Shown: positions 1-64,000 of the stretch, piece after piece
Numbering within the stretch: the stretch's first letter is position 1
Layout: each line of letters begins with the position of its first letter
NCBI RefSeq assembly: GCF_017115165.1
Contig: NZ_JABXKF010000188.1
Span: 1 to 64,000 of the forward strand
Reading direction: 5' to 3'
Length of the DNA: 64,000 nucleotides
Source of the DNA: Nostoc sp. LPT
GTDB lineage: Bacteria > Cyanobacteriota > Cyanobacteriia > Cyanobacteriales > Nostocaceae
Made by a program: the position numbers and the translations under genes
Notes under the pieces: model-generated
What the model saw: only the letters and a program-made list of their open reading frames with translations
Told to the model about the DNA's origin: nothing
Database searches by the model: none

Positions 1-70
1 TGAGTGCTGAGTGCTGAGTGCTGAGTGCTGAGTGCTGAGTGCTGAGTGCTGAGTGTTGAGTGTTGAGTGC
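1..70. repeat. Heptanucleotide tandem repeat (TGAGTGC)n
   Basis: About ten consecutive copies of a 7-bp unit, TGAGTGC, with the last copies drifting to TGAGTGT, run from the window edge. Short tandemly repeated heptanucleotides are a known trait of heterocystous cyanobacterial genomes. The array continues beyond the window start. Confidence 0.95.
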
Positions 71-85
71 TAAGGTTAAAGTTCC

Positions 86-345
86 GAGTTCAAAAACTCA
101 ATGTTCGAGTAAAAAGGTGCAACTTCTGAGTTCAAAGGCTCAATGTTCGAGTAAAAAGGTGCAACTTCCGAGTTCAAAAGTTCAACGTTCAAGCAAAAAA
201 GTGCAACTTCCGAGTTCAAAGGTTCAACGTTCAAGCAAAAAGGTGCAACTTCCGAGTTCAAAGGCTCAACGTTCAAGTAAAAAGGCTCAACTTCCGAGAT
301 CAAAGGCTCAACGTTCAAGCAAAAAGGCTCAATTTCCGAGTTTTA
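86..345. repeat. 42-bp tandem repeat array, about six copies
   Basis: Degenerate 42-bp units built from GTTCAACGTTCAAGC, AAAAAGGTGCAACTT and CCGAGTTCAAAG blocks repeat about six times. Because 42 is divisible by three, long open frames exist on both strands (14-residue repeats such as SSKVQRSSKKVQLP), but I see no start signal or recognised domain, so I treat it as non-coding. CTAACTC heptamers follow at about 370-397 and a 41-bp dispersed repeat at 401-441. Confidence 0.85.
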
Positions 346-400
346 AGCTTGAAACAATAATATTTCTTCCTAACTCCTAACTCCTAACTCTTAACTCAGC

Positions 401-441
401 ACTCAGCACGGGCTAAACGCCCCGCTGACGCTAACAGCACT
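401..441. repeat. 41-bp dispersed repeat, copy 1
   Basis: This stretch (core GGGCTAAACGCCCCGCT) recurs in inverted orientation at 35179-35219 with 39 of 41 bases identical. It lies just upstream of the 475-858 gene and could affect its leader. Confidence 0.85.
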
Positions 442-474
442 CCCCAATACCCAATGCCCAAATAAAATTAACCT

Positions 475-858
475 ATGCGCCGTAAGAAAGATACTGTCTG
501 CACAGAATTTGCTTTCACTCTTCCTAGAGGATTGAGTGATAGTGAACACCGAGTACATCGTCATGGGGTGATGCGTTTAGCCACCGCCAAAGATGAAATT
601 TTGGTGCAACAAGAGCGCAAAGTTCAAGAAAATCCAGCTTACGGCGTATTAGTAATGCTTGCGCGGGTTATTACTCGCATGGGCAGTTTCAACTCTGTTA
701 GTCCTGATTTACTCGAAGGATTGCTCTTACATGACATTGCCTATCTCAGAGAATTTTACAATCGAATCAATCAGCAAGGCAATGTACACATTCCGACACA
801 ATGTCCCCACTGCAATACTCAATTTTCAGTGGAGCTAGAACTAGCGGGGGAGTCGTAA
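475..858 (+). CDS. Phage-tail assembly chaperone-like protein with C-terminal zinc-binding motif
   Basis: A 127-residue soluble protein. The central part (roughly residues 25-100, with a helical stretch ending LLEGLLLHDIAYLREFYNRI) has the look of phage tail assembly chaperones of the gp41/gp14 type that also occur in contractile injection system loci. The C-terminus carries CPHC, half of a zinc knuckle, at about residues 111-114. The next gene overlaps its 3' end and a third gene follows with a 4-bp overlap, so the three are probably one operon. The family link is by eye and moderate; tail tube, sheath and baseplate genes, if present, would lie upstream of the window. Confidence 0.5.
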   Translation: MRRKKDTVCTEFAFTLPRGLSDSEHRVHRHGVMRLATAKDEILVQQERKVQENPAYGVLVMLARVITRMGSFNSVSPDLLEGLLLHDIAYLREFYNRINQQGNVHIPTQCPHCNTQFSVELELAGES

Positions 859-1004
859 GCTACCCCTCTGATACTTTATATGAGGAGGTAGCTTTTATTG
901 CTTATCATTTCCATTGGTCACAAGATGATATTTTAAATTTAGAACATACTACCCGTCAGCGTTGGGTAGGAGAAATCAATAAAATTAACCAAAAATTAAT
1001 ATGA
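801..1004 (+). CDS. Small injection-system-associated protein (DUF6760-like)
   Basis: A 67-residue product. From residue 21 it reads YPSDTLYEEVAFIAYHFHW and then an RQRW motif, a pattern I associate with the small DUF6760-type proteins found in extracellular contractile injection loci. The only in-frame ATG (801) lies inside the preceding gene, giving a 58-bp overlap; family members usually begin close to the YP motif, so the first 20 residues may be untranslated or the overlap may be real. Its stop codon overlaps the ATG of the FHA gene (ATGA at 1001-1004), typical of translational coupling and good evidence that it is expressed. Confidence 0.6.
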   Translation: MSPLQYSIFSGARTSGGVVSYPSDTLYEEVAFIAYHFHWSQDDILNLEHTTRQRWVGEINKINQKLI

Positions 1005-3103
1005 AAGTAAAAGTTAGCTACTCACCAAATCTAAGTGAAGTCAATGAAGTTGACCTTACCCTAGAAACTACACCGAGAGGAGAATGGATAATAGGCCGTT
1101 CTCCTGATTCTGATTTAGTCCTAGACAGCCCTGATATCAGTCGGGTACATGCTAAGTTTTTTGTTAAAAGTGGAAATTACTACTTTTCTGACCTTGGCAG
1201 TAGAAATGGCTCAATATTTAACGGGAAACAAGCTGAAAAAGATCGACCATATTCTTTGAGCGATGGAGATATTATTCGGATTGCAGATTATGTTTTTATT
1301 TTGGAAGCAGTTGCTCCCGCTTATGAGCAACCAGAGACGGTTTTTAGGATTATAGATCCTTCACTGTTTTCTCGGCCGCGATCGCCTGAAAATGTCAGCG
1401 CTGCCAATGTTGTTAATCCAGCCCCAGAGGTAGTTAACGAAGTTCCAGCGCCGATTAGTCAAGAAGTAGAAACACCTGAAATTAAAGCTGCTTCCCCAGA
1501 AATCAGCGAAATCTCAGAAGTTGTTTCTAATCAACCTGATGATGTCATCCCGGTTGTTGAGATAATCGCCCCTGAAAACATCATTCAACCACCAGAAGCA
1601 GTCAACGAAGTTCCACACGATGTCCGTAATGAAATTGGGGATTTGCCTACATTCAGTAAACCAGATGGTGAGGAAGTAGAGGTTCCAGAAGTCAGCGAAG
1701 CCTCAGAAGTTTCTTTGACTGAACCTGATGACGCCATAGCTGCACCTGAAAACATCATTGAAACTCCTGAAGAGAAAAGTATAGTTCCAGAAGCTACCCA
1801 CGATGAGGTTACAGACTTTGAAGCAGCACTGGCGACAGAATCTACTTTCGTACAACAGCGTGATATAAGTGCTATTCCAGAAACTGCCTACGACGAGGAT
1901 GCAGAGTTGGAGGCAGCACTAGAAGCAGAAGTTACCTTTGTACAGCCACGGGATATTTTCAACGAAGTTCCTGCACAGAGTCCTATTCCTGAAGCTACCG
2001 ACGATGAGAAGGCATTGGAGGCAACACTAGCAGCAGAAGTTACCTCCGTACAGCCGCGCGATATTTCCCACCATGTATCTGAGGAGGAGAGTGACATTGC
2101 CGAAGCTACTCATGATGAAGTAGTGAATTTGGATACGCCAGTCGCAGAAAAAGCCAGTGAAGTTGTTGAAAACGAAGAGATTCAGCCACAAGAAGCATTG
2201 AGCCAAGTTACACAGGATACCACTGATGAAGCGATAGATTGGGATACGTCAGTTACAGCAGCAGACAGCGCAGATGTTGACGAAGTAGAATCTACTTCTG
2301 CGGTGGATGAAACAATAAGCGAAGTTTCTCAAGCATCAACTGATGAAGCGATAAATTGGGATACGTCAGTTACAGCAGCAGACAGCGCAGATGTTGACGA
2401 AGTAGAATCTACTTCTGCGGTGGATGAAACAATAAGCGAAGTTTCTCAAGCATCAACTGCACCTGATGATGTCGTTGCGGAAGTTTTAAGCAATCAATAC
2501 ATTGATTTGAGTAATGCAACTACTGAAGAAGTTAGTGTATATGTTGATGATGTTGCTGCACAAATAAGTGAAATTTCTGACTCAGCTGATATTCCATCTT
2601 TGGAAACAACAGAAAGTAGAGCTACTGAGAGCATCAGTCAAACTATTGAAGAATTACCTGAAATAAAAGAGCGTTTTGATGAAACTCCAGAAGAAACAAA
2701 TGTCAGTGAGTCTCCTCAAGCAATCATTGAAAGAAATATAGTACTGATCGCTCATGAAAGCAAGAAATCAGAACTTGCTGAATTGGTTTCTGAACATCAG
2801 GAATTTTTCTCACAGAGTTTTACAATTACCTGGCCATCTGTTAGCGAAGTCTTACATCAACAGACAGGAATAACTATTAGTCAACAAACTGCCGCACCAA
2901 CTTCTGGAGGATATCAAACAATTGCTTCATTGGTTGGAGCCGGAGAAATTGTAGCAGTTATTTTCTTGCGAGATTTGCTGCAACCTCAGCCTGGTCAAGC
3001 AAATGAAGAAGCGCTGTTAAGATTATGCACTATTAATCAAGTTTTATTGGCTACTAATATGCCAACAGCAGAGGCGATTGTGCATTATCTGAAACACATA
3101 TAG
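1001..3103 (+). CDS. FHA-domain protein with C-terminal methylglyoxal-synthase-like domain
   Basis: A 700-residue protein in three parts. Residues 1-100 form an FHA phosphothreonine-binding domain (GR at 32-33, SRVH at 47-50, LGSRNG at 65-70). Residues about 120-570 are an acidic, Pro/Glu/Val-rich low-complexity linker with a 39-residue exact-period duplication. Residues about 577-700 align by eye with methylglyoxal synthase: IVLIAHESKKSEL, GGYQTIA, FLRDLL, ALLRLC and ATN. Compared with the E. coli enzyme, catalytic Asp71 is Tyr638, His98 is Gly and Asp101 is Asn, and the phosphate-binding ATGTTG segment is absent, so this domain is probably a ligand-sensing or binding module. It is translationally coupled to the preceding injection-system-like gene. 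A role in regulating that system through Ser/Thr phosphorylation is inference. Confidence 0.8.
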   Translation: MKVKVSYSPNLSEVNEVDLTLETTPRGEWIIGRSPDSDLVLDSPDISRVHAKFFVKSGNYYFSDLGSRNGSIFNGKQAEKDRPYSLSDGDIIRIADYVFILEAVAPAYEQPETVFRIIDPSLFSRPRSPENVSAANVVNPAPEVVNEVPAPISQEVETPEIKAASPEISEISEVVSNQPDDVIPVVEIIAPENIIQPPEAVNEVPHDVRNEIGDLPTFSKPDGEEVEVPEVSEASEVSLTEPDDAIAAPENIIETPEEKSIVPEATHDEVTDFEAALATESTFVQQRDISAIPETAYDEDAELEAALEAEVTFVQPRDIFNEVPAQSPIPEATDDEKALEATLAAEVTSVQPRDISHHVSEEESDIAEATHDEVVNLDTPVAEKASEVVENEEIQPQEALSQVTQDTTDEAIDWDTSVTAADSADVDEVESTSAVDETISEVSQASTDEAINWDTSVTAADSADVDEVESTSAVDETISEVSQASTAPDDVVAEVLSNQYIDLSNATTEEVSVYVDDVAAQISEISDSADIPSLETTESRATESISQTIEELPEIKERFDETPEETNVSESPQAIIERNIVLIAHESKKSELAELVSEHQEFFSQSFTITWPSVSEVLHQQTGITISQQTAAPTSGGYQTIASLVGAGEIVAVIFLRDLLQPQPGQANEEALLRLCTINQVLLATNMPTAEAIVHYLKHI
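2222..2457 (+). repeat. 117-bp tandem duplication inside the FHA gene
   Basis: Two nearly identical copies start at 2222 and 2339, period 117 bp (39 codons). The high identity suggests a recent in-frame duplication within the low-complexity linker. Confidence 0.9.
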
Positions 3104-3295
3104 CAATTCTAAATTAGTCACGAACAACAAGATACCGGACTTATTAAATAAATTCGGTATCTGAGGTGTTAGTGTTTGCAGGTAAAATATGATTACTATA
3201 TTTTTTGAAAAGTTGCAAATTGCGTAGAATAATTTCAATATTAAAAATTAATCTAAAAATATATGTATATTTTAAAGTAAAATTTATTTAAAAAA

Positions 3296-5476
3296 ATGGT
3301 TGTAAATTTTAAAAATTTATTTAGACAGCCAGTTATTCTTTCAAGTGCGATCGCTACAATTTTACTAGTAGGCATTCAAAAACTTGGGGTTTTCGAGCCT
3401 CTAGAAATGAAAGTCTACGACCAAATGATGCAACTACGTGCTGACTCAGGCCCAGACACTCGTCTGTTGATTGTTGCTTTAACTGAAAAAGATATCCAAA
3501 AATGGAATTGGCCCCTGTCTAGTGAACTTCTAGACCGGGTATTAGGCAAGCTTGAAGAATATCAACCGCGAGTCATTGGTCTAGATATTTTTCGTGACTT
3601 ACCAGTACCGCCTGGTCATGACAAACTACTGCAACGCCTCCAACAGAGCGATATCATCATTCCTATCTGCAAACATTCTGGTTCTAATAATCCGGGAATA
3701 GCACCCCCAAAAGGCGTTGAAGCAGAGCGAGTCGGATTTAATGATGTTGTAGAAGATACTGATGCTACAATTCGCCGCAACCTCTTATTGGTAAGTGCAG
3801 AGGAGTCTGATTCTTGTCAAAGTACCTATTCCTTTAGCTTACAACTAGCACTCAAATATTTAGAAGTCGGAGGCATCCAACTAGAATTTACCCCAAAAAA
3901 GGAACTAAGACTACGAAATACTGTATTTAAACCACTGCAAAGTAATGCTGGTGGTTATCAGAAAGCGGATACAAATGGCTACCAAATTCTGCTTAACTAC
4001 CGTTCCGGTTATCAGGTTGCCCAGCAGGTAACTATTACAGAAATACTTGCAAATCAAGTTAAACCAGATTTAGTAAAAGACCGCATCGTTTTAATTGGTT
4101 CAACAGCCAATAGTTTAAATGATATTTTTAATACGCCATTTGCTAGTGGGAAGTCAGATAATTCTGGCAAGATGGCAGGAATTGAAATTCATGCCCACAG
4201 CGTTAGTCAAATTCTCAGTGCTGTTCTTAACAAACAGCCTCTATTTTGGTTTTTGCCTGAGTGGGGTAAAGTCCTTTGGATATGGGGATGGACTGTAGTT
4301 GGTGGGTTGCTGGTATGGCGGATTCAACATCCACTAGGCTTAGGATTGGCAGGAGCAACAGCCCTTGCAGTATTATTTGGAGCCAATTTTGTCATTTTTA
4401 CCCAAACTAGATGGTTCCCAGTCATACCTCCAGCGTTGGGGTTAGTATTTACCGCCGGGAGTGTCCTTGCCTATAGTGCTTATCAAACCAAGCAAGAGCA
4501 AAAAGAAATTACCCAACGGGTTCAAGAACACCAACAATTAATTCTAGAATTGCAAGGTCTTTTGCGGCAGCGCGGCAATGCCTTAAATGAAGCGCCAACG
4601 GTAATTGTTGATTCCATTGGGCAAGAAATTGCACTAGGAACGGTACTAAACAACCGCTACAAAATTACTCAACCCTTGGGTTCTGGGGGATTTAGCAATA
4701 CTTATTTGGCTGACGATATCCAGCGTCCTGGTAATCCGCAGTGTGTGGTTAAACAGTTGCGACCTCCTTGCCAAGATGCAGAATATTTAAATGTTGTCAG
4801 ACGCCTATTCGACGCTGAAGCAGAAATTTTAGAAACTTTGGGTAAGCACCCACAAATTCCCCAACTGCTAGCTTTTTTTGAAGAAAATCGGCAATTTTCT
4901 TTAGTGCAAGAATTTGTTCGAGGGCACGCTATGGATAAAGAGTTAACTGCTGGGAAACGACTAAAACAAGCTGAAGTTGTGGAGATGCTCAAAGAAGTTT
5001 TAAACGTGCTGGTTTTTGTTCACAGCTATGGCGTAATCCATCGAGATATCAAACCTAGTAACTTGATTAGGCGAGAATCAGATCGGCACATTGTTTTAAT
5101 TGACTTTGGCGCTGTTAAGCAGATTCAACCTCAGCAGCAAGAAGCTCAGACAATTTCAATTGGCACTCCTAGTTATGCACCTTCTGAACAAATGAGTGGA
5201 TTGCCAAAACTCAACAGCGATATTTATGCGTTGGGAATTATGGGAATACAAGGTTTAACTGGGGTAGAACCCAGAGAGTTTCGTAGAGACACAAATACTG
5301 GTGAAATAATTATCCAAAGCCAAGCTAATGCTAATCAACAGATTTGGCAACATTGGCGCGAATTAACTGAGGCTACAGACGAGTTAGTTATGATTTTAAA
5401 TAAAATGGTACATTTCGACTTCACTCAACGATATCAGTCAGCCGCAGAGGTGCTTAAAAATCTCGAAAGTCTTTAG
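3296..5476 (+). CDS. CHASE2-domain serine/threonine protein kinase
   Basis: A 726-residue membrane kinase. An N-terminal hydrophobic segment (about 13-30) precedes an extracytoplasmic CHASE2 sensor domain (about 35-320; VIGLDIFRDLP, DRIVLIGSTA), then two or three membrane segments (about 335-400), a coiled-coil linker and a kinase domain from about residue 452. Kinase motifs are intact: GSGGFSNTY glycine loop, VVK lysine, HRDIKPSN (near 582), DFG (near 603) and GTPSYAPSEQ. No strong ribosome-binding site precedes the ATG. It follows the FHA gene after an AT-rich 190-bp gap on the same strand; a kinase next to an FHA protein makes functional pairing plausible, though not shown by the sequence. 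The substrate is unknown. Confidence 0.9.
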   Translation: MVVNFKNLFRQPVILSSAIATILLVGIQKLGVFEPLEMKVYDQMMQLRADSGPDTRLLIVALTEKDIQKWNWPLSSELLDRVLGKLEEYQPRVIGLDIFRDLPVPPGHDKLLQRLQQSDIIIPICKHSGSNNPGIAPPKGVEAERVGFNDVVEDTDATIRRNLLLVSAEESDSCQSTYSFSLQLALKYLEVGGIQLEFTPKKELRLRNTVFKPLQSNAGGYQKADTNGYQILLNYRSGYQVAQQVTITEILANQVKPDLVKDRIVLIGSTANSLNDIFNTPFASGKSDNSGKMAGIEIHAHSVSQILSAVLNKQPLFWFLPEWGKVLWIWGWTVVGGLLVWRIQHPLGLGLAGATALAVLFGANFVIFTQTRWFPVIPPALGLVFTAGSVLAYSAYQTKQEQKEITQRVQEHQQLILELQGLLRQRGNALNEAPTVIVDSIGQEIALGTVLNNRYKITQPLGSGGFSNTYLADDIQRPGNPQCVVKQLRPPCQDAEYLNVVRRLFDAEAEILETLGKHPQIPQLLAFFEENRQFSLVQEFVRGHAMDKELTAGKRLKQAEVVEMLKEVLNVLVFVHSYGVIHRDIKPSNLIRRESDRHIVLIDFGAVKQIQPQQQEAQTISIGTPSYAPSEQMSGLPKLNSDIYALGIMGIQGLTGVEPREFRRDTNTGEIIIQSQANANQQIWQHWRELTEATDELVMILNKMVHFDFTQRYQSAAEVLKNLESL

Positions 5477-5502
5477 TATTTTTTCTAACACTAAAGTGCT
5501 AA

Positions 5503-5534
5503 TAAAAAAGCTCGGTTATGCGAGTGACCAAGCT
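5503..5534 (-). terminator. Rho-independent terminator-like hairpin after hsp20
   Basis: On the minus strand AGCTTGGT and ACCGAGCT pair (one G-T pair) around a 10-base loop and are followed by TTTTTTATT. It lies between the convergent kinase and hsp20 genes and suits termination of hsp20. Confidence 0.6.
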
Positions 5535-5606
5535 CTTAACTATTTCAATCAACCATTGCAGGTAAAGTAGTGCGTAGGCGTAGCCCGTCGTAGACATCGC
5601 AAACCA

Positions 5607-6059
5607 TTAGTTACCAGATTGTTCCAAATTCACCTTGACAACTTTGTTCTTTTCTTGCTCAGTTTTAGGCAGTGTCAGATTCAAGATGCCATCTTTATAA
5701 TCTGCCGTAACATCAGTATTTTTAATCCGAGCAAATAGAGGAATTACACGTTGGAATTTCCCGTAATGAAACTCACTTCTGGTAACACCTTTTTCTTCTG
5801 TTTTAGTTTCAGACTTACGCTCACCGCTAACGTAAACAGCATTTTCTGTGACTTGCACATCCAGGTCTTTAGCTTCTATTCCTGGCAGTTCTAGCTTCAG
5901 ATGAATCGCATCTTCAGTTTCTTGGATTTCAGCAGCAGGAACTTTGCTTAAGTCTTTGTCAAACAATGCAGATGGTAGTCTGGTATCTTCAAATAAATTA
6001 TTGATCTGGTGTTGTAGAGTGTCAATTTCTCTCCAAGGATTCCAACGACCTAGTGTCAT
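5607..6059 (-). CDS. Hsp20/alpha-crystallin small heat shock protein
   Basis: About 150 residues with a complete alpha-crystallin domain (LKLELPGIEAKDLDVQV, VYVSGERK, DGILNLTLPK) and a short N-terminal arm (WNPWREIDTL). It is an ATP-independent holdase for unfolding proteins in the cytosol or at membranes. I start it at the ATG at 6059 because GAGGAAG lies just upstream; an ATG five codons earlier (6074) would place that ribosome-binding site inside the gene. No CIRCE element (TTAGCACTC/GAGTGCTAA) is visible upstream, so HrcA control is not indicated. A terminator-like hairpin follows. Confidence 0.93.
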   Translation of the reverse strand: MTLGRWNPWREIDTLQHQINNLFEDTRLPSALFDKDLSKVPAAEIQETEDAIHLKLELPGIEAKDLDVQVTENAVYVSGERKSETKTEEKGVTRSEFHYGKFQRVIPLFARIKNTDVTADYKDGILNLTLPKTEQEKNKVVKVNLEQSGN

Positions 6060-6473
6060 AACTCTTCCTCGCATTAGTTAGCTTTGTTTAATAAGTTTTG
6101 CACTTAACCTTGTGCTTACATCTTCATATTATGTATAGTTAAAGCTGCTGTAAATGCGGTTTTTAACACCAAATAATTGATGATTACCGTACTCAATTAG
6201 ATATAAAAATTTTACGGCTTACTGTAATTTGTATGTTCGGTAAACCCGAATAGACAAATTAGATTCAATTCTACTAAATCAATACATCTGCTGTTGAAGA
6301 GATAGCGTAGAAATACGATGCCTCAGTTGAGCTATGTCTACAACTAAGTAACAGCTTTGCATAAATTTTCAGATAACCTCAGTTAAATACATATCTGTTC
6401 AAGTTTGTCCTAAACATTCAACCTTAAAGTACAACTCAAAACTGTAGTCCAAACAAATCAAAAAAGCCAAAAT
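6060..6473. other. Intergenic stretch, no gene seen
   Basis: AT-rich sequence between hsp20 and the Uma2 remnant. It must hold the hsp20 promoter; no ORF, hairpin or repeat stood out. Confidence 0.6.
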
Positions 6474-6794
6474 TCACAACATATCTGGATTTTCTCCTAG
6501 TTCTCTTAATCTAGCCGCTAAACGAGCCGCCTGTGCAACTGCGGCTTCCTCTCTTACAGCAGCAGCTTGTGCTTGTGCAATTGCGGCTTCTTCTCTTGCA
6601 GCAGCGGCTTGTGCTTGTGCAGCAGCAGCCTCCTCTGGTAATAAAACCAGATTGCCAGCCACGTCGTAAAACCGCAACCATATTGCCGTTTCTCTGCCTA
6701 TTGTTTCCTCACTTTCTAACTGCTCCCAACTAATATCTTGAAACAACATTTGTTGACCAGGTTTTACAATAATTTGTTGCAGTTTTAAAAGCAT
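6474..6794 (-). pseudogene. Uma2-family nuclease gene with internal deletion
   Basis: The 106-codon frame starts like cyanobacterial Uma2 proteins (LQQIIVKPGQQMLFQDISWEQLE) and ends like their C-termini (WLRFYDVAGNLVLLPEEA, an Ala/Glu/Gln-rich helical repeat, LAARLRELGENPDML). The central PD-(D/E)XK-like domain, normally about 140 residues, is missing; the join falls near residue 28-35 and stays in frame. A short coiled-coil protein may still be made, but a nuclease cannot be. Uma2 genes are highly multiplied in cyanobacteria, so loss of one copy is unsurprising. Confidence 0.7.
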
Positions 6795-6927
6795 ATCACC
6801 TCAGAAAGTTGATGTAGTAATTTATGTAGCCAATAGAATTTATAAATCAACTTTCTTAAAGTATATCGCCTTGGAGCATGAGTGTAGATATTATGTAAAA
6901 CAATCAATGTAATAGAAGATACAGATA

Positions 6928-7032
6928 ATGCAAATGCAACTTACTATTCGTAAAGCTTTTGGCGAAGACATTCCGACTTTAGAAGATTTGATTCAAAACT
7001 CGGCGTTGCAGAATAGCGGGAACTGCTTATGA
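6928..7032 (+). pseudogene. GNAT acetyltransferase N-terminal stub
   Basis: The 34-residue frame reads MQMQLTIRKAFGEDIPTLED and continues LIQNSALQN before TGA. This matches the first strand and helix of GNAT acetyltransferases (IRKA...DIP.LE.LI). Nothing downstream continues the fold, so it appears to be a 3'-truncated remnant. Confidence 0.5.
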
Positions 7033-7267
7033 CACGGGTAGAAGTAGAAAACAGTCGTTTTCGACATTATCTTACTAGGCTACATCGTAAAACATTTTGT
7101 TATTCTAAATCAGTATAAATGCTTGATTTATCGATTTACTTAGTAATATATTATCTCAAGTATGGTTCAGTGCCAGTATGGGCACATAGCGCCGTAACCT
7201 TGAGGCGATCGCGTGATTCATATTTTGATTCAGCAACGCCTACTTTTCACGCAATCTAGAAAAGCTG

Positions 7268-7343
7268 TGTAGGTTGGGTTAAGGAACGAAACCCAACATT
7301 GAGCGTTAATTGTTGGATTTCACTTCGTTCAACCCAACCTACA
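7268..7343. repeat. Inverted-repeat element (MITE/REP-like), 76 bp
   Basis: Perfect 13-bp ends TGTAGGTTGGGTT and AACCCAACCTACA bound a 76-bp segment that can fold into a long imperfect stem. Partial copies of the end sequence lie at 41973-42005 and 16614-16634, so it belongs to a dispersed family. Confidence 0.8.
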
Positions 7344-7430
7344 ATTATCTTGGTGGCTCATGGCTCACACAAAGACGCAGAGAAGAGCTATGCAAGTTTT
7401 TACACCGTGAATAACTTATTTAAATAACTA

Positions 7431-8168
7431 CTAACTTCTTGACCACTCATCAATAATAGTCAAAATTGTTTTATCACCCAATTTTATTGTTTTATCACCC
7501 AAGCTTTTAACAGACTTTACTACATCGCGGTAATCTTCAAACTCTTGCTTCGGTTTCTTGCGTCGAGCATCAAATATGCCCTTTGCAAGTTTTTCTGCAC
7601 CAGAAATTCTAGCACGTTGCAACTTTATAGATAACTCGTCTTTATCCAAAGTGTTCAATAAACTAAGCGGATTACTCTGGTCACTCTTTTGGGGAATAAG
7701 GTTTTTAAGTTGCTTTAACTGACTATCTATTCTTTGTCTTTCTTGTATAAATTCTGACTTAAACTCATTAAATTGCTTCTCAAGACGTAATTCTAAATTT
7801 GCCAGACGTGGTTCTAACTTTGTTGTTTCAGACTGTAGTGTTACTTGTTTAGTAGAAGAATCAATTTTTTTGAGAGATGCAACTTGCTTTACTACTAAAT
7901 CCTCTAATTTTGGAGCAATGACAAAAGCATTAACCATCTCACCTTGTCGAGGATTTTTTTCTCTTGCCCTGACAGCAGCATAATATTCAAAATGTCCATC
8001 AACTACCGTATAGCTCTCTACTCCGGTAACTTTCACAACTAATGGTCTGATAATTCCTCCAGTTTCTATAATTATGTCTGCGAGGTTTTCCAAATCAGCC
8101 ACAGAAAAATTTGATCGAGGTTCATTAGAAGTAATGCTTTTTACATCTACCAAAGAAAAATTTATCAT
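7431..8168 (-). CDS. ParB-like N-terminal domain protein with coiled coil
   Basis: 245 residues. Residues 1-90 resemble the ParB/Srx N-terminal domain (LENLADIIIETGGIIRPLVV, VVDGHFEYYAA), but the arginines of the usual GERRxRA CTP-binding motif are replaced in DGHFEYYAA. Residues about 95-160 form a predicted coiled coil, and no clear helix-turn-helix of chromosomal ParB is visible. Near the C-terminus a small duplication gives LGDKTIKLGDKTI. The ATG overlaps the stop of the upstream parA-like gene (ATGA, 8165-8168), so the two are co-translated. It probably partners that ATPase; whether it binds a centromere-like site is unknown. Confidence 0.75.
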   Translation of the reverse strand: MINFSLVDVKSITSNEPRSNFSVADLENLADIIIETGGIIRPLVVKVTGVESYTVVDGHFEYYAAVRAREKNPRQGEMVNAFVIAPKLEDLVVKQVASLKKIDSSTKQVTLQSETTKLEPRLANLELRLEKQFNEFKSEFIQERQRIDSQLKQLKNLIPQKSDQSNPLSLLNTLDKDELSIKLQRARISGAEKLAKGIFDARRKKPKQEFEDYRDVVKSVKSLGDKTIKLGDKTILTIIDEWSRS

Positions 8169-9550
8169 TTATTTAACCCTATTCCTATTAACACTTCATC
8201 TGCTAAAATGTCAAATTCCATAGCAGATTTTTGAGCATCTGATTTTACTTCTTCTGCATATTTAACAACAGATTTTGGGTCAGGATATTCTAAATCTCCA
8301 ACTGTTATAGTCTGATTCATGCATTCGGATAGTACGGTTCTATCATAAATTACTGTTTCCATCAAAGGCAGATTGTAACGTTCTAAAATCACGCTCCTTT
8401 GCTTAGGAAATGTATATTGTAAAAATTTAGAATTGGTAGAGATTTTTGAAGCCAGTATACCCATTAATATAATGTGTGGTTTTCCTATCATTTCTCTAAA
8501 TTCATTAACTTCTATAATAAAGTTTTTGACACTTAACAATCCTTGGTTTGCAAATGGCTTTAAATCTGAAGGAATTATCAGGTAATCAGCAGCGACAAGT
8601 GCGACTTTAGCATATAAATCTCTAGATGGAGGTGTATCAATAATAACAATGTCATATTCTTGTTCTACTTTTTTTAATTTCGTAACTAGCCTAGTCTTGC
8701 TAGCATCAATTTGATTAAGTTTATATTGTCCTTCTATTAAATTAATATGTGCAGGAATAACATCTAATTCAGGATTGTTAAAATAATGTGACTTTCTAGT
8801 TACATCGGGTATTAAGTAAAAGTCACCTGATTCTAATAAATGATAGATATTAGAATCTCGTAAATCATCATCTTCATCAAATTGAAATTTTATTAATCCT
8901 GTAGCAAAAGTTGTATTTGCCTGGGAATCTATATCAATTAACAGTACCCTTTTACCTTTTTTGCTCAATGCTGCTGCAAGATTAACTGCAACAGTAGTCT
9001 TACCAACGCCACCTTTATTGTGGTAAATTGCGATTGTTTTCATTGAATTTTCCCTCTTGGTTTCAAAATTGAAATTATTTTCAGTTATTTTAAATTCTGA
9101 TTTATCTACTAACTGTCGTTCTTTTAGACTCTCTTTACCAATTAAACTTTTAATATTCTCTAACTTAATTTCGACTTCTTTCCCAGAGCATTGAAATATT
9201 AACTGAATATCAGTCTGTAATTTTTGATAAATTCTAATCTCTTTGCCATTAGTCAGCAATCCATATCTGACATGCAAACTGGTTAAATAATGCCTGAGTC
9301 GAAGAACATGATGATTTAAGTTTTGTTTGGGATGCTTCGCTTCCATGACGACACTCAGCGGTGAGTTGGCATCTAAGACAAAGGGAATCACTTGTGCGGC
9401 AAATGCCAAAAAATCTAAGCGGATGCTACCAACGGCAACTTCTTGATGCCAGGTGTCAGGAGTATAACCTAGCTGTGGTAGCAAATATTGCACTATGAGT
9501 TTGCTTTCAACTTCGCTTTCGTTACGGCACAGCTCAGGATTAAAAGGCAA
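8165..9550 (-). CDS. HsdR-N-terminal-domain/ParA-family ATPase fusion
   Basis: 461 residues read from a TTG start preceded by AGAGGT. Residues about 10-125 resemble the HSDR_N nuclease-like domain of type I restriction enzymes, with a candidate PD-(D/E)XK site (Asp46 in IRLDF, Glu70-x-Lys72 in VVMEAKH). From residue 170 it is a ParA/MinD ATPase: deviant Walker A HNKGGVGKTT, VLLIDIDSQANTT, and VIIDTPPS. Met170 (9041-9043) is itself preceded by AGAGGG at good spacing, so a stand-alone ParA may also be translated. The parB-like gene overlaps by 4 bp. Partition modules usually lack a nuclease domain; here the pair sits in a chromosomal patch of decayed genes. Function unknown: mobile-element maintenance and defence are both possible. 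Confidence 0.8.
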   Translation of the reverse strand: MPFNPELCRNESEVESKLIVQYLLPQLGYTPDTWHQEVAVGSIRLDFLAFAAQVIPFVLDANSPLSVVMEAKHPKQNLNHHVLRLRHYLTSLHVRYGLLTNGKEIRIYQKLQTDIQLIFQCSGKEVEIKLENIKSLIGKESLKERQLVDKSEFKITENNFNFETKRENSMKTIAIYHNKGGVGKTTVAVNLAAALSKKGKRVLLIDIDSQANTTFATGLIKFQFDEDDDLRDSNIYHLLESGDFYLIPDVTRKSHYFNNPELDVIPAHINLIEGQYKLNQIDASKTRLVTKLKKVEQEYDIVIIDTPPSRDLYAKVALVAADYLIIPSDLKPFANQGLLSVKNFIIEVNEFREMIGKPHIILMGILASKISTNSKFLQYTFPKQRSVILERYNLPLMETVIYDRTVLSECMNQTITVGDLEYPDPKSVVKYAEEVKSDAQKSAMEFDILADEVLIGIGLNK

Positions 9551-9808
9551 TATTTTTCTACCTCTAAATAATTATTGGACTTAAGACAAAACCTAATATT
9601 TGCTAGATTATGGCATAGCCTTAATTATGTTGAGTGATAGAAATCACTTATAAAATCTAAAAAATCATCATAAAATTAGTACTTATGCTGATAAAGTAAC
9701 CAATTTTGAAAGCTAGCCATATTCAAAATTAACAGGCTACGTATGTATTTCCCCATTATCCCTGTAAATGGCTAAAATCAAAGTGTTTACCTATTTGCGC
9801 TAAAGGTT
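9551..9808. other. Divergent intergenic region
   Basis: 258 bp between the divergent parA-fusion and zinc-ribbon genes. No clear repeat or operator was recognised, although promoters for both should lie here. Confidence 0.4.
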
Positions 9809-10180
9809 TTGGCTACTGTATCTTGTCCCCATTGCCATCAACTTGTTGATAGTCAAGCTATTAGTTGTCCCTATTGCCGGACTACACTCAAAGCTTACGG
9901 TCATCCCGGTATTCCATTGCACCGCGCTGCTGGGGATGGGTATCTGTGCGACACCTGCACCTATCACGCTGATGATACTTGCAATTTTCCTAAACGTCCC
10001 TACGCCAAAGACTGTACCCTCTATCAAAATACTGAAGAGGCAAAGTTAGATTTGGAACAGCAGCGTTACACTAACAGTTTTGCAGTAACTGTGAAAAGTT
10101 GGGTAAAACGCAATCAGGCTTTATTGTTGCTATTAGGTTTATTATTGGTATGTTTGTTGTTCGTTATATTAAGGTCTTGA
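9809..10180 (+). CDS. Zinc-ribbon protein with C-terminal membrane anchor
   Basis: 123 residues from a TTG start; no in-frame ATG precedes the conserved part. The N-terminus carries a zinc ribbon with two CPxC pairs (CPHC and CPYC), followed by a second cysteine cluster (CDTCTYHADDTCNF), and the C-terminus is a single hydrophobic segment (about 100-120) ending in Arg-Ser. The likely topology is tail-anchored with a cytosolic zinc domain. The gene is convergent with nblS, separated by a GGGAGCAA-type tandem repeat. Function is not known. Confidence 0.75.
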   Translation: MATVSCPHCHQLVDSQAISCPYCRTTLKAYGHPGIPLHRAAGDGYLCDTCTYHADDTCNFPKRPYAKDCTLYQNTEEAKLDLEQQRYTNSFAVTVKSWVKRNQALLLLLGLLLVCLLFVILRS

Positions 10181-10192
10181 TTTGGGTTTAGT

Positions 10193-10232
10193 GGGGAGCA
10201 GGGGAGCAAGGGAGCAAGGGAGAAGTTGCAGT
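10193..10232. repeat. Short purine-rich tandem repeat
   Basis: Several copies of an 8-bp GGGAGCAA/GGGGAGCA unit between convergent genes; the same kind of repeat occurs at 52197-52272. Confidence 0.7.
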
Positions 10233-10309
10233 AAGTTTTTCCCCTCTGCCCCTTTGCACTTCTGCACTCTGTCTCTTGTACCCAATCCCCACTGCCCATT
10301 CCTTAACCT

Positions 10310-12256
10310 TCAAGCTGTAATAATTTTGGATGCCTCTGCAATAGGTTCAACTTGTATCAGTAGCGCTTTTTCTTCAAAAGTGGCTAAGTCGAACCAAAAA
10401 GTGGTGCCAATGCTGACTTCACTCACTAGATGGACTTTACTACGATGTCTGTCGATGATATTTCTAACAATCGATAAACCTAAACCCGTGCCTTCTAGGG
10501 TGTGAACTCGGTTTTCTACGCGGAAGAAGCGTTCAAAAATTGAGTGTTGATCTTCTGTGGCGATGCCAATTCCAGTATCGGAAATTTCAATCCGCACTGG
10601 TGCAGATTCGGTGTGACTGGGTTTGAAATCTAGTTGGTAGGCGCGGATTGCTACTTTACCACCGGCTTTGGTGAATTTAAGGGCATTACCAATCAGGTTG
10701 CCAAACACTTGTACTAACAGATCGTAATTACCTAATACCAGCGGCAAATTAGAGGCAACTTCCTGAACAAGTTCAACACCTTTATCTTTTGCGTTGAGTT
10801 GGTAAGTACGCAAGGTTTGCTCGATCGCTTGGGCTAAATCTACGCCATCGAAGCTGTAGTTGCGACCAGATTCGAGTTTTGACAAATCCAAAACATCGTT
10901 AACTAGGCGGGTTAGGCGATCGGTTTCATGGTTGACTGTTTGCAGAAACTCTTGCCGTTCTTGTAAAGCTAAGTCTTCGCCGTAGTCGTGCAGGGTTTCA
11001 ATATAAGTTTTAATGTTGAATAGAGGCGTTCGCAGTTCGTGAGAAACGTTGCTGATAAATTGACTTTTTGCGTCGTTTAGTTCAACTTCACGGGTTATAT
11101 CTTGAATAGTAATCGCAATACCTTTAATACTTTCTCTTTGCAGGTTGAGTACTGTAGTCAAGAGAATGCGGATCGTCCGCGGGGTGGGTTGGTTGATAAA
11201 AATTCGGAATTCGGCGCTTTCACATTCGCCTGCTGCCATTTCGTTCAAGGGACGGGTGATTTCGATTTGTACAGCTGGGGGTAAGTGATGTAAGACATTG
11301 CAACCTACTACATTAGCGGCTTCCCAGCCAAAAATTCGCTCTGCTGTAGGGTTGACTAAAATCACCTGCATATTGTTGTCAATCAACACAGCGCCATCTG
11401 CGATCGTGGAAACTAGGGTTTCTAGCTTGGCTTTTTCTGCGGTCAGTTCTTCAATGTTCTGTTCTTCATAGCGCTCTAATCGCTCTGCCATCTCATTAAA
11501 GCTTAAAATTAATTCCCCTAGTTCGCCCCCTAAAGGTAAATTAATGCGCTGCTTAAAATTCCCGGTAGCAATTTGTTTCACCCCCACCAGTAGTTCTTTA
11601 ATGGGCTTGGTGATGGTCAAGGCGTTAATCACTCCGGCCAAAATCACCATTACCCAAATTGTGATAAAAACGGCAATGGTGACATCGCGGGTAAAATTGG
11701 TGGAGATAACAGCGGTCTGATTGGGGTTGATCCCGATCGCTAATACACCTAAGTATTTTTTATTGACAATCAGGGGAATAAATACATCGGTGACTATCCC
11801 ATCTGGGGTCGTGTGTTGCCGCACCATCGGCTTTTCCCCATCACCAGGGTAATCTTCTGGCAGTTGTATCCGCCGTTTAATGGTAAGGGAGTTTTCTACC
11901 TCAGCTTCCCAAAAAGGAATGCCAAAAAAGATTTCCCCGTTTTCATCGGCATAAAGCATATAACGCACGCTAGAGGTGCTGCTATAAAAGCGTTGGGAAA
12001 ATTGGGCAACCTCTGTGAGATTATTGTCCGCGACCAAGGGGGCAACGTTAGCAGCAAGCAGCAGCCCTAAGTCACGACCAAAGCGGGTGTCATTCATCCG
12101 CGCATCCTGCTGAATTGTATTCACAGCCCAGAAGGTCAAACCACTCATCACCAACGAAACTACCATTGTGGCAACAGCCAGCAGTTTAGTCTGGAGGGTG
12201 AACTCCGACCACCAACTTGCGATCTCATCTCGAATTGTTTTTAACAGAGTTAGCAT
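10310..12256 (-). CDS. nblS: NblS/Hik33 (DspA)-type sensor histidine kinase
   Basis: 648 residues, close to the usual length. Order: a conserved N-terminus (FTLQTKLLAVATMVVSL, first membrane segment), an extracytoplasmic loop starting near RFGRDLGLLLAANVAPL, a second membrane segment (about 192-215), HAMP, PAS (about 280-390), a DHp domain with H-box SHELRTP (His near 405) and a complete HATPase_c domain (DTGIGIA, GTGLGLSIV). This essential kinase controls high-light, nutrient-stress and phycobilisome-degradation genes, usually through RpaB. It lies 182 bp downstream of purD on the same strand. A SipA-like gene, encoding its known binding partner, lies at 28175-28417. Confidence 0.93.
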   Translation of the reverse strand: MLTLLKTIRDEIASWWSEFTLQTKLLAVATMVVSLVMSGLTFWAVNTIQQDARMNDTRFGRDLGLLLAANVAPLVADNNLTEVAQFSQRFYSSTSSVRYMLYADENGEIFFGIPFWEAEVENSLTIKRRIQLPEDYPGDGEKPMVRQHTTPDGIVTDVFIPLIVNKKYLGVLAIGINPNQTAVISTNFTRDVTIAVFITIWVMVILAGVINALTITKPIKELLVGVKQIATGNFKQRINLPLGGELGELILSFNEMAERLERYEEQNIEELTAEKAKLETLVSTIADGAVLIDNNMQVILVNPTAERIFGWEAANVVGCNVLHHLPPAVQIEITRPLNEMAAGECESAEFRIFINQPTPRTIRILLTTVLNLQRESIKGIAITIQDITREVELNDAKSQFISNVSHELRTPLFNIKTYIETLHDYGEDLALQERQEFLQTVNHETDRLTRLVNDVLDLSKLESGRNYSFDGVDLAQAIEQTLRTYQLNAKDKGVELVQEVASNLPLVLGNYDLLVQVFGNLIGNALKFTKAGGKVAIRAYQLDFKPSHTESAPVRIEISDTGIGIATEDQHSIFERFFRVENRVHTLEGTGLGLSIVRNIIDRHRSKVHLVSEVSIGTTFWFDLATFEEKALLIQVEPIAEASKIITA

Positions 12257-12438
12257 CTTAAATAAAGTTGTTAGTAGTCTTTGTTATAAAGCCCAACAAC
12301 TAAAAAATTAACAGTTAATTTGACAAATATGTTAGGGGAAGGGGGAATAGGTCATGGGGCATGGGGAATAACTCCTGATTTTGCCAATTTTGGATTATAG
12401 ATTTCTCCTTCAATCCAAAATCCAAAATTGAATGACTT

Positions 12439-13716
12439 TTAACTCCTTACTCTATGCCCAATATCTCTCCGGTAATACATTCCCTGAAACTGAATATGTT
12501 TGATACTAGCGTAGGCTTGGGCGATCGCTTGTTCAAAATTTTCTCCGATTCCTGTCACATTTAATACTCGACCTCCATCTGTGAGTATTTTTTGTTGCTG
12601 GTTCAACTTTGTACCTGCATGAAATACAATTGCTCCTGTTGCCTCTGCTTCTTCAATGCCAGTAATCACCTGATCCTTCTGATATTCTCCTGGATAACCA
12701 CCGGAAGCGGCAACGACAGTAGCAGATGCTCCCCCCTTCCAAGCAATGGGTGGCAATTCACTTAAGCGTTGCTGTACACAGGCTAGAATCAAGTCTTCTA
12801 GGGGTGTTTCTAACAGTGGCAAAATCACCTGGGTTTCGGGATCGCCAAAGCGACAGTTAAATTCCAAGACTTTCAAGTCGCCATCGGGTGCAATCATTAA
12901 CCCAGCATACAGCACGCCTCGGTAATCAATGCCTTTAGCTCTTAAGGTGGCGATCGCCTTTTCTAATACTGCTGTTTGAATGCGTGCCATCAACTCTGGC
13001 GTAGCGATGGGTGCGGGGCTATATGCTCCCATGCCGCCAGTATTTTCTCCTGTATCGCCGTCACCAATTCGCTTATGGTCTTGAGTTGGCAACAAGGGTC
13101 TAATTGTTAACCCATCAGTCAACGCTAAAACTGACACCTCTTGTCCAATCAAACATTCTTCAATGATGACAAATTTACCAGCACTGCCAAATTGTCCTTG
13201 AAAAATTGCATCAATGGCACTTTGTGCCTGTGCAACTGTTTCAGCTACCGTTACACCCTTACCAGCTGCCAAACCATCAGCTTTAACAACAATTGGCGCT
13301 CCCTGAGATTTAACGTAGAATTTTGCTGCTGCAGCTTCCGTAAATACCGCAGATCGGGCCGTCGGAATCCCTGCTTCTTGCATCAGGGCTTTTGCCCAAG
13401 CTTTACTCGCCTCAATTTGCGCTCCGGCTCTGACTGGGCCAAATACCATCAATCCTTTGTCTTGGAGGTAATCTGTGATTCCCTTAGATAAGGGGACTTC
13501 TGGCCCAACTATCACCAGAGTTATGCCATGTTCTAGAGCATATCGGCTTATCCCCTCAAAATCATCTACTGCTAAGGGCAAGTTTTGGCAACGTTCCATA
13601 GTTGCTGTGCCCCCATTCCCTGGTACACAGACAACTTGCTCAATTTGCTTAGATTGCAACAGTTTCCATGCCAGAGCGTGTTCGCGCCCTCCATTTCCAA
13701 CAACTAAAACTTTCAC
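12439..13716 (-). CDS. purD: Phosphoribosylamine-glycine ligase
   Basis: 425 residues. It catalyses ATP-dependent joining of phosphoribosylamine and glycine in purine synthesis. Family landmarks are KVLVVGNGGREHALAWK at the N-terminus, the ATP-grasp region (VVKADGLAAGKGV), GENTGGMGAYSPAP and LEFNCRFGDPE. I choose the GTG at 13714-13716 because GAGGAAA precedes it at ideal spacing and homologues begin there; an open frame runs 52 codons further upstream (to 13872) but encodes nothing recognisable. nblS follows on the same strand. Confidence 0.95.
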   Translation of the reverse strand: MKVLVVGNGGREHALAWKLLQSKQIEQVVCVPGNGGTATMERCQNLPLAVDDFEGISRYALEHGITLVIVGPEVPLSKGITDYLQDKGLMVFGPVRAGAQIEASKAWAKALMQEAGIPTARSAVFTEAAAAKFYVKSQGAPIVVKADGLAAGKGVTVAETVAQAQSAIDAIFQGQFGSAGKFVIIEECLIGQEVSVLALTDGLTIRPLLPTQDHKRIGDGDTGENTGGMGAYSPAPIATPELMARIQTAVLEKAIATLRAKGIDYRGVLYAGLMIAPDGDLKVLEFNCRFGDPETQVILPLLETPLEDLILACVQQRLSELPPIAWKGGASATVVAASGGYPGEYQKDQVITGIEEAEATGAIVFHAGTKLNQQQKILTDGGRVLNVTGIGENFEQAIAQAYASIKHIQFQGMYYRRDIGHRVRS

Positions 13717-14360
13717 TGATTTCCTCGTGCGTCCCTTGCAAAATGAGAATACCTGATTCGACTCTCGCGGATCAATTTTTTCATCAATTCTCACACTTGT
13801 GCAAGTCTTTGGTGATTTAGTATACTTATTGCAAAATTCCCCTAACACTCCTGCGGGGCTGGTCTTACACAAGTCGAATTACCCCCCTTAATCCCCCCGA
13901 TGCATTGGGGGAAAAAATCTAGTTTCCTCCCCTTGGAAAGGGAAGGGTTAGAGTGGGGTAAAACTGACACGAAAAACCAGGTGAGTAAACTATTTCAGAC
14001 TTGTGTATCACACTGTATACCTGCGGGGAGGGGAGACTTTGACGTAACTCAAAGGCAGAGTGGGGTTGTTTTATTTATCCATCACTTTAATTATTCCATC
14101 TGCTGAAATATTTTAGCCATTAAATTCCAACTGCATCTATTCTAAAAATTAATTTTCACTAATTAGTAAAGTTTTAATTTTTATTGTTAGCAATTAATAA
14201 ATCAAGTTAATGATATATTTTCTGCATAAGTGTATTAATTTAATTATTTTTTTTGCTGATACAAACAAAATGATCTAGGAAAAAATCCTCAATTAATCAC
14301 CAACTTTTGATTATAATTATTAACTTGTGAATATAGCGGTTAATCAAAAAAATCGGCAAC
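13717..14360. other. Intergenic stretch with a dispersed repeat
   Basis: About 640 bp. At 13880-13975 lies a repeat of the CCCCCTTAATCCCC / GGGGGAAA type, related to the one at 60297-60465. The remainder (14100-14340) is strongly AT-rich and presumably holds the epimerase promoter. No gene is supported. Confidence 0.6.
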
Positions 14361-15320
14361 ATGGCTAAAACTATCGTTACTGGAGTCGCAGGATTTATTG
14401 GTTCTCATCTTGCAGAAACATTGCTAAAACAAGGAAACGAAGTGATTGGGATTGATGAATTCAATAATTATTACGATCCTATGTTAAAGCGAACCAATGT
14501 TGCACACTTGTATCGTTTATCTGGTTTTACATTAATTGAAGAAGATATGCAGTTTTTAGATTGGCAAAAACTCCTGAAAGATGTTGATATAGTTTACCAT
14601 CAAGCGGCACAAGCAGGTGTTAGAGCAAGTTGGGGTAAAGCTTTTCGAGGTTATACAGAACGAAATGTTAACGCTACACAAGTTTTGCTAGAAGCAGCTA
14701 AGGATGCTAAACACCTGAAAAGATTAGTGTTTGCCTCTTCATCTAGTGTATATGGTGATGCAGAAACATTACCTACCCACGAGAGAATTTGTCCTCAACC
14801 GGTTTCTCCTTACGGTATTACGAAGCTAGCGGCAGAGTTTTTGTGTGAACTGTATTACAAGAACTTTGGTGTGCCCTGTGTGACATTGCGCTATTTCACA
14901 GTTTATGGGCCCAAACAGCGCCCAGATATGGCATTTCATAAGTTTTTTCAATCCATTTTGCACGATGAGGCGATTCCTATTTACGGCGATGGCCAGCAAA
15001 CGCGAGAGTTTACGTTTGTTAGTGATATTGTCGCCGCTAATTTAGCCGCCGCTACCGCACCCCAAGCAGTGGGAGAAATTTTTAATATCGGTGGTGGTAG
15101 CAGGGTGGTTTTAGCAGAAGTCTTAGATGCGATTGAAGAAATTGTTGGGAAGCCAATCAAAAGAAATCATATAGAAAAAGCGATGGGAGACGCCCGCCAC
15201 ACGGCTGCTGATGTATCTAAAGCACAGAAAATTCTCGGATATCAGCCGCAAGTCTTTCTAAAAGAGGGTTTGACACAGGAATGGGAGTGGGTGAAATCTT
15301 TGTATTCCCTATCTTCCTAA
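14361..15320 (+). CDS. NAD-dependent sugar-nucleotide epimerase/dehydratase
   Basis: 319 residues, extended short-chain dehydrogenase fold. The NAD-binding motif TGVAGFIG is at residues 7-14. SSSVYG supplies the catalytic Ser region and YGITK the Tyr-x-x-x-Lys pair. YGDGQQTREFTFVSDI is typical of UDP-glucose or UDP-glucuronate 4-epimerases and related dTDP-glucose dehydratases. It most likely makes a nucleotide sugar for polysaccharide. Substrate cannot be decided by eye. No polysaccharide gene flanks it, and it is convergent with the next gene. Confidence 0.85.
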   Translation: MAKTIVTGVAGFIGSHLAETLLKQGNEVIGIDEFNNYYDPMLKRTNVAHLYRLSGFTLIEEDMQFLDWQKLLKDVDIVYHQAAQAGVRASWGKAFRGYTERNVNATQVLLEAAKDAKHLKRLVFASSSSVYGDAETLPTHERICPQPVSPYGITKLAAEFLCELYYKNFGVPCVTLRYFTVYGPKQRPDMAFHKFFQSILHDEAIPIYGDGQQTREFTFVSDIVAANLAAATAPQAVGEIFNIGGGSRVVLAEVLDAIEEIVGKPIKRNHIEKAMGDARHTAADVSKAQKILGYQPQVFLKEGLTQEWEWVKSLYSLSS

Positions 15321-15390
15321 TTTTCCTCCTCCTGTTTATCTTTTTAACTGTTTAATTGTTATGTAAACCGTACTGATAAAAGTTTTGCCC

Positions 15391-15753
15391 TTAGCTGGTA
15401 GTCAAAACAACATCTTGGCGCGCAGCACGCTTGCGAGCGCTTTTACGAGTACCCCCAGCCATCTGATACTCGTAGCTGTTTTTACCAAACTTATGAGCAA
15501 CACCAAGCAAAATTTTTTCAGAAAAGTCTGCCAAATCCCGTTCATTTTCAATGATTTGAGTTAATAAAACATCAATGGTAGAGAGAGTAGTATTGTAGGT
15601 TTCTAGAAATTGACGGAGATTTTCAATTTTATCAGTGTAATCTTTAACTGTTAAACTATCTCCTACATCAAGAGTAGGACTAATAGATTTAATACTTGCC
15701 AAGCGCATTTCAGCTTTGCTCAGAATACGGGAATCGCGTTTGTGCCTTGCCAT
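15391..15753 (-). CDS. Small conserved cyanobacterial protein, function unknown
   Basis: 120 residues, no signal peptide or membrane segment. The middle is helical and the C-terminus is basic (GGTRKSARKRAARQ), suggesting nucleic-acid or ribosome contact. AAAGGAG lies six bases before the ATG, a good ribosome-binding site. I do not recognise the family. A frame at 15815-16054 upstream lacks any support. Confidence 0.65.
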   Translation of the reverse strand: MARHKRDSRILSKAEMRLASIKSISPTLDVGDSLTVKDYTDKIENLRQFLETYNTTLSTIDVLLTQIIENERDLADFSEKILLGVAHKFGKNSYEYQMAGGTRKSARKRAARQDVVLTTS

Positions 15754-16189
15754 TAATACTCCTTTACCTGAAAAAATAACCTAATTTTTTAGTAATTCCA
15801 TAGTGGACAATTTTTTAAAAGGTGTCCTGAGTAAAATTATTTATTTTTTTAAAGACTAAAATTTGAGTAATTTCACCAATTTCATTTTCCTCGCTGCTTC
15901 TAATAACCGCAGTGGTTTTACAAAGAGCAACTAAGGGCGAGTTTATGAAAAATTTGGATGTATGAGAAATCTGTAGAAAATAGATATCTTGCACAAACTT
16001 GTAACGTCTCCTAACCCCTTCTCTCAATTTTGGGAGAAGAGGAGCCAATTTCAAAGTCCCTTTTCCAAAATTGTGAGAGGGATTTAGGGTGAAAGTTCAT
16101 TGATTCATGCAAGAAGTCTAGTAAACCCGCTCTTACTTTTTTTTCACTCAAAACTTAGTAAATTAAGGCAGAAATTGCTACAGCAAAAG

Positions 16190-16440
16190 CGGAAGTTCCT
16201 ACAGGGATGACGGAAGTCGCTACAGACTGCGCGAAACACCGAAACGTCAAGACGGAAGCTTCTACAGACTGCGCAAAACACGGAAACGTCAAGGCAGAAG
16301 CTCTTGCAGGGAAGGCGGAAGTTCCTACAAACTGCGCGAAACACCAAAACGTCAAGGCAAAAGTTCCTACAGACTGCGCGAAATACCAAAACGTCAAGGC
16401 GGAAGTTGTTACAGACTGCGCGAAACACCGAAACGTCAAC
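16190..16440. repeat. 42-bp tandem repeat array, about six units
   Basis: Units of 42 bp built from ACGGAAGTCGCTACAGACTG, CGCGAAACACCGAAACGTCA and AG repeat about six times. One unit is shortened by an internal deletion near 16310. Frames stay open on both strands because the period is a multiple of three (14-residue units such as TEVATDCAKHRNVK), but I see no evidence of translation. Confidence 0.9.
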
Positions 16441-16913
16441 CCTGGAGCAATATTTTTTGATGTATTAGGGACTTCCAACAAATAAATTATCCAATCTTGC
16501 AGGGATTGACCAAGATTTTCCACAAACCGATAGCTTGCTCATACTCTTGCTGATTGCGAATCGTAAGCAAGGGTGCGATCGCACTTTGTTTGAGCTAATG
16601 AATGTTGGGTTTTCTTACGTCAACCCAACCTACAGGGATGAGCGATCGCACTATGTATAGCAAGGGACTGGGGACTGGGTGAAAAGCCTTTTTGTATCTA
16701 AGTTTTATCATCTGTTAATGTCCTAACCACCAAGGCTTTTGCTATATTTCGAAACGCATCTTTTCTTTGCTGACATTAATAAATTAAGGGGCTTGTATCC
16801 TTTTTTTTATTGCATGAGTGCCTTCCTGGTTTTGGTCACATTGCGGAATTAGCTGATTCAAACTTGAATCTATATGTAATTCTAAGTTTCACATCGATGG
16901 TTTACAGAGAATT
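16441..16913. other. Intergenic stretch with dispersed repeats
   Basis: Contains HIP1 sites and a GGGTT/AACCC inverted repeat at 16614-16628. A 26-bp element at 16627-16652 (core CAGGGATGAGCGATCGCACT) recurs at 17573-17598. No gene is supported. Confidence 0.6.
16627..16652 (+). repeat. 26-bp direct repeat, copy 1
   Basis: Matches 17573-17598 with one mismatch (core CAGGGATGAGCGATCGCACT versus CGGGGATGAGCGATCGCACT). The two copies flank the secreted-protein gene. Confidence 0.85.
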
Positions 16914-17573
16914 ATGAATTTCAAACACTTAAAGCAATATCGTTTACTGTCATCTGCCGCAATTTTAGTTATGGGAATCGCAACACTAACGTCACTTAGT
17001 TTTTTAAGAATCAGCCAAGCGAATCAAGCGAATCCTGCTTCGACATCGGGCGTAAACAATCAAGCTGTCTATACTGATCGCTACGGCTTTAAATTCAGCT
17101 ATTCTCCAACTCAGTTTGTCGTTGTTTCTCAATCGGCTCAATCGGGCGATACCTCAGCGTTAGGCTGGATCGCCATCTGGACAAAACAGGACTATCAAAA
17201 GATCAGTAGTGTAAGTGTATACGAAGGAGACTATCCACCCAACGTCACTATATCAGTGCATCGCAATCCTCAGCAACTTTCTTTACAACAATGGATTCAG
17301 CAAAAAGACTGGATTGTAGACGCAAAAAACTTTCAGCAGCGAACAATCGCTGGACATAAAGGACTATTCTTTACCTATCGTGGACTTTATGAGCATGAAA
17401 ATATCATTTTCAAAAACCCTAGAGATAACAATATGATTTTGATTAGCTTTGCCAAAACGAATTACGGTAGTAGTAATGATGCAGTTTACCGAAAAGCGTT
17501 TAACGAAGCGATCAATTCATTAAAATTGACAATTGCGTATTCCGAAGTACGCAATTATAAAACTTCAACCTAA
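16914..17573 (+). CDS. Secreted/lumenal protein, PsbP-like appearance
   Basis: 219 residues with an N-terminal signal-like segment (residues about 10-35, ending near SQANQA) and then a soluble domain starting YTDRYGFKFSYSPTQFVVV. The opening 'YGF.F.YP..F' pattern followed by a beta-rich region (VTISVHRNPQ, GHKGLFFTYRG) recalls PsbP/Mog1-fold lumenal proteins, but I cannot assign it firmly. It is probably exported to the periplasm or thylakoid lumen. The gene is bracketed by two direct copies of a 26-bp dispersed repeat, the second starting on its stop codon. Confidence 0.7.
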   Translation: MNFKHLKQYRLLSSAAILVMGIATLTSLSFLRISQANQANPASTSGVNNQAVYTDRYGFKFSYSPTQFVVVSQSAQSGDTSALGWIAIWTKQDYQKISSVSVYEGDYPPNVTISVHRNPQQLSLQQWIQQKDWIVDAKNFQQRTIAGHKGLFFTYRGLYEHENIIFKNPRDNNMILISFAKTNYGSSNDAVYRKAFNEAINSLKLTIAYSEVRNYKTST

Positions 17574-17598
17574 CCTACGGGGATGAGCGATCGCACTG
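17573..17598 (+). repeat. 26-bp direct repeat, copy 2
   Basis: Second copy of the repeat at 16627-16652, beginning at the last base of the secreted-protein stop codon. Confidence 0.85.
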
Positions 17599-17621
17599 CG
17601 GTTGACGGCAGATTATCGTAC

Positions 17622-18008
17622 TTACCAATAACGAGTAACTGCATAATTGTCTAACACTGTATCTACACTAACGATCGGGATCTTTTCTGTGAGTGCTTGG
17701 GCAACCAAAAGCCGATCAAAGGGATCTTTATGATGGAATGGCAGAGTCACGATTGCGGCTGCATGAGCAACTTTAATTGGTAATATTTCAAATTTGTTAA
17801 CTTGGATTTGATGCTCCATCCATGTTTAAAAATTTTCAGGAATTTGATACTTACCAATACTAACTTTGATGGCAATTTCCCAATAGGAAGCAGGACTGAA
17901 CAAGATGTCATTGAGGGGATCGACAATCAAATCACAGGCGACTTGACTAAGGGCAAGATCATTGAGTACAAACCAGAGGAATGCTTGAGTATCGAGCAGA
18001 AACTTCAT
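17622..18008 (-). pseudogene. VapC-type PIN-domain toxin with in-frame stop
   Basis: Reading through one TAA (codon 61, 17826-17828) gives a 128-residue PIN protein of normal length. MKFLLDTQAFLWF supplies Asp6, SYWEIAIK the conserved Glu, HHKDPFDRLLVAQ the third acidic site and IVSVD the fourth. The frame does not shift across the stop, and an ATG (17817-17819) follows two codons later, so a split product is conceivable but an intact toxin is not. Its ATG overlaps the stop of the antitoxin frame (ATGA at 18005-18008). Confidence 0.8.
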
Positions 18009-18258
18009 GGTATGTAGTCGTGAAAGTCTTGCAAGTGGGTTTCATCTTCGGACAGGATGGTTAGGGTTCCAATTGCAGTACCGGGCTGGCGAGGCTTCCG
18101 GGGTGGTTGGAATTCGCCAATTAGTCTAGCAACAGTGCGACGCCGAATAGCCCGTCGTAGACATCGCCGGAAAAAATCTGCACTTCTTCACCGGGTTGGA
18201 GACTTGCAATCAGTTCGGGTAAACGAAGTTGAGCTTCTGTTAATGGAATCCGTGTCAT
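18005..18258 (-). pseudogene. Phd/VapB-type antitoxin, frameshifted by a repeat insertion
   Basis: The first part reads MTRIPLTEAQLRLPELIASL and continues QPGEEVQIF, typical of Phd/YefM-like antitoxins. The second part, in another frame, reads RRTVARLIGEFQPPRKPRQP through TILSEDETHLQDFHDYIP. The frame breaks at about 18141-18168, exactly where the dispersed Nostoc repeat core AGCCCGTCGTAGACATCGC sits. The same core occurs intergenically at about 5581-5600. Repeat insertion is the simplest explanation of the break. Confidence 0.8.
18141..18168. repeat. Small dispersed repeat inserted in antitoxin gene
   Basis: Contains AGCCCGTCGTAGACATCGC, also present at about 5581-5600. It separates the two reading frames of the antitoxin. 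Confidence 0.75.
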
Positions 18259-18385
18259 TGTTTTGTACTTTTATGCGTTAGCCTAAGGCTTTGGCAGAGC
18301 CATCGCTCTTGCTTAATTTTACAAGTATCTTGAATTTAGGCGATCGCCTGTCTAATTACTTCAAGCCTGAGATTAATCCCTAGTT

Positions 18386-21300
18386 CTATTCCCATGATTG
18401 AAATTCATCAATGGCGCTACGAATTAAGGAAGTTATTTGAGCGCGACGGGTTTCAAAGTTGGCGGCGATATAAATTAGTAAGATGCCAACTAGCAAGCCA
18501 ACAACCCATTTTAAAAAGGAATACTGCAAGCTGAAAATTACCGATTGATAGATTGTAGTAATTAAAAAAGTGGCTGTACCAATGTAGAGAAAAGCCCGCA
18601 CTCGCAAAGCTAATCCGGCAAAAATGGCGATGAGGCTGAGAATCCCCGGTATCCAAGCTGCATTTTGATCAAATAAAATTGCCCATCCACAAATTAAACC
18701 ACTACCTAGCACTCTCAGAATATGGCGAGGGGTTTTATACTCTAGTAGCCTCAGTTGAGAATCGACTTGAGCAATATACAGCAGTGATAACCCAATGGGT
18801 GTTACATACCATAAATCATCAGTTAAATGTAAGGAATCAAACCAACGGTAAAGTGCCCAATCAATCAACGCCACACTAATATAGGTGAAACGGATGTTTT
18901 CACCCACTTTTGCAAGGAAGATATAGAATCCAGCTGCGATTATCAAGGTTATGGGGTAAGTTTGCAGTCTGGTTTCCCATAAAATTATCAGAGGTGTGAT
19001 GTATGCAGCTTGCTGCCAAGGTCTTTTAGACCAACCCCAATTTTCCCAAGGTAGGATGTACAGAAAGTAGGCTACCACACAAGCGATCGCACCATTCCAA
19101 GGAACTAATGGCCCAGCCCAAAATCGCCCTACTGCTGTCTCCCGCCAATAAATCCTCATGCCGGCTACCTCTAATAAGCCAAGGTAAACCCACATCTCGG
19201 CGATTGTAATTCCTCCGAAGAAACTAGGGGAAGTGAATGAATTTCGTCCCTGAAAGATGGCATAGCGAATCAAAAATACTCCAGTTCCCAATCCCACCAA
19301 ACGGTTAACTCCAATGGGTGTAGTAATAGCAGCCATTAATAAACAGCTACTCCAAACCCAATGAATATGGGCAATTCTTTTCAATTCTTGGGGAGTTAGG
19401 CGTAAGTAGCTGACAAGCCCAGGTGACAGAATGCGGTAAGCATACATGATACTAGTGCCAAGGGCAGACATGGCAATTAATCCATCACCTAATACTCCTC
19501 CTGAAGCTTGTGACATTTGATAAAACAAAAGTTCATAAGCAGAAATCGATACGCCAATAATTCCTAAATACAGCAAGGGTTTGAAGCTCTCGCGCCGTCG
19601 CCCCACGCCAATAACAATTAAAGCTGCACCCAAGGAATACAACCCTGTCCACTCGGTGAAGGTGTCCAAACGCAGCAATATACTGAATGCACCATAAATT
19701 AATGGCAAAATGTAAAGGCTGCTAGGAAACCTTTCTAATTGATGTCGTCGCCGCCACCACTCGCCGACAAGTTGAGTAATTAAACCCAAGGCGATGTTTG
19801 CAATTGCAATTCTCACAATTGAGCGTTCCCCTAACCCTAGCACTTGGGTAATCAACAATTCCAAACACCAACCAATCCCATAAAATGCCCAATTTGTCGG
19901 TTCTCGCCAACTGCGATAAACAATAGCTGCCAAGGCGATCGCAGTGGCAATTAAGAATAAAAATCCCGAAGTAGTAAACCCTTGGTAAATCAGCACTGAG
20001 TGCAGCGTCAAACCTAACAATTCAACACTACACAATGCGATCGCCCATTTATCACTAGCGGCTGCATAGATAACTGCTAATTCGTTACCGCGTCGATTCA
20101 AAATAGTCCGTGCTAACCATAAACTGAGAGTGGCGATCGCTCCAGCAACAAACCAACCTGCTACCGCTAGGCGAGGTAAACCAGGCACACCCGTCCACAG
20201 CAGCACCCCAATGAAACTTAAAACAAATCCTTCTGTAATTAACGCAGATACTTGATTTCGCAAATAGCGCGTATTTGCAAACATCAATCCAGCACCTACA
20301 GCCAAACCGATTAATCTCATTCCTGGTAGTTGTAAAGTCACTAGCTGGGCAATTATCACAGCCAAGACACTTAAGTAACGGCTAGTAAGCCGCCGCTCTA
20401 TAATTGTGCTATTGGCAACACCCGTCAGAGCTAAAGGCGTAACTAGCCATAAAACTCCCCAATCAGATCGGTTATCAGCGATGCCATACCAAGATGATTC
20501 TGCATTCATCCACAAGAGGAAAAAACTCGCTGCGGCTAATCCTAAACCGATATCCCATGCACTACGTTGCCATAGTCCTTCCTCTAAGCTAAATCGCCAT
20601 TCTGCAACCATCAGAGCCAATAAAATACTTGCCCAGGCTTGTTGAGTCAGGCTGGGGAATAACCAATTAATGGTAAAGCAAAACGTCAGCACCCCCATGA
20701 TGTGAGTTAGGTATACCAGGGGAAGAGATGAGGGGGAGCGGCGTTGAGTAACGAATGCGAGAGTGGCGGTAGAAAATAGCAGATTTAGCGATCGCAATGT
20801 GGGATTTACTAGAGCGATGGTTGTTAAAAGAGTTCCAAATAGCAGGGTAAGCAGTTCGCCAAATTTAGCTAATTCTCGCTTTTGGCTGCCATACAAACTA
20901 TCTGTAAGCGCCACCATCAAAATTACGTAGGGAAATAAAGCTATACCCAGTAAAGCCCAAGGTTCATTTTGAGAATTGGTGAGTTGGGTACTAGTTGCGA
21001 TGGCGAATTTCTGTAAGTTATCAGGTACTAATCGCCAACCTAGCCAAATCGTCTCTAAGCCGATGAAAAAAACTGCTGCAAAGTCTCGCTTTAAACTGTA
21101 CCGCCACAAGCGACTCCCCACAAACCACAAACCCAAACCACTTACAGCTATTGCTTGCCAAGGATAATTTTCTACCGATACCACCCAACCCAAAAAGAGT
21201 AAAATGCCACCGAGTCTTTCCCAGAGTAAGAGGAATGAGGGGGATGAGGAGAATATTACTGTTACTTCTTCTGCTCCCCCTTTTTCTCCTCCCGCTGATC

Positions 21301-22330
21301 CTCCTACCCTTTCCCCTTGCTCTGCTAACCAAGTCACCAACCAGCCACAAATGCCAATAGCTAACCCCAATTGTGTGGCATCTATCCTGGCAACAAAAAT
21401 CGCCCGCACTAGCATCACGAGCAAAGCATAAATAATCACAGCGGCAGGTAAACTAATACTTAACCGACGGCGATCGCCCCAATCTTTCTCACTAACAGGA
21501 TGAGGCTGTTGGTAATGATGATAAATGGTAATAATAGTTGTGCCGATGATTGCCAGATAAACAGCAATTAAAGGAAATCCTCTTAATTGCCAACCCCAAT
21601 GCAGATAACTTAGCCCCAGAATATTTACCAGAGGTAATTTGCCAGTATGTAAATTAGTAAAAATAGTCCGATTTTTGGAGAGTAAAACAGTTATAGCAGT
21701 CAGGGTAGGACAGGCGATCGCAACTACAATCCAATCCACAGGATTTTGCCACAACCGAAAGCTATCCATTGCCCAAAAATTCACTGGCACTAACAAAAGA
21801 GTGGCAATCAGTAATGTCTGAGCCGTCAATCTGAGGTTATTTTGCCTAGTCGCCCAAAAGCTTAATCCCCAAAAACTCAAAGTATAAGCAAATAAAACCC
21901 CGTACTGTCCAGAAGCGGGAAACCTCGCCCATTGACTAGCAGCCAGTACCCCAGAGGATACCACTACCAGGAAAACCCCTAGAAAAAGTAGCCAACGCAC
22001 ACTCAGTTCTGCCCCCAAGGACTGCAACATTGTGCTGATAAAGTTGGGTTTAGCTGGTTTTTGTTGTGGTTGTTTACCGCTACTAGATTGTAAAGCTGCT
22101 ATGGGCAACTGCTGCACGGGATCGGAAGTTGCAAATACTACCTTTGTTTTGGCTTCAGCCTGGGGTTGCAATACTACCGCACACACTAGAAACTCTCGGC
22201 ATAACTGCCTGACTTGGGCATCAGATATTAGACCTAAACGCAACCATATATCCAGTCCTTCTAATAATTGAGGATGGGAAGATGGCAGTCTGATTTCAAT
22301 TTTTAGCGGGCGCTCAAGGGGCGATGACAT
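18386..22330 (-). CDS. Very large polytopic membrane protein (DUF2157-like)
   Basis: 1314 residues. A soluble N-terminus of about 110 residues (LLEGLDIWLRLGLISDAQVRQLC, then a Gln/Lys-rich linker) is followed by hydrophobic helices almost to the end, roughly 30 or more. I recognise the general type of cyanobacterial DUF2157-like integral membrane proteins, where the N-terminal helical region precedes membrane repeats, but no catalytic motif is visible and no function can be assigned. Residues about 340-360 (GERVGGSAGGEKGGAEEV) form a low-complexity loop that may be a small insertion. The gene stands alone, 188 bp downstream of the glycosyltransferase on the same strand. Confidence 0.75.
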   Translation of the reverse strand: MSSPLERPLKIEIRLPSSHPQLLEGLDIWLRLGLISDAQVRQLCREFLVCAVVLQPQAEAKTKVVFATSDPVQQLPIAALQSSSGKQPQQKPAKPNFISTMLQSLGAELSVRWLLFLGVFLVVVSSGVLAASQWARFPASGQYGVLFAYTLSFWGLSFWATRQNNLRLTAQTLLIATLLLVPVNFWAMDSFRLWQNPVDWIVVAIACPTLTAITVLLSKNRTIFTNLHTGKLPLVNILGLSYLHWGWQLRGFPLIAVYLAIIGTTIITIYHHYQQPHPVSEKDWGDRRRLSISLPAAVIIYALLVMLVRAIFVARIDATQLGLAIGICGWLVTWLAEQGERVGGSAGGEKGGAEEVTVIFSSSPSFLLLWERLGGILLFLGWVVSVENYPWQAIAVSGLGLWFVGSRLWRYSLKRDFAAVFFIGLETIWLGWRLVPDNLQKFAIATSTQLTNSQNEPWALLGIALFPYVILMVALTDSLYGSQKRELAKFGELLTLLFGTLLTTIALVNPTLRSLNLLFSTATLAFVTQRRSPSSLPLVYLTHIMGVLTFCFTINWLFPSLTQQAWASILLALMVAEWRFSLEEGLWQRSAWDIGLGLAAASFFLLWMNAESSWYGIADNRSDWGVLWLVTPLALTGVANSTIIERRLTSRYLSVLAVIIAQLVTLQLPGMRLIGLAVGAGLMFANTRYLRNQVSALITEGFVLSFIGVLLWTGVPGLPRLAVAGWFVAGAIATLSLWLARTILNRRGNELAVIYAAASDKWAIALCSVELLGLTLHSVLIYQGFTTSGFLFLIATAIALAAIVYRSWREPTNWAFYGIGWCLELLITQVLGLGERSIVRIAIANIALGLITQLVGEWWRRRHQLERFPSSLYILPLIYGAFSILLRLDTFTEWTGLYSLGAALIVIGVGRRRESFKPLLYLGIIGVSISAYELLFYQMSQASGGVLGDGLIAMSALGTSIMYAYRILSPGLVSYLRLTPQELKRIAHIHWVWSSCLLMAAITTPIGVNRLVGLGTGVFLIRYAIFQGRNSFTSPSFFGGITIAEMWVYLGLLEVAGMRIYWRETAVGRFWAGPLVPWNGAIACVVAYFLYILPWENWGWSKRPWQQAAYITPLIILWETRLQTYPITLIIAAGFYIFLAKVGENIRFTYISVALIDWALYRWFDSLHLTDDLWYVTPIGLSLLYIAQVDSQLRLLEYKTPRHILRVLGSGLICGWAILFDQNAAWIPGILSLIAIFAGLALRVRAFLYIGTATFLITTIYQSVIFSLQYSFLKWVVGLLVGILLIYIAANFETRRAQITSLIRSAIDEFQSWE

Positions 22331-22519
22331 AAGCAGCAGCAGTACAAGTATATACTTAAATTATTTGTTTAATTAAAGTATATTTTTGCTCTAACTGTGT
22401 CACTTATAAGGCTAATTGATATTAATTTTTAACCGACAAGCGATATTCAAATGCCAACTGTCTGCTTTTAGTTTCCATCTTTGAGTCTCCTAACCGCTAG
22501 ATGTGCCTGTATCTTTGAT

Positions 22520-24112
22520 TTAACTAGGTTTTGTTATTTTCCAGAGAGAATCGTCTACCTGCTGTAACTTTGAGTTATAAACTTTTTCAACTCCAGCTTT
22601 TAAAAAGTCAGACGGCTCGAACAAGAACAAAAATATGTCAGTAAAGCCATTAGTAATCTCTGGTAACTGATTTTTTCCTACAATTTGAAATTGCACTTTG
22701 GGATCGATTAATTTACTAAGTACTTGTAGTGGTGGAATGATATTATCTTCATCACTAATTAAAAGCGGTTTCTTACCTTGATTAATAATCTGAGCAATTT
22801 TAGGATATTCTTGGTATTTTTCAGGGACTTGGTTCCACCAAATCTGCGCTTGAAAATGAACCATACAAGATACAACTTCGCCCATAATTACCATAAATGC
22901 TACAAGTGACCAAAACTTTTTTTGCCAAGATTTAGTAGAAATAGATGCAATCCTAGTGGTAAATAGGTAAGCAACAGCTAACTGTATCCCTAAAACTGAA
23001 GGAAGTGTATATCGACTAGTAGCATATCGCTTTAGAAAGACGAAATCTGTTATCAGTAGGGGAAGCGCTACAGATGCAATCAAGGTTAAAACAAATAACC
23101 AAACTTCTTTAGAGGTTCTTCGACACACAATATAAATTGAGTAGCTGATTAGAGCTAAAAGAATTAAAATAAAAGGAATTAAGAAAAACTTAAGTTTTCC
23201 AGGCTCGTTAGGGCTAATACCTAAATCAAGAAACGTACGACTAAAGATACCAGCCCATCTTGCAGCTGACATAAATAATGTTTGTTTAGTATTCGTCCAA
23301 GCTACTGTTTCTGGCTGATGATTAGTAATAATAATCCAAATCCAAGGTACAAAAGTTATAAACCCTGCAAGCAATGATAACAGGAAATAAATCGATGTTT
23401 TACTCAATCGGAAGCGTTCGATTGCAAGTACATAAATTCCCTGTGCAAAAGCAACCAAAGTAAAAAATAGATGAGTATAAAATCCGAATAATAATGTTGC
23501 TGCATATATACACCAACTAACCTTTGTTTTAAGGCGCATAGCTCGTAGCAGTGCTACGCTCGATATTAAGATGGTTACTATCCATAAACTGTACGATCGC
23601 GCTTCTTGTGCGTACACGATATGAATAGGTGAAACGGCTACCAATCCGATGGCTATCCACCCTACTAGTGAAGACTCAAATAATTCTTGACATAGCCAAT
23701 AAAGACAAGGAAAGGTCAGCAGACTAATAAATGCTGAAAAACTTCTGATCGCTGCTACAGAATCACCAAAGCACTCCACCCAAAACCGGGCCATCAAGAT
23801 GTATAGTGGCAAAATCTGCGAGTCTTCTACAATAACTCCTTTAATTGTATCAATTGCATTTTTTTCAGGATTAACATACTGGTATTTATGTAAATCTTCT
23901 ATGCCGAGCAAACGACCATTACTTAATTGCTTCCTCATTTCTGACTGCGTATAGCCAGATATGCGTAATGATGAAAAAACTTCATCACCCCAATAAAGTT
24001 TTTTGTCAATATTGACGAAGCGAAAAAATACACCTATTACTAATAAAATGATGATTAAAAAACGTAACCAATATTTAGAAACAGTCCATTTCTGTGATAA
24101 TTGCTTTTTCAT
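22520..24112 (-). CDS. GT39/ArnT-like membrane glycosyltransferase
   Basis: 530 residues with about ten membrane segments. The first extracytoplasmic loop has the acidic signature LYWGDEVFS expected of GT-C enzymes that use polyprenyl-phosphate sugars (PMT/ArnT type), followed by a conserved block with YAQEARSYSLW (about residues 166-176). It would transfer a sugar on the outer face of the membrane to protein, lipid or glycan. GAGGAGA precedes the ATG at good spacing. The acceptor is unknown; no partner gene such as a GT2 polyprenyl-phosphate synthase is adjacent. Confidence 0.82.
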   Translation of the reverse strand: MKKQLSQKWTVSKYWLRFLIIILLVIGVFFRFVNIDKKLYWGDEVFSSLRISGYTQSEMRKQLSNGRLLGIEDLHKYQYVNPEKNAIDTIKGVIVEDSQILPLYILMARFWVECFGDSVAAIRSFSAFISLLTFPCLYWLCQELFESSLVGWIAIGLVAVSPIHIVYAQEARSYSLWIVTILISSVALLRAMRLKTKVSWCIYAATLLFGFYTHLFFTLVAFAQGIYVLAIERFRLSKTSIYFLLSLLAGFITFVPWIWIIITNHQPETVAWTNTKQTLFMSAARWAGIFSRTFLDLGISPNEPGKLKFFLIPFILILLALISYSIYIVCRRTSKEVWLFVLTLIASVALPLLITDFVFLKRYATSRYTLPSVLGIQLAVAYLFTTRIASISTKSWQKKFWSLVAFMVIMGEVVSCMVHFQAQIWWNQVPEKYQEYPKIAQIINQGKKPLLISDEDNIIPPLQVLSKLIDPKVQFQIVGKNQLPEITNGFTDIFLFLFEPSDFLKAGVEKVYNSKLQQVDDSLWKITKPS

Positions 24113-24852
24113 GTAATCTTCTCCTCAAAGCCTTAATTAACGTTGGTAAAAAGGCAACTCATAATTTGTTATTTAACCTGTTGTGTTGCTAATGAAAAAA
24201 GCAAATTAGTATTTCTGAATAGGAAAGTGGACTAAAATCAAGATTTATCTAATTTAAAAATTAAATACAAGGTATTATTTCTTTCTTCACTAGTATTAAA
24301 TTGTCTATAAATATTTTAATTAAAAGTTTTTTATGTCCAAAGAACAAATATTTTGTAGCTTTTTGCAACACTATACTTATAGTAAAGACAATTGTTTCTT
24401 TGTCATCCTACAGTATAAAATCATCAATAAATAAAATACTTGTGTTAAAAATAAAAAGATTTCATAAAGTTTATATGAAAGTACTATAAATACATTTGTG
24501 AGTAGCTAACAACACAGAGACACTAAGTAAGTAGGCATAAGTTCCAAAAAAAGCATTCGCAGCGAAAATTTAATACTCGCTCTGTACCCATTTTATTACG
24601 TAGCTTGCTTCAGCAGCTTCTTAGTATCTGTGTTCCGAATTTTAACTTGCCTTTGCCTGGACTAAATCGACCGTTGTTCCAGCAGTCTAAAATATATTGC
24701 TTAGATACTACTGTAAGCCTATCGATTTATAGTTTTATAATTTAAACTGCGATCGCTTCCTTTGGTATGTAGCCATTAAGCGCAAGCAACATATCTAAAG
24801 TAAACGGGCGAGTGCGAACACCGCCCTATAGATAAAACTGTGGAGAATTTAC
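24113..24852. other. Divergent intergenic region, no gene seen
   Basis: 740 AT-rich bases between the glycosyltransferase and the TauD-like gene. No convincing ORF, tandem repeat or RNA was found. Both promoters should lie here. Confidence 0.55.
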
Positions 24853-25821
24853 ATGAGCAACAAACACATTGAGGTCAAACAAGTAGCTGGTTTCATCGGT
24901 GCCGAAATCAGCGGGGTAGACCTGTCGCGTCCTTTGCACGATGATGCAGTCAAAGAAATTCGTCAAGCACTATTGAAGTGGAAAGTCGTATTCTTTCGCG
25001 GTCAAAACATCGATCATGCGGCACAGATTGCATTCACGGCTCGTTTCGGCGAAGTGACTTACGCACATCCCCACGAAGATGAGCCAATTGAAGGCTTCTC
25101 AGAAATCCAGCCCATTGACCGCAGCCGTTACGAGCGGCGCAATGGTCTGCGCCGTTCCAGCTACGAGAGCCGTTGGCACACCGATGTCACAGCAGTTGTC
25201 AACCCACCTGCGGCGTCAATTTTGCGTGCGGTTAATGTCCCTAGCTTCGGTGGTGACACACAATGGACAAATCTAGTTGCAGCCTATGAGGGTCTATCAG
25301 CACCCCTGCGAGCCTTGGCAGACACATTAAAAGCCGAACATCGTTTCAATGCGCGTTTGAATTTCCCCAGCAACAGCAAGATTGCCCAGCGCATTGCAGC
25401 CAATCCCCTGGTTTCAATCCACCCAGTAGTAAGGGTTCATCCTGAGACTGGTGAACGCGCATTGTACGTGAACCCTGGCTTCACCTCGCACATTATTGAC
25501 GTATCACGACAAGAGAGTGATCTGCTGCTTGAGTTGTTCTTCAACCAGATCACCAAGCCCGCCTACACTACCCGCTTCCGCTGGAATAACGGTGACATTG
25601 CGTTCTGGGACAACCGCGCTACCTCCCATTTAGCCCCTCAAGACTTGGATCATCTGGAAGTCGAGCGCGTCCTCTATCGCACCACCATCACGGGCGATGT
25701 TCCAGTTGGGCCCGATGGTTTCCGATCGCAAGTGGTTGAAGGTGAGGCGTTCAATAGCGAGCTACCAACCGTATTGAAGAACAAAGCTGAGAAGTTGGAA
25801 GCAGTACCAGCGCTTTCATAA
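24853..25821 (+). CDS. TauD/TfdA-family Fe(II)/2-oxoglutarate dioxygenase
   Basis: 322 residues. The 2-His-1-carboxylate iron site is complete: His109-x-Asp111 in RWHTDVT and a distal His near 259 in NRATSHLAP; an Arg near 276 (VLYRTT) should bind 2-oxoglutarate. The N-terminus VAGFIGAEISGVDLSRPL is characteristic. Relatives cleave taurine, alkyl sulfates or similar sulfonates to release sulfite or sulfate, so sulfur scavenging is the best guess. GGAG precedes the ATG. Base composition is visibly richer in G+C than the neighbours, which suggests horizontal origin. No sulfonate transporter is adjacent. Confidence 0.88.
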   Translation: MSNKHIEVKQVAGFIGAEISGVDLSRPLHDDAVKEIRQALLKWKVVFFRGQNIDHAAQIAFTARFGEVTYAHPHEDEPIEGFSEIQPIDRSRYERRNGLRRSSYESRWHTDVTAVVNPPAASILRAVNVPSFGGDTQWTNLVAAYEGLSAPLRALADTLKAEHRFNARLNFPSNSKIAQRIAANPLVSIHPVVRVHPETGERALYVNPGFTSHIIDVSRQESDLLLELFFNQITKPAYTTRFRWNNGDIAFWDNRATSHLAPQDLDHLEVERVLYRTTITGDVPVGPDGFRSQVVEGEAFNSELPTVLKNKAEKLEAVPALS

Positions 25822-26032
25822 GCTACAGAGTAGTAAACAAGGGCTGCGAAATCTTTTCGTAGCCCGGTTTACCTACTTAATTATCTAGCGAACTATAAAT
25901 TTATTTGCGTAGCATTAAGCAATTTTTACAGCAACTGCGAATCATTCGTGAGAACATTTTGATCGTTTCTCTTGAGTGAATAGCGATGTCTACACCTACG
26001 CCAAAGCAATGATTGAAGGACATCACCACAGC

Positions 26033-26476
26033 CTATTCCCTGGCAATAACTATATCATTGGACTTAATAACAGCATAAGCTTCTTTCCCTTCAGACAAAT
26101 CCAACTCTTCTACCGATACTCTGGTGATAATTGAAGTTAACTCAACTTTGTGAACAATCTCCAGCGTTACTTCACTATTAACGGCTCCAGTAACAACTCG
26201 CTTAACAACACCCTTGAGAATATTGCGAGAGCTAACTTTGAGTGGTTTCTTTTGAAGACTAATTTCTATCTCAGGCATTTGAGTGTATATATCTTCCTCT
26301 TCTGTGTTTATGGATGGTAGCAAGTTTGATGGTGAAGAGTGTTGATTTAGACCACGTACCAGTTCCCGAAGAATCTCGGTCTTAGTTCGCTGAGACTGGT
26401 CACAAAACTCTTCCAAAATCTTTCGCTCCTCTTCTGAGGTTTGGAATGTGACCCACCCTTGTTCTTTTCTAGGCAT
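26033..26476 (-). CDS. RHH-TOBE putative molybdate-responsive regulator
   Basis: 147 residues in two parts. Residues 1-45 (VTFQTSEEERKILEEFCDQS, then KTEILRELVRGL) look like a ribbon-helix-helix DNA-binding domain. Residues about 78-147 (SRNILKGVVKRVVTGAVNSE, AVIKSNDIVIARE) match the TOBE/Mop molybdate-binding fold. It is divergent from modA across 95 bp. In many bacteria ModE (winged helix plus TOBE) plays this part; here the DNA-binding half appears to be RHH. That it represses modA when molybdate is bound is inference. Confidence 0.8.
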   Translation of the reverse strand: MPRKEQGWVTFQTSEEERKILEEFCDQSQRTKTEILRELVRGLNQHSSPSNLLPSINTEEEDIYTQMPEIEISLQKKPLKVSSRNILKGVVKRVVTGAVNSEVTLEIVHKVELTSIITRVSVEELDLSEGKEAYAVIKSNDIVIARE

Positions 26477-26571
26477 ATTTTTTACCGCTTTAGTTGGTCA
26501 AATGTTGGTATTTTTGGTACTATTTTACCTAGCATCAATTTTATGGAAAAAACCTTTCAAACGCCTTTTCT
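26477..26571. promoter_or_regulatory. Candidate operator region between RHH-TOBE gene and modA
   Basis: The 95-bp divergent spacer has three direct TTGGT copies at 26494-26498, 26505-26509 and 26514-26518, spaced about one helical turn apart. GGTA (26516-26519) and TACC (26526-26529) also form a small inverted repeat. RHH proteins often bind tandem short repeats, so this is a plausible site; it is inferred from pattern only. Confidence 0.4.
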
Positions 26572-27381
26572 ATGAAAAGAAGACAAATTTTTGGCTTCCT
26601 GGGTATAGCGATCGCTGGCTTACTGCTAGCAATTGGTTTACCGTTGTTTACTCCTTCTCCTGTAATAGCACAGTCGAACACCAGCATACTCGTGTCCGCA
26701 GCTGCCAGCTTAAAAGAGGCACTGGAAGAAATTAAGCCTTTGTACCAACAAAGTAAATCAAATATCAATATTAGTTATAATTTTGGGGCCTCTGGTGCCT
26801 TGCAGCAACAGATTGAGCAAGGTGCGCCAGCGGATATCTTTATTTCTGCTGGCAAAAAGCAAGTGGATGCTTTGGAACAAAAAGGACTGTTGCTACCAGG
26901 TAGCCGTACTAACCTGGCAAATAACCGTCTAGTCTTGATTGTGGCTCAGGATGTTGTTGGTATCAGTAGCTTCTACAATTTAACAGATAGTAAGATTAAA
27001 AAAATTGCGATCGGTGAACCCAGAAGCGTACCCGCCGGTCAATATGGCGAGCAAGTCTTAAAGAAATTGAAAATTTATGATCGCCTCAAGTCGAAATTAG
27101 TTTTTGCTAACAATGTGCGTCAAGTTTTGGCAGCAGTAGAAAGTGGTAATGCCGAAGCAGGTTTAGTTTATGCCACTGATGCCAAAATTTCTAACAAGGT
27201 AAAAGTCGTAGTCGCTGCTGATGATAAATTTCACTCCCCAATTGTCTATCCAGTAGCAATAATTAAAAGCAGTAAAAATCCTACTGCTGCCAAGGAATTT
27301 GTTCAGTTTCTATCTGGCAGTGAAGTCAAAACTGTACTCAGAAAATATGGGTTTATTGTGCGCGAAGAAAATAAAAAATAA
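26572..27381 (+). CDS. modA: Molybdate ABC transporter substrate-binding protein
   Basis: 269 residues. A signal peptide (residues 1-34, ending PVIAQS) precedes a periplasmic type II binding protein: VSAAASLKEALEEI, NFGASGALQQQIEQGAPADI and GEPRSVPAGQYGEQVL are the oxyanion-binding landmarks of ModA. It delivers molybdate or tungstate to a ModBC-type permease, needed for nitrate reductase and nitrogenase cofactors. modB and modC do not follow; the next gene is convergent. The divergent RHH-TOBE gene is its probable regulator. Confidence 0.93.
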   Translation: MKRRQIFGFLGIAIAGLLLAIGLPLFTPSPVIAQSNTSILVSAAASLKEALEEIKPLYQQSKSNINISYNFGASGALQQQIEQGAPADIFISAGKKQVDALEQKGLLLPGSRTNLANNRLVLIVAQDVVGISSFYNLTDSKIKKIAIGEPRSVPAGQYGEQVLKKLKIYDRLKSKLVFANNVRQVLAAVESGNAEAGLVYATDAKISNKVKVVVAADDKFHSPIVYPVAIIKSSKNPTAAKEFVQFLSGSEVKTVLRKYGFIVREENKK

Positions 27382-27515
27382 TCACTCTATTTCTTTAGCG
27401 ATCGCTCTCACAAATTTTAAGAAAGATCCAAGTAATGAATAGCCTTTAAGGGGGATAATTTAGATGTATGCAAGTTCTTCCAGTAGCTAATTTTGAATTA
27501 ACCGCTTAATTATTG

Positions 27516-27555
27516 TTAGCCTAAGCCAAGGAGACAAATCCCTAACTTAGGCTAA
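27516..27555. terminator. Bidirectional terminator-like hairpin
   Basis: A perfect 10-bp stem (TTAGCCTAAG / CTTAGGCTAA) with a 20-base loop lies between convergent modA and the peroxiredoxin gene. The U-tracts are weak. Confidence 0.55.
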
Positions 27556-27559
27556 TCAT

Positions 27560-28117
27560 TTAAGAAGCTGTGGACTGTAATTTTTCTAGTCGTGCTAGCA
27601 CTTCTGAACTGTGAATAGTTGGATTGACTTTGACAAAAGTCTCGCGCAAGACACCTTGAGGATCGATGATGAAACTATGGCGCATAGATAAAAAGCCGAG
27701 CCATGAACCGTAAGCTTTGCTCACTGAACCATCAGTGTCTGCCAACAGAGGGAATTTTAGTCCCTCTGAATCACAAAATTTGGCGTGGGAATCAATGTCA
27801 TCAGCACTGACGCCAATAATCTGAGCGTCTTTTTCGAGGTATTGGGGTAAGTCTTGCTGAAAACGACGAGCCTCTATAGTACAACCAGAGGTGAAGTCTT
27901 TTGGATAAAAGTACAGCACTAGCCATTTACCGCGCAAGTCAGAGAGGGAAATTTTGCCATCACCTGTATTGGTTGGCAAAGTAAACTCTGGTGCGGGTTG
28001 ATTAATTGCCGGAAGTTTACCACCAAGAGCATTAGCAGTAGGGGTAAAATTCAGCCAGCTGATGACAGAAATACAGCTGGCAAATAATATGCTTAAAAAA
28101 ATGCGGCGGGAAATCAT
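27560..28117 (-). CDS. PrxQ/BCP-type peroxiredoxin with signal peptide
   Basis: About 185 residues. After an N-terminal hydrophobic segment (MISRRIFLSILFASCISVIS) and a processing-like TANALGG, the thioredoxin-fold domain follows. The peroxidatic Cys is in YPKDFTSGCT, and a possible resolving Cys is in HAKFCDSEGLKF. It reduces hydroperoxides, probably in the lumen or periplasm. I start at 28117 because this Met begins the signal-like sequence; the frame is open to 28147. The sipA-like gene ends 57 bp upstream on the same strand, so the two may be co-transcribed. Confidence 0.88.
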   Translation of the reverse strand: MISRRIFLSILFASCISVISWLNFTPTANALGGKLPAINQPAPEFTLPTNTGDGKISLSDLRGKWLVLYFYPKDFTSGCTIEARRFQQDLPQYLEKDAQIIGVSADDIDSHAKFCDSEGLKFPLLADTDGSVSKAYGSWLGFLSMRHSFIIDPQGVLRETFVKVNPTIHSSEVLARLEKLQSTAS

Positions 28118-28174
28118 AGTGTAAACCAGAATCACAACTTTACACAAGTTTACAATTCTTGGTTGCGATAAATC

Positions 28175-28417
28175 TCATTCTAAGTGAGATTCGGCAGGAG
28201 TATCTGTGCTTTCGATGTATTGACTATCTAGGAGAAAAGCCCCCCTAGCAAAGCGAATACCCCAATATCCACCGGGTCTGCGGTCAATAACTATACCTTC
28301 TTCGCCCATGTGAATTACATTAGGGGGGCGCAGCATGGGCATAGGTTCAGCAGTTTTGACATAAGCTGGTAGCGCCACAACACGGACTTTACTACCAATT
28401 GCGAATTCTTTTGACAT
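28175..28417 (-). CDS. sipA: SipA-like small SH3-fold protein (DUF3148)
   Basis: About 80 residues. KVRVVALPAYVKTAEPMPML, then GEEGIVIDRRPGGYWGIRF and FLLDSQYIE, match the conserved cyanobacterial/plastid DUF3148 family. Its cyanobacterial member SipA binds the ATP-binding domain of NblS; plant relatives are described in NDH complex assembly, so database names differ. An in-frame ATG three codons upstream (28426) is an alternative start. Its target kinase gene nblS is also in this window. Confidence 0.75.
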   Translation of the reverse strand: MSKEFAIGSKVRVVALPAYVKTAEPMPMLRPPNVIHMGEEGIVIDRRPGGYWGIRFARGAFLLDSQYIESTDTPAESHLE

Positions 28418-28640
28418 TTTAATCAAGCGGAGTTTTGATTAACTCATAACTCAAAACTAGCTTGAAAGTCTACTAAATTGAGCAAAGGAATAAATAGGGA
28501 AAGGGAAAGGGGATGAAGTTTTTCCCCTTTCCGCATCTTCTGCAAGAAGTCTATTAATTTTTAACTTTGCATCATAATCTATTTTGCGATTGAGATGGGC
28601 GGCACTGCCCACCCCAGAATTCTTATTTTTTGAAAGATGA

Positions 28641-29153
28641 TTATTGAGGATTGCCTTGTTGACGGCGTGAAGGAGCATTTTGACGGAATTGCTCTAACTT
28701 TTGACGTTGTTCCGGGGTTAAGACTGCTTGAATCTGTTGTTTCTCAGACTCGTGAATTTGTCGCATTTGGGTTTTTTGTGCTTCAGTTAGATTTAAGTCA
28801 GCAAAACCACCCTTTCCTCGACGTTGACCGGGTTGCCGTTGACCTGTTTCCCCCTGAGCTTTACGCGCTTGCCATTCAGCCCGACGTGCTTGTTTCGCTG
28901 CCTGTAATTTTGCTTTTTGTTCTGGGGTCAAAACTGCTTCAAATTTGGTGCGGCTATCGCGGCGAATCGTCTGAATTTGGGCTTTTTGGGCATCTGTTAG
29001 ACCCAAATCTTTCCAAGGGCCTCTTTCTTTTTGTGGAGTTTGTGCAAGTAACACGGGTGAAGGAGAGGCTGTTTGAGCGTGAACAGCAAAGGAGGTTGCA
29101 GTTAAAGTGAGAGCGATGGCGGAAGCAACTAGCGATAATGCTTTGAGTTTCAT
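28641..29153 (-). CDS. Spy/CpxP-family periplasmic protein (LTxxQ repeats)
   Basis: 170 residues. A signal peptide ends around AVHAQT; the mature protein is helical, Lys/Gln/Arg-rich and has repeated LTDAQ / LTPEQ / LTEAQ / LTPEQ motifs, the signature of Spy/CpxP periplasmic chaperones. Such proteins dampen envelope stress by binding unfolded proteins or metals. A NarL-type sensor/regulator pair starts 357 bp away on the other strand, an arrangement that recalls Cpx/Bae control of CpxP/Spy, though the regulator type is different. Confidence 0.8.
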   Translation of the reverse strand: MKLKALSLVASAIALTLTATSFAVHAQTASPSPVLLAQTPQKERGPWKDLGLTDAQKAQIQTIRRDSRTKFEAVLTPEQKAKLQAAKQARRAEWQARKAQGETGQRQPGQRRGKGGFADLNLTEAQKTQMRQIHESEKQQIQAVLTPEQRQKLEQFRQNAPSRRQQGNPQ

Positions 29154-29510
29154 TACTTGTCTGGTGGGTTTTCCTGGTTGGATGCCACCATCATAAGAAC
29201 TTATCTTCAGCAGTTACATGAGGAGAAAGTCATGGTTCTACCCATGACTTTAGTCATGATTGAATTTTGACAAACATGATTGAGAATAAATAGTTAGAAG
29301 TTAGAAGTTAGAAGTTAGGAGTTATAAATTATGGAAATTTTGATTAAGATGATTTTATAAGTCATTATTTAGCTTATTACCTAATGGTTTTGTTCTTTGA
29401 ATTTACTTTTGATTTCTCACTCAGCGAAAAACTTAAGCGGTGAAAGCATCTGCTCAAATTTTCGTAATTCTTAACTTCTAATTCCTAACTTCTAACTTAT
29501 AACTGGAGCA
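29154..29510. other. Divergent spacer with two heptamer repeat runs
   Basis: GTTAGAA heptamers repeat at about 29292-29325, and the complementary TTCTAAC-type heptamers repeat at about 29468-29505, so the spacer is bounded by inverted short tandem repeats. Promoters for the Spy-like gene and the histidine kinase should lie between. Confidence 0.65.
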
Positions 29511-30785
29511 ATGCGACTAATGAGCCGTCCAATTGAAATTAAGAAACATGCTTTTCCGTCTCTGCTTTATCTACAGTGGACATTACTGGCGATCACCGCA
29601 TTGACAGCCGTTATACCACCTCCGTTACGGCGTTTTCGTCCCAAGCCTCCAGAACTATCAATTTGTGGTGCATTTCCAGACTTGTCAGTTTGTAGCATAT
29701 TGCCAGAACTATCAATTTATAGTCTGATTATTTTTGCGGTAATGGGTTTAAGATTACCCAGAAATAACCAGACAACTAAGGTAATATATACAACCATTGA
29801 ATTTTTATTAATTTTAATAATTGGACTTTTTGGGGAAAGATTTGCTCGACTTTTCCCTTTTCTATATATAATTTTAGTAACTCGCAGTTGTCTGATTTTT
29901 CAGTTAAATGGGCGTTTATTCGTTACAGCTTTGTCATTTGCTTTATTTTTAATTACGACACAACTAAAATATCAGTTATTCAATTTTCAAGCATCGCCGC
30001 AGGCACAAGAGCGATATCGATTTTTGATTTTGAATTCATCGCTAGTATTTGGCTTAAGTTTGGTTTTTGTGTTGTTGATGATGAATGCAATTTTGTCTGA
30101 ACGGCAAAGTCAAGAAAAGCTAGCTCTTGCTCACGAAAAACTCCGTCAATATGCTATGCAAATTGAAAATCAAGCTACCTTAGAAGAACGTAACCGTATT
30201 GCTCGTGAAATTCATGATTCATTAGGACACTCTCTAACTGCTTTAAATCTACAATTAGAAACTGCTTTAAAATTATGGCAATCTAACCCAGGTAAGGCTG
30301 AAACATTTCTTACAACTGCAAAGGAATTAGGTTCAAAGGCGCTAAAAGATGTTCGTCAATCTGTTTCTACTATGCGTTCTAATCCTTTACAAGAACAATC
30401 TTTAGAAGATGCGATCGCTAGTCTTTCAGAAAATTTTCATCGTTCAAATGGGATTTTACCAATTTACCAAATCAACCTAGAATATCCTCTGCCACCTGAA
30501 ATAAATACTGCTATTTACCGGATTACTCAAGAATCTTTGACTAATATATCTAAATATGCTTATGCCACAGAGGTTAAATTGGAACTCACTACGACAAAAG
30601 GCAATTTGCGATTGATAATTCAGGATAATGGTAAAGGTTTTGATGTAGGGCAAAATACTACCGGTTTTGGACTTCATAGTATGCGCGATCGCACTTTAGC
30701 ACTTGGAGGTAAGTTTAATATTAATAGCGCTCTTGGCTCTGGTTGCAAAATTACAGTTAATATTCCCTTAACAAGGTTAAGATAA
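29511..30785 (+). CDS. NarL-type (HisKA_3) sensor histidine kinase
   Basis: 424 residues. About six hydrophobic segments span residues 18-200, interrupted by a small internal repeat (PELSI, PDLSV, PELSI). A dimerisation domain follows with [19 protein letters not shown] (phospho-acceptor His235), then HATPase_c ([30 protein letters not shown]). GGAG lies near two possible ATGs (29511 and 29520), so the exact start is uncertain. The response-regulator gene overlaps its stop by one base (TAATG). The signal sensed is unknown; the Spy-like gene opposite hints at envelope stress. Confidence 0.9.
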
Positions 30786-31447
30786 TGATAAAAGTATTGC
30801 TGGTAGATGACCAAAGTTTAATTCGTCAAGGATTAAGAACATTATTGGAACTAGAACCAGATTTAGAAATAGTTGGAGAAGCAGAAAACGGCGAACAAGC
30901 GATTAACTCTGTTGCCAAATTTCAGCCAGATGTAATATTGCTAGATATCAGAATGCCGATTATGGATGGAGTTGCAGCCACGCAGGAAATTCAAAAACGT
31001 TTTGCTAAAACTAAGATTTTAGTACTAACAACTTTTGATGATGATGAATATGTGTCAGCAGCTTTAAAAAATGGGGCGATGGGTTATTTATTAAAAGATA
31101 CACCATCAGAAGAATTAGCTGTTGCTATTCGTGCCGTTCATAAAGGATATACGCAATTAGGCCCAGGTATAGTTAAAAAGCTGTTGACTCAATTTTCTCA
31201 TGTTGCACCAACTCATTCACTGCCTATACCATCTAGTTTAGCTGAACTTACTCCTAGAGAAAAAGAGGTTTTGCAGTTAATTGCTACAGGCGCTAGTAAC
31301 CGAGAAATCGCTCAGGAACTCTACATTTCTGAAGGGACAGTAAAAAATCATGTTACGAATATTTTAAACAGGTTGAATTTGCGCGATCGCACTCAAGCTG
31401 CAATTTGGGCAAATACATATTTATCCTATTTAAATGAGCCAAGTTAA
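30785..31447 (+). CDS. NarL/FixJ-family response regulator
   Basis: 220 residues. The receiver domain (1-120) has the acidic pair near residues 8-9, phospho-acceptor Asp54 in VILLDIRMP and Lys in YLLKDTP. The LuxR-type helix-turn-helix (about 153-210; [20 protein letters not shown], then [11 protein letters not shown]) binds DNA. It is translationally coupled to the preceding kinase, its evident partner. Likely targets, by position only, are its own operon and the divergent Spy-like gene. Confidence 0.93.
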
Positions 31448-31665
31448 ATAATTCATAATTCTTTGCCGAGATACTTATATAAATGAATCAATCATAACTT
31501 ATGCATTGATAAAGTAGACAAAAAATGATTGAATAAATCAGGAAAAAGCAAGCGATCGCTCATCACCTTAAGCAGACTGATCGTTAAGCTTGAAGCTCAA
31601 ACTGTATAGTATTTTATACTAAAATCGTAGTATGTAAATTAGTCTTGATTACACTTAATTGTTTT

Positions 31666-32169
31666 ATGGAAGTGATTTTGGGTGATATCACAACGTTAAA
31701 AGTTGATGCCATCGTCAATGCTGCAAATACTAGTTTGCTTGGGGGTAGTGGTGTAGATGGAGCGATACACAAGGCATCTGGATCGGATCTAGTTGATGAG
31801 TGTAGGTCACTTGGAGGATGTAAAATTGGCGATGCTAAACTAACCAAAGGATATCGCTTGCCTGCAAGCTTCATCATTCATACTGTAGGCCCAGTATGGC
31901 GAGGAGGTAATCACGGAGAACCCGAACTTCTAGCTCAGTGTTATTATAAATGTATGCAAATTGCCGCAGATAAAAAGTTTAATAGTTTGGCATTTCCTTG
32001 CATTAGTACTGGCATTTATAAATATCCTAAAATTTTAGCAGCTGAGGTAGCAGTGAAAATATGCAATGAACAGCTACAAAAGAATGGCCGTCCACAAAGA
32101 ATAATTTTTTGCTGCTATGACCCAGAAAACTATGGAATATATAAAAATATTTTAGGACTTACGCATTGA
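31666..32169 (+). CDS. Macro-domain protein (ADP-ribose hydrolase type)
   Basis: About 167 residues, a single macro domain. VDAIVNAANTSLLGGSGVDG and the segment IHKASG form the ADP-ribose pocket, and AFPCISTGIYKYP is the second signature. This subtype (YmdB-like) removes the acetyl group from O-acetyl-ADP-ribose or ADP-ribose from modified targets. I prefer the ATG at 31666; an in-frame TTG at 31645 is possible. It stands alone between unrelated genes. Confidence 0.88.
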   Translation: MEVILGDITTLKVDAIVNAANTSLLGGSGVDGAIHKASGSDLVDECRSLGGCKIGDAKLTKGYRLPASFIIHTVGPVWRGGNHGEPELLAQCYYKCMQIAADKKFNSLAFPCISTGIYKYPKILAAEVAVKICNEQLQKNGRPQRIIFCCYDPENYGIYKNILGLTH

Positions 32170-32348
32170 CAAAAATCAATGATTATTGGTTAGACAAACT
32201 ACTTTTAAACCGCAGAAACACAGAGTATGACACTTGCTTGAGAAGGTTTTCCAACTTGAGCAATAGTAGTCCGTACACCAAAGAAAAAGAATGAGATTAT
32301 TCAAATTACTTTGAAAAGACTATTTCTAAAAAAAATTTTTTTGGTAGC

Positions 32349-32792
32349 TTATTTAAATAATTCCAAACATTCATTTTTTAAAACGTCTTTTGTGAGTTTT
32401 ATTTTCCTAAATGACTTATCGATTACCTGTTCACAAGATATATTAATTTGTGATTGATTTACATTAATTAAATCTTGAATTGAAGCACCATATACAATTT
32501 CTGATAAACCACTCCAAACACAAGCAGTTGCACACATCGGACAAGGTTCGCCAGTTGTATATATGCTATAACCTTCTAAAGAAGGGTTTTTAAGTTTAGC
32601 TGTTAAACTACGAATAGCATTGATTTCTGCATGGGCTGATGGATCGTTGTCTCTCCTCACAGTATTATGAGCTACCGCAACGACTTCGTTATCTTTAACA
32701 ATCACTGCACCGTAAGGTGCATCACCTTCTTTTGCTTCTGCCAATGCTAAACGCATAAAAGATTCTGGGTTCATATAAGCTGGAGTTAACAT
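32349..32792 (-). CDS. Nucleoside/nucleobase deaminase (CDA superfamily)
   Basis: 147 residues. The zinc site is complete: HAEINA supplies the His and catalytic Glu, and PCPMCATAC the two cysteines. The N-terminus (FMRLALAEAKEGDAPYGAVI) fits the guanine deaminase/tRNA-adenosine deaminase branch of the cytidine deaminase superfamily. A substrate such as guanine or a related base is likely, but TadA-type activity cannot be excluded. A second ATG at codon 7 is a possible start. Confidence 0.88.
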   Translation of the reverse strand: MLTPAYMNPESFMRLALAEAKEGDAPYGAVIVKDNEVVAVAHNTVRRDNDPSAHAEINAIRSLTAKLKNPSLEGYSIYTTGEPCPMCATACVWSGLSEIVYGASIQDLINVNQSQINISCEQVIDKSFRKIKLTKDVLKNECLELFK

Positions 32793-32862
32793 AAGGATAA
32801 TGGTTAATAATATCGTATTTCTAATGTTATAACTGGGAATTAAGATGTATTAATGGTCGAAT

Positions 32863-33654
32863 ATGTTACTGAGCCGACAAGAAACAGAATTTTACTTAGA
32901 AGACCTAGAAACACCAATAGGTAAAGCAATTAATTTAACACTTGCCTCATTGGTGCTAATATCATCAGGAATTTTTGTGGCAGAAACATATAATATTCCT
33001 GATTATATGCGGTTTAAGTTAAATGTAGCTGATACTGCGATCGTCATTATCTTTGCGGTAGAATATTCGCTCCGCCTGTGGAGTGCAGAAAATAAAATTA
33101 AGTATATTTTTAGCTTTTATTCGATTATTGACTTAATGGCGATTTTGCCATTTTTTCTAGGAATGGTGGATATTAGCTTTATCCGCTTATTACGATGGTT
33201 TCGGATTTTACGATTAATTAGATTTATAGATAGAAAGTTTTTATTTGCCAGTATCAGTTCTGAAGACGGGATGATTTTTGCGCGAATATTATTTACATTA
33301 TTTACAATTGTTTTTATTTACTCTGGCTTAATTTATCAAGTTGAACATCCGGTTAATCCTGAAAAATACGGTACATTTTTGGATGCATTCTATTTCTCCG
33401 TTGTCACAATGACAACTGTAGGATTTGGCGATGTTATTCCAATTTCGGAATTAGGACGCTTGCTAACAGTATTGATGATTTTTACTGGAATTGCATTGAT
33501 TCCTTGGCAAGTGGGAGATTTAATTAAGCAAGTGGTGAAAACTGCTAATCAGGTAGAAATAGTTTGTTCAGGTTGTGGTTTAGCTTTCCATGATGTAAAT
33601 GCTGGGTTTTGTCAGAGGTGCGGGACTAAGTTACCTAGTCTCAGGATTGATTAG
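32863..33654 (+). CDS. Voltage-gated potassium channel-like protein with zinc-ribbon tail
   Basis: 263 residues, six membrane segments. S4 has the periodic arginines RLLRWFRILRLIRFIDRK, and the pore has the selectivity filter TTVGFGD (a K+-channel GFG variant). After S6 the C-terminus carries a rubredoxin-like zinc ribbon with two CxxC pairs (CSGCG and CQRCG). The first part is typical of small bacterial Kv channels; the zinc tail replaces the usual cytosolic regulatory domain. It may gate or assemble the tetramer, which is inference. Confidence 0.88.
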   Translation: MLLSRQETEFYLEDLETPIGKAINLTLASLVLISSGIFVAETYNIPDYMRFKLNVADTAIVIIFAVEYSLRLWSAENKIKYIFSFYSIIDLMAILPFFLGMVDISFIRLLRWFRILRLIRFIDRKFLFASISSEDGMIFARILFTLFTIVFIYSGLIYQVEHPVNPEKYGTFLDAFYFSVVTMTTVGFGDVIPISELGRLLTVLMIFTGIALIPWQVGDLIKQVVKTANQVEIVCSGCGLAFHDVNAGFCQRCGTKLPSLRID

Positions 33655-34114
33655 ACATCTGGTGAAATTAAATATGCGTTATCCACAATCGTTGGAGAGA
33701 TGTAGCACTGCTATGTCTTTATATTCTTTTTCACTCCTATAGGATATCTCCTTTGAGGAAAACCCAGGTTCAATAACAACAAATTCAATAGTCAGCAACG
33801 ATTAAAATTTTAGCTTAACAAATTCAAGACTTTAATTATACGATTCAAACAAAGCTGGTGATACCTACGGTGAGCTACGCTAACGCAGCTTAACTTCCAC
33901 ACTTTTTTTAGGGTGACGCATACTAAGGCGATAACACACCTGACACCCATACCATATTCTTATTTGGAAAATAGCTTCCAAGGGTTTTTATCTTACTTTG
34001 GTAAGGGAGGTTCAATAAAAGTAATTTTACAAAAGAATGTGACAGAACATCAGCTTCGGTTTTACTCGGCTCAACCTAGCCTATATAAGATTTTGAAAGT
34101 AATTTCAGGTAATA
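33655..34114. other. Intergenic stretch, no gene seen
   Basis: About 460 bp between the channel and the convergent truncated ATPase-family gene. A 70-codon plus-strand frame (33913-34125) overlaps the next gene and has no recognisable content. Confidence 0.5.
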
Positions 34115-34648
34115 TTAGGCGCTGATGGGTTGTTGTTCAGATTCAATTAACTGATTATTTGGCACATCAAATCTAATAGTACTAGCCGCCCAGTCTTTGA
34201 AATCGGGTGCTAGCCAGACTAGCTTACGCAGAATTTCATCATTCACCCACAACACCAAGGGGAACTGAAACTGTTTCCGAAACTCATCTCGCATGATATT
34301 GGTACTAATAATCAGTTGGTTAATTGCCACTACAGATTCTAAGCCCCTTACCATCAAAGCTTCGGGTTGAGTAGTACCAATTTCACTTGTAATAGCTGTG
34401 TATAACTTGTCAACCGTAGGTGAGAGCAAAATTTCGTGGATATCTGCTGATGAAAATTCTGTTAACAAATTCAACACTTTCTGCTGCCTTTGAACACAGT
34501 TACAACACGCCAACAATAGCGAAAACTCTCCACCAGAAACCATCATCGCCCTTGCCAGTCTCTTAGTGGCTGCTGTGCTGCTAACTGTGCCGTTTTCTGA
34601 ATTAGTTAAGCCGATCATTAAAAACACCTTCTTTTGATTTTCAAACAT
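34115..34648 (-). CDS. Truncated N-terminal domain of a cyanobacterial TPR/ATPase-family protein
   Basis: 177 residues. GGEFSLLLACCNCVQRQQKV, followed later by FPLVLWVNDEILRKLVWLAP and DFKDWAASTIRFD, matches the N-terminal ATPase-like module that in larger cyanobacterial proteins precedes tetratricopeptide repeats. Here the protein stops shortly after that module and no TPR region follows, so it may be a truncated copy or a stand-alone domain. The start ATG is not preceded by a strong ribosome-binding site. Assignment rests on remembered family patterns. Confidence 0.5.
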   Translation of the reverse strand: MFENQKKVFLMIGLTNSENGTVSSTAATKRLARAMMVSGGEFSLLLACCNCVQRQQKVLNLLTEFSSADIHEILLSPTVDKLYTAITSEIGTTQPEALMVRGLESVVAINQLIISTNIMRDEFRKQFQFPLVLWVNDEILRKLVWLAPDFKDWAASTIRFDVPNNQLIESEQQPISA

Positions 34649-35604
34649 ATTCAGTGATTCTACCCTATTAATTTTTATTCAAAAGTGTTAATTGGGTAAT
34701 TTTGATGACTTTTCTCTGTAATATTAAGCATTATATAACGAACAAGCAGATGGTGCATTATCTCATATTCACAATTTAGGGATAATGTAAAGATAATATC
34801 AACATAACCTCAGTAACAGGGGACACGCAAACAATTAACAATTGAATTATCACTGGATTTTCAGAGATTTTTGCATCTGCTAGCAATTAAGTAATTTGTT
34901 TTTAACGTTCAGTAAAAAAAATAATCAGTAAAAGTCTAACAGTAAATGTTAGCAAGTGGCAAAACTTATAGCAGTTTTCAAATGCACCTCTACTTAAACA
35001 CTAGGTTTTCCATGTCACCCTTCTTTTGTGGTCGCACTATAACTTTGCTTGACGCTAACACCAGTTACCTACAGCAGTAAACCCCCTACAGCGAGAGTTC
35101 ACCGCGTCACCGTGTCTTCTCAACAAGCCATTTGGGGACGGATATTGAGTGTGGAGTAATGAAGAGTGCTGAGTTCCGAGTGCTGTTAGCGGTAGCGGGG
35201 CGTTTAGCCCGTGCTGAGTTGAAAGACCACTGGCGAAAAGATTCCGCTTAACGTTGGGCGGGGCAAAGACCCAAGTACATCAGTACTGAGTAATTTTTAT
35301 TTACTCTTAGCCGAGGGACCCAGGACTCAGCACTGAGTTTGGTAAAATAGTCTCAGCGCCAGATGCAGAAATTTTGTTGCATTAAAGCTAACTCATCCGT
35401 TTGATAGAACTGTAGATAGAAGATGTCGCTCCGTTAGTGGAGGACAGGGAATATTTAGCTTTCTAAGATCGATTCAGAACATCTGAACTATAACAACAAG
35501 TTTGGAATTTGCTCAATTGCCCCATTGTTTGAGGTTGATAGCCAATAACAAACGTATGTAAATATTTATTTGATTTTTTGGAAACAAATTAGGAATATCA
35601 CACC
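34649..35604. other. Long intergenic region with dispersed repeats
   Basis: About 950 bp. It holds the inverted copy of the 41-bp repeat (35179-35219) and GAGTGCT/ACTCAGC-type heptamers at about 35164-35340. The remainder is AT-rich and without a supported gene. Confidence 0.6.
35179..35219. repeat. 41-bp dispersed repeat, copy 2 (inverted)
   Basis: Reverse complement of 401-441 with two mismatches; core AGCGGGGCGTTTAGCCC. Confidence 0.85.
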
Positions 35605-36270
35605 ATGCTATTTAAAGATCGGAGGTTTGCGGGTCAAATTTTGGCTAAGGAGTTAACCGCTTATGCTAACGACCCAGATGTTCTGGTATTAGGGCTACCA
35701 AGGGGTGGTGTACCCGTTGCTTTTGAAGTTGCCAAAACGTTAAATGCTCCCTTAGATGTTTTAGTGGTACGTAAATTAGGTGTGCCCGATCAAGAAGAAC
35801 TAGCGATGGGAGCGATCGCTTCTGGTGGTGTGCGGATAGTCAATAAATATATTATCAGCTTGGTGAAGATATCCGATGAAGTAATTGCCAGAGTGTCGGC
35901 GCAAGAAGAACGGGAGTTAGAGCGGCGGGAACGGCTTTATCGGGGAAATCGCCCCTTAAAAAATTTACAAGGACGCACAGTCATCTTGGTAGATGATGGT
36001 TTAGCCACAGGTGCAACGATGTGGGCTGCTGTTGTAACCGTGCGAAAACACCAACCTGCTCAGATTGCGATCGCTGTGCCCGTGGCTGCACCTGAAACTT
36101 GCCAAGAGTTAGAAACTGAGGTAGACGAAATCGTTTGCATCTCCAGACCCAGCCCTTTCCAGAGCGTTGGTCTTTGGTACGAAAGCTTTCCTCAAACTAC
36201 CGATGAAGAAGTCCGCTACTTACTCGCAAAAGCGACGAAGAACGGTGAAGCAATACCTCTTGGCACGTAG
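35605..36270 (+). CDS. Phosphoribosyltransferase-family protein
   Basis: 221 residues, type I PRTase fold. The PRPP-binding loop VILVDDGLATGAT lies at about residues 124-136, and LGLPRGGVPVAFEVA supplies the N-terminal PRG motif. The family is widespread in cyanobacteria and often annotated only as phosphoribosyltransferase; its acceptor base is unknown. The N-terminus FKDRRFAGQILAKEL is typical. No pyrimidine or purine gene is next to it. Confidence 0.85.
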   Translation: MLFKDRRFAGQILAKELTAYANDPDVLVLGLPRGGVPVAFEVAKTLNAPLDVLVVRKLGVPDQEELAMGAIASGGVRIVNKYIISLVKISDEVIARVSAQEERELERRERLYRGNRPLKNLQGRTVILVDDGLATGATMWAAVVTVRKHQPAQIAIAVPVAAPETCQELETEVDEIVCISRPSPFQSVGLWYESFPQTTDEEVRYLLAKATKNGEAIPLGT

Positions 36271-36909
36271 ATTTGGTGTTTGAGAATGCCAAGATTAAGT
36301 TTCTGAGATGGACTCAACTCACCAACTGAAGTTTTAACGGGATAGAACTCAAACAATGTGATGATAGCGGTTCGGATTAGTAATGCTACCGGAACAAAAA
36401 CATTGATCCAGTTACAAACTAGTACAGGTCGGCGGAAATAAACCAACCCTGACGCTCCTGCGTCGCTAACGCTGCGCTAACGGGTGACGCTCTCTACGAG
36501 ACGCTGCGCGTAGCTTGCAACTCTTACAGAGTACGCAGGCTCGCTCATAGCGTTGCCATGCCGTTGGCGAACGCGAGTGCGTCTCTGAAAGAGAAGCCTC
36601 TCGTTCGCGTTAGCGTCTCTGAAAGAGAAGAGAAGGCTTTACGCTGCCCTAACGGCAGTTCCTCATGGGGAGCCACTGCGGTCTTGGGGTCTCCCCAAGT
36701 GGAGCAAGTGGCGTGGGAACCCCCTCTGAGCGACTGCCTCACCATCCCAAATCAACGAAACCCTTATGCTGTATTCATTTTTAATTTTTAATTTTTAATT
36801 TTTAATTCTGCTTTGCGGTACTAGTTGATATGGTTGAATAATGCTAAGTTCAGAATCAAACAGTACCCAATGTTTCATGACCCACACTTAATAACCCGTA
36901 TTAATCAAT
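36271..36909. repeat. Repeat-rich intergenic island
   Basis: About 640 bp. Between 36440 and 36730 it is a mosaic of dispersed Nostoc-type repeats (CTCTACGAGACGCTGCGCG, GCGTCTCTGAAAGAGAAG twice, CGTTAGCG motifs, GGAGCCACTGCG), some shared with about 60361-60445. A heptameric AATTTTT run lies at 36779-36808. Frames crossing it are not genes. Confidence 0.7.
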
Positions 36910-37647
36910 ATGTCTGAGATTCAAAACAAAGTGGTAATCATCACCGGAGCCAGCAGTGGTTTAGGTGAGGCGACTGCGAAGCGACTTGCTGCTAGTGGAG
37001 CCAAACTGATGCTGGCTGCTCGACGCGAAGATCGGCTCAAAGATTTGGTTGGAGCCATCGCTAAATCAGGAGGAACTGCAACCTATCAAGTAACGGATGT
37101 AGCAGATCGCGCCCAAGTGGAAGCCTTAGCGAAGGAAACTTTGAGTACATACAGCCAGATCGACGTGCTAATCAATAATGCCGGATTGATGCCGCTTTCT
37201 CCCCTCGACCAAGTAAAGGTAGAGGAGTGGGATCGGATGATCGATGTGAACATTAAGGGCGTTCTCTATGGGATTGCTGCCGTGTTGCCGATTATGCGTC
37301 AGCAAAAGTCTGGTCATATCATTAACCTATCGTCCGTGGCTGGACATAAGGTGTTTGCGGGATCGGCCGTCTACTGTGCCACCAAGTACGCAGTGCGGGC
37401 GATCTCTGAAGGGCTGCGGCTAGAGTCAAACGGTGAAATCCGTTCGACTAATATCTCACCAGGAGCCGTTGCCACCGAGCTGGCTAACACGATTACCGAT
37501 AAAGACACAGCAGCGGGAATTAATCAACTTTATGAGATCGCCATTGATGCAGATGCCATTGCTCGTGCGATCGGATATGCCATTGAACAGCCCAGTGATG
37601 TTGATGTGAATGAAATCATCATCCGTCCGACACGTCAAGAACTTTAA
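36910..37647 (+). CDS. Short-chain dehydrogenase/reductase
   Basis: 245 residues, classical SDR. NADP-binding [10 protein letters not shown] near residue 13, NNAG, the catalytic Ser in NLSSVAG and YCATK. ARR after the second strand favours NADP(H). The closest general type is YdfG/serine-dehydrogenase-like oxidoreductases of unknown substrate. The divergent TetR/Rieske pair lies beyond an inserted transposon remnant and may once have been adjacent. Confidence 0.92.
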
Positions 37648-37720
37648 ATTTCGGTTTAGGGGCTTGCATTCGGCTCAGATAGCCAGACGATATCTTGAAC
37701 ATAATCGACCTATGAACTAC

Positions 37721-37747
37721 CCATAGTTGGTTTTGCCTGAACTATGG
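37721..37747. repeat. Hairpin overlapping tnpB 3' end
   Basis: CCATAGTT and AACTATGG form a perfect 8-bp stem overlapping the last TnpB codons. In IS200/IS605 elements a subterminal hairpin and the guide RNA scaffold lie at this place. Confidence 0.5.
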
Positions 37748-38401
37748 CTTTCTACATCCCACAGTTCTTTTTTGGTAGAACTTTCTACAGATTTTTGACG
37801 CTTCTTCGCCCCTAGTTGCCGCATACTACCCGCTTTTTTACGAGTGTTTGCGGTAGAGCTAGGCGACTCTACGTCTACGAGGCTCGTTCCAAACCCCGGT
37901 AGAGTTCTCTTTGCCCAATAAAGCATAACTTCGGCAGCAGCAATATCCCTATCCTGAACATAATTACAAACATCACACTCATGCACTCGGATATCGAGTG
38001 TTTTCTTGTGTTGGTGTCCACATTTAGGGCAGGTTTGAGAAGGTTTTACAAGACGGGTTGGAACTTCGATAAATACACCACCGATCTGTTCTATTTTGTA
38101 TTTGATGGTGCTGCGTAGCATTCCAAAACCAACATCAAGAATGGATTTGTTTAGACCCGCTTTTTGCTTCTTCCGTTTGCCTTTTTTAGCTTTACCGGTC
38201 ATGTTTTTGACAACTAGAGTTTCGGTTGCAACGAAGCTATTACCGCTTACAATGTCTGCTGCAACTTGATGTACCCAATTCTGATGCTGATTGGCGACTT
38301 TGCGAGTTAGTCTACTAACCTTTGCAGTGGCTCTTTTATATCTTCTAGAAGCCTTGATTTTTTTGTTTCTATTCTGTGCGCGTTTACGTCTCTTCTCCTT
38401 A

Positions 38402-39314
38402 GAGGATGTCTGAGAAGTTTCTGATAGGTGATTTTGATCACGCAAGTTGCTTAAGCATTAAACGAATCATGGCAATATAAATGAATGTTTCTGTTGTCTC
38501 AGGTAAGATTTCATAATCTTTACTTAATCGTCGGCACCAATTAAACCAACCAAAAGTTCTCTCAACAAGCCAACGTTTAGGTAAAACTACAAAACCTTTC
38601 TGTTCCTCATGGCGTGTCACAACACTCCAGAGCCAGCGATAAACATCAATGACCCAGTGCGTAAAATCCTTTCCACGATATCTTCCATCAACCCAAATTT
38701 TAATCAACCGATTCATGCGATCGCGTACTTGATTAAGTTTAAACAAAACTTGTTTTGCGCCTGCTTGTTCACTTACATTTGCGGCAGTGATTACGACAAC
38801 GAAAAGCTTGCCCAAGGTATCAATAAGTATGTGCCGCTTACGTCCCTTGATCTTCTTCCCTGAGTCATAGCCGACTTCCTTGGACACCATTGTTGCGGTT
38901 TCGACCGATTGACTGTCCATAATTACTTCAGATGGTGATGGTTCTCGGTTTTGGCTAACACGTACCCATAAACGTAAGCGTTCATGAATTTGTTGCCATG
39001 TGCCGTCTTTGCGCCACTGCCGGAAATAATGGTAAACGGTTTTCCAGTTTGGGAAGTCGTGGGGGAGCATACGCCACGCACAACCTGCACACAAGATGTA
39101 AAAGATTGCATTCACTACTGCGGACATGTCAACACTGCGTTTTCTACCACCTTTTTTCGCTGCTGGAATTAGCCCTGATAGCAGTTTCCACTGCTCCGAA
39201 GTCAAGTTACTTGGGTAGGATGGACTCATGGCTCTCGTAACGCTGTCATACTTAAGTATTTTTTCTAATGACAGGATACCGTTACGTGGGCTTTCTTACT
39301 TTTCAGACATCCTC
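38402..39314 (-). mobile_element. IS5-family (IS1031-type) insertion sequence, 913 bp
   Basis: Terminal inverted repeats GAGGATGTCTGAGAAGT (left) and its complement with one mismatch (right) bound the element. TTA is duplicated on both sides (38399-38401 and 39315-39317), the TNA-type 3-bp target duplication typical of the IS1031 group. One transposase gene fills it. It is inserted in a tnpB remnant. Confidence 0.92.
38438..39229 (-). CDS. IS5-family DDE transposase
   Basis: 263 residues and apparently intact. The N-terminal DUF4096-like domain (SEQWKLLSGLIPAAKKGGRK, AVFYILCAGCAWRMLP-like block) precedes the DDE domain: DSQSVETA, GRKRHILIDTLG, IKIWVDGRY and the C-terminal ERTFGWFNWCRRLSKDYE containing the last Glu. 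Normal length and complete ends suggest the element could still move. Confidence 0.92.
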   Translation of the reverse strand: MSPSYPSNLTSEQWKLLSGLIPAAKKGGRKRSVDMSAVVNAIFYILCAGCAWRMLPHDFPNWKTVYHYFRQWRKDGTWQQIHERLRLWVRVSQNREPSPSEVIMDSQSVETATMVSKEVGYDSGKKIKGRKRHILIDTLGKLFVVVITAANVSEQAGAKQVLFKLNQVRDRMNRLIKIWVDGRYRGKDFTHWVIDVYRWLWSVVTRHEEQKGFVVLPKRWLVERTFGWFNWCRRLSKDYEILPETTETFIYIAMIRLMLKQLA

Positions 39315-39495
39315 TTAGAAGCTTTTTTGATTTTCTGCTCGGCATTTCTCAAAAACTTAGGAGCATCAACCTGTTGATGGTTTTCTTCGTCAGTAATTGA
39401 CAATGCTGCTTTACAACCTAAGTCAATGCCAATTGCACCGACTGGTAGAACCTCTGGTTTTAGAACTTGGTCTAACGTCGTCAACCGCTATCCTT

Positions 39496-39525
39496 CCCCA
39501 CCCTGCGAGTACGCTGAGGGTGGGG
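39496..39525. repeat. 9-bp-stem hairpin between tnpB remnant and tetR
   Basis: CCCCACCCT and AGGGTGGGG pair perfectly around a 12-base loop. It marks the point where TnpB similarity stops; it may be an element end or a terminator of tetR. Confidence 0.55.
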
Positions 39526-39584
39526 ACTGCCGCGTGTGGTTCAGGAAATAAAACAATCGCCCTCAAGAAAGCGATCGCTTTTGC

Positions 39585-40397
39585 TCACTTTTGATCGGTC
39601 AGAGATGTCTTCAACATAACCGATCGCTGGGAATTCTCTACTAACTGTTTGCCACATTCCTTACAGCGATAACACTGTTTCCCCCGTCGATACCCGTTTT
39701 TGGATAACTGCTTCGATTGACAGCGGGGACATATCATTACTTTCATTACATTACTCAACTGATTGTCATCCATATATGGCTCTAAATATGAGACCATCAA
39801 GTCCTCAATCTCTTGAGTCAACTGTTTACGGTACTCCTCATCGGGGCTGCGAAGTGCCGCTAGCATAACCGCATTGCTACTATGCACACACACTTCTGCT
39901 AGTAAACTGTAATGTTCCTGCTTCAGTGCGGGATTTCGCTGCTTCAGCATATTCGCCATAAAGTTGATCGCCTCTTGGGTCATGCTTTCATCGATCGACT
40001 GGAAAATTTCGCGTGCCAGAAAAAACTGCACAAACACCACCTGCGATACTGGCTGTTCAAATAGTTTTGCAACAGTCGTTACAAGCGCATGAATCATTTG
40101 ACGGAGTGGCAACTGGACAATTATAGGGATGTCTACCTGTGCCCACATAGCCTTCACCCGCTCAACATGGCGTAACTCCATCGCCTTGAAAATAGCAGCT
40201 TTGTCAGGGAAAAATTGATACAGAGAGCCGATCGCTGTCCCTGCTTTTGCTGCAATCTGATGAGTTGTTGCTGCTTCATAGCCCATTTCATCAAATACAG
40301 CAGCAGCAGCATCTAGGATTTTTTCAACTCGTTCCTTACCTCGCTGCTGTTTGGGTTGGTGGCGCAAGCTACTTGACGAATGTGAATATTTTGTCAT
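39585..40397 (-). CDS. TetR-family regulator with appended zinc-ribbon tail
   Basis: 270 residues. The N-terminal TetR helix-turn-helix (VEKILDAAAAVFDEMGYEAA, AGTAIGSLYQFFPDKAAIFK) and ligand domain extend to about residue 215, the usual end. The last 50 residues add MICPRCQSKQLSKNGYRRGK, then CYRCKECGKQLVE, which is the InsA-type zinc ribbon of IS1-like transposases. The simplest reading is that a transposase 5' fragment was fused in frame to the gene's 3' end. It is divergent from the Rieske gene with a short spacer, so it probably regulates that gene. Confidence 0.85.
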   Translation of the reverse strand: MTKYSHSSSSLRHQPKQQRGKERVEKILDAAAAVFDEMGYEAATTHQIAAKAGTAIGSLYQFFPDKAAIFKAMELRHVERVKAMWAQVDIPIIVQLPLRQMIHALVTTVAKLFEQPVSQVVFVQFFLAREIFQSIDESMTQEAINFMANMLKQRNPALKQEHYSLLAEVCVHSSNAVMLAALRSPDEEYRKQLTQEIEDLMVSYLEPYMDDNQLSNVMKVMICPRCQSKQLSKNGYRRGKQCYRCKECGKQLVENSQRSVMLKTSLTDQK

Positions 40398-40449
40398 ATT
40401 TTAGAAATGCGACAAATCTTTCACAATTTTATCTTTAGTGGAGAATCCT

Positions 40450-41442
40450 ATGCAATCTATGCTTCCTGGAGCGCCTTGGTTATTAGCGCACAAGTCTATG
40501 CTGACAGTGAATCAACCTCGAAAAATTTCTTTATATGGTGCTGACTATGTGATGTGGAAGGATACTGTTGGAGACATCCATGCTTTACCCAACGCTTGCC
40601 CCCATCTGGGAGCGATGCTATCAGAAGGATGGTGCGAAGCCCAAAGCGGTCGGACAAGTGCTATAGTCTGTCCGTTTCATGCCCTGAAGTTTGATGGTGA
40701 GGGCTGCACTGTGTTGCCCGGATCGAGCAAGAAAACATTACCTCAACTGAAACCTTTAGAACTAAAAATTCAAGGTGATTTCGTCTGGTCTTATGGGGAA
40801 TACGAGCCAAAAATATCCATTCCTACTGTGCTGAATGAAATTGCAAACACCTACTACTTTGTTGGGCATACCGCAGATCGAAGTATTGAGACAGACTTAC
40901 TAAGTATGCTGCTGAATATGCACGACTACAATCATCAAAACGGCACTCATCGGGACTTATTTCGGATTACTGAGGTGGAATTTCATCAATTCATTGATAA
41001 TGGGCATCACTCCCATGCGTTTTATGATATGCCCACGACCCCTTACAGTTTAGTGGAAAAGCTCAGAAAACCGGATTTATTTCTGCTACCCAACACTATT
41101 AAGGCCCATCTGGAAAATCATTTCCCATCCCTGGTGATTTTTCATGGAGAAATGCCGTTGGGTAAAGCGGCGCAGTGTCACATTTTTGTGCCAGAAACGG
41201 AGAATCGGACACGAACTTACATTTTGCTATTCGGTCAAGCCAAGCATCCTGCTTTTAAGGTTTTTGGCAACACTTATCTCAAGTTTGGCAAGGTCATAGT
41301 GGATCAAGATACTGATATTCTTGGAAAAATTTATCCAGATACACCTCAGAAAATTAAACTCAACAATGAAATAGGTATGGATTGGGTACGACGTAATTTT
41401 GAAAGCTTCCCTAATGTAGTTTCACCTAATCTTTCAAAGTAA
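40450..41442 (+). CDS. Rieske [2Fe-2S] oxygenase alpha-subunit-like protein
   Basis: About 330 residues. The Rieske cluster motif is complete: CPHLG (Cys-x-His) and CPFHALKFDG (Cys-x-x-His). The mononuclear-iron region appears as LNMHDYNHQNGTH. Such proteins hydroxylate or demethylate aromatic or lipid-like substrates with electrons from a reductase. I choose the ATG at 40450 because GGAG (40440-40443) lies before it; a GTG at 40438 would contain the ribosome-binding site. The divergent TetR is the probable regulator; the substrate is unknown and no reductase gene is adjacent. Confidence 0.87.
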   Translation: MQSMLPGAPWLLAHKSMLTVNQPRKISLYGADYVMWKDTVGDIHALPNACPHLGAMLSEGWCEAQSGRTSAIVCPFHALKFDGEGCTVLPGSSKKTLPQLKPLELKIQGDFVWSYGEYEPKISIPTVLNEIANTYYFVGHTADRSIETDLLSMLLNMHDYNHQNGTHRDLFRITEVEFHQFIDNGHHSHAFYDMPTTPYSLVEKLRKPDLFLLPNTIKAHLENHFPSLVIFHGEMPLGKAAQCHIFVPETENRTRTYILLFGQAKHPAFKVFGNTYLKFGKVIVDQDTDILGKIYPDTPQKIKLNNEIGMDWVRRNFESFPNVVSPNLSK

Positions 41443-42053
41443 ATTTCGAGAATATTTTCCGATGTTGCTACTTTACCTATAAATGCCTGAATGTAGTTGG
41501 CGATCGCATTTAAGCAGTCAGCCAAAGCTATCCGTAGTGGCTCGTAAGGTCTAAAAGGCCACATTACTAAGGAAAGTAGCATCGCTCATTCACCTGCAAT
41601 TAGACATAGCAGCGATCGCATGAGGCTGTGATTGGATCGGAAATCTGAGGAAATTACTTCGATTCAGCTGAATTTTTTTGTTAATAAAATAAAATTTTTA
41701 TCTGAATTATCTTAATATTTTGATATATTCAGATTTATTCTAATTGATAGTGGGTATTGCTTATTTGCAATCTCAGGGTATTGACCCGAATAACTTGCCC
41801 CCGTTTGAGTAGCTACCGTGTATACACAAGTCGAGTTGGGAATCAAATAGACAGAAAAGAACGGAAAATTATTTTTAAAATCCTTGATTTTCCGTTATCT
41901 CTATATGAATAATCTGACATTATTGATAATTAACTAGATTAATATCATGTCCGGTTAAACACTTATAATATCTGTAGGTTGGGTTGAGGAACGAAACCCA
42001 ACACTGGATTCTTTCAGGAAATATTATATAGCATTCCACGCTTTTACCTGATT
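41443..42053. other. Intergenic stretch with partial repeat
   Basis: About 610 bp between convergent Rieske and ligA genes. A half copy of the TGTAGGTTGGGTT element lies at 41973-42005. No gene supported. Confidence 0.6.
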
Positions 42054-44129
<2,076 letters not shown>

Positions 44130-44348
44130 TCATACATTTGTACTATACAAAATTTTTTTTGGCTTTTGAGCTATATCCAAAGCTAAATAAGTTTTACCAA
44201 ATCTTCCGCTACTCAGTACTTGAATAGGGCGATGTGTCGCAAACTTCAGTAGTGCGCTTCCCCTGAGTACTAAGTATAATTCCACTGGTAAAAAATGTAG
44301 AGCGATCGCGAGTAAATGAAGTAGGGGAACAGCCGTGCATCCAATCAA
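44130..44348 (-). pseudogene. Possible Ser/Thr kinase N-terminal fragment
   Basis: A 72-codon frame whose second half reads HRPIQVLSSGRFGKTYLALD, close to the YRPIQVLGSGGFGKTYLAED start of cyanobacterial Ser/Thr kinase domains (glycine loop, with one glycine changed to Arg). Nothing downstream continues the kinase. The first 35 residues are unrelated. Probably a decayed fragment; similarity could also be chance. Confidence 0.4.
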
Positions 44349-44467
44349 GCTAGCTATTGTTGTCTTACTTTAGACATTGGCAAGTGTCGTCAAAGATGTA
44401 TGACATGGCAGCTTTGTATTATGATTTATATTACAAAGAATACATAACAAAATCATTGCCATTACAA

Positions 44468-44914
44468 ATGAAAGAAGAAATCCTAACGTTCACCGTTGAG
44501 CATTTGGATGAATGCGCCAATTTAGCCGTTGAAGTATTCAATGGTGAGCTTCCCAATCAGCATTGGACACGAGAAACCGCTCGAGTAAGGTTACAAGAAA
44601 TCTTTAACACATCCGGATTCGTCGGACTTGTATGCAGAAGTTGGGAGATGCAGGGATTTGTTGTTGGCATTTGTGAGCAATGGGAAAATACTCTTCGCTT
44701 CGAGTTGAAAACAATTTGTGTCCGATCTGATAGACAAGGTCACGGAATAGGGACAAACCTACTTCAGCAACTAGTCAATACACTTAAATCAATGAACGTT
44801 AACTCGATTTACCTTCTCACCTCAAAAGATGGGTTGGCTGAGGCTTTTTACACAAAGAATGGCTTCCAAAGAAGTCCACGGATGATATTTATGTCACATC
44901 AACTTATTCAATAG
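44468..44914 (+). CDS. GNAT-family N-acetyltransferase
   Basis: About 148 residues from the ATG at 44468. Acetyl-CoA-binding motif A is RQGHGIGTNLLQQL and motif B contains LAEAFYTKNGF. The upstream frame is open from a TTG at 44357 but that part has no similarity, so I start at MKEEILTFTVEHLDECANLA. The substrate is unknown; general resemblance is to aminoglycoside- or small-molecule N-acetyltransferases. Confidence 0.8.
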   Translation: MKEEILTFTVEHLDECANLAVEVFNGELPNQHWTRETARVRLQEIFNTSGFVGLVCRSWEMQGFVVGICEQWENTLRFELKTICVRSDRQGHGIGTNLLQQLVNTLKSMNVNSIYLLTSKDGLAEAFYTKNGFQRSPRMIFMSHQLIQ

Positions 44915-45045
44915 TCGTTAATTTATACAAACTAGAAAAGTTGTAAATAAAGCGTTTTAACTGTTTCTGTTACAAAAATTTACAACGTATCCCATTTTGC
45001 ACGTATCCCGGCTGTACCCCAAGTAGGGGTACAATATGTTGCATA

Positions 45046-45239
45046 GGTGTCAACTTAACGTGAAAGCCAGCCTATAACCAGCTTTTAGATATTGTCTCGT
45101 TCCCAATCGGAGACTGGGAATGCCGTCCTAGAGGCTCTGCCGCCTGCCGCCAGCAAGGGAGGCGGAGCTACTAGGAGCAGCATTTCCAGCCAGAGGCTGG
45201 AAACGAGGTTTTAAAGGAGTTTCAGCTTAAGTTGACACC
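45046..45239. mobile_element. MITE-like element, 194 bp with 20-bp terminal inverted repeats
   Basis: Left end GGTGTCAACTTAACGTGAAA and right end (reverse complement GGTGTCAACTTAAGCTGAAA) differ at two positions. The interior holds further nested hairpins: TTCCCA/TGGGAA, a GCCGCC/GGCGG stem, and TTTCCAGCC/GGCTGGAAA. No transposase is inside and no clear target duplication was seen. It looks like a non-autonomous element carrying cyanobacterial REP-like sequence. Confidence 0.7.
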
Positions 45240-45325
45240 AATGAATATGTTGTGCCCCTACGATTATCTGTAGCTTATCTTGCCGTAGCCTCTGGTAGAG
45301 AAGTTCCAATCTGCTGTAAAAAAAT

Positions 45326-45354
45326 GTAGAGACGTAGCAGTGCTACGTCTCTAC
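45326..45354. repeat. 29-nt perfect palindromic repeat
   Basis: GTAGAGACGTAGCA, one central base, then its exact complement TGCTACGTCTCTAC. A related palindrome with compensating changes lies at 59100-59128. Confidence 0.85.
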
Positions 45355-45468
45355 AAGGGTTATGAATAACGAATATTTAATTTCACCAGAGTCTATTAGA
45401 CAACTGGGTTGAGTAGCTGTCAATAAACAAAATTATGTCTAGGGTAGGGCAGCACCCACCCCAAATTG

Positions 45469-47760
45469 TTATCCAATTACCTCAGCAGTCTTCTTCTTAT
45501 CCAACTTGAGAATCAACACACCCAAAGGTGGTAAACATAAATCCAGTGAATAAGGATGACTGTGCAAAGACCACTCATCCGTCCATTTACCACCTAAATT
45601 GCCCATATTACTGCCGCCATACTGACGAGCATCACTATTAAACAACTCAGTATAAAATCCCTTTTGCGGTACACCGATACGGTAGTGAGAATGGGGTTGT
45701 GGTGTAAAATTGCAAACGACGATCGCGAAATCATCAGAATCCTTGTCACGACGCATGAAGGCAACTACACTATGGCGGTTATCGCTACAGTCAATCCACT
45801 CAAACCCTGCTTGGGCAAAATCCTGGGTATACAAAACTGGTTCAGAACGGTAAAGATAATTCAAATCGTGGAAAAACGTTTTTAACTGTTGGTGGGCTTC
45901 ATGTTGCAATAAATGCCACTCCAAATCTGTCCAATCATTCCACTCACTCCATTGCCCAAACTCCATGCTCATAAACATGGTTTTCTTGCCTGGGTGAGCA
46001 AACATATAGGTAAATAAACAACGCACATTAGCTAACTTTTGCCATGTATCTCCCGGCATTTTGCCGATGATATTGCTCTTGCCATGCACGACTTCATCGT
46101 GAGACAGGGCCAGCATGAAGTTCTCAGTGTGGTTGTACCACATACTAAAGGTGATATTGTTTTGGTGGAACTGGCGGAACCAAGGGTCCATGCTGAAGTA
46201 ATCCAGCATATCGTGCATCCAGCCCATATCCCACTTCAAGTTAAAGCCCAGTCCGCCTGTATAGGTAGGCCAAGATACCATTGGCCAGGAAGTGGATTCT
46301 TCCGCAATTGAAAGAACACCGGGGAAATAGCTAAAGATAATGTTATTTACCTGACGCAGAAAATCTGCTGCTTCTAGGTTTTCTCTGCCGCCGTACTGGT
46401 TGGGCAGCCATTCTCCTGGTTCGCGGCAATAGTCGTTATAGAGCATCGAGGCAACAGCATCGACACGAACCCCGTCAATGTGGTATTTGTCAAACCAGAA
46501 GAGAGCATTTGCTGCTAAGAAATTACTAACTTCATGGCGACCGTAATTGAATACCAAAGTACCCCATCCTTTATGTTCGCCTTTGCGGGGGTCAGCGTGT
46601 TCGTATAAATGGCTACCATCAAAGAAAGCTAAACCATGCCCATCTTTGGGAAAGTGACCAGGAACCCAATCTACAATTACCCCTATATCATTTTCGTGAC
46701 ATTTGTCAATAAAATACATCAAATCTTCGGGTCTGCCAAAACGCGAGGTAGGGGCATAGTAACCAGTTACTTGATAACCCCAAGAACCATCAAAGGGATG
46801 CTCCGCAATTGGCAGCATTTCTATGTGGGTGTATCCTAATTCTTTGACATAGGGAATGAGTCGGTCAGCTAGTTCTCGGTAGGTAAGGAAGCGTGCGCCC
46901 GGCTTTAGTCCAGAAACGACAACTACTGGTTCAGTTTCACCATTGGGAAGTTTAGCTGGTTCTGCACTCGAAGCGTGTAACCAAGAGCCTAAATGCACTT
47001 CGTAAACTGAAACTGGCTGAGTTAGGGGGTCAATATGACGCCGCTTTTCCATCCAGTTTTCATCACTCCAACTATAAACATCTAAATCAGTGACAATAGA
47101 TGCCGTTTTCGGGCGAAGTTCTTGCTGGAAACCGTAGGGATCGGATTTTTCGTAAATGTGTCCTTCAAAATTTTTGATTTCGTATTTGTAATGCTCTCCC
47201 ACACCGATTTCAGGAATAAATAATTCCCAAATTCCGGTGGGGCCTTTACGCATCTGATGTTTACGCCCATCCCAGAGGTTGAAATCTCCCAGCAATGAAA
47301 CATTACGAGCGTTGGGTGCCCAAACGGCAAAATAAACGCCCTTAACGCCGCCTATTTCCGTGGGGTGCGCTCCCAGTTTTTCATATATCCGGTGATGGTT
47401 GCCTTCACTAAACAAATGCAAGTCAAAGTCTGTCAAGCGGGGAGAACGGAAAGCGTAAGGGTCATAGATGACACGCTCATGTTCTCCTTCTTTAATCCGT
47501 AACTGGTAGTTTGCAAGTTCGGCAGTTTCAATGGTGCATTCAAAAAAGTGAGGATGATGCACCGTTTGCATTGGGTATTCTTTACGTTGTTCAGGAAGAA
47601 CAACCCATGCTGCACTTGCATTTGGTAGGTAGGCCCGCACAGCCCAGACAGTTTTGCCGTCTTGCTCTATGGGATGAGAGCCTAATATTTCAAAGGGATC
47701 GTTATGCTGATTCCAAACGATGCTGTTAACCTGTTCAGGGGCGATCGTGGTCATGGACAT
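45469..47760 (-). CDS. glgB: 1,4-alpha-glucan branching enzyme
   Basis: 763 residues, full length. It introduces alpha-1,6 branches in glycogen. Two N-terminal carbohydrate-binding domains (DPFEILGSHPIE and GVYFAVWAPNARNVSLLGDF) precede the GH13 barrel with VRVDAVASMLY (catalytic Asp) and SIAEESTSWP (catalytic Glu), then ALSHDEVVHGK. It stands alone; glycogen synthase genes are not near. An extra ATG two codons in is a possible start. Confidence 0.97.
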   Translation of the reverse strand: MSMTTIAPEQVNSIVWNQHNDPFEILGSHPIEQDGKTVWAVRAYLPNASAAWVVLPEQRKEYPMQTVHHPHFFECTIETAELANYQLRIKEGEHERVIYDPYAFRSPRLTDFDLHLFSEGNHHRIYEKLGAHPTEIGGVKGVYFAVWAPNARNVSLLGDFNLWDGRKHQMRKGPTGIWELFIPEIGVGEHYKYEIKNFEGHIYEKSDPYGFQQELRPKTASIVTDLDVYSWSDENWMEKRRHIDPLTQPVSVYEVHLGSWLHASSAEPAKLPNGETEPVVVVSGLKPGARFLTYRELADRLIPYVKELGYTHIEMLPIAEHPFDGSWGYQVTGYYAPTSRFGRPEDLMYFIDKCHENDIGVIVDWVPGHFPKDGHGLAFFDGSHLYEHADPRKGEHKGWGTLVFNYGRHEVSNFLAANALFWFDKYHIDGVRVDAVASMLYNDYCREPGEWLPNQYGGRENLEAADFLRQVNNIIFSYFPGVLSIAEESTSWPMVSWPTYTGGLGFNLKWDMGWMHDMLDYFSMDPWFRQFHQNNITFSMWYNHTENFMLALSHDEVVHGKSNIIGKMPGDTWQKLANVRCLFTYMFAHPGKKTMFMSMEFGQWSEWNDWTDLEWHLLQHEAHQQLKTFFHDLNYLYRSEPVLYTQDFAQAGFEWIDCSDNRHSVVAFMRRDKDSDDFAIVVCNFTPQPHSHYRIGVPQKGFYTELFNSDARQYGGSNMGNLGGKWTDEWSLHSHPYSLDLCLPPLGVLILKLDKKKTAEVIG

Positions 47761-48034
47761 GAAGCTACCTAAGTGAAATAACGTGATTGACTAAATCTAC
47801 TTTTGTAATATCTATATATATTCTTTACATTTATTTGCAATTTTGTCGCCACCGTTATCCTACATCAGAATGGGGTATTGGGCATGAGGCATTGGGCAAA
47901 ACAGTGCTGAGTGCTGAGTGCTGAGTTAAGAGTTATTCTCCCCTCTGCCCCACTCAGCACTCAAAACTCGGAACTCAGCACTCTTGAAGGGCATGGGGCA
48001 TTGGGCAGAGGATGAATGACTAATGACTAATTTA
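47761..48034. other. Intergenic stretch with inverted heptamer repeats
   Basis: TGAGTGC heptamers at about 47907-47925 face CACTCAG / ACTCAGCACTC at about 47950-47985, so the transcript could fold into a long hairpin. Confidence 0.65.
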
Positions 48035-48367
48035 TCAAAAATTTAAAAATGGGAAAAACTGCAATAGTGTTTTACGTAAGCGAAGCAAGAAAATCTGTTC
48101 TCGAATTTTGGGGTCTAGTTTTGGTGGCGGGACTTCTTGTAGCTGGGCTTGCAATTGGATATACTCGGCAGCTGTTAGGAATCTTCCATCAATAGGCGAT
48201 CGCGCTTCTATAATAATCTTTGTCCGTAATATTTCTTCTGGTGTATCCTCTGGTGGCGGTAATGCTATTGCTGCCGATTTCCAATAGCTACTTAAGACAA
48301 TCGAAGTTACAGTAATTACAATTAAGCTCAGTAATTTTATAGGTTTTCTCGTTTTAACTTTCCTCAT
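48035..48367 (-). CDS. Exported hypothetical protein
   Basis: About 110 residues. From MRKVKTRKPIKLLSLIVITV the N-terminus is a basic region plus one hydrophobic segment, probably a signal peptide, ending near AAIALPPP. The mature part contains EEILRTKIIIEARSPIDG and a C-terminal IFLLRLRKTLLQFFPFL that may be membrane-active or amphipathic. I do not recognise a function. The frame is open to 48430, but the added residues look non-native. Confidence 0.6.
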   Translation of the reverse strand: MRKVKTRKPIKLLSLIVITVTSIVLSSYWKSAAIALPPPEDTPEEILRTKIIIEARSPIDGRFLTAAEYIQLQAQLQEVPPPKLDPKIREQIFLLRLRKTLLQFFPFLNF

Positions 48368-48430
48368 CTCCCGAACTACGTTCACAACGCAGGATGAAAA
48401 TCTGTTTTTCTCGTGCCCAAATTTTCCCAA

Positions 48431-48880
48431 TAAAAATCTGGCAATATCAAGGGAGATACCAGGTCTTTCCTGATACGGAATAGACTACAGGAATGCTCAA
48501 GAGCAATTGCCAGCGATCGCGATAAATTATTTTACACTCTCAAAACTCAGTAGTATAAGTAATTTAAAATGCAAAACGAGGGAAGTATCTGCCTACAAAA
48601 TAGCTTAGATTCACTCAACTCCTTTGAACTGAGAACAAGGTTTGAGCGGGCGCGACTTTTAGAAGGACACTTGGTAGAGGACATAACCCTCTTTACCAGT
48701 GTCCTCTACTTCCTGCCCTACTAGTTGATATTTGAGCAAACTCTAGGCTCCAATCGACCATCATAAAAATGAGGTTTTTTTGTGAACCCAATTAATTCAA
48801 GCGGATGTTTCGAGCTATGTAGTGAGGAAAGCTGTCACTAAGTAGTTCTGGGCGTGATTTAAACTAAAGTTTAAAATGCC
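48431..48880. other. Intergenic stretch, nothing recognised
   Basis: About 450 bp; no ORF, tandem repeat or RNA was noted. Confidence 0.45.
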
Positions 48881-49078
48881 TTATTTAGGAGTCGCTGCGG
48901 GAGTAGTTGCAGGAGTCGCTGCGGGAGTCGTGGCAGGAGTAGACTTAGCAGGTGCATCAGTTGGTTCACCTGTAGCAGCTGGAGTAGCAGTACCACCACC
49001 TTCACCACCACCTTCACAAGCCCCAAGAATTGCAGCCAGACTTAACATTAGAGCCAAACCAAAGATTTTTGTTTTCAT
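48881..49078 (-). CDS. Small Ala/Pro/Thr-rich lipoprotein
   Basis: 65 residues. A signal peptide ends in the lipobox LGAC (Cys near residue 21), so the protein should be lipid-anchored. The mature part is EGGGEGGG followed by a low-complexity PATTPAAT tail, typical of a flexible surface tether. GAGGAG sits just before the ATG, supporting expression. The coding repeats (GCAGGAGTCGCTGCGGGAGT type) suggest expansion by slippage. Function unknown. Confidence 0.78.
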   Translation of the reverse strand: MKTKIFGLALMLSLAAILGACEGGGEGGGTATPAATGEPTDAPAKSTPATTPAATPATTPAATPK

Positions 49079-49580
49079 AACTCCTCTTTCACCAATTGTG
49101 GCTAGAACAATTTTTCGCCTGTTGAATACGATACCGTATTTATTGCTTTTTTTAAATTCTGCGAGATTACATACTTAAAAAAAACAATCCTTTGGGGTAT
49201 TGTTTTTGGAATTACGTAGCCTGATTAGTTTCTCTTAACTCAGGAGCAAAACGAAAATTACCAAACTTATTTAGCAAATGGAGCTATGATAGCAAAAAAT
49301 TTTATTTTTTTCACAGAGTATTGCATCTGGCTACCTGACGTTGCCATACTTTAGGGGCGATACCTAAAGGGTAAGCTGTCCAGTTTCTAGTCGCTGATTG
49401 CAAATATTGCATATCTAGGGGATGCAAACATTGATACAGCTACCTATCAGAAAAGTTAAAAGGGTGTAGTCTGTTATGTGTGCTTGTTGCACAGAAGGTT
49501 ATTTTAACCTTAGCAAAACAGACAATCAAGACAATCAATCGAAAGTGCAGTATTTTCTATCTAAAAAAATTTAAAAATTT
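49079..49580. other. Intergenic leader of the ftsI region
   Basis: About 500 bp. Contains an AAAACAAT/ATTGTTTT inverted repeat near 49182-49206 and a CTTTAGG/CCTAAAG hairpin at 49349-49369, about 210 bp before the next gene. No gene is supported. Confidence 0.5.
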
Positions 49581-50258
49581 ATGGTAGTTGCTCGTAAATC
49601 TACTGTTTCTACAAGGGGTAATTGGTTCCGGCGAGATTCTATCCTTTCTTTAGGGAGGCGATCTGCGCGTATGGAGTCAGCAGCACAGAGCGCTTCTACA
49701 CCACTATCATCTCAAAGACAACAGCGTATATCGAAAAATTTAGTGGTTTCTCCCACAAATGAGGCAGTTGTAGCCAAATCAGTGAAACAGTTGGGTAGAC
49801 AACAATTACCAAATCTCAATGAGCAGTTGAATGCGAACCGAAAGACTCTGGGGGTAGGTTTTCTTGGCCTTCCCACAATGCCTAATTCTGGAACCGCACC
49901 TTTGTGGTTGCTGCGCTTGTACACCTTTCATCGTTATTCGTCAGTTGTGGCGTTCTTGTTAGTAGCATCGACACTTACTGTTTATGCTTGGACAGTCTAT
50001 TCTCAAGAGATTTGGGGTCAGTCATATCGCAGACTGCAAAACCTCCAACGTCATGAACGGCTGCTAACAACAACCAACGCGACGCTGAAAAATAAAATGG
50101 CTAATGAAGCAGAACAACCAACAGCAGGGCTGGTATCGCCAACTCCTGAAGGGGTGATTTTTTTGCCTCCAGCATCTCAAAGTCCTAAGCCAGCATTGCC
50201 TAACACAACGCCAAATTCTGAAACGCAACCGCAAACACTCTCGCCACTGGGATACTAA
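49581..50258 (+). CDS. FtsL-like bitopic membrane protein upstream of ftsI
   Basis: 225 residues. A basic, Ser/Gln-rich cytosolic N-terminus (1-115) is followed by one membrane segment (about 120-140, VAFLLVASTLTVYAW) and then a short coiled-coil region (YRRLQNLQRHERLLTTTNAT, LKNKM) and a Pro-rich tail. This topology, position directly before ftsI and the post-membrane coiled coil all resemble FtsL, the divisome partner of FtsI in other bacteria. Sequence similarity to FtsL is weak, so the assignment is an inference from organisation. Confidence 0.6.
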   Translation: MVVARKSTVSTRGNWFRRDSILSLGRRSARMESAAQSASTPLSSQRQQRISKNLVVSPTNEAVVAKSVKQLGRQQLPNLNEQLNANRKTLGVGFLGLPTMPNSGTAPLWLLRLYTFHRYSSVVAFLLVASTLTVYAWTVYSQEIWGQSYRRLQNLQRHERLLTTTNATLKNKMANEAEQPTAGLVSPTPEGVIFLPPASQSPKPALPNTTPNSETQPQTLSPLGY

Positions 50259-50354
50259 TCCCTAAGAGTCATTTGTCATTTGTCATTAGTCATTAGGACT
50301 GAGACTTCTGGTTAATCACAAAAGGCAACAGACAAAGGACAAAGGACGAACCCA

Positions 50355-52193
50355 ATGCAGAAGTCACCAAGCAGAACAAAATTCAGAAAGTTTCAGAATC
50401 CAGAATTCACAGGGCGACACAAGGGTGATAAACGAGGGCTTTTGGGAAAATTAGCCTCTAATATGCAAGACCAAACATCCAACACTAAGTCCCGACTGTT
50501 CATCGTCTGGGGCGTATTAATGGCATCAGGGTTGGGGTTGGCTATTAACTTGTATAATCTACAAATTGTCAAGGGGCCAAAGTTAACTGAACAGGCGCGC
50601 AACCAGCAAATGGTAAATTTGCGACCTTTTATGCCCCGTCGCCCAGTGATAGATCGCAATAGCGATCTGTTGGCTATTGACCGTCCTGTATATACTTTGT
50701 ACGCTCATCCCAAGCTGTTTGATAAGTCTAATGAAGATATGGCAGAGCGACTTGCCCCGATTTTGGCAAAAGATACTGCTGAATTGGTGAAAACTTTTGA
50801 AAGTAAAAAAAGTGGAATTATCCTTGCGCCAGCCTTACCAGAAGAAATTATTGATCGCGTCATCTCTTTGCGCTTAAATGGCCTGGAGTGGATTCAAAAA
50901 TACTCCCGATTTTACCCGCCAGACGATTTGGTTGCTGATGTGGTGGGCTATGTGAATGTTGACCGTCGCGGTCAAGCTGGTGTGGAATACTCTCAAGAGA
51001 AGTTGCTAGAACGTCCTGTGCAAACGGTGCGGCTCAGTCGGTCGGGGAATGGGGCCCTGATGCCCGATCGTGCGCCCGAAGGTTTTTTGCATTTTGACGA
51101 TTTGCGATTACAACTTACTATCGATAGCCGTCTGCAACGAATTGCCCGTGTTGCGCTCAAACAACAGATGGAGAAGTTTGACGCCAAACGTGGGGCGGTA
51201 ATTGTCATGGATGCATTGGATGGTTCCTTACTCGCCCTCGTTTCTCAGCCCACTTATAATCCTAATGAATATACTAAATCTGATATCTCGCTATTTAAAA
51301 ACTGGACAGTAGCGGATCTTTATGAACCGGGATCGACTTTTAAGCCTTTGAATGTGGCGATCGCTCTAGAAAATGGCATCATCAAACCAGATGATATATT
51401 TAATGACTCCGGTTCGATTCGAGTCGCTAATTACACTATCAAAAATGCGATGAATAATGGTAATGGGCGAATCAGCATCGCTCAAATTTTGCAATATTCT
51501 AGCAATATTGGCATGGTGCAAATTATCCAACGTTTAAAGCCTTCAATTTACTACAACTGGTTAGAACGATTGGGACTAGGACAAAAAGTTGATACAGATT
51601 TACCTTTTGAGGTTGGGGGACGGCTCAAAAGTCAAGAAGAATTTATCGCTTCCCCGATTGAAGCAGCTACTACTTCCTTTGGACAAGGCTTTTCCATGAC
51701 ACCGTTACAGTTAGTGCAAATGCACGGTGCTCTAGCGAATGGCGGTAAGTTAGTTACACCCCATGTAGTTCGCGGGTTGATTGATAGCAAAGGGCAGATG
51801 CATGATTCACCCACTCACACCATCCCCCGGCAAATTTTTTCAACCGCAACAACTCAAAAGGTTGTGGAAATGATGGAAACTGTTGTTACTGAAGGCAGCG
51901 GGAAGCCGGCACAAATTCCGGGATATCGCATTGCTGGTAAAACTGGTACAGCCCAAAAAGCTAGTCCCAATGGCGGCTACATCAAGGGTGCGAGAATGAC
52001 CAGTTTCGTGGCTATTTTACCCGTGGAATCTCCTCGCTATGTAGTGTTCGCACTGGTAGATGAGCCAAAAGGAGAAAGTGCCTATGGTTCTACTGTCGCC
52101 GCGCCAATTGTGAAGTCGGTAATCGAAGCACTGATTCCTCTTGAGGAGATTCCACCCAGTAAGGCAATTGAGCAACGGACGCAAGTGCCTTAG
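50355..52193 (+). CDS. ftsI: Peptidoglycan D,D-transpeptidase FtsI/PBP2-class
   Basis: 612 residues. It cross-links septal peptidoglycan. A short cytosolic N-terminus, one membrane segment (about 47-68), the PBP dimerisation domain (MPRRPVIDRNSDLLAIDRPV) and the transpeptidase domain with SxxK (GSTFK, Ser327), SSN and KTGTAQ (Lys529). It lies 96 bp after the FtsL-like gene on the same strand and is probably co-expressed with it. A purine-rich 8-bp tandem repeat follows. Confidence 0.95.
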   Translation: MQKSPSRTKFRKFQNPEFTGRHKGDKRGLLGKLASNMQDQTSNTKSRLFIVWGVLMASGLGLAINLYNLQIVKGPKLTEQARNQQMVNLRPFMPRRPVIDRNSDLLAIDRPVYTLYAHPKLFDKSNEDMAERLAPILAKDTAELVKTFESKKSGIILAPALPEEIIDRVISLRLNGLEWIQKYSRFYPPDDLVADVVGYVNVDRRGQAGVEYSQEKLLERPVQTVRLSRSGNGALMPDRAPEGFLHFDDLRLQLTIDSRLQRIARVALKQQMEKFDAKRGAVIVMDALDGSLLALVSQPTYNPNEYTKSDISLFKNWTVADLYEPGSTFKPLNVAIALENGIIKPDDIFNDSGSIRVANYTIKNAMNNGNGRISIAQILQYSSNIGMVQIIQRLKPSIYYNWLERLGLGQKVDTDLPFEVGGRLKSQEEFIASPIEAATTSFGQGFSMTPLQLVQMHGALANGGKLVTPHVVRGLIDSKGQMHDSPTHTIPRQIFSTATTQKVVEMMETVVTEGSGKPAQIPGYRIAGKTGTAQKASPNGGYIKGARMTSFVAILPVESPRYVVFALVDEPKGESAYGSTVAAPIVKSVIEALIPLEEIPPSKAIEQRTQVP

Positions 52194-52196
52194 GGA

Positions 52197-52272
52197 TTAG
52201 GGAGCAGGGGAGCAGGGGAGCAGGGGAGCAGAGGGAGCAGGGGGAGATGAGGGAGCAGGGGGAGATGAGGGG
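52197..52272. repeat. GGGGAGCA-type tandem repeat
   Basis: About nine imperfect copies of an 8-bp AGGGGAGC unit, with GGGGGAGATGA variants, immediately after ftsI. Confidence 0.85.
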
Positions 52273-52405
52273 GAATTATTGAACAAGTCTCTCCCTTATC
52301 TCCCTCATTTCTTCTCCATACCCCTTTATTTTGAAACTTAATCTTTCTTTATAACCAGGGAAAGATGTACACAAAGCTACTTGTGTGAAAAGTTAAGTAT
52401 TAGAG

Positions 52406-53545
52406 GTGAAATTAATTTCTCACTTTTGCAAAGCTACCAAAGATTCCATGCAAAGCAATTTAGTTATATTTCCTAAAGCTGGGGCTGCGAAAAATAGCAC
52501 GCAAACAGAAGAAAGAACAATTACCCAGTACGACCATGCTGAGGAGCAATTTATAGAACTGCTAGCAATGGAGGATTTGGACAATCAACTGGATGTAAAA
52601 CCTGCAAGAGCTAGTCAGTTTGAACAGTCGCTCTCTATGGCAATTGGCGCTGCTTATGGAAACGATCGCTCTGATGAACAGGCTCACCGTTTTCTCCAAC
52701 GGATACTTTATCGAATTAATCGGCTAAAACTGTTTTGGTACGACGATTTGCGGCATTATACCAATGAGCGATCGCTGTATTTGTACTCTTGTCGTGACAA
52801 AATTGAAGCTGCTTGGCAACAGTGGGAATTGGCACAAATCGATGTGGCTGCATTGCAACAATTGGATGTAAAACAAGCTTTAATTGAGCGTGCATCTGCC
52901 GATTTAAATCCACCTTTATCGGAGGATAGCCGCTACATTCGTGAGGAAATGACTGAAGCTGGCTATCGTCATTTGCTAGCGATCGGCTCCTTTGATGGTT
53001 TGGTTGAAGGTAGTCGTCTTTGCTACGTATTGGGTGGTGCTGCTAATGAAGTGCAGTGTACGCTGGTGCGAGTACTATTAGAAGAATACGGCAACGGTCG
53101 TTTATCCCGCAAGCACTCGACATTTTTTGCTCAAATGCTGGCTGAGTTTGGGATGAATACTGAACCAGAAGGATACTTCGATTTAGTGCCTTGGGAAGTC
53201 CTAGCTTGCGATAATCATAACTTTTTGACCACTGATCGCAAACGCTATTTCCTACGTTACAGTGGGGCGTTGACATTTTTTGAGGTGGCTGGTCCTGCGG
53301 CTTACAAAAACTATCTGGCGGCAGCGCAACGCTTGGGACTCTCAGAGGCGGCGATGGGTTATTGGGAACTACACATCAGGGAAGATGAACGCCACGGTCG
53401 TTGGATGTTAGATGATGTAGCTTTGCCTTTGGCAGAACGGTATCCCAATGATGCGTGGGAACTGCTGCTTGGCTATGACCAGGAGAAACGAATGGGCGAT
53501 CGCGCCGCTAGTGCTGTTATGCGATCGATACGCGAAGCAGAATAA
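52406..53545 (+). CDS. Iron-containing redox enzyme (heme-oxygenase-like fold)
   Basis: 379 residues from a GTG; ATG at 52448 is an alternative start. The C-terminal two thirds are helical, with candidate iron ligands EVQCTLVRVLLEEYGNG (Glu), HSTFF and the late ELHIREDERHGRWM (Glu/Asp/His). This pattern fits the heme-oxygenase-like diiron or iron redox family common in cyanobacteria (DUF3865-like relatives). The reaction is unknown. There is no adjacent biosynthetic partner. Confidence 0.75.
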   Translation: MKLISHFCKATKDSMQSNLVIFPKAGAAKNSTQTEERTITQYDHAEEQFIELLAMEDLDNQLDVKPARASQFEQSLSMAIGAAYGNDRSDEQAHRFLQRILYRINRLKLFWYDDLRHYTNERSLYLYSCRDKIEAAWQQWELAQIDVAALQQLDVKQALIERASADLNPPLSEDSRYIREEMTEAGYRHLLAIGSFDGLVEGSRLCYVLGGAANEVQCTLVRVLLEEYGNGRLSRKHSTFFAQMLAEFGMNTEPEGYFDLVPWEVLACDNHNFLTTDRKRYFLRYSGALTFFEVAGPAAYKNYLAAAQRLGLSEAAMGYWELHIREDERHGRWMLDDVALPLAERYPNDAWELLLGYDQEKRMGDRAASAVMRSIREAE

Positions 53546-53764
53546 GCCGCTTTACTCGCTTTGCTCAATCCAAAAAATTATAAATAGCAGGTTATTCTTA
53601 GCGTTTTAATTCGACATTATTTAAGTCATTTTATTGCTAATTCATCTGCAAATACATTTTTTTAGCAACCCTTTGCTAAAAGAATAGTTTTTATTGCCTA
53701 AATACAAGGTAATAAATAACCTCATATTAGATTGATTATACCATACACTTTGAAGTGCAGTCAA

Positions 53765-54460
53765 ATGAAAAATATCTTTTTTTGCCCTGAAGAATCTAAT
53801 TTCTACTCCAACTGCTTAGAAAGCTTTGTGATCAGAAATTGTCAAAATTCTGAATCTATTGTGGAGTTTGGTTCAGGAGATGGCAGCCCTGTAATTAATT
53901 CCTTATTGAGAAACAAGTTTGATGGAGTCATTCAGGGATTTGAATTAAATACTTCTGCATGGAAAGTCGCAAATTCAACCATTGATGAATACAATCTCAC
54001 TAGTAAATACATCATCCATAATTCATCTTTGTTTAATTCTTCTCAACCCGATGCTGAGTATCTTGTAGCCAATCCACCCTATCTTCCCGCACCAGATAAC
54101 GATATTTATATGCCATTATTATTTGGGGGTATAGATGGAGCTACAGTTACCAACGAGCTTTTATCGTTAGGTTATAAAAATGTGTTGGTTTTAATATCTA
54201 GCTTTTCTAATCCAATAAATACATTGAACTTAGCAAAACAGAATGGTTATTATGTTCAAAACTTCATGGTGTTACCTTTGCAGTTTGGCTACTATAGCTC
54301 CGATCCCAAGGTAAAGAAGCACATCGAAAAACTCAAAAAAAATCAGATGGCATTTTATTCTGGTAATTATTATTTTTTAGCTGGAGTTTTATTTAAAAAA
54401 TGCCAGGAGTCTGTAATTGATTTATCTAATCAATTAGCTCAGGTGATGACTAGTTTATGA
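53765..54460 (+). CDS. SAM-dependent methyltransferase (HemK/N6A-like motif)
   Basis: About 231 residues from the ATG at 53765. Motif I is VEFGSGDGSPVI and motif IV is VANPPYLP; the NPPY tetrad is typical of enzymes that methylate a planar amide or amino nitrogen, as in PrmC/HemK or N6-adenine methyltransferases. The protein lacks a target-recognition domain, so the substrate is unclear. A TTG at 53732 is an alternative start. AT-rich composition may mark foreign origin. Confidence 0.75.
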   Translation: MKNIFFCPEESNFYSNCLESFVIRNCQNSESIVEFGSGDGSPVINSLLRNKFDGVIQGFELNTSAWKVANSTIDEYNLTSKYIIHNSSLFNSSQPDAEYLVANPPYLPAPDNDIYMPLLFGGIDGATVTNELLSLGYKNVLVLISSFSNPINTLNLAKQNGYYVQNFMVLPLQFGYYSSDPKVKKHIEKLKKNQMAFYSGNYYFLAGVLFKKCQESVIDLSNQLAQVMTSL

Positions 54461-54510
54461 AAATCGAGAACAACTTAGCAATGATGTCATCCCTTGCCTA
54501 AAGTACGATG

Positions 54511-54535
54511 TGTCTCTAAGCGCGGCCTAGAGACA
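54511..54535. terminator. Candidate hairpin between convergent genes
   Basis: TGTCTCTA and TAGAGACA pair perfectly around a 9-base GC-rich loop, between the methyltransferase gene and the HAF-repeat gene. No long U-tract. Confidence 0.45.
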
Positions 54536-54613
54536 TATCTCAAAGATTTTCAACTAGCATTTTTATAAATGCATATTTCCAACTGATCATTTTTTCTGCC
54601 TAAAGTTGTTGCA

Positions 54614-55789
54614 TTAACTTGTTTGTTGTATGGTTGCATTGCTAGAGTGAGGTTTGCGCTTGAACGTTGCAAATAAAATTACAACAGCACCAAACGACAA
54701 AATAGGAACACCTGAAGTTGGTTCAGCTACAGAGACAGATGAGGTTGGCGTCAAGAGGAAGGCGTGTAATTCACCATTAACTGCACCACGACCGACAATT
54801 TGTCCATTATTATTAATGGCAGATGCTGCTGTCAAGGTAAAGCCAGCCTCTGAACCAGGAGCAATTAGGTCATTTAAGTCGTAGAGAGTGTTATCACTAT
54901 AAAGAAAAGCCCGTAAACCATTGCCATCTGCGGCAAAAAAGTTATTGTTAGTGCCAGAAAACCCGACTACTTGACCCAAATTATTGATCCCCAAACCAGT
55001 ACTAAATAAATCTGTAGGACGTAACCTACCGAGGTCTTGCAGTCCTGTGCTGGAACTGTACAGAAAAGTACGAGTATCATTTACGCCAGTGAGTCCCGAA
55101 CTACCAACTACCTGTCCTGAGTCATTAATATCGTTTGCTTGACTGTATCTGTCACCAGGGAGGGTACCGAGATTAGTGATTATACCGTTGTCGGATAAAA
55201 AGGCTCGGCCGGAAGAACCGAAAATGCCAACTACCTGACTTAGATTATTTATGCCATAGGCAACATAATTTTCATTTAAGTTACTGTTAATAATAGTCGT
55301 CGTACCATTGTTGTATTGGAAAGCGGCTCCAAAGGGAAAGGCAAGTTTTGGGAATATACCGCCACCATTTGTACCGCCAACTACCTCACCTAAGTTATTG
55401 ATAGCATAAGGAATGCCTTTAAGACCGATATTTTGCGTTGTTCCATCACTGTAAATAAAGGCGTTATTATCACTGTCAGTTTTACCGATGGAATTACCAA
55501 TTACTTGCCCCAAGTTATTGATACCAGCCACTCCAAGTTGACTATCACCAGGCAATGGACTAATTTTTTGCAGCGAACCGTTGCTGTAAAAAAAAGAACC
55601 GCTTAAAGTATTAATGGCTATCTCACCTGAGTTATTAATATCTGTAGCGTAACTGTAAGCTTCTCCTGTAAGATTGCCTAAGTCAGTAACTGAGTATAAA
55701 GATACCGCCAATGCCGACTTGGATGCAGTCAGACTGATTGCGGTGAAGGTTATTGCTGTTATACAGGATTTCCACTTAAGTAAAACCAT
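54614..55789 (-). CDS. Secreted HAF-repeat protein with PEP-CTERM-like anchor
   Basis: 391 residues. A signal peptide (about 1-28, SKSALAVS) precedes repeated units of the form INNLGQVVG / YATDINNSGEIA, each ending in a FLYSDGT-like strand; these are HAF-type extracellular repeats. The C-terminus (VAEPTSGVPILSFGAVVILF, then FKRK) is a PEP-CTERM-like sorting signal with Ala replacing the first Pro residue. It should be exported and processed by an exosortase, none of which lies in the window. Confidence 0.82.
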   Translation of the reverse strand: MVLLKWKSCITAITFTAISLTASKSALAVSLYSVTDLGNLTGEAYSYATDINNSGEIAINTLSGSFFYSNGSLQKISPLPGDSQLGVAGINNLGQVIGNSIGKTDSDNNAFIYSDGTTQNIGLKGIPYAINNLGEVVGGTNGGGIFPKLAFPFGAAFQYNNGTTTIINSNLNENYVAYGINNLSQVVGIFGSSGRAFLSDNGIITNLGTLPGDRYSQANDINDSGQVVGSSGLTGVNDTRTFLYSSSTGLQDLGRLRPTDLFSTGLGINNLGQVVGFSGTNNNFFAADGNGLRAFLYSDNTLYDLNDLIAPGSEAGFTLTAASAINNNGQIVGRGAVNGELHAFLLTPTSSVSVAEPTSGVPILSFGAVVILFATFKRKPHSSNATIQQTS

Positions 55790-55824
55790 GTTACTTTGCC
55801 GTGATTTTCTATTACCCTACCAAA

Positions 55825-56847
55825 TTACCACTGAACAGTAGAGGCGTGAACTGCCGTATCTGGGTAATCGCTAAATACGCCATCAACACCTAAGTTGAAA
55901 AATAGTTCATATTCACCTTGAGGATTTCCTTGAAAATCCAGTGGCAAAAAACAGTCTTCATTGCGGAAAGTCCAGACATGAACTAGCAAACCAGCCGCAT
56001 GAGCATCGATGACTAAAGATGTAGGCGATGTCTGGCGACAAGCCGCTTTGCGTCTACGCAATTTACCATTGCTGTCTCTAGGAACCAGTAAATTTTTATG
56101 AATCCCAATCGCCTGTGCATATTCAGCAATTTCTGCTAAACCTGATGCTGTGACTAAATCTGTATAGGTGCGTTCGCAGCCACTAACGACAAAATCATAA
56201 GGTTTACCACTGTTATTCAGCAATTGCACCAGAGGTAAATCAGTCTTTGTGGATAAATCTTGTAAATTACCCACTTCAAAAGACTGAATGAAAACAGGTG
56301 CGTTAGCTCCCTGATAACCGTTAGCTGTTAAAGTTGCAAGTAGGGGTGCTTCTAGGGCTAACCCAATAGATTGAAAGTAAGTTGGGTGCTTAGTTTCTGG
56401 GTAAATGCCAATCGCCCGATTAATTTCGCCACTTTTAACCTTGACTAAATCGATGATTTCTTGCAGTGTGGGAATTTCTAAGAGTCCATCATAGGCGGTA
56501 TTTTGCGATCGCAGTTGGGGAATTCGCTCTTTAGCTCGTAGTGTTTTCAGTTCTTTTAGGGTAAAGTCTTCAGTAAACCAGCCAGTTTTTGTTTCGCCAT
56601 CAATTATTTTAGTGGTTTGAAGATGAGCAAATTCTGGATGGCTTGCAACGTTGGTGGTTTCAGAAATCTCATTTTCATGACGAGCAATTAAAACGGTGTC
56701 TTTGGTAGAAACTAAATCAGGTTCAATATAATCAGCCCCAAGTGCGATCGCTAACTCATAAGCAGCTAAAGTATGTTCCGGACGATAGCCGCTAGCACCC
56801 CGGTGTGCAATGATAATTGGAGATGCGTCTTGCAAAGTTGTAGTCAT
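55825..56847 (-). CDS. Glycerophosphodiester phosphodiesterase
   Basis: About 340 residues, GDPD family. HRGASGYRPEHTLAAYELA, IEPDLVSTKD, HEN and GVFSDYPD provide the catalytic His pair and metal ligands; it hydrolyses glycerophosphodiesters to glycerol-3-phosphate. ATG 56847 is preceded by AGGTGGG. Near residue 270 the family-typical NGKL...PTSLV is interrupted by RRRKAACRQTS, encoded by a dispersed repeat. The insertion keeps the frame and lies in a loop, so activity may persist. No signal peptide is visible. Confidence 0.92.
   Translation of the reverse strand: MTTTLQDASPIIIAHRGASGYRPEHTLAAYELAIALGADYIEPDLVSTKDTVLIARHENEISETTNVASHPEFAHLQTTKIIDGETKTGWFTEDFTLKELKTLRAKERIPQLRSQNTAYDGLLEIPTLQEIIDLVKVKSGEINRAIGIYPETKHPTYFQSIGLALEAPLLATLTANGYQGANAPVFIQSFEVGNLQDLSTKTDLPLVQLLNNSGKPYDFVVSGCERTYTDLVTASGLAEIAEYAQAIGIHKNLLVPRDSNGKLRRRKAACRQTSPTSLVIDAHAAGLLVHVWTFRNEDCFLPLDFQGNPQGEYELFFNLGVDGVFSDYPDTAVHASTVQW
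56019..56061. repeat. Small dispersed repeat inside glycerophosphodiesterase gene
   Basis: The GC-rich segment TGGCGACAAGCCGCTTTGCG, with neighbouring GGCGATGTC and CGTCTACGC, resembles small Nostoc palindromic repeats and encodes the extra RRRKAACRQ peptide. Confidence 0.65.
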
Positions 56848-57706
56848 TACTTTACCCACCTACACAGAAGAAAGCTATCCGTAGTATGTCGTAGAGAAGC
56901 AGTGCGCGATCAGAATTTGATGCTGTAGCCACTTACATCAACTAGTAGGTGTACTTGACCAACCATTTTGTCAACCGTATTGGGTTAACGATATTGCGTT
57001 AATAATATCAAAGGTGGATAAATCCAGATCCAATACATTAATCGAGATTCGGAAAAACTCACAATTCAATACAGTTTAGTTTTTTATCGAAACCAAAAAA
57101 CAAGTATTTTTAGTCTTGCGATCGCTACTCAACCTAAAATTATTTTTAACTCAGGGTAAGTCAAGACAAATAAAACTGTCTAAAGAGGGTTGTAATTTTT
57201 CATTGGTAAGAGTTTAACTAGTCTTTATCTTGAATAATATAGTTATTGTTTATTCCTAGTGAATTAATTGTTGGCTGATAGTTGAATTATTCAATAAGTA
57301 TTAAATTAATCAAATCTGCCATTATAATACCACTAAATCGATACAGTATTAGTCATATTTAAAAAACTAATTATTGAAGAATAAGTATTGCTATTAAATA
57401 ATAAATCTGTCATATTTAAGAGTTTTATTATCGTAAATTCAAGGTTTTAAGACCCCTACATCTATATGTAGCACCAGTTTCAGTCGGGGTTTAAATGGAA
57501 CGTAGTTGCCACAACGCTCTTAACCCGCGCAAGGCACTTCTCTTCTCTACGAGACGCTACGCGAACGTCTGAAATGTCTAAAATATTTGAATTTTGAATG
57601 CGTGAATTTTGAATTGTTAATCCCTACCTATGCAAGTAAATTCAGGAATCAAATCGGATTTATAGATAATTAATTTGTTTTATTGTTCTATAATAGCAAT
57701 TTAACC
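56848..57706. other. Divergent intergenic region
   Basis: About 860 bp, mostly AT-rich. A repeat fragment CTCTACGAGACGCTACGCG lies at about 57543-57565, similar to those near 36490. No gene supported. Confidence 0.55.
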
Positions 57707-59044
57707 ATGAATAATCTGCAATCTGTTAAACCTCCAAAACTTGATAGTTGTAATAACCAAGTTATCCTCGATTACTTTGAGAATGCTTGGCAACTGGAAG
57801 ATATGTTATTGAAAAGTCTAGTTGGGGAAGAGACATTTTATCTCAATCCCGATCCTTTGAGAAATCCTCTAATTTTTTATCTGGGACATTCGGCTATTTT
57901 CTACATCAATAAATTAATTCAGGTAGGATTATTAGAAAAACGCCTCAATCCAGAGTATGAAGTTTTGTTTGAATTTGGAGTCGATCCAGAAAAACCAGAA
58001 GAGTTGAATGAAGCGATCGCTCATCTAGAATGGCCGCAAGTTTCACAAACTTGGGAGTATCGAGAACAAGCATATTCTGTAATTTCTGAACTAATTAAGA
58101 CAACCAAGATTACTCTGCCAATTCATCCCAATCATCCTCTTTGGGCTTTAATGATGGGGATTGAACACCAACGTATTCACATTGAAACTTCTTCGATGTT
58201 AATTCGCCAACTGCCTATTGAGAGAGTGAAACGTCCTCAAAATTGGGAATATGCCCCTTTTAATGGTTACACTTCTGAGAACGAAATGATAGAAGTTGCT
58301 GGTGGGGTAGTAAAACTCGGTAAAGCCTTAGATGATTCAACTTATGGATGGGATATTGATTATGGCGATCGCACTATTGAAGTTGTACCCTTTTTAGCCA
58401 GTAAATATCTGATTACCAATGCTGATTTTATCTATTTTGTTAAGGCTGGTGGCTACGAAAATCAAGAATATTGGGATGAAGAATCTTGGAATTGGAAAAC
58501 TCGATATAATATTCAATGTCCTAAATTTTGGTTACATGAAAATGGTAGCTACAAATATCGAGCCATGTTTGATGAAATTAACTTACCCCTAGATTGGCCT
58601 GTGGAAGTCAATCACTATGAAGCAATGGCCTATTGTCGTTGGCAAGGGAAAGATACTCGCTTAATGAGTGAACCAGAATACCATTTAGCAACTTATGGTA
58701 ATAGTTTATTAGATGATGTCGAAAATTATAATCTCAATTTAAAATTTGGCTCACCTAGTCCTGTTGGGATGTTAGAAACAGCCAAAAGTAATTCGGGATT
58801 ATACGATTTGCGGGGTAATGTTTGGGAATGGTTGAGTAATAACTTAAACCCTTTTGCAGGATATCAACCTCATTTTCTTTATGAAGATAATTCTGCCGTC
58901 TTTTTTGATGATAAACATCAAATGATGTTAGGAGGGTGTTGGATAACTAATGGTACAGAAGCTTTAAAATATTACCGCAACTGGTTCCGTCCCAATTTTT
59001 ATCAGCACGCTGGTTTTCGGATTGTTCAAGATATCAAAGCTTAA
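57707..59044 (+). CDS. EgtB/OvoA-type 5-histidylcysteine sulfoxide synthase, no methyltransferase domain
   Basis: About 445 residues from the ATG at 57707 (a TTG at 57683 is possible). N-terminal DinB-like part carries LGHSAIFY and MGIEHQRIHIETSSMLIRQL, the three-His iron site of EgtB/OvoA. The second half is an FGE-sulfatase/SUMF1 domain (PFLASKYLITNADFIYFV, RGNVWEW, GGCWITNGTEALKYYRNWFR, AGFRI). OvoA joins cysteine and histidine oxidatively in ovothiol synthesis and normally ends with a methyltransferase domain; that domain is absent here. Alternatively it could be an ergothioneine-type EgtB. Confidence 0.83.
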   Translation: MNNLQSVKPPKLDSCNNQVILDYFENAWQLEDMLLKSLVGEETFYLNPDPLRNPLIFYLGHSAIFYINKLIQVGLLEKRLNPEYEVLFEFGVDPEKPEELNEAIAHLEWPQVSQTWEYREQAYSVISELIKTTKITLPIHPNHPLWALMMGIEHQRIHIETSSMLIRQLPIERVKRPQNWEYAPFNGYTSENEMIEVAGGVVKLGKALDDSTYGWDIDYGDRTIEVVPFLASKYLITNADFIYFVKAGGYENQEYWDEESWNWKTRYNIQCPKFWLHENGSYKYRAMFDEINLPLDWPVEVNHYEAMAYCRWQGKDTRLMSEPEYHLATYGNSLLDDVENYNLNLKFGSPSPVGMLETAKSNSGLYDLRGNVWEWLSNNLNPFAGYQPHFLYEDNSAVFFDDKHQMMLGGCWITNGTEALKYYRNWFRPNFYQHAGFRIVQDIKA

Positions 59045-59099
59045 GAGAATATGCCTCAGTCACATACTATAGCGTTTCTCGTTTGTGTGAGGTACACCC

Positions 59100-59128
59100 G
59101 TAGGGGCACGGCACTGCCGTGTCCCTAC
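59100..59128. repeat. 29-nt palindromic repeat
   Basis: GTAGGGGCACGGCA, one base, then TGCCGTGTCCCTAC; one C-to-T difference leaves a G-U pair. Same architecture as 45326-45354. Confidence 0.8.
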
Positions 59129-59169
59129 ACCCTGCGATATAATGTTGTACCGAATCTGAATGGAAACCG

Positions 59170-59459
59170 CTATATAAGGTTACAGAGATGCAAAAAATTT
59201 TGAATTTCTGTTTTGAGATCGAATTTTATCTCAAGATCGCTATCAGAACTGACTGGTAAAATGTCTCGGTTAGATTGGGCAGCAATCAGGCTATTGTTGA
59301 CAAAAGCTAGTCTTTTATCGCCCATCTTAAATAAGTTGGTCGTTCTTCTGCACTGAGGGTAACAAGAAAAGGCAACTTTGCTTGGATAGTCGCAAAAGCT
59401 GCTTTAATTTCTTGGATATCTGCTGGGGAAAGGGACGCGGTAATGTTTTGGTAAGCCAT
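59170..59459 (-). pseudogene. Frameshifted, truncated conserved cyanobacterial gene
   Basis: First part: MAYQNITASLSPADIQEIKA, then AFATIQAKLPFLVTLSAEER. After PTYL a shift to another frame continues KMGDKRLAFVNNSLIAAQSN and RDILPVS. The combined product matches the start of a common cyanobacterial protein of unknown function, but the rest is missing. Both the frameshift near 59320 and the short length point to decay. Confidence 0.72.
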
Positions 59460-59667
59460 TGGATATTTACTCAGGTGAATCTGTTTGTTATGATTTTCAC
59501 TGGTAAATGCGATCGCGCAATAAGTACACGGGCGGAAGGAATACGGTTCGGTTAAGGAGACGCGATAAATCGCCGTCTCTACAATTATTGGCCCGATGGT
59601 TTCTTGGCAAAGCCATAGCGTAATCTATCCATAATCCAAGTTTGGAAGTTGTCAATGTAGCTAAATA

Positions 59668-59931
59668 TCACCGATACGTTTCGACTGTGGCGATGGTGAC
59701 TGTCATCGCTGGGTTAACTTTTTTATCCGCTACCACCTTTTGTTGACGGGATGGAAAACGATTTAATACACTCATCCCAACCAAGGCGATCGCAATTCCT
59801 AAACCAGTACCCAAGAATAATGGCTTCAACCATCCCCTGGTTAGTTTTTGATCTGATTTGCTTAAAAAACTCCTATCTTCAGAGGTTATAGCTTCTTCCA
59901 CCTCGACTTCTGCAAGACTTTCATCGCTCAC
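59668..59931 (-). pseudogene. Truncated HlyD-type membrane fusion protein
   Basis: 87 codons. An acidic N-terminus, one membrane segment (LFLGTGLGIAIALVGMSVL) and a stretch ending NPAMTVTIATVETYR then stop. This is the start of RND-efflux periplasmic adaptors (TVTVATVE... leads into the barrel-sandwich domain), which should continue for about 400 residues. Downstream sequence in another frame (DNFQTWIMDRLRYGFAKK) looks like the end of an unrelated protein, so a deletion probably joined two genes. Confidence 0.65.
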
Positions 59932-60727
59932 ATCACCTCTACTTGCTGTCTATGCATACCAAATCTTGGTATTTTCTTAAGAAAACTTGAAGTTTATTTA
60001 CTTCGATATCAACTATGACGCATTTCATCATAAATGTCTTTTAGTTATAGTAGCATATAATACAACTTTGCCTATCAGAAAAATTATTAGTAAAAAATGA
60101 TAATAAATTTTATGTAGATTATGATAAAAAAATCTTTCATCTTTCTTATAGAGCTACTTTATGTCACACACCATCTGTATTTAGATCACTGTCAACCAAT
60201 ACTTAGATATGAAAAACTGATATAGTTCATCTAGATTTATCTAATTAGAATCAAAAGTATTTACAACAGATTGCAAGTTAATCAAGTACAAAAATACCCC
60301 TCCCTAACCCTCCCCGTATGTATTGGGGAGGAAACTAGATTAAGAGTTTCCCCTTAATACATCGGGGAGCCACTGCGTTGCGGAGGTTCCCGACGCTCGA
60401 GTACTCGCTAACGCTGCGCTATCCGTTATAGCAAGTGGCGTGGGATTAAGGGGGGTAAAGGATGTACTTCATTTAGATACAAAATGCTATATGTATCTTG
60501 GCACACCAAGTAATTATTTTTTATACGTAATCAATTATTCCTCTAAAGCCTTTATGTTGTCAGGAAACCATGTATCCAGATATAGATAAAGCTAGCGTTT
60601 ACAGCTACACGTGAGTTACAAAGGAGCAAACTCCATTACTTTAAATTCCAGCAAGGGTAGCCTTGATTATGGAATTTTGAAATCAATCAAATCAATAAAA
60701 AATTGGTATTTACCAGAGTAAGCAGAT
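59932..60727. repeat. Intergenic region with a repeat mosaic
   Basis: About 800 bp. At 60297-60465 there is a mosaic of dispersed repeats (CCCTCCCTAACCCTCCCC, CCCTTAATACATCGGGGAGC, CGCTAACGCTGCGCTA, GTGGCGTGGGATTAAGG). Parts are shared with about 13880-13975 and 36640-36720. The rest is AT-rich and empty. Confidence 0.65.
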
Positions 60728-61609
60728 ATGTTCAATGCCACTGAAATTTTAATTGATGCCTTCGTAAATGAAATTAGAGACGGCTATCGCCGCACTTATG
60801 GCTGCTTTAAAAATGATTATCAGGACATTATCGCCTGGGCAGGTAACATGGCTTTGGAAAACATTGCCAATAGCGATGCCCTTTACCACAATGTTGAACA
60901 CACTGTCTTAGTCACCCTGGTGGGACAAGAAATTTTACGTGGCAAACACATCAGGGAAGGCGGTGTTTCTAGTGAGGACTGGTTGCATTGTATTATTTCT
61001 TTAGTCAGTCATGATATTGGTTATGTTAAGGGAGTTTGCCGACAAGACCGAGAAACAGCAAACTTATATGCCACAGGTAAAAATGGCAAAATGATTTCTG
61101 TGGCTGCTGGCGCTTCTGATGCGAGTCTGACACCGTATCATGTTGATAGAGCCAAGCTATTTATTGATGAGCGTTTTGGAGGTCACAAGTTAATAGATGC
61201 TGAGGCAATTAAGAGCAATATCGAATTAACTCGATTTCCCGTGCCTGCGGCAGAGGATCATCAAGATACAAAGTGCTTTGCAGGATTAGTGCGTGCTGCT
61301 GATTTGATTGGTCAACTAAGCGACCCGCGTTACCTGAAGAAAATTACTTCTTTATTTTACGAATTTGAAGAAACTGGTGTAAATAAAGTTTTGGGCTATA
61401 AAACCCCTGCCGATTTGCGTAACAACTACGCTAAGTTTTACTGGAATGGCGTCTATCCCTATATCCAAGAAGGACTGCATTACCTATCATTGACACAACA
61501 GGGAAAACAAATTCTCGCTAATCTCTACTCAAACGTGTTTGTTGTGGAACATGAAAAACAACAGGAAGAACAGCAGCGGTATTTAGAGAAGTTAGCAGTT
61601 AAGAGTTAG
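60728..61609 (+). CDS. HD-domain phosphohydrolase-like protein
   Basis: 293 residues. YHNVEHT and VSHDIGY form the metal-binding His...His-Asp core of HD/PDEase-type hydrolases, and a later Asp in VRAADLIGQLSDP completes it. The N-terminal Y-H-N-x-x-H order recalls cyclic nucleotide phosphodiesterases, but this family also includes proteins of unknown substrate. It is a conserved cyanobacterial type. It stands upstream of an ABC permease gene on the same strand, 121 bp apart; no functional link is evident. Confidence 0.8.
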   Translation: MFNATEILIDAFVNEIRDGYRRTYGCFKNDYQDIIAWAGNMALENIANSDALYHNVEHTVLVTLVGQEILRGKHIREGGVSSEDWLHCIISLVSHDIGYVKGVCRQDRETANLYATGKNGKMISVAAGASDASLTPYHVDRAKLFIDERFGGHKLIDAEAIKSNIELTRFPVPAAEDHQDTKCFAGLVRAADLIGQLSDPRYLKKITSLFYEFEETGVNKVLGYKTPADLRNNYAKFYWNGVYPYIQEGLHYLSLTQQGKQILANLYSNVFVVEHEKQQEEQQRYLEKLAVKS

Positions 61610-61730
61610 GAGAGACGCGATTAACCCTTGTCTGTACAGGGGTTGGGAGTTGAAAATTATTAATCATGAGTTATGAATTAAGATAAAAGCTTAATAACTC
61701 ATAACTCCTAACTTATAACTCCTAACTACT

Positions 61731-62846
61731 ATGGATTGGTGGCGACGACTTAAGAAAAATCCTTTGGCACGCTTTGGGGCAATTTTGCTGTTAATTTTCT
61801 ATATAGGAGTAATTGCAGCTGATTTCGTAGCTCCTTATGACCCCTATGCTTCACAGCCTAATGGTTCACTGCTGCCACCAACTAAGATACACTGGGTTTC
61901 TCAGTCAGGGCAGTTTACCTGGCCTTATGTTTATCCGACGACTCAGGGAGATACCAATTTAGATACAGGCGATCGCGAACTCATTGTAGACTCAACAAAG
62001 CCTTCACCCTTGCGTCTATTTGTCTCCGGGGCAGAATATCGATTGTTGCAGATGAGTTTGCCACTACCCCCAAAGTGGGATGAAGTCACAATCTTTTCTG
62101 GTATCCCCTTAAATTGGCATTTATTTGGCACAACAACTGGGGCAAAAGTCAATATTTTCGGCACTGATGACCAAGGTCGCGACCAATTTAGTCGCTTGCT
62201 GCATGGCGGTCGCATCAGTATGTTTATCGGGATTTTTGGCATTATTATTACCTATCCCCTTGGTTTGCTCATCGGGGGAATTTCTGGTTATTTCGGCGGT
62301 GTGACTGATAGCATCATTATGCGTTTGGCAGAAGTGCTAATGACTTTCCCTAGTATTTATCTTTTGGTAACATTGGGTGCAGTCTTACCAGCGGGTTTAA
62401 GTAGTACGCAGCGCTTTTTGCTGATTGTGGTGATTACTTCGGTTATTAGCTGGGCTGGTTTAGCACGGGTGATTCGGGGACAGGTACTATCACTTAAAGA
62501 GCGAGAATTTGTCCAAGCAGCGCGTGCGATGGGCGGGAACCCAATTTATATAATTATCCGTCACGTTTTGCCACAAACGGCTAGTTATGTAGTTATCTCT
62601 GCTACCCTGGCAATTCCCAGCTTTATTGGCGCAGAGGCAATACTAAGTCTCATCGGCTTGGGTATTCAACAACCAGACCCCTCTTGGGGGAATATGTTAT
62701 CTCTGGCTAGCAATGCTTCAATTTTGGTACTGCAACCTTGGTTAATCTGGCCGCCGGCTGTGCTGATTATTCTCACAGTGCTAGCATTCAACTTACTCGG
62801 TGATGGGCTAAGAGATGCCCTCGATCCGCGTAGTTTAAGAAGATAA
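61731..62846 (+). CDS. OppC/DppC-type ABC transporter permease
   Basis: 371 residues. An N-terminal membrane segment is followed by a long extracytoplasmic region (about 35-160, including HWVSQSGQFTWPYVYPTTQ), then four or five membrane segments. The EAA loop (EFVQAARAMGGNPIYIIIRH) identifies it as a permease that couples to an ATPase in peptide/nickel uptake. The long loop is characteristic of the cyanobacterial OppC subtype. No OppB, substrate-binding or ATPase gene is next to it, so partners must lie elsewhere. Confidence 0.9.
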   Translation: MDWWRRLKKNPLARFGAILLLIFYIGVIAADFVAPYDPYASQPNGSLLPPTKIHWVSQSGQFTWPYVYPTTQGDTNLDTGDRELIVDSTKPSPLRLFVSGAEYRLLQMSLPLPPKWDEVTIFSGIPLNWHLFGTTTGAKVNIFGTDDQGRDQFSRLLHGGRISMFIGIFGIIITYPLGLLIGGISGYFGGVTDSIIMRLAEVLMTFPSIYLLVTLGAVLPAGLSSTQRFLLIVVITSVISWAGLARVIRGQVLSLKEREFVQAARAMGGNPIYIIIRHVLPQTASYVVISATLAIPSFIGAEAILSLIGLGIQQPDPSWGNMLSLASNASILVLQPWLIWPPAVLIILTVLAFNLLGDGLRDALDPRSLRR

Positions 62847-62857
62847 GCCTTCAATAA

Positions 62858-63138
62858 TAGCAAATGCGTACGCCGAAGTAACAAATGCGTACTCCGAAAT
62901 AACAAATGCGATCTCCGAAATAGCAAATGCGTACGCCGAAATAGCAAATGCTGTCGCTGATATACCAAATGTGATCTCCGAAATAGCAAATGCGTACGCC
63001 AAAATAACAAATGCGTACGCCGAAATAACAAATGCGTACTCCGAAATAACAAATGCGTACGCCGAAATAGCAAATGCGTACGCCGAAATGACAAATGCGT
63101 ACTCCGAAATAACAAATGCGTATGCCGAAATAGCAAAG
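62858..63138. repeat. 21-bp tandem repeat array, about 13 copies
   Basis: Unit AAATGCGTACGCCGAAATAG plus C, with TAACA/TAGCA and TACTCC/TACGCC variants. The array lies between the convergent permease and ATPase genes. Both strands stay open because 21 is a multiple of three (plus-strand repeat NAYAEIA; minus-strand FRRTHLL), but no gene is supported. Confidence 0.92.
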
Positions 63139-63151
63139 GAATCACTCTACT

Positions 63152-64000
63152 CTACTGCTGCAAAACCCAACGGCGAAACAGTTCTACCATAATCCGCCAG
63201 CTTCCCTGAGTTTCCTCAACGACATCATGGCGCTTCAGAGTATTCAGCGCTTTCTGTAAATCGGCGTCGTTCATACCTGTAGACTGAGCTAAGGCATCCA
63301 GACTTAGCCCCTCTGGATGAGGTGCAAGCACTTGTACAATTGCTTGTTGACCCTCAGCACCCCGCGCCGCCTGACCCCAAACCCCATCAAAGTAGTAACG
63401 TCCCCGTTTGAAAAACTCAGGGTTATTGATAACTGCTTCCACGTCTTCTATTGTGAAAACTGGGTCACGCGATCGTCCTTGCTCAAAAACAAAGTCATTG
63501 TAGCGGCGCACTAGCTGAAAACCCAGCAGTTGCACTAAATATGGTTGACCATGTGTCAAAGCATAAATTTCATCTAAAGCTTCCGGGATGTAGTCGAGGG
63601 GGAAGTCTTCATTACCTGGGTTAGCTAGAATTTGGCGAGTAGCTGCACGTTCTTGAAAGCCAACATGAATAGGAATGACACTGGCAAAGAAAGGTTGAAA
63701 GTAATCTGCTGTCATCTCTTCTAAGGTGTGCAAACCAGCAAAGGCAAAAGCGATTTTAGAACTCATTTGCACTAAACCGCGCAGAAAACCCATAAAGTCG
63801 ATAGGTATTTTGTTCGCTTCAATTAAATCTTCAATTTTCTCGAACTCGTCTAAGGCGATGATTAACCCACCATCTAGCTTTGCTTCCACCTGTTTTAAAT
63901 AGCGTTCAAAAGTTCGGTAGGGAAGATTTAGTAAATCAGCGTCAGTTGGGGGTGGAAGTTTTACAACTTGAGAAATTTCATCACAAATTGCCATCAGCAC
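63152..64000 (-). CDS. AAA-type ATPase with C-terminal winged helix (5' part outside window)
   Basis: 282 codons, open to the window edge; the N-terminal P-loop is outside the window. Visible are a Walker B segment (GGLIIALDEFEKIEDL), a sensor-like FAFAGLHTLEEM, the lid helices (ALTHGQPYLVQLLGFQLV) and a C-terminal winged-helix-like domain (ALAQSTGMNDADLQKALNTL, ending FRRWVLQQ). It resembles cyanobacterial ATP-binding proteins of the STAND/ORC-like type. The 21-bp array starts 13 bp after the stop codon. Without the N-terminus, the role cannot be assigned. Confidence 0.75.
   Translation of the reverse strand: MLMAICDEISQVVKLPPPTDADLLNLPYRTFERYLKQVEAKLDGGLIIALDEFEKIEDLIEANKIPIDFMGFLRGLVQMSSKIAFAFAGLHTLEEMTADYFQPFFASVIPIHVGFQERAATRQILANPGNEDFPLDYIPEALDEIYALTHGQPYLVQLLGFQLVRRYNDFVFEQGRSRDPVFTIEDVEAVINNPEFFKRGRYYFDGVWGQAARGAEGQQAIVQVLAPHPEGLSLDALAQSTGMNDADLQKALNTLKRHDVVEETQGSWRIMVELFRRWVLQQ

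Follow-up and report, generated by a model that had tools for sequence, protein, structure and literature searches.

Two overlapping genes on the minus strand were read as open reading frames between positions 7431 and 9550 of the window, the 64,000-nucleotide stretch of DNA analysed here. The genome is 8.6 Mb in size, and the closest named homologues are from Nostoc. The features of both genes are listed in Table 1. The frame at 8165-9550(-) is open throughout, without an internal stop, which bears out the original prediction that one continuous frame of 461 aa with a TTG start joins an HSDR_N domain to a ParA ATPase. A decayed gene copy was ruled out, since the frame is open and the D46/E70/K72 triad is intact. 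Judged from the sequence and its homologues, the gene pair would form a chromosomal two-gene, three-protein module, with the free ParA and the fusion both predicted from comparison.

Table 1. Features of the HSDR_N-ParA fusion gene and its partner gene in the window
Feature	Position	Strand	Remark
HSDR_N-ParA fusion gene, 461 aa	8165..9550	-	outer start TTG at 9548-9550
Putative PD-(D/E)XK-type HSDR_N domain, residues 1-138	9137..9550	-	Pfam and conservation
D46 codon, putative metal ligand	9413..9415	-	D in 128/131 fused genes
E70-A71-K72 codons, ExK motif	9335..9343	-	E in 130/131 and K in 130/131 fused genes
Hypervariable linker, residues 139-169	9044..9136	-	alignment conservation
ParA ATPase domain, the predicted free ParA, 292 aa	8165..9043	-	Pfam AAA_31
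Internal start codon, Met170, predicted start of free ParA	9041..9043	-	start codon in 130/131 fused homologues
Internal Shine-Dalgarno-like AGAGGG	9052..9057	-	8 nt before the Met170 codon
Shine-Dalgarno-like AGAGGT before outer TTG	9560..9565	-	read from the sequence
ParB_N-like partner, 245 aa	7431..8168	-	4-nt overlap with the ParA stop
Partner ParB/Srx-type N domain, residues 1-85	7914..8168	-	DGHFEYY replaces GERRxRA
Partner predicted long helix, residues 119-157	7698..7814	-	model; coiled coil by inference
Partner helical C-terminal domain, residues 161-245	7434..7688	-	RsmH-insert-like; HhH-like by eye

The pair had also been placed in an accessory patch, which was not confirmed: the flank carrying purD (named by eye), a histidine kinase gene and a zinc-ribbon gene was present in 4/4 same-genus loci (L038, L039, L040, and L077), while the opposite flank of the operon differed in L039 and L040. 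Elsewhere in the window, both strands carry short repeat-rich ORFs, with repeats of SSKVQ and FRAVC type, at 60-380 and 16144-16523.

Domains of the fusion protein and its partner

Residues 17-110 of the window protein matched the Pfam family HSDR_N_2 with an E value of 1.4e-5 (25.6 bits, cut-off 25), and the match to HSDR_N fell under its cut-off. When the 72 homologues picked for alignment were scanned singly at 1e-3, HSDR_N_2 was found in 66 and HSDR_N in 46, indicating that the weak HSDR_N_2 match of the single sequence is not a fluke. Asp46 and the Glu70-x-Lys72 motif were found in the sequence at the residues for which they had been claimed, and three sister genes (L066, L113, and L114) carry G at position 46. 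The mean pairwise identity was 58.2% for the N domain and 58.2% for the ParA domain, so the two are equally conserved, and the linker between them varied from 20 to 145 aa in homologues (median 41).

The AlphaFold model of the fusion (mean pLDDT 83) contains the ExK strand together with the helix and strands that come after it, but its confidence drops to an average pLDDT of 54 in the D46 block and to less than 50 over residues 51-62. The match lists of Foldseek and VIA were taken up by the ParA part of the fusion. A sequence profile restricted to the N domain found no HsdR structure, and its best match was 7ue2, whose whole-chain value of 1.4e-5 came from four stretches each at E 3.6-9. With the model poor around D46 and ParA dominating the fold searches, the nuclease assignment rests on the Pfam profiles and motif conservation, which support the predicted joining of a nuclease-like domain to ParA and by which the N domain looks functional as a nuclease. 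The alternative that the N domain is a catalytically idle module for DNA binding or dimerization, in an operon that positions cargo in the manner of McdAB, is doubtful: all three of D46, E70, and K72 are intact in 127/131 fused genes and in 32/32 genes of the second clade described below, and the ExK motif in 130/131. The genome has further HSDR_N_2 genes at G000:C105:9040-9381 and G000:C67:54514-54837, one of them in a 248-aa frame.

The ParA part matched AAA_31 over residues 170-350 (1.5e-53, Pfam), and K179, K184, D206, D208, and D305 were invariant in 72 aligned sequences. We take these residues to be those of the deviant Walker A lysine, Walker B and the switch Asp, and the ParA with intact Walker motifs is consistent with what had been predicted. 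A ResIII match over the P-loop was weak (E 0.078) and under the cut-off. ParA ATPases are positioning machines, with ATP-dependent dimerization and non-specific DNA binding. In PADLOC, the best match of the fusion was PDC-M28B (6e-11, residues 130-210 aligned), but an unrelated ParA also matches this model, and so no kinship is shown.

A core cyanobacterial ParA-like gene of about 298 aa was also observed in 231/282 genomes (for example L041:8013-8909 and G000:C173:35102-35983). By a hand count among the matches listed, it and the fusion are no more than about 3.2 kb apart in at least 20 genomes; it or a relative is near the fusion in 12/40 large loci, mostly in divergent orientation. The ParA-only genes of L063 and L065, which have no partner, lie 20 nt from a divergent core-type ParA.

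The product of the downstream gene matched ParB_N at 3.8e-7 (Pfam), and the claim of a non-standard ParB-like partner was upheld. GERRxRA-type sequences are the CTP motif of ParB; at this position the partner carries DGHFEYYAA and the canonical CTP motif is absent, as the predicted alteration of the motif would have it. Partner residues G58, E61, and Y62 were invariant in 48 sequences. No helix-turn-helix was called by Pfam in the window partner, which agrees with the earlier reading. The single long helix of the partner model (mean pLDDT 69) fits the proposed coiled coil. A search profile, itself made from 36 of the loci searched, found the partner in 130/131 fused loci and 19/21 unfused loci; the ParA stop and the presumed partner start overlap in 96/149 and are within 30 nt of each other in 42/149.

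Internal and outer starts of the fusion gene

The first ParA codon of the 131 fused genes was ATG in 106, GTG in 19, TTG in 5, and TTA in 1, and in the first set of 40 loci, 36/36 genes counted as fused (L062 included) had ATG, GTG or TTG. The GTG internal codon was spread over 12 genera, and all five TTG were within one genus. Elsewhere in the fused genes, GTG accounted for 16.8% of Val codons and TTG for 18.3% of Leu codons. In the 19 GTG genes, 17 of the 18 other conserved-Val columns had mixed codons and one was uniform (column 6, GTT in 15/15). The other Met-rich column (239) drifts to TTA, CTA, TTT, and others, unlike the internal start. The internal start codon needs 10 changes on the ParA tree, and no P value was assigned to the codon bias because related genes are not independent.

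The Shine-Dalgarno-like score before the internal start was 3.44, compared with 2.84 ± 0.05 in 300 rounds of synonymous resampling, of which the highest gave 3.01, and the duplex energy was −3.06, compared with −1.40 ± 0.17 (60 times). The match before the internal start was at least 4 nt long in 70/131 fused genes and shorter than 3 nt in 34/131. At offsets +36 to +48, which fall in the Walker A region, the values were stronger than at the internal start, and in our reading these stem from the Walker A glycine codons. L136, the sole TTA gene, has neither a partner nor ExK and is alone among the fused genes in each respect, an exception that is telling, though it is one case. A long repetitive linker was also observed in L136 (ParA frame, minus strand).

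The ribosome-binding site and start at Met170 had been proposed from the window sequence, and both are present there; across the homologues, this Shine-Dalgarno-like sequence and the start codon at the ParA border appear to be kept by selection, and the gene therefore very probably yields both the fusion and a free ParA. Codon-level evolution would then predict a two-product gene across 61 genera. That the internal start is an unused fossil of an old gene border is highly improbable: the 21 genes without a scored HSDR_N fusion have ATG (19) or GTG (2) at this residue, and the 34 fused genes without a 3-nt match would also fit such a fossil, but the near-exclusive use of start codons and the signal at the synonymous level over 61 genera argue against it.

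The outer codon was set by counting back from a conserved RNE motif, which is absent from 5/131 genes. In the 126 genes with the motif, the presumed outer codon was TTG in 64, ATG in 24, GTG in 15, and a non-start codon in 23. The window gene combines an outer TTG preceded by AGAGGT with an inner ATG preceded by AGAGGG. Because TTG is the commonest of the presumed outer starts, we infer that the gene makes less of the nuclease form than of free ParA.

Distribution and genomic setting

A total of 169 loci were examined, all with a ParA match; after L148 (no motif) and 16 identical duplicates were dropped, 152 non-redundant cyanobacterial loci remained. An in-frame HSDR_N part was present in 131 of these genes, from 61 genera, and absent from 21, one of which (L062) has another domain. 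The check whether this copy alone is fused thus failed to refute the prediction, and a standalone fluke fusion was ruled out by the 131/152 fused loci. A match was found in 139/291 genomes of the order at E 1e-30 (with ParA-only and weaker matches counted), in 87/388 genomes of the class at E 1e-60, and in 30/194 genomes of the phylum. When mapped on a quickly built ParA tree, fusion status requires 9 changes; the genus labels require 81 changes for 76 genera, many of them single-member, and family labels 54 changes for 33 families, indicating a tree coherent within genera with some mixing between families.

Among the genome-contig matches listed, there was one named full-length fusion, L177 (uncultured cyanobacterium). 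The 80 viral-contig loci among the matches listed covered chiefly the ParA part, one of them from residue 57 on. A plasmid or phage origin found no support among the records retrieved, of which 0/9 from plasmids and 0/73 from phages cover 80% of the fusion. These counts and the viral matches also speak against a former stabilization cassette of a mobile element, similar to a toxin-antitoxin pair, in which free ParA and the partner would hold the nuclease; such a cassette is very unlikely, although ParA/ParB are typical of plasmids and a nuclease with a tightly linked partner would suit it.

A related fusion with FNNKGGVGKTT was present in L062 and, by count, in at least 36/242 genomes of the class. 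In this second clade, the codon at the ParA border was ATG in 29, GTG in 1, and ATT in 2 of 32 genes (both ATT in the same family), a set that includes the broken L062 gene and the pair L357/L386 with an identical border. The Shine-Dalgarno-like score was 3.75, compared with 3.16 ± 0.14, above all 500 resamplings, with a match of at least 4 nt in 15/32. A ParB_N-like partner follows the fusion in 28/31 loci. In nine such partners scanned for DNA-binding-type modules, HHH_3 was found in three (two reaching the curated cut-off), HeH in one and Rho_N/SAP in one (both under it), and no such domain in four, nor was one called in the partner from the window; for the partner in L062, the Rho_N match exceeds its cut-off. 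No full-length first-clade fusion was found in the 36 second-clade genomes in the class search at E 1e-60, and four of them (G313, G345, G395, and G425) had a ParA-only first-clade match. Host kinship may account for this separation of the clades among genomes.

The ParA of L062 is attached to an AAA_12 SF1-helicase part, and the stretch of helicase ahead of this is in the same frame before a stop; this helicase-ParA is from one genome and the helicase appears interrupted. The stretch L062:8579-16165 holds genes for the helicase-ParA, a ParB-like protein, a broken second-clade HSDR_N-ParA, a ParB_N-Rho_N protein, and Cas4-like and DUF2779 proteins.

The flanks of fused loci were mostly housekeeping. 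A total of 128 neighbours at positions −3 to −1 and +2 to +4 were scanned in 28/40 large loci, within a size range of 130-800 aa in which very large defence proteins would be missed. Few hits to PADLOC were obtained at 1e-12, the best 25 of 47 models each matching 1-2 members, and the commonest Pfam families were ParA-type ATPases, glycosyltransferases, and desaturases, with Uma2 in 4.

Defence-type genes were observed beside several unfused pairs. PglZ-like and BrxL genes lie upstream of the pair in L166 (L166:33-2823), BrxL 55 nt away; L163 has GmrSD/HEC-05 25 nt upstream and also a type IIG-like protein; NADAR was found in L171 (with look-alikes in L172 and L173), a nucleotidyltransferase in L167, and a kinase-like protein in L165. 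At 1e-5, 7/10 proteins from 8/21 unfused loci matched PADLOC, the ten having been picked as looking interesting, with no matched background. Housekeeping-type genes are beside the unfused pairs of L055, L056, L159, L174, and L175 (by eye) and of L169 and L176 (Pfam). A BrxL-like gene was also seen by eye 64 nt upstream of the unfused pair in L168 (L168:217-3073).

Proposed function and comparison with known systems

For this module, the function to which we lean, with confidence somewhat short of even, is ParA-directed DNA restriction, a defence-like policing of DNA. ATP-bound ParA dimers would coat DNA, with the fusion subunits diluted among free ParA, and the partner would mark or sense particular DNA and drive ParA turnover. 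Cutting would require two nuclease domains to come together, whether within a dimer or between adjacent dimers, and free ParA would set how often they meet; the purpose would be restriction of foreign or aberrant DNA. More tentatively, the policing machine may be of a new class, a ParA lattice on DNA to which the two translation starts of one gene supply a limited number of nuclease subunits, and whose state is read by an adaptor of ParB fold that has a DNA-binding tail of its own. It is similarly a tentative proposal that the nuclease module would be exchangeable, the same ParA/ParB chassis carrying swapped modules (HSDR_N, or the helicase part of L062) in two diverged clades.

What speaks for DNA policing is that some unfused pairs have defence genes next to them and that a helicase part stands in the place of HSDR_N in L062. 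The equal conservation of the N and ParA domains, neither of which appears fast-evolving, counts against restriction, as do the housekeeping flanks of fused loci, the housekeeping-type genes beside several unfused pairs, and the largely genus-coherent tree. The main rival is chromosome maintenance, in which ParA and the adaptor would position or segregate polyploid chromosome copies and the nuclease would resolve junctions or trim damage. It is favoured by chromosomal settings, including chromosome-sized contigs for many loci, as well as by the housekeeping flanks and genus coherence. The own genome has three ParB_N hits only, one on an 18.8-kb contig, one being the window gene, and one below the cut-off, and a review states that cyanobacteria lack the classical ParA/B/S mechanism (PMC7766704). 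Against maintenance stand the presence in part of the order, the unfused pairs near BREX and GmrSD, and the lack of an exact parS: the sequence TGTTNCACGTGAAACA has no exact match in the own genome and occurs at one place with 1 mismatch, and with up to 2 mismatches 20 matches were found, compared with 13 for the control, four places being counted on both strands; a centromere of another sequence may be present. We regard maintenance as unlikely, if worth keeping in view, and lean to policing.

If a conserved ParA with an apparently intact nuclease motif is made from the same gene as an unarmed ParA, the DNA-bound ParA switch would also control DNA cleavage. The observation itself holds and is general, the pair being carried by many cyanobacteria, and it bears on the role of ParA/ParB-like proteins in polyploid cyanobacteria, which are said to lack classical ParABS (PMC7766704).

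No description of an HSDR_N-ParA fusion was found in the literature searched, with most subscription papers and preprints outside its scope. The module resembles ParABS in the ParA fold with intact Walker residues and in the ParB_N domain of the downstream gene, but differs in the nuclease-type domain on ParA, the two predicted starts, and a partner without GERRxRA and without a called helix-turn-helix. The HSDR_N-type domain resembles that of HsdR of type I restriction, whereas the ATPase here is AAA_31/ParA and not an SF2 motor, and HsdM or HsdS were not seen by eye among the window ORFs. McdAB is likewise a cyanobacterial ParA-family ATPase with a partner, and McdA is a structural match, but the partner here is ParB_N-like, the ATPase carries a nuclease-type domain, and Soj-type ParAs score better by sequence (6iub 1.7e-26, 6non 3e-12). 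PadC is a ParB-like CTPase working with ParA, and the CTP motif region here differs from that of ParB. In GmrSD, DndB, and BREX, a ParB-fold protein is similarly next to a DNA-attack enzyme, and ParB-superfamily parts of defence modules are discussed in two papers as NTPases or nucleases (PMC12839542, PMC10853773), whereas the word ParA occurs 0 times in the main text of both. By its sequence, the module appears to fail defining features of both ParABS and HsdR, and would point to a mode of DNA policing or upkeep that is so far undescribed.
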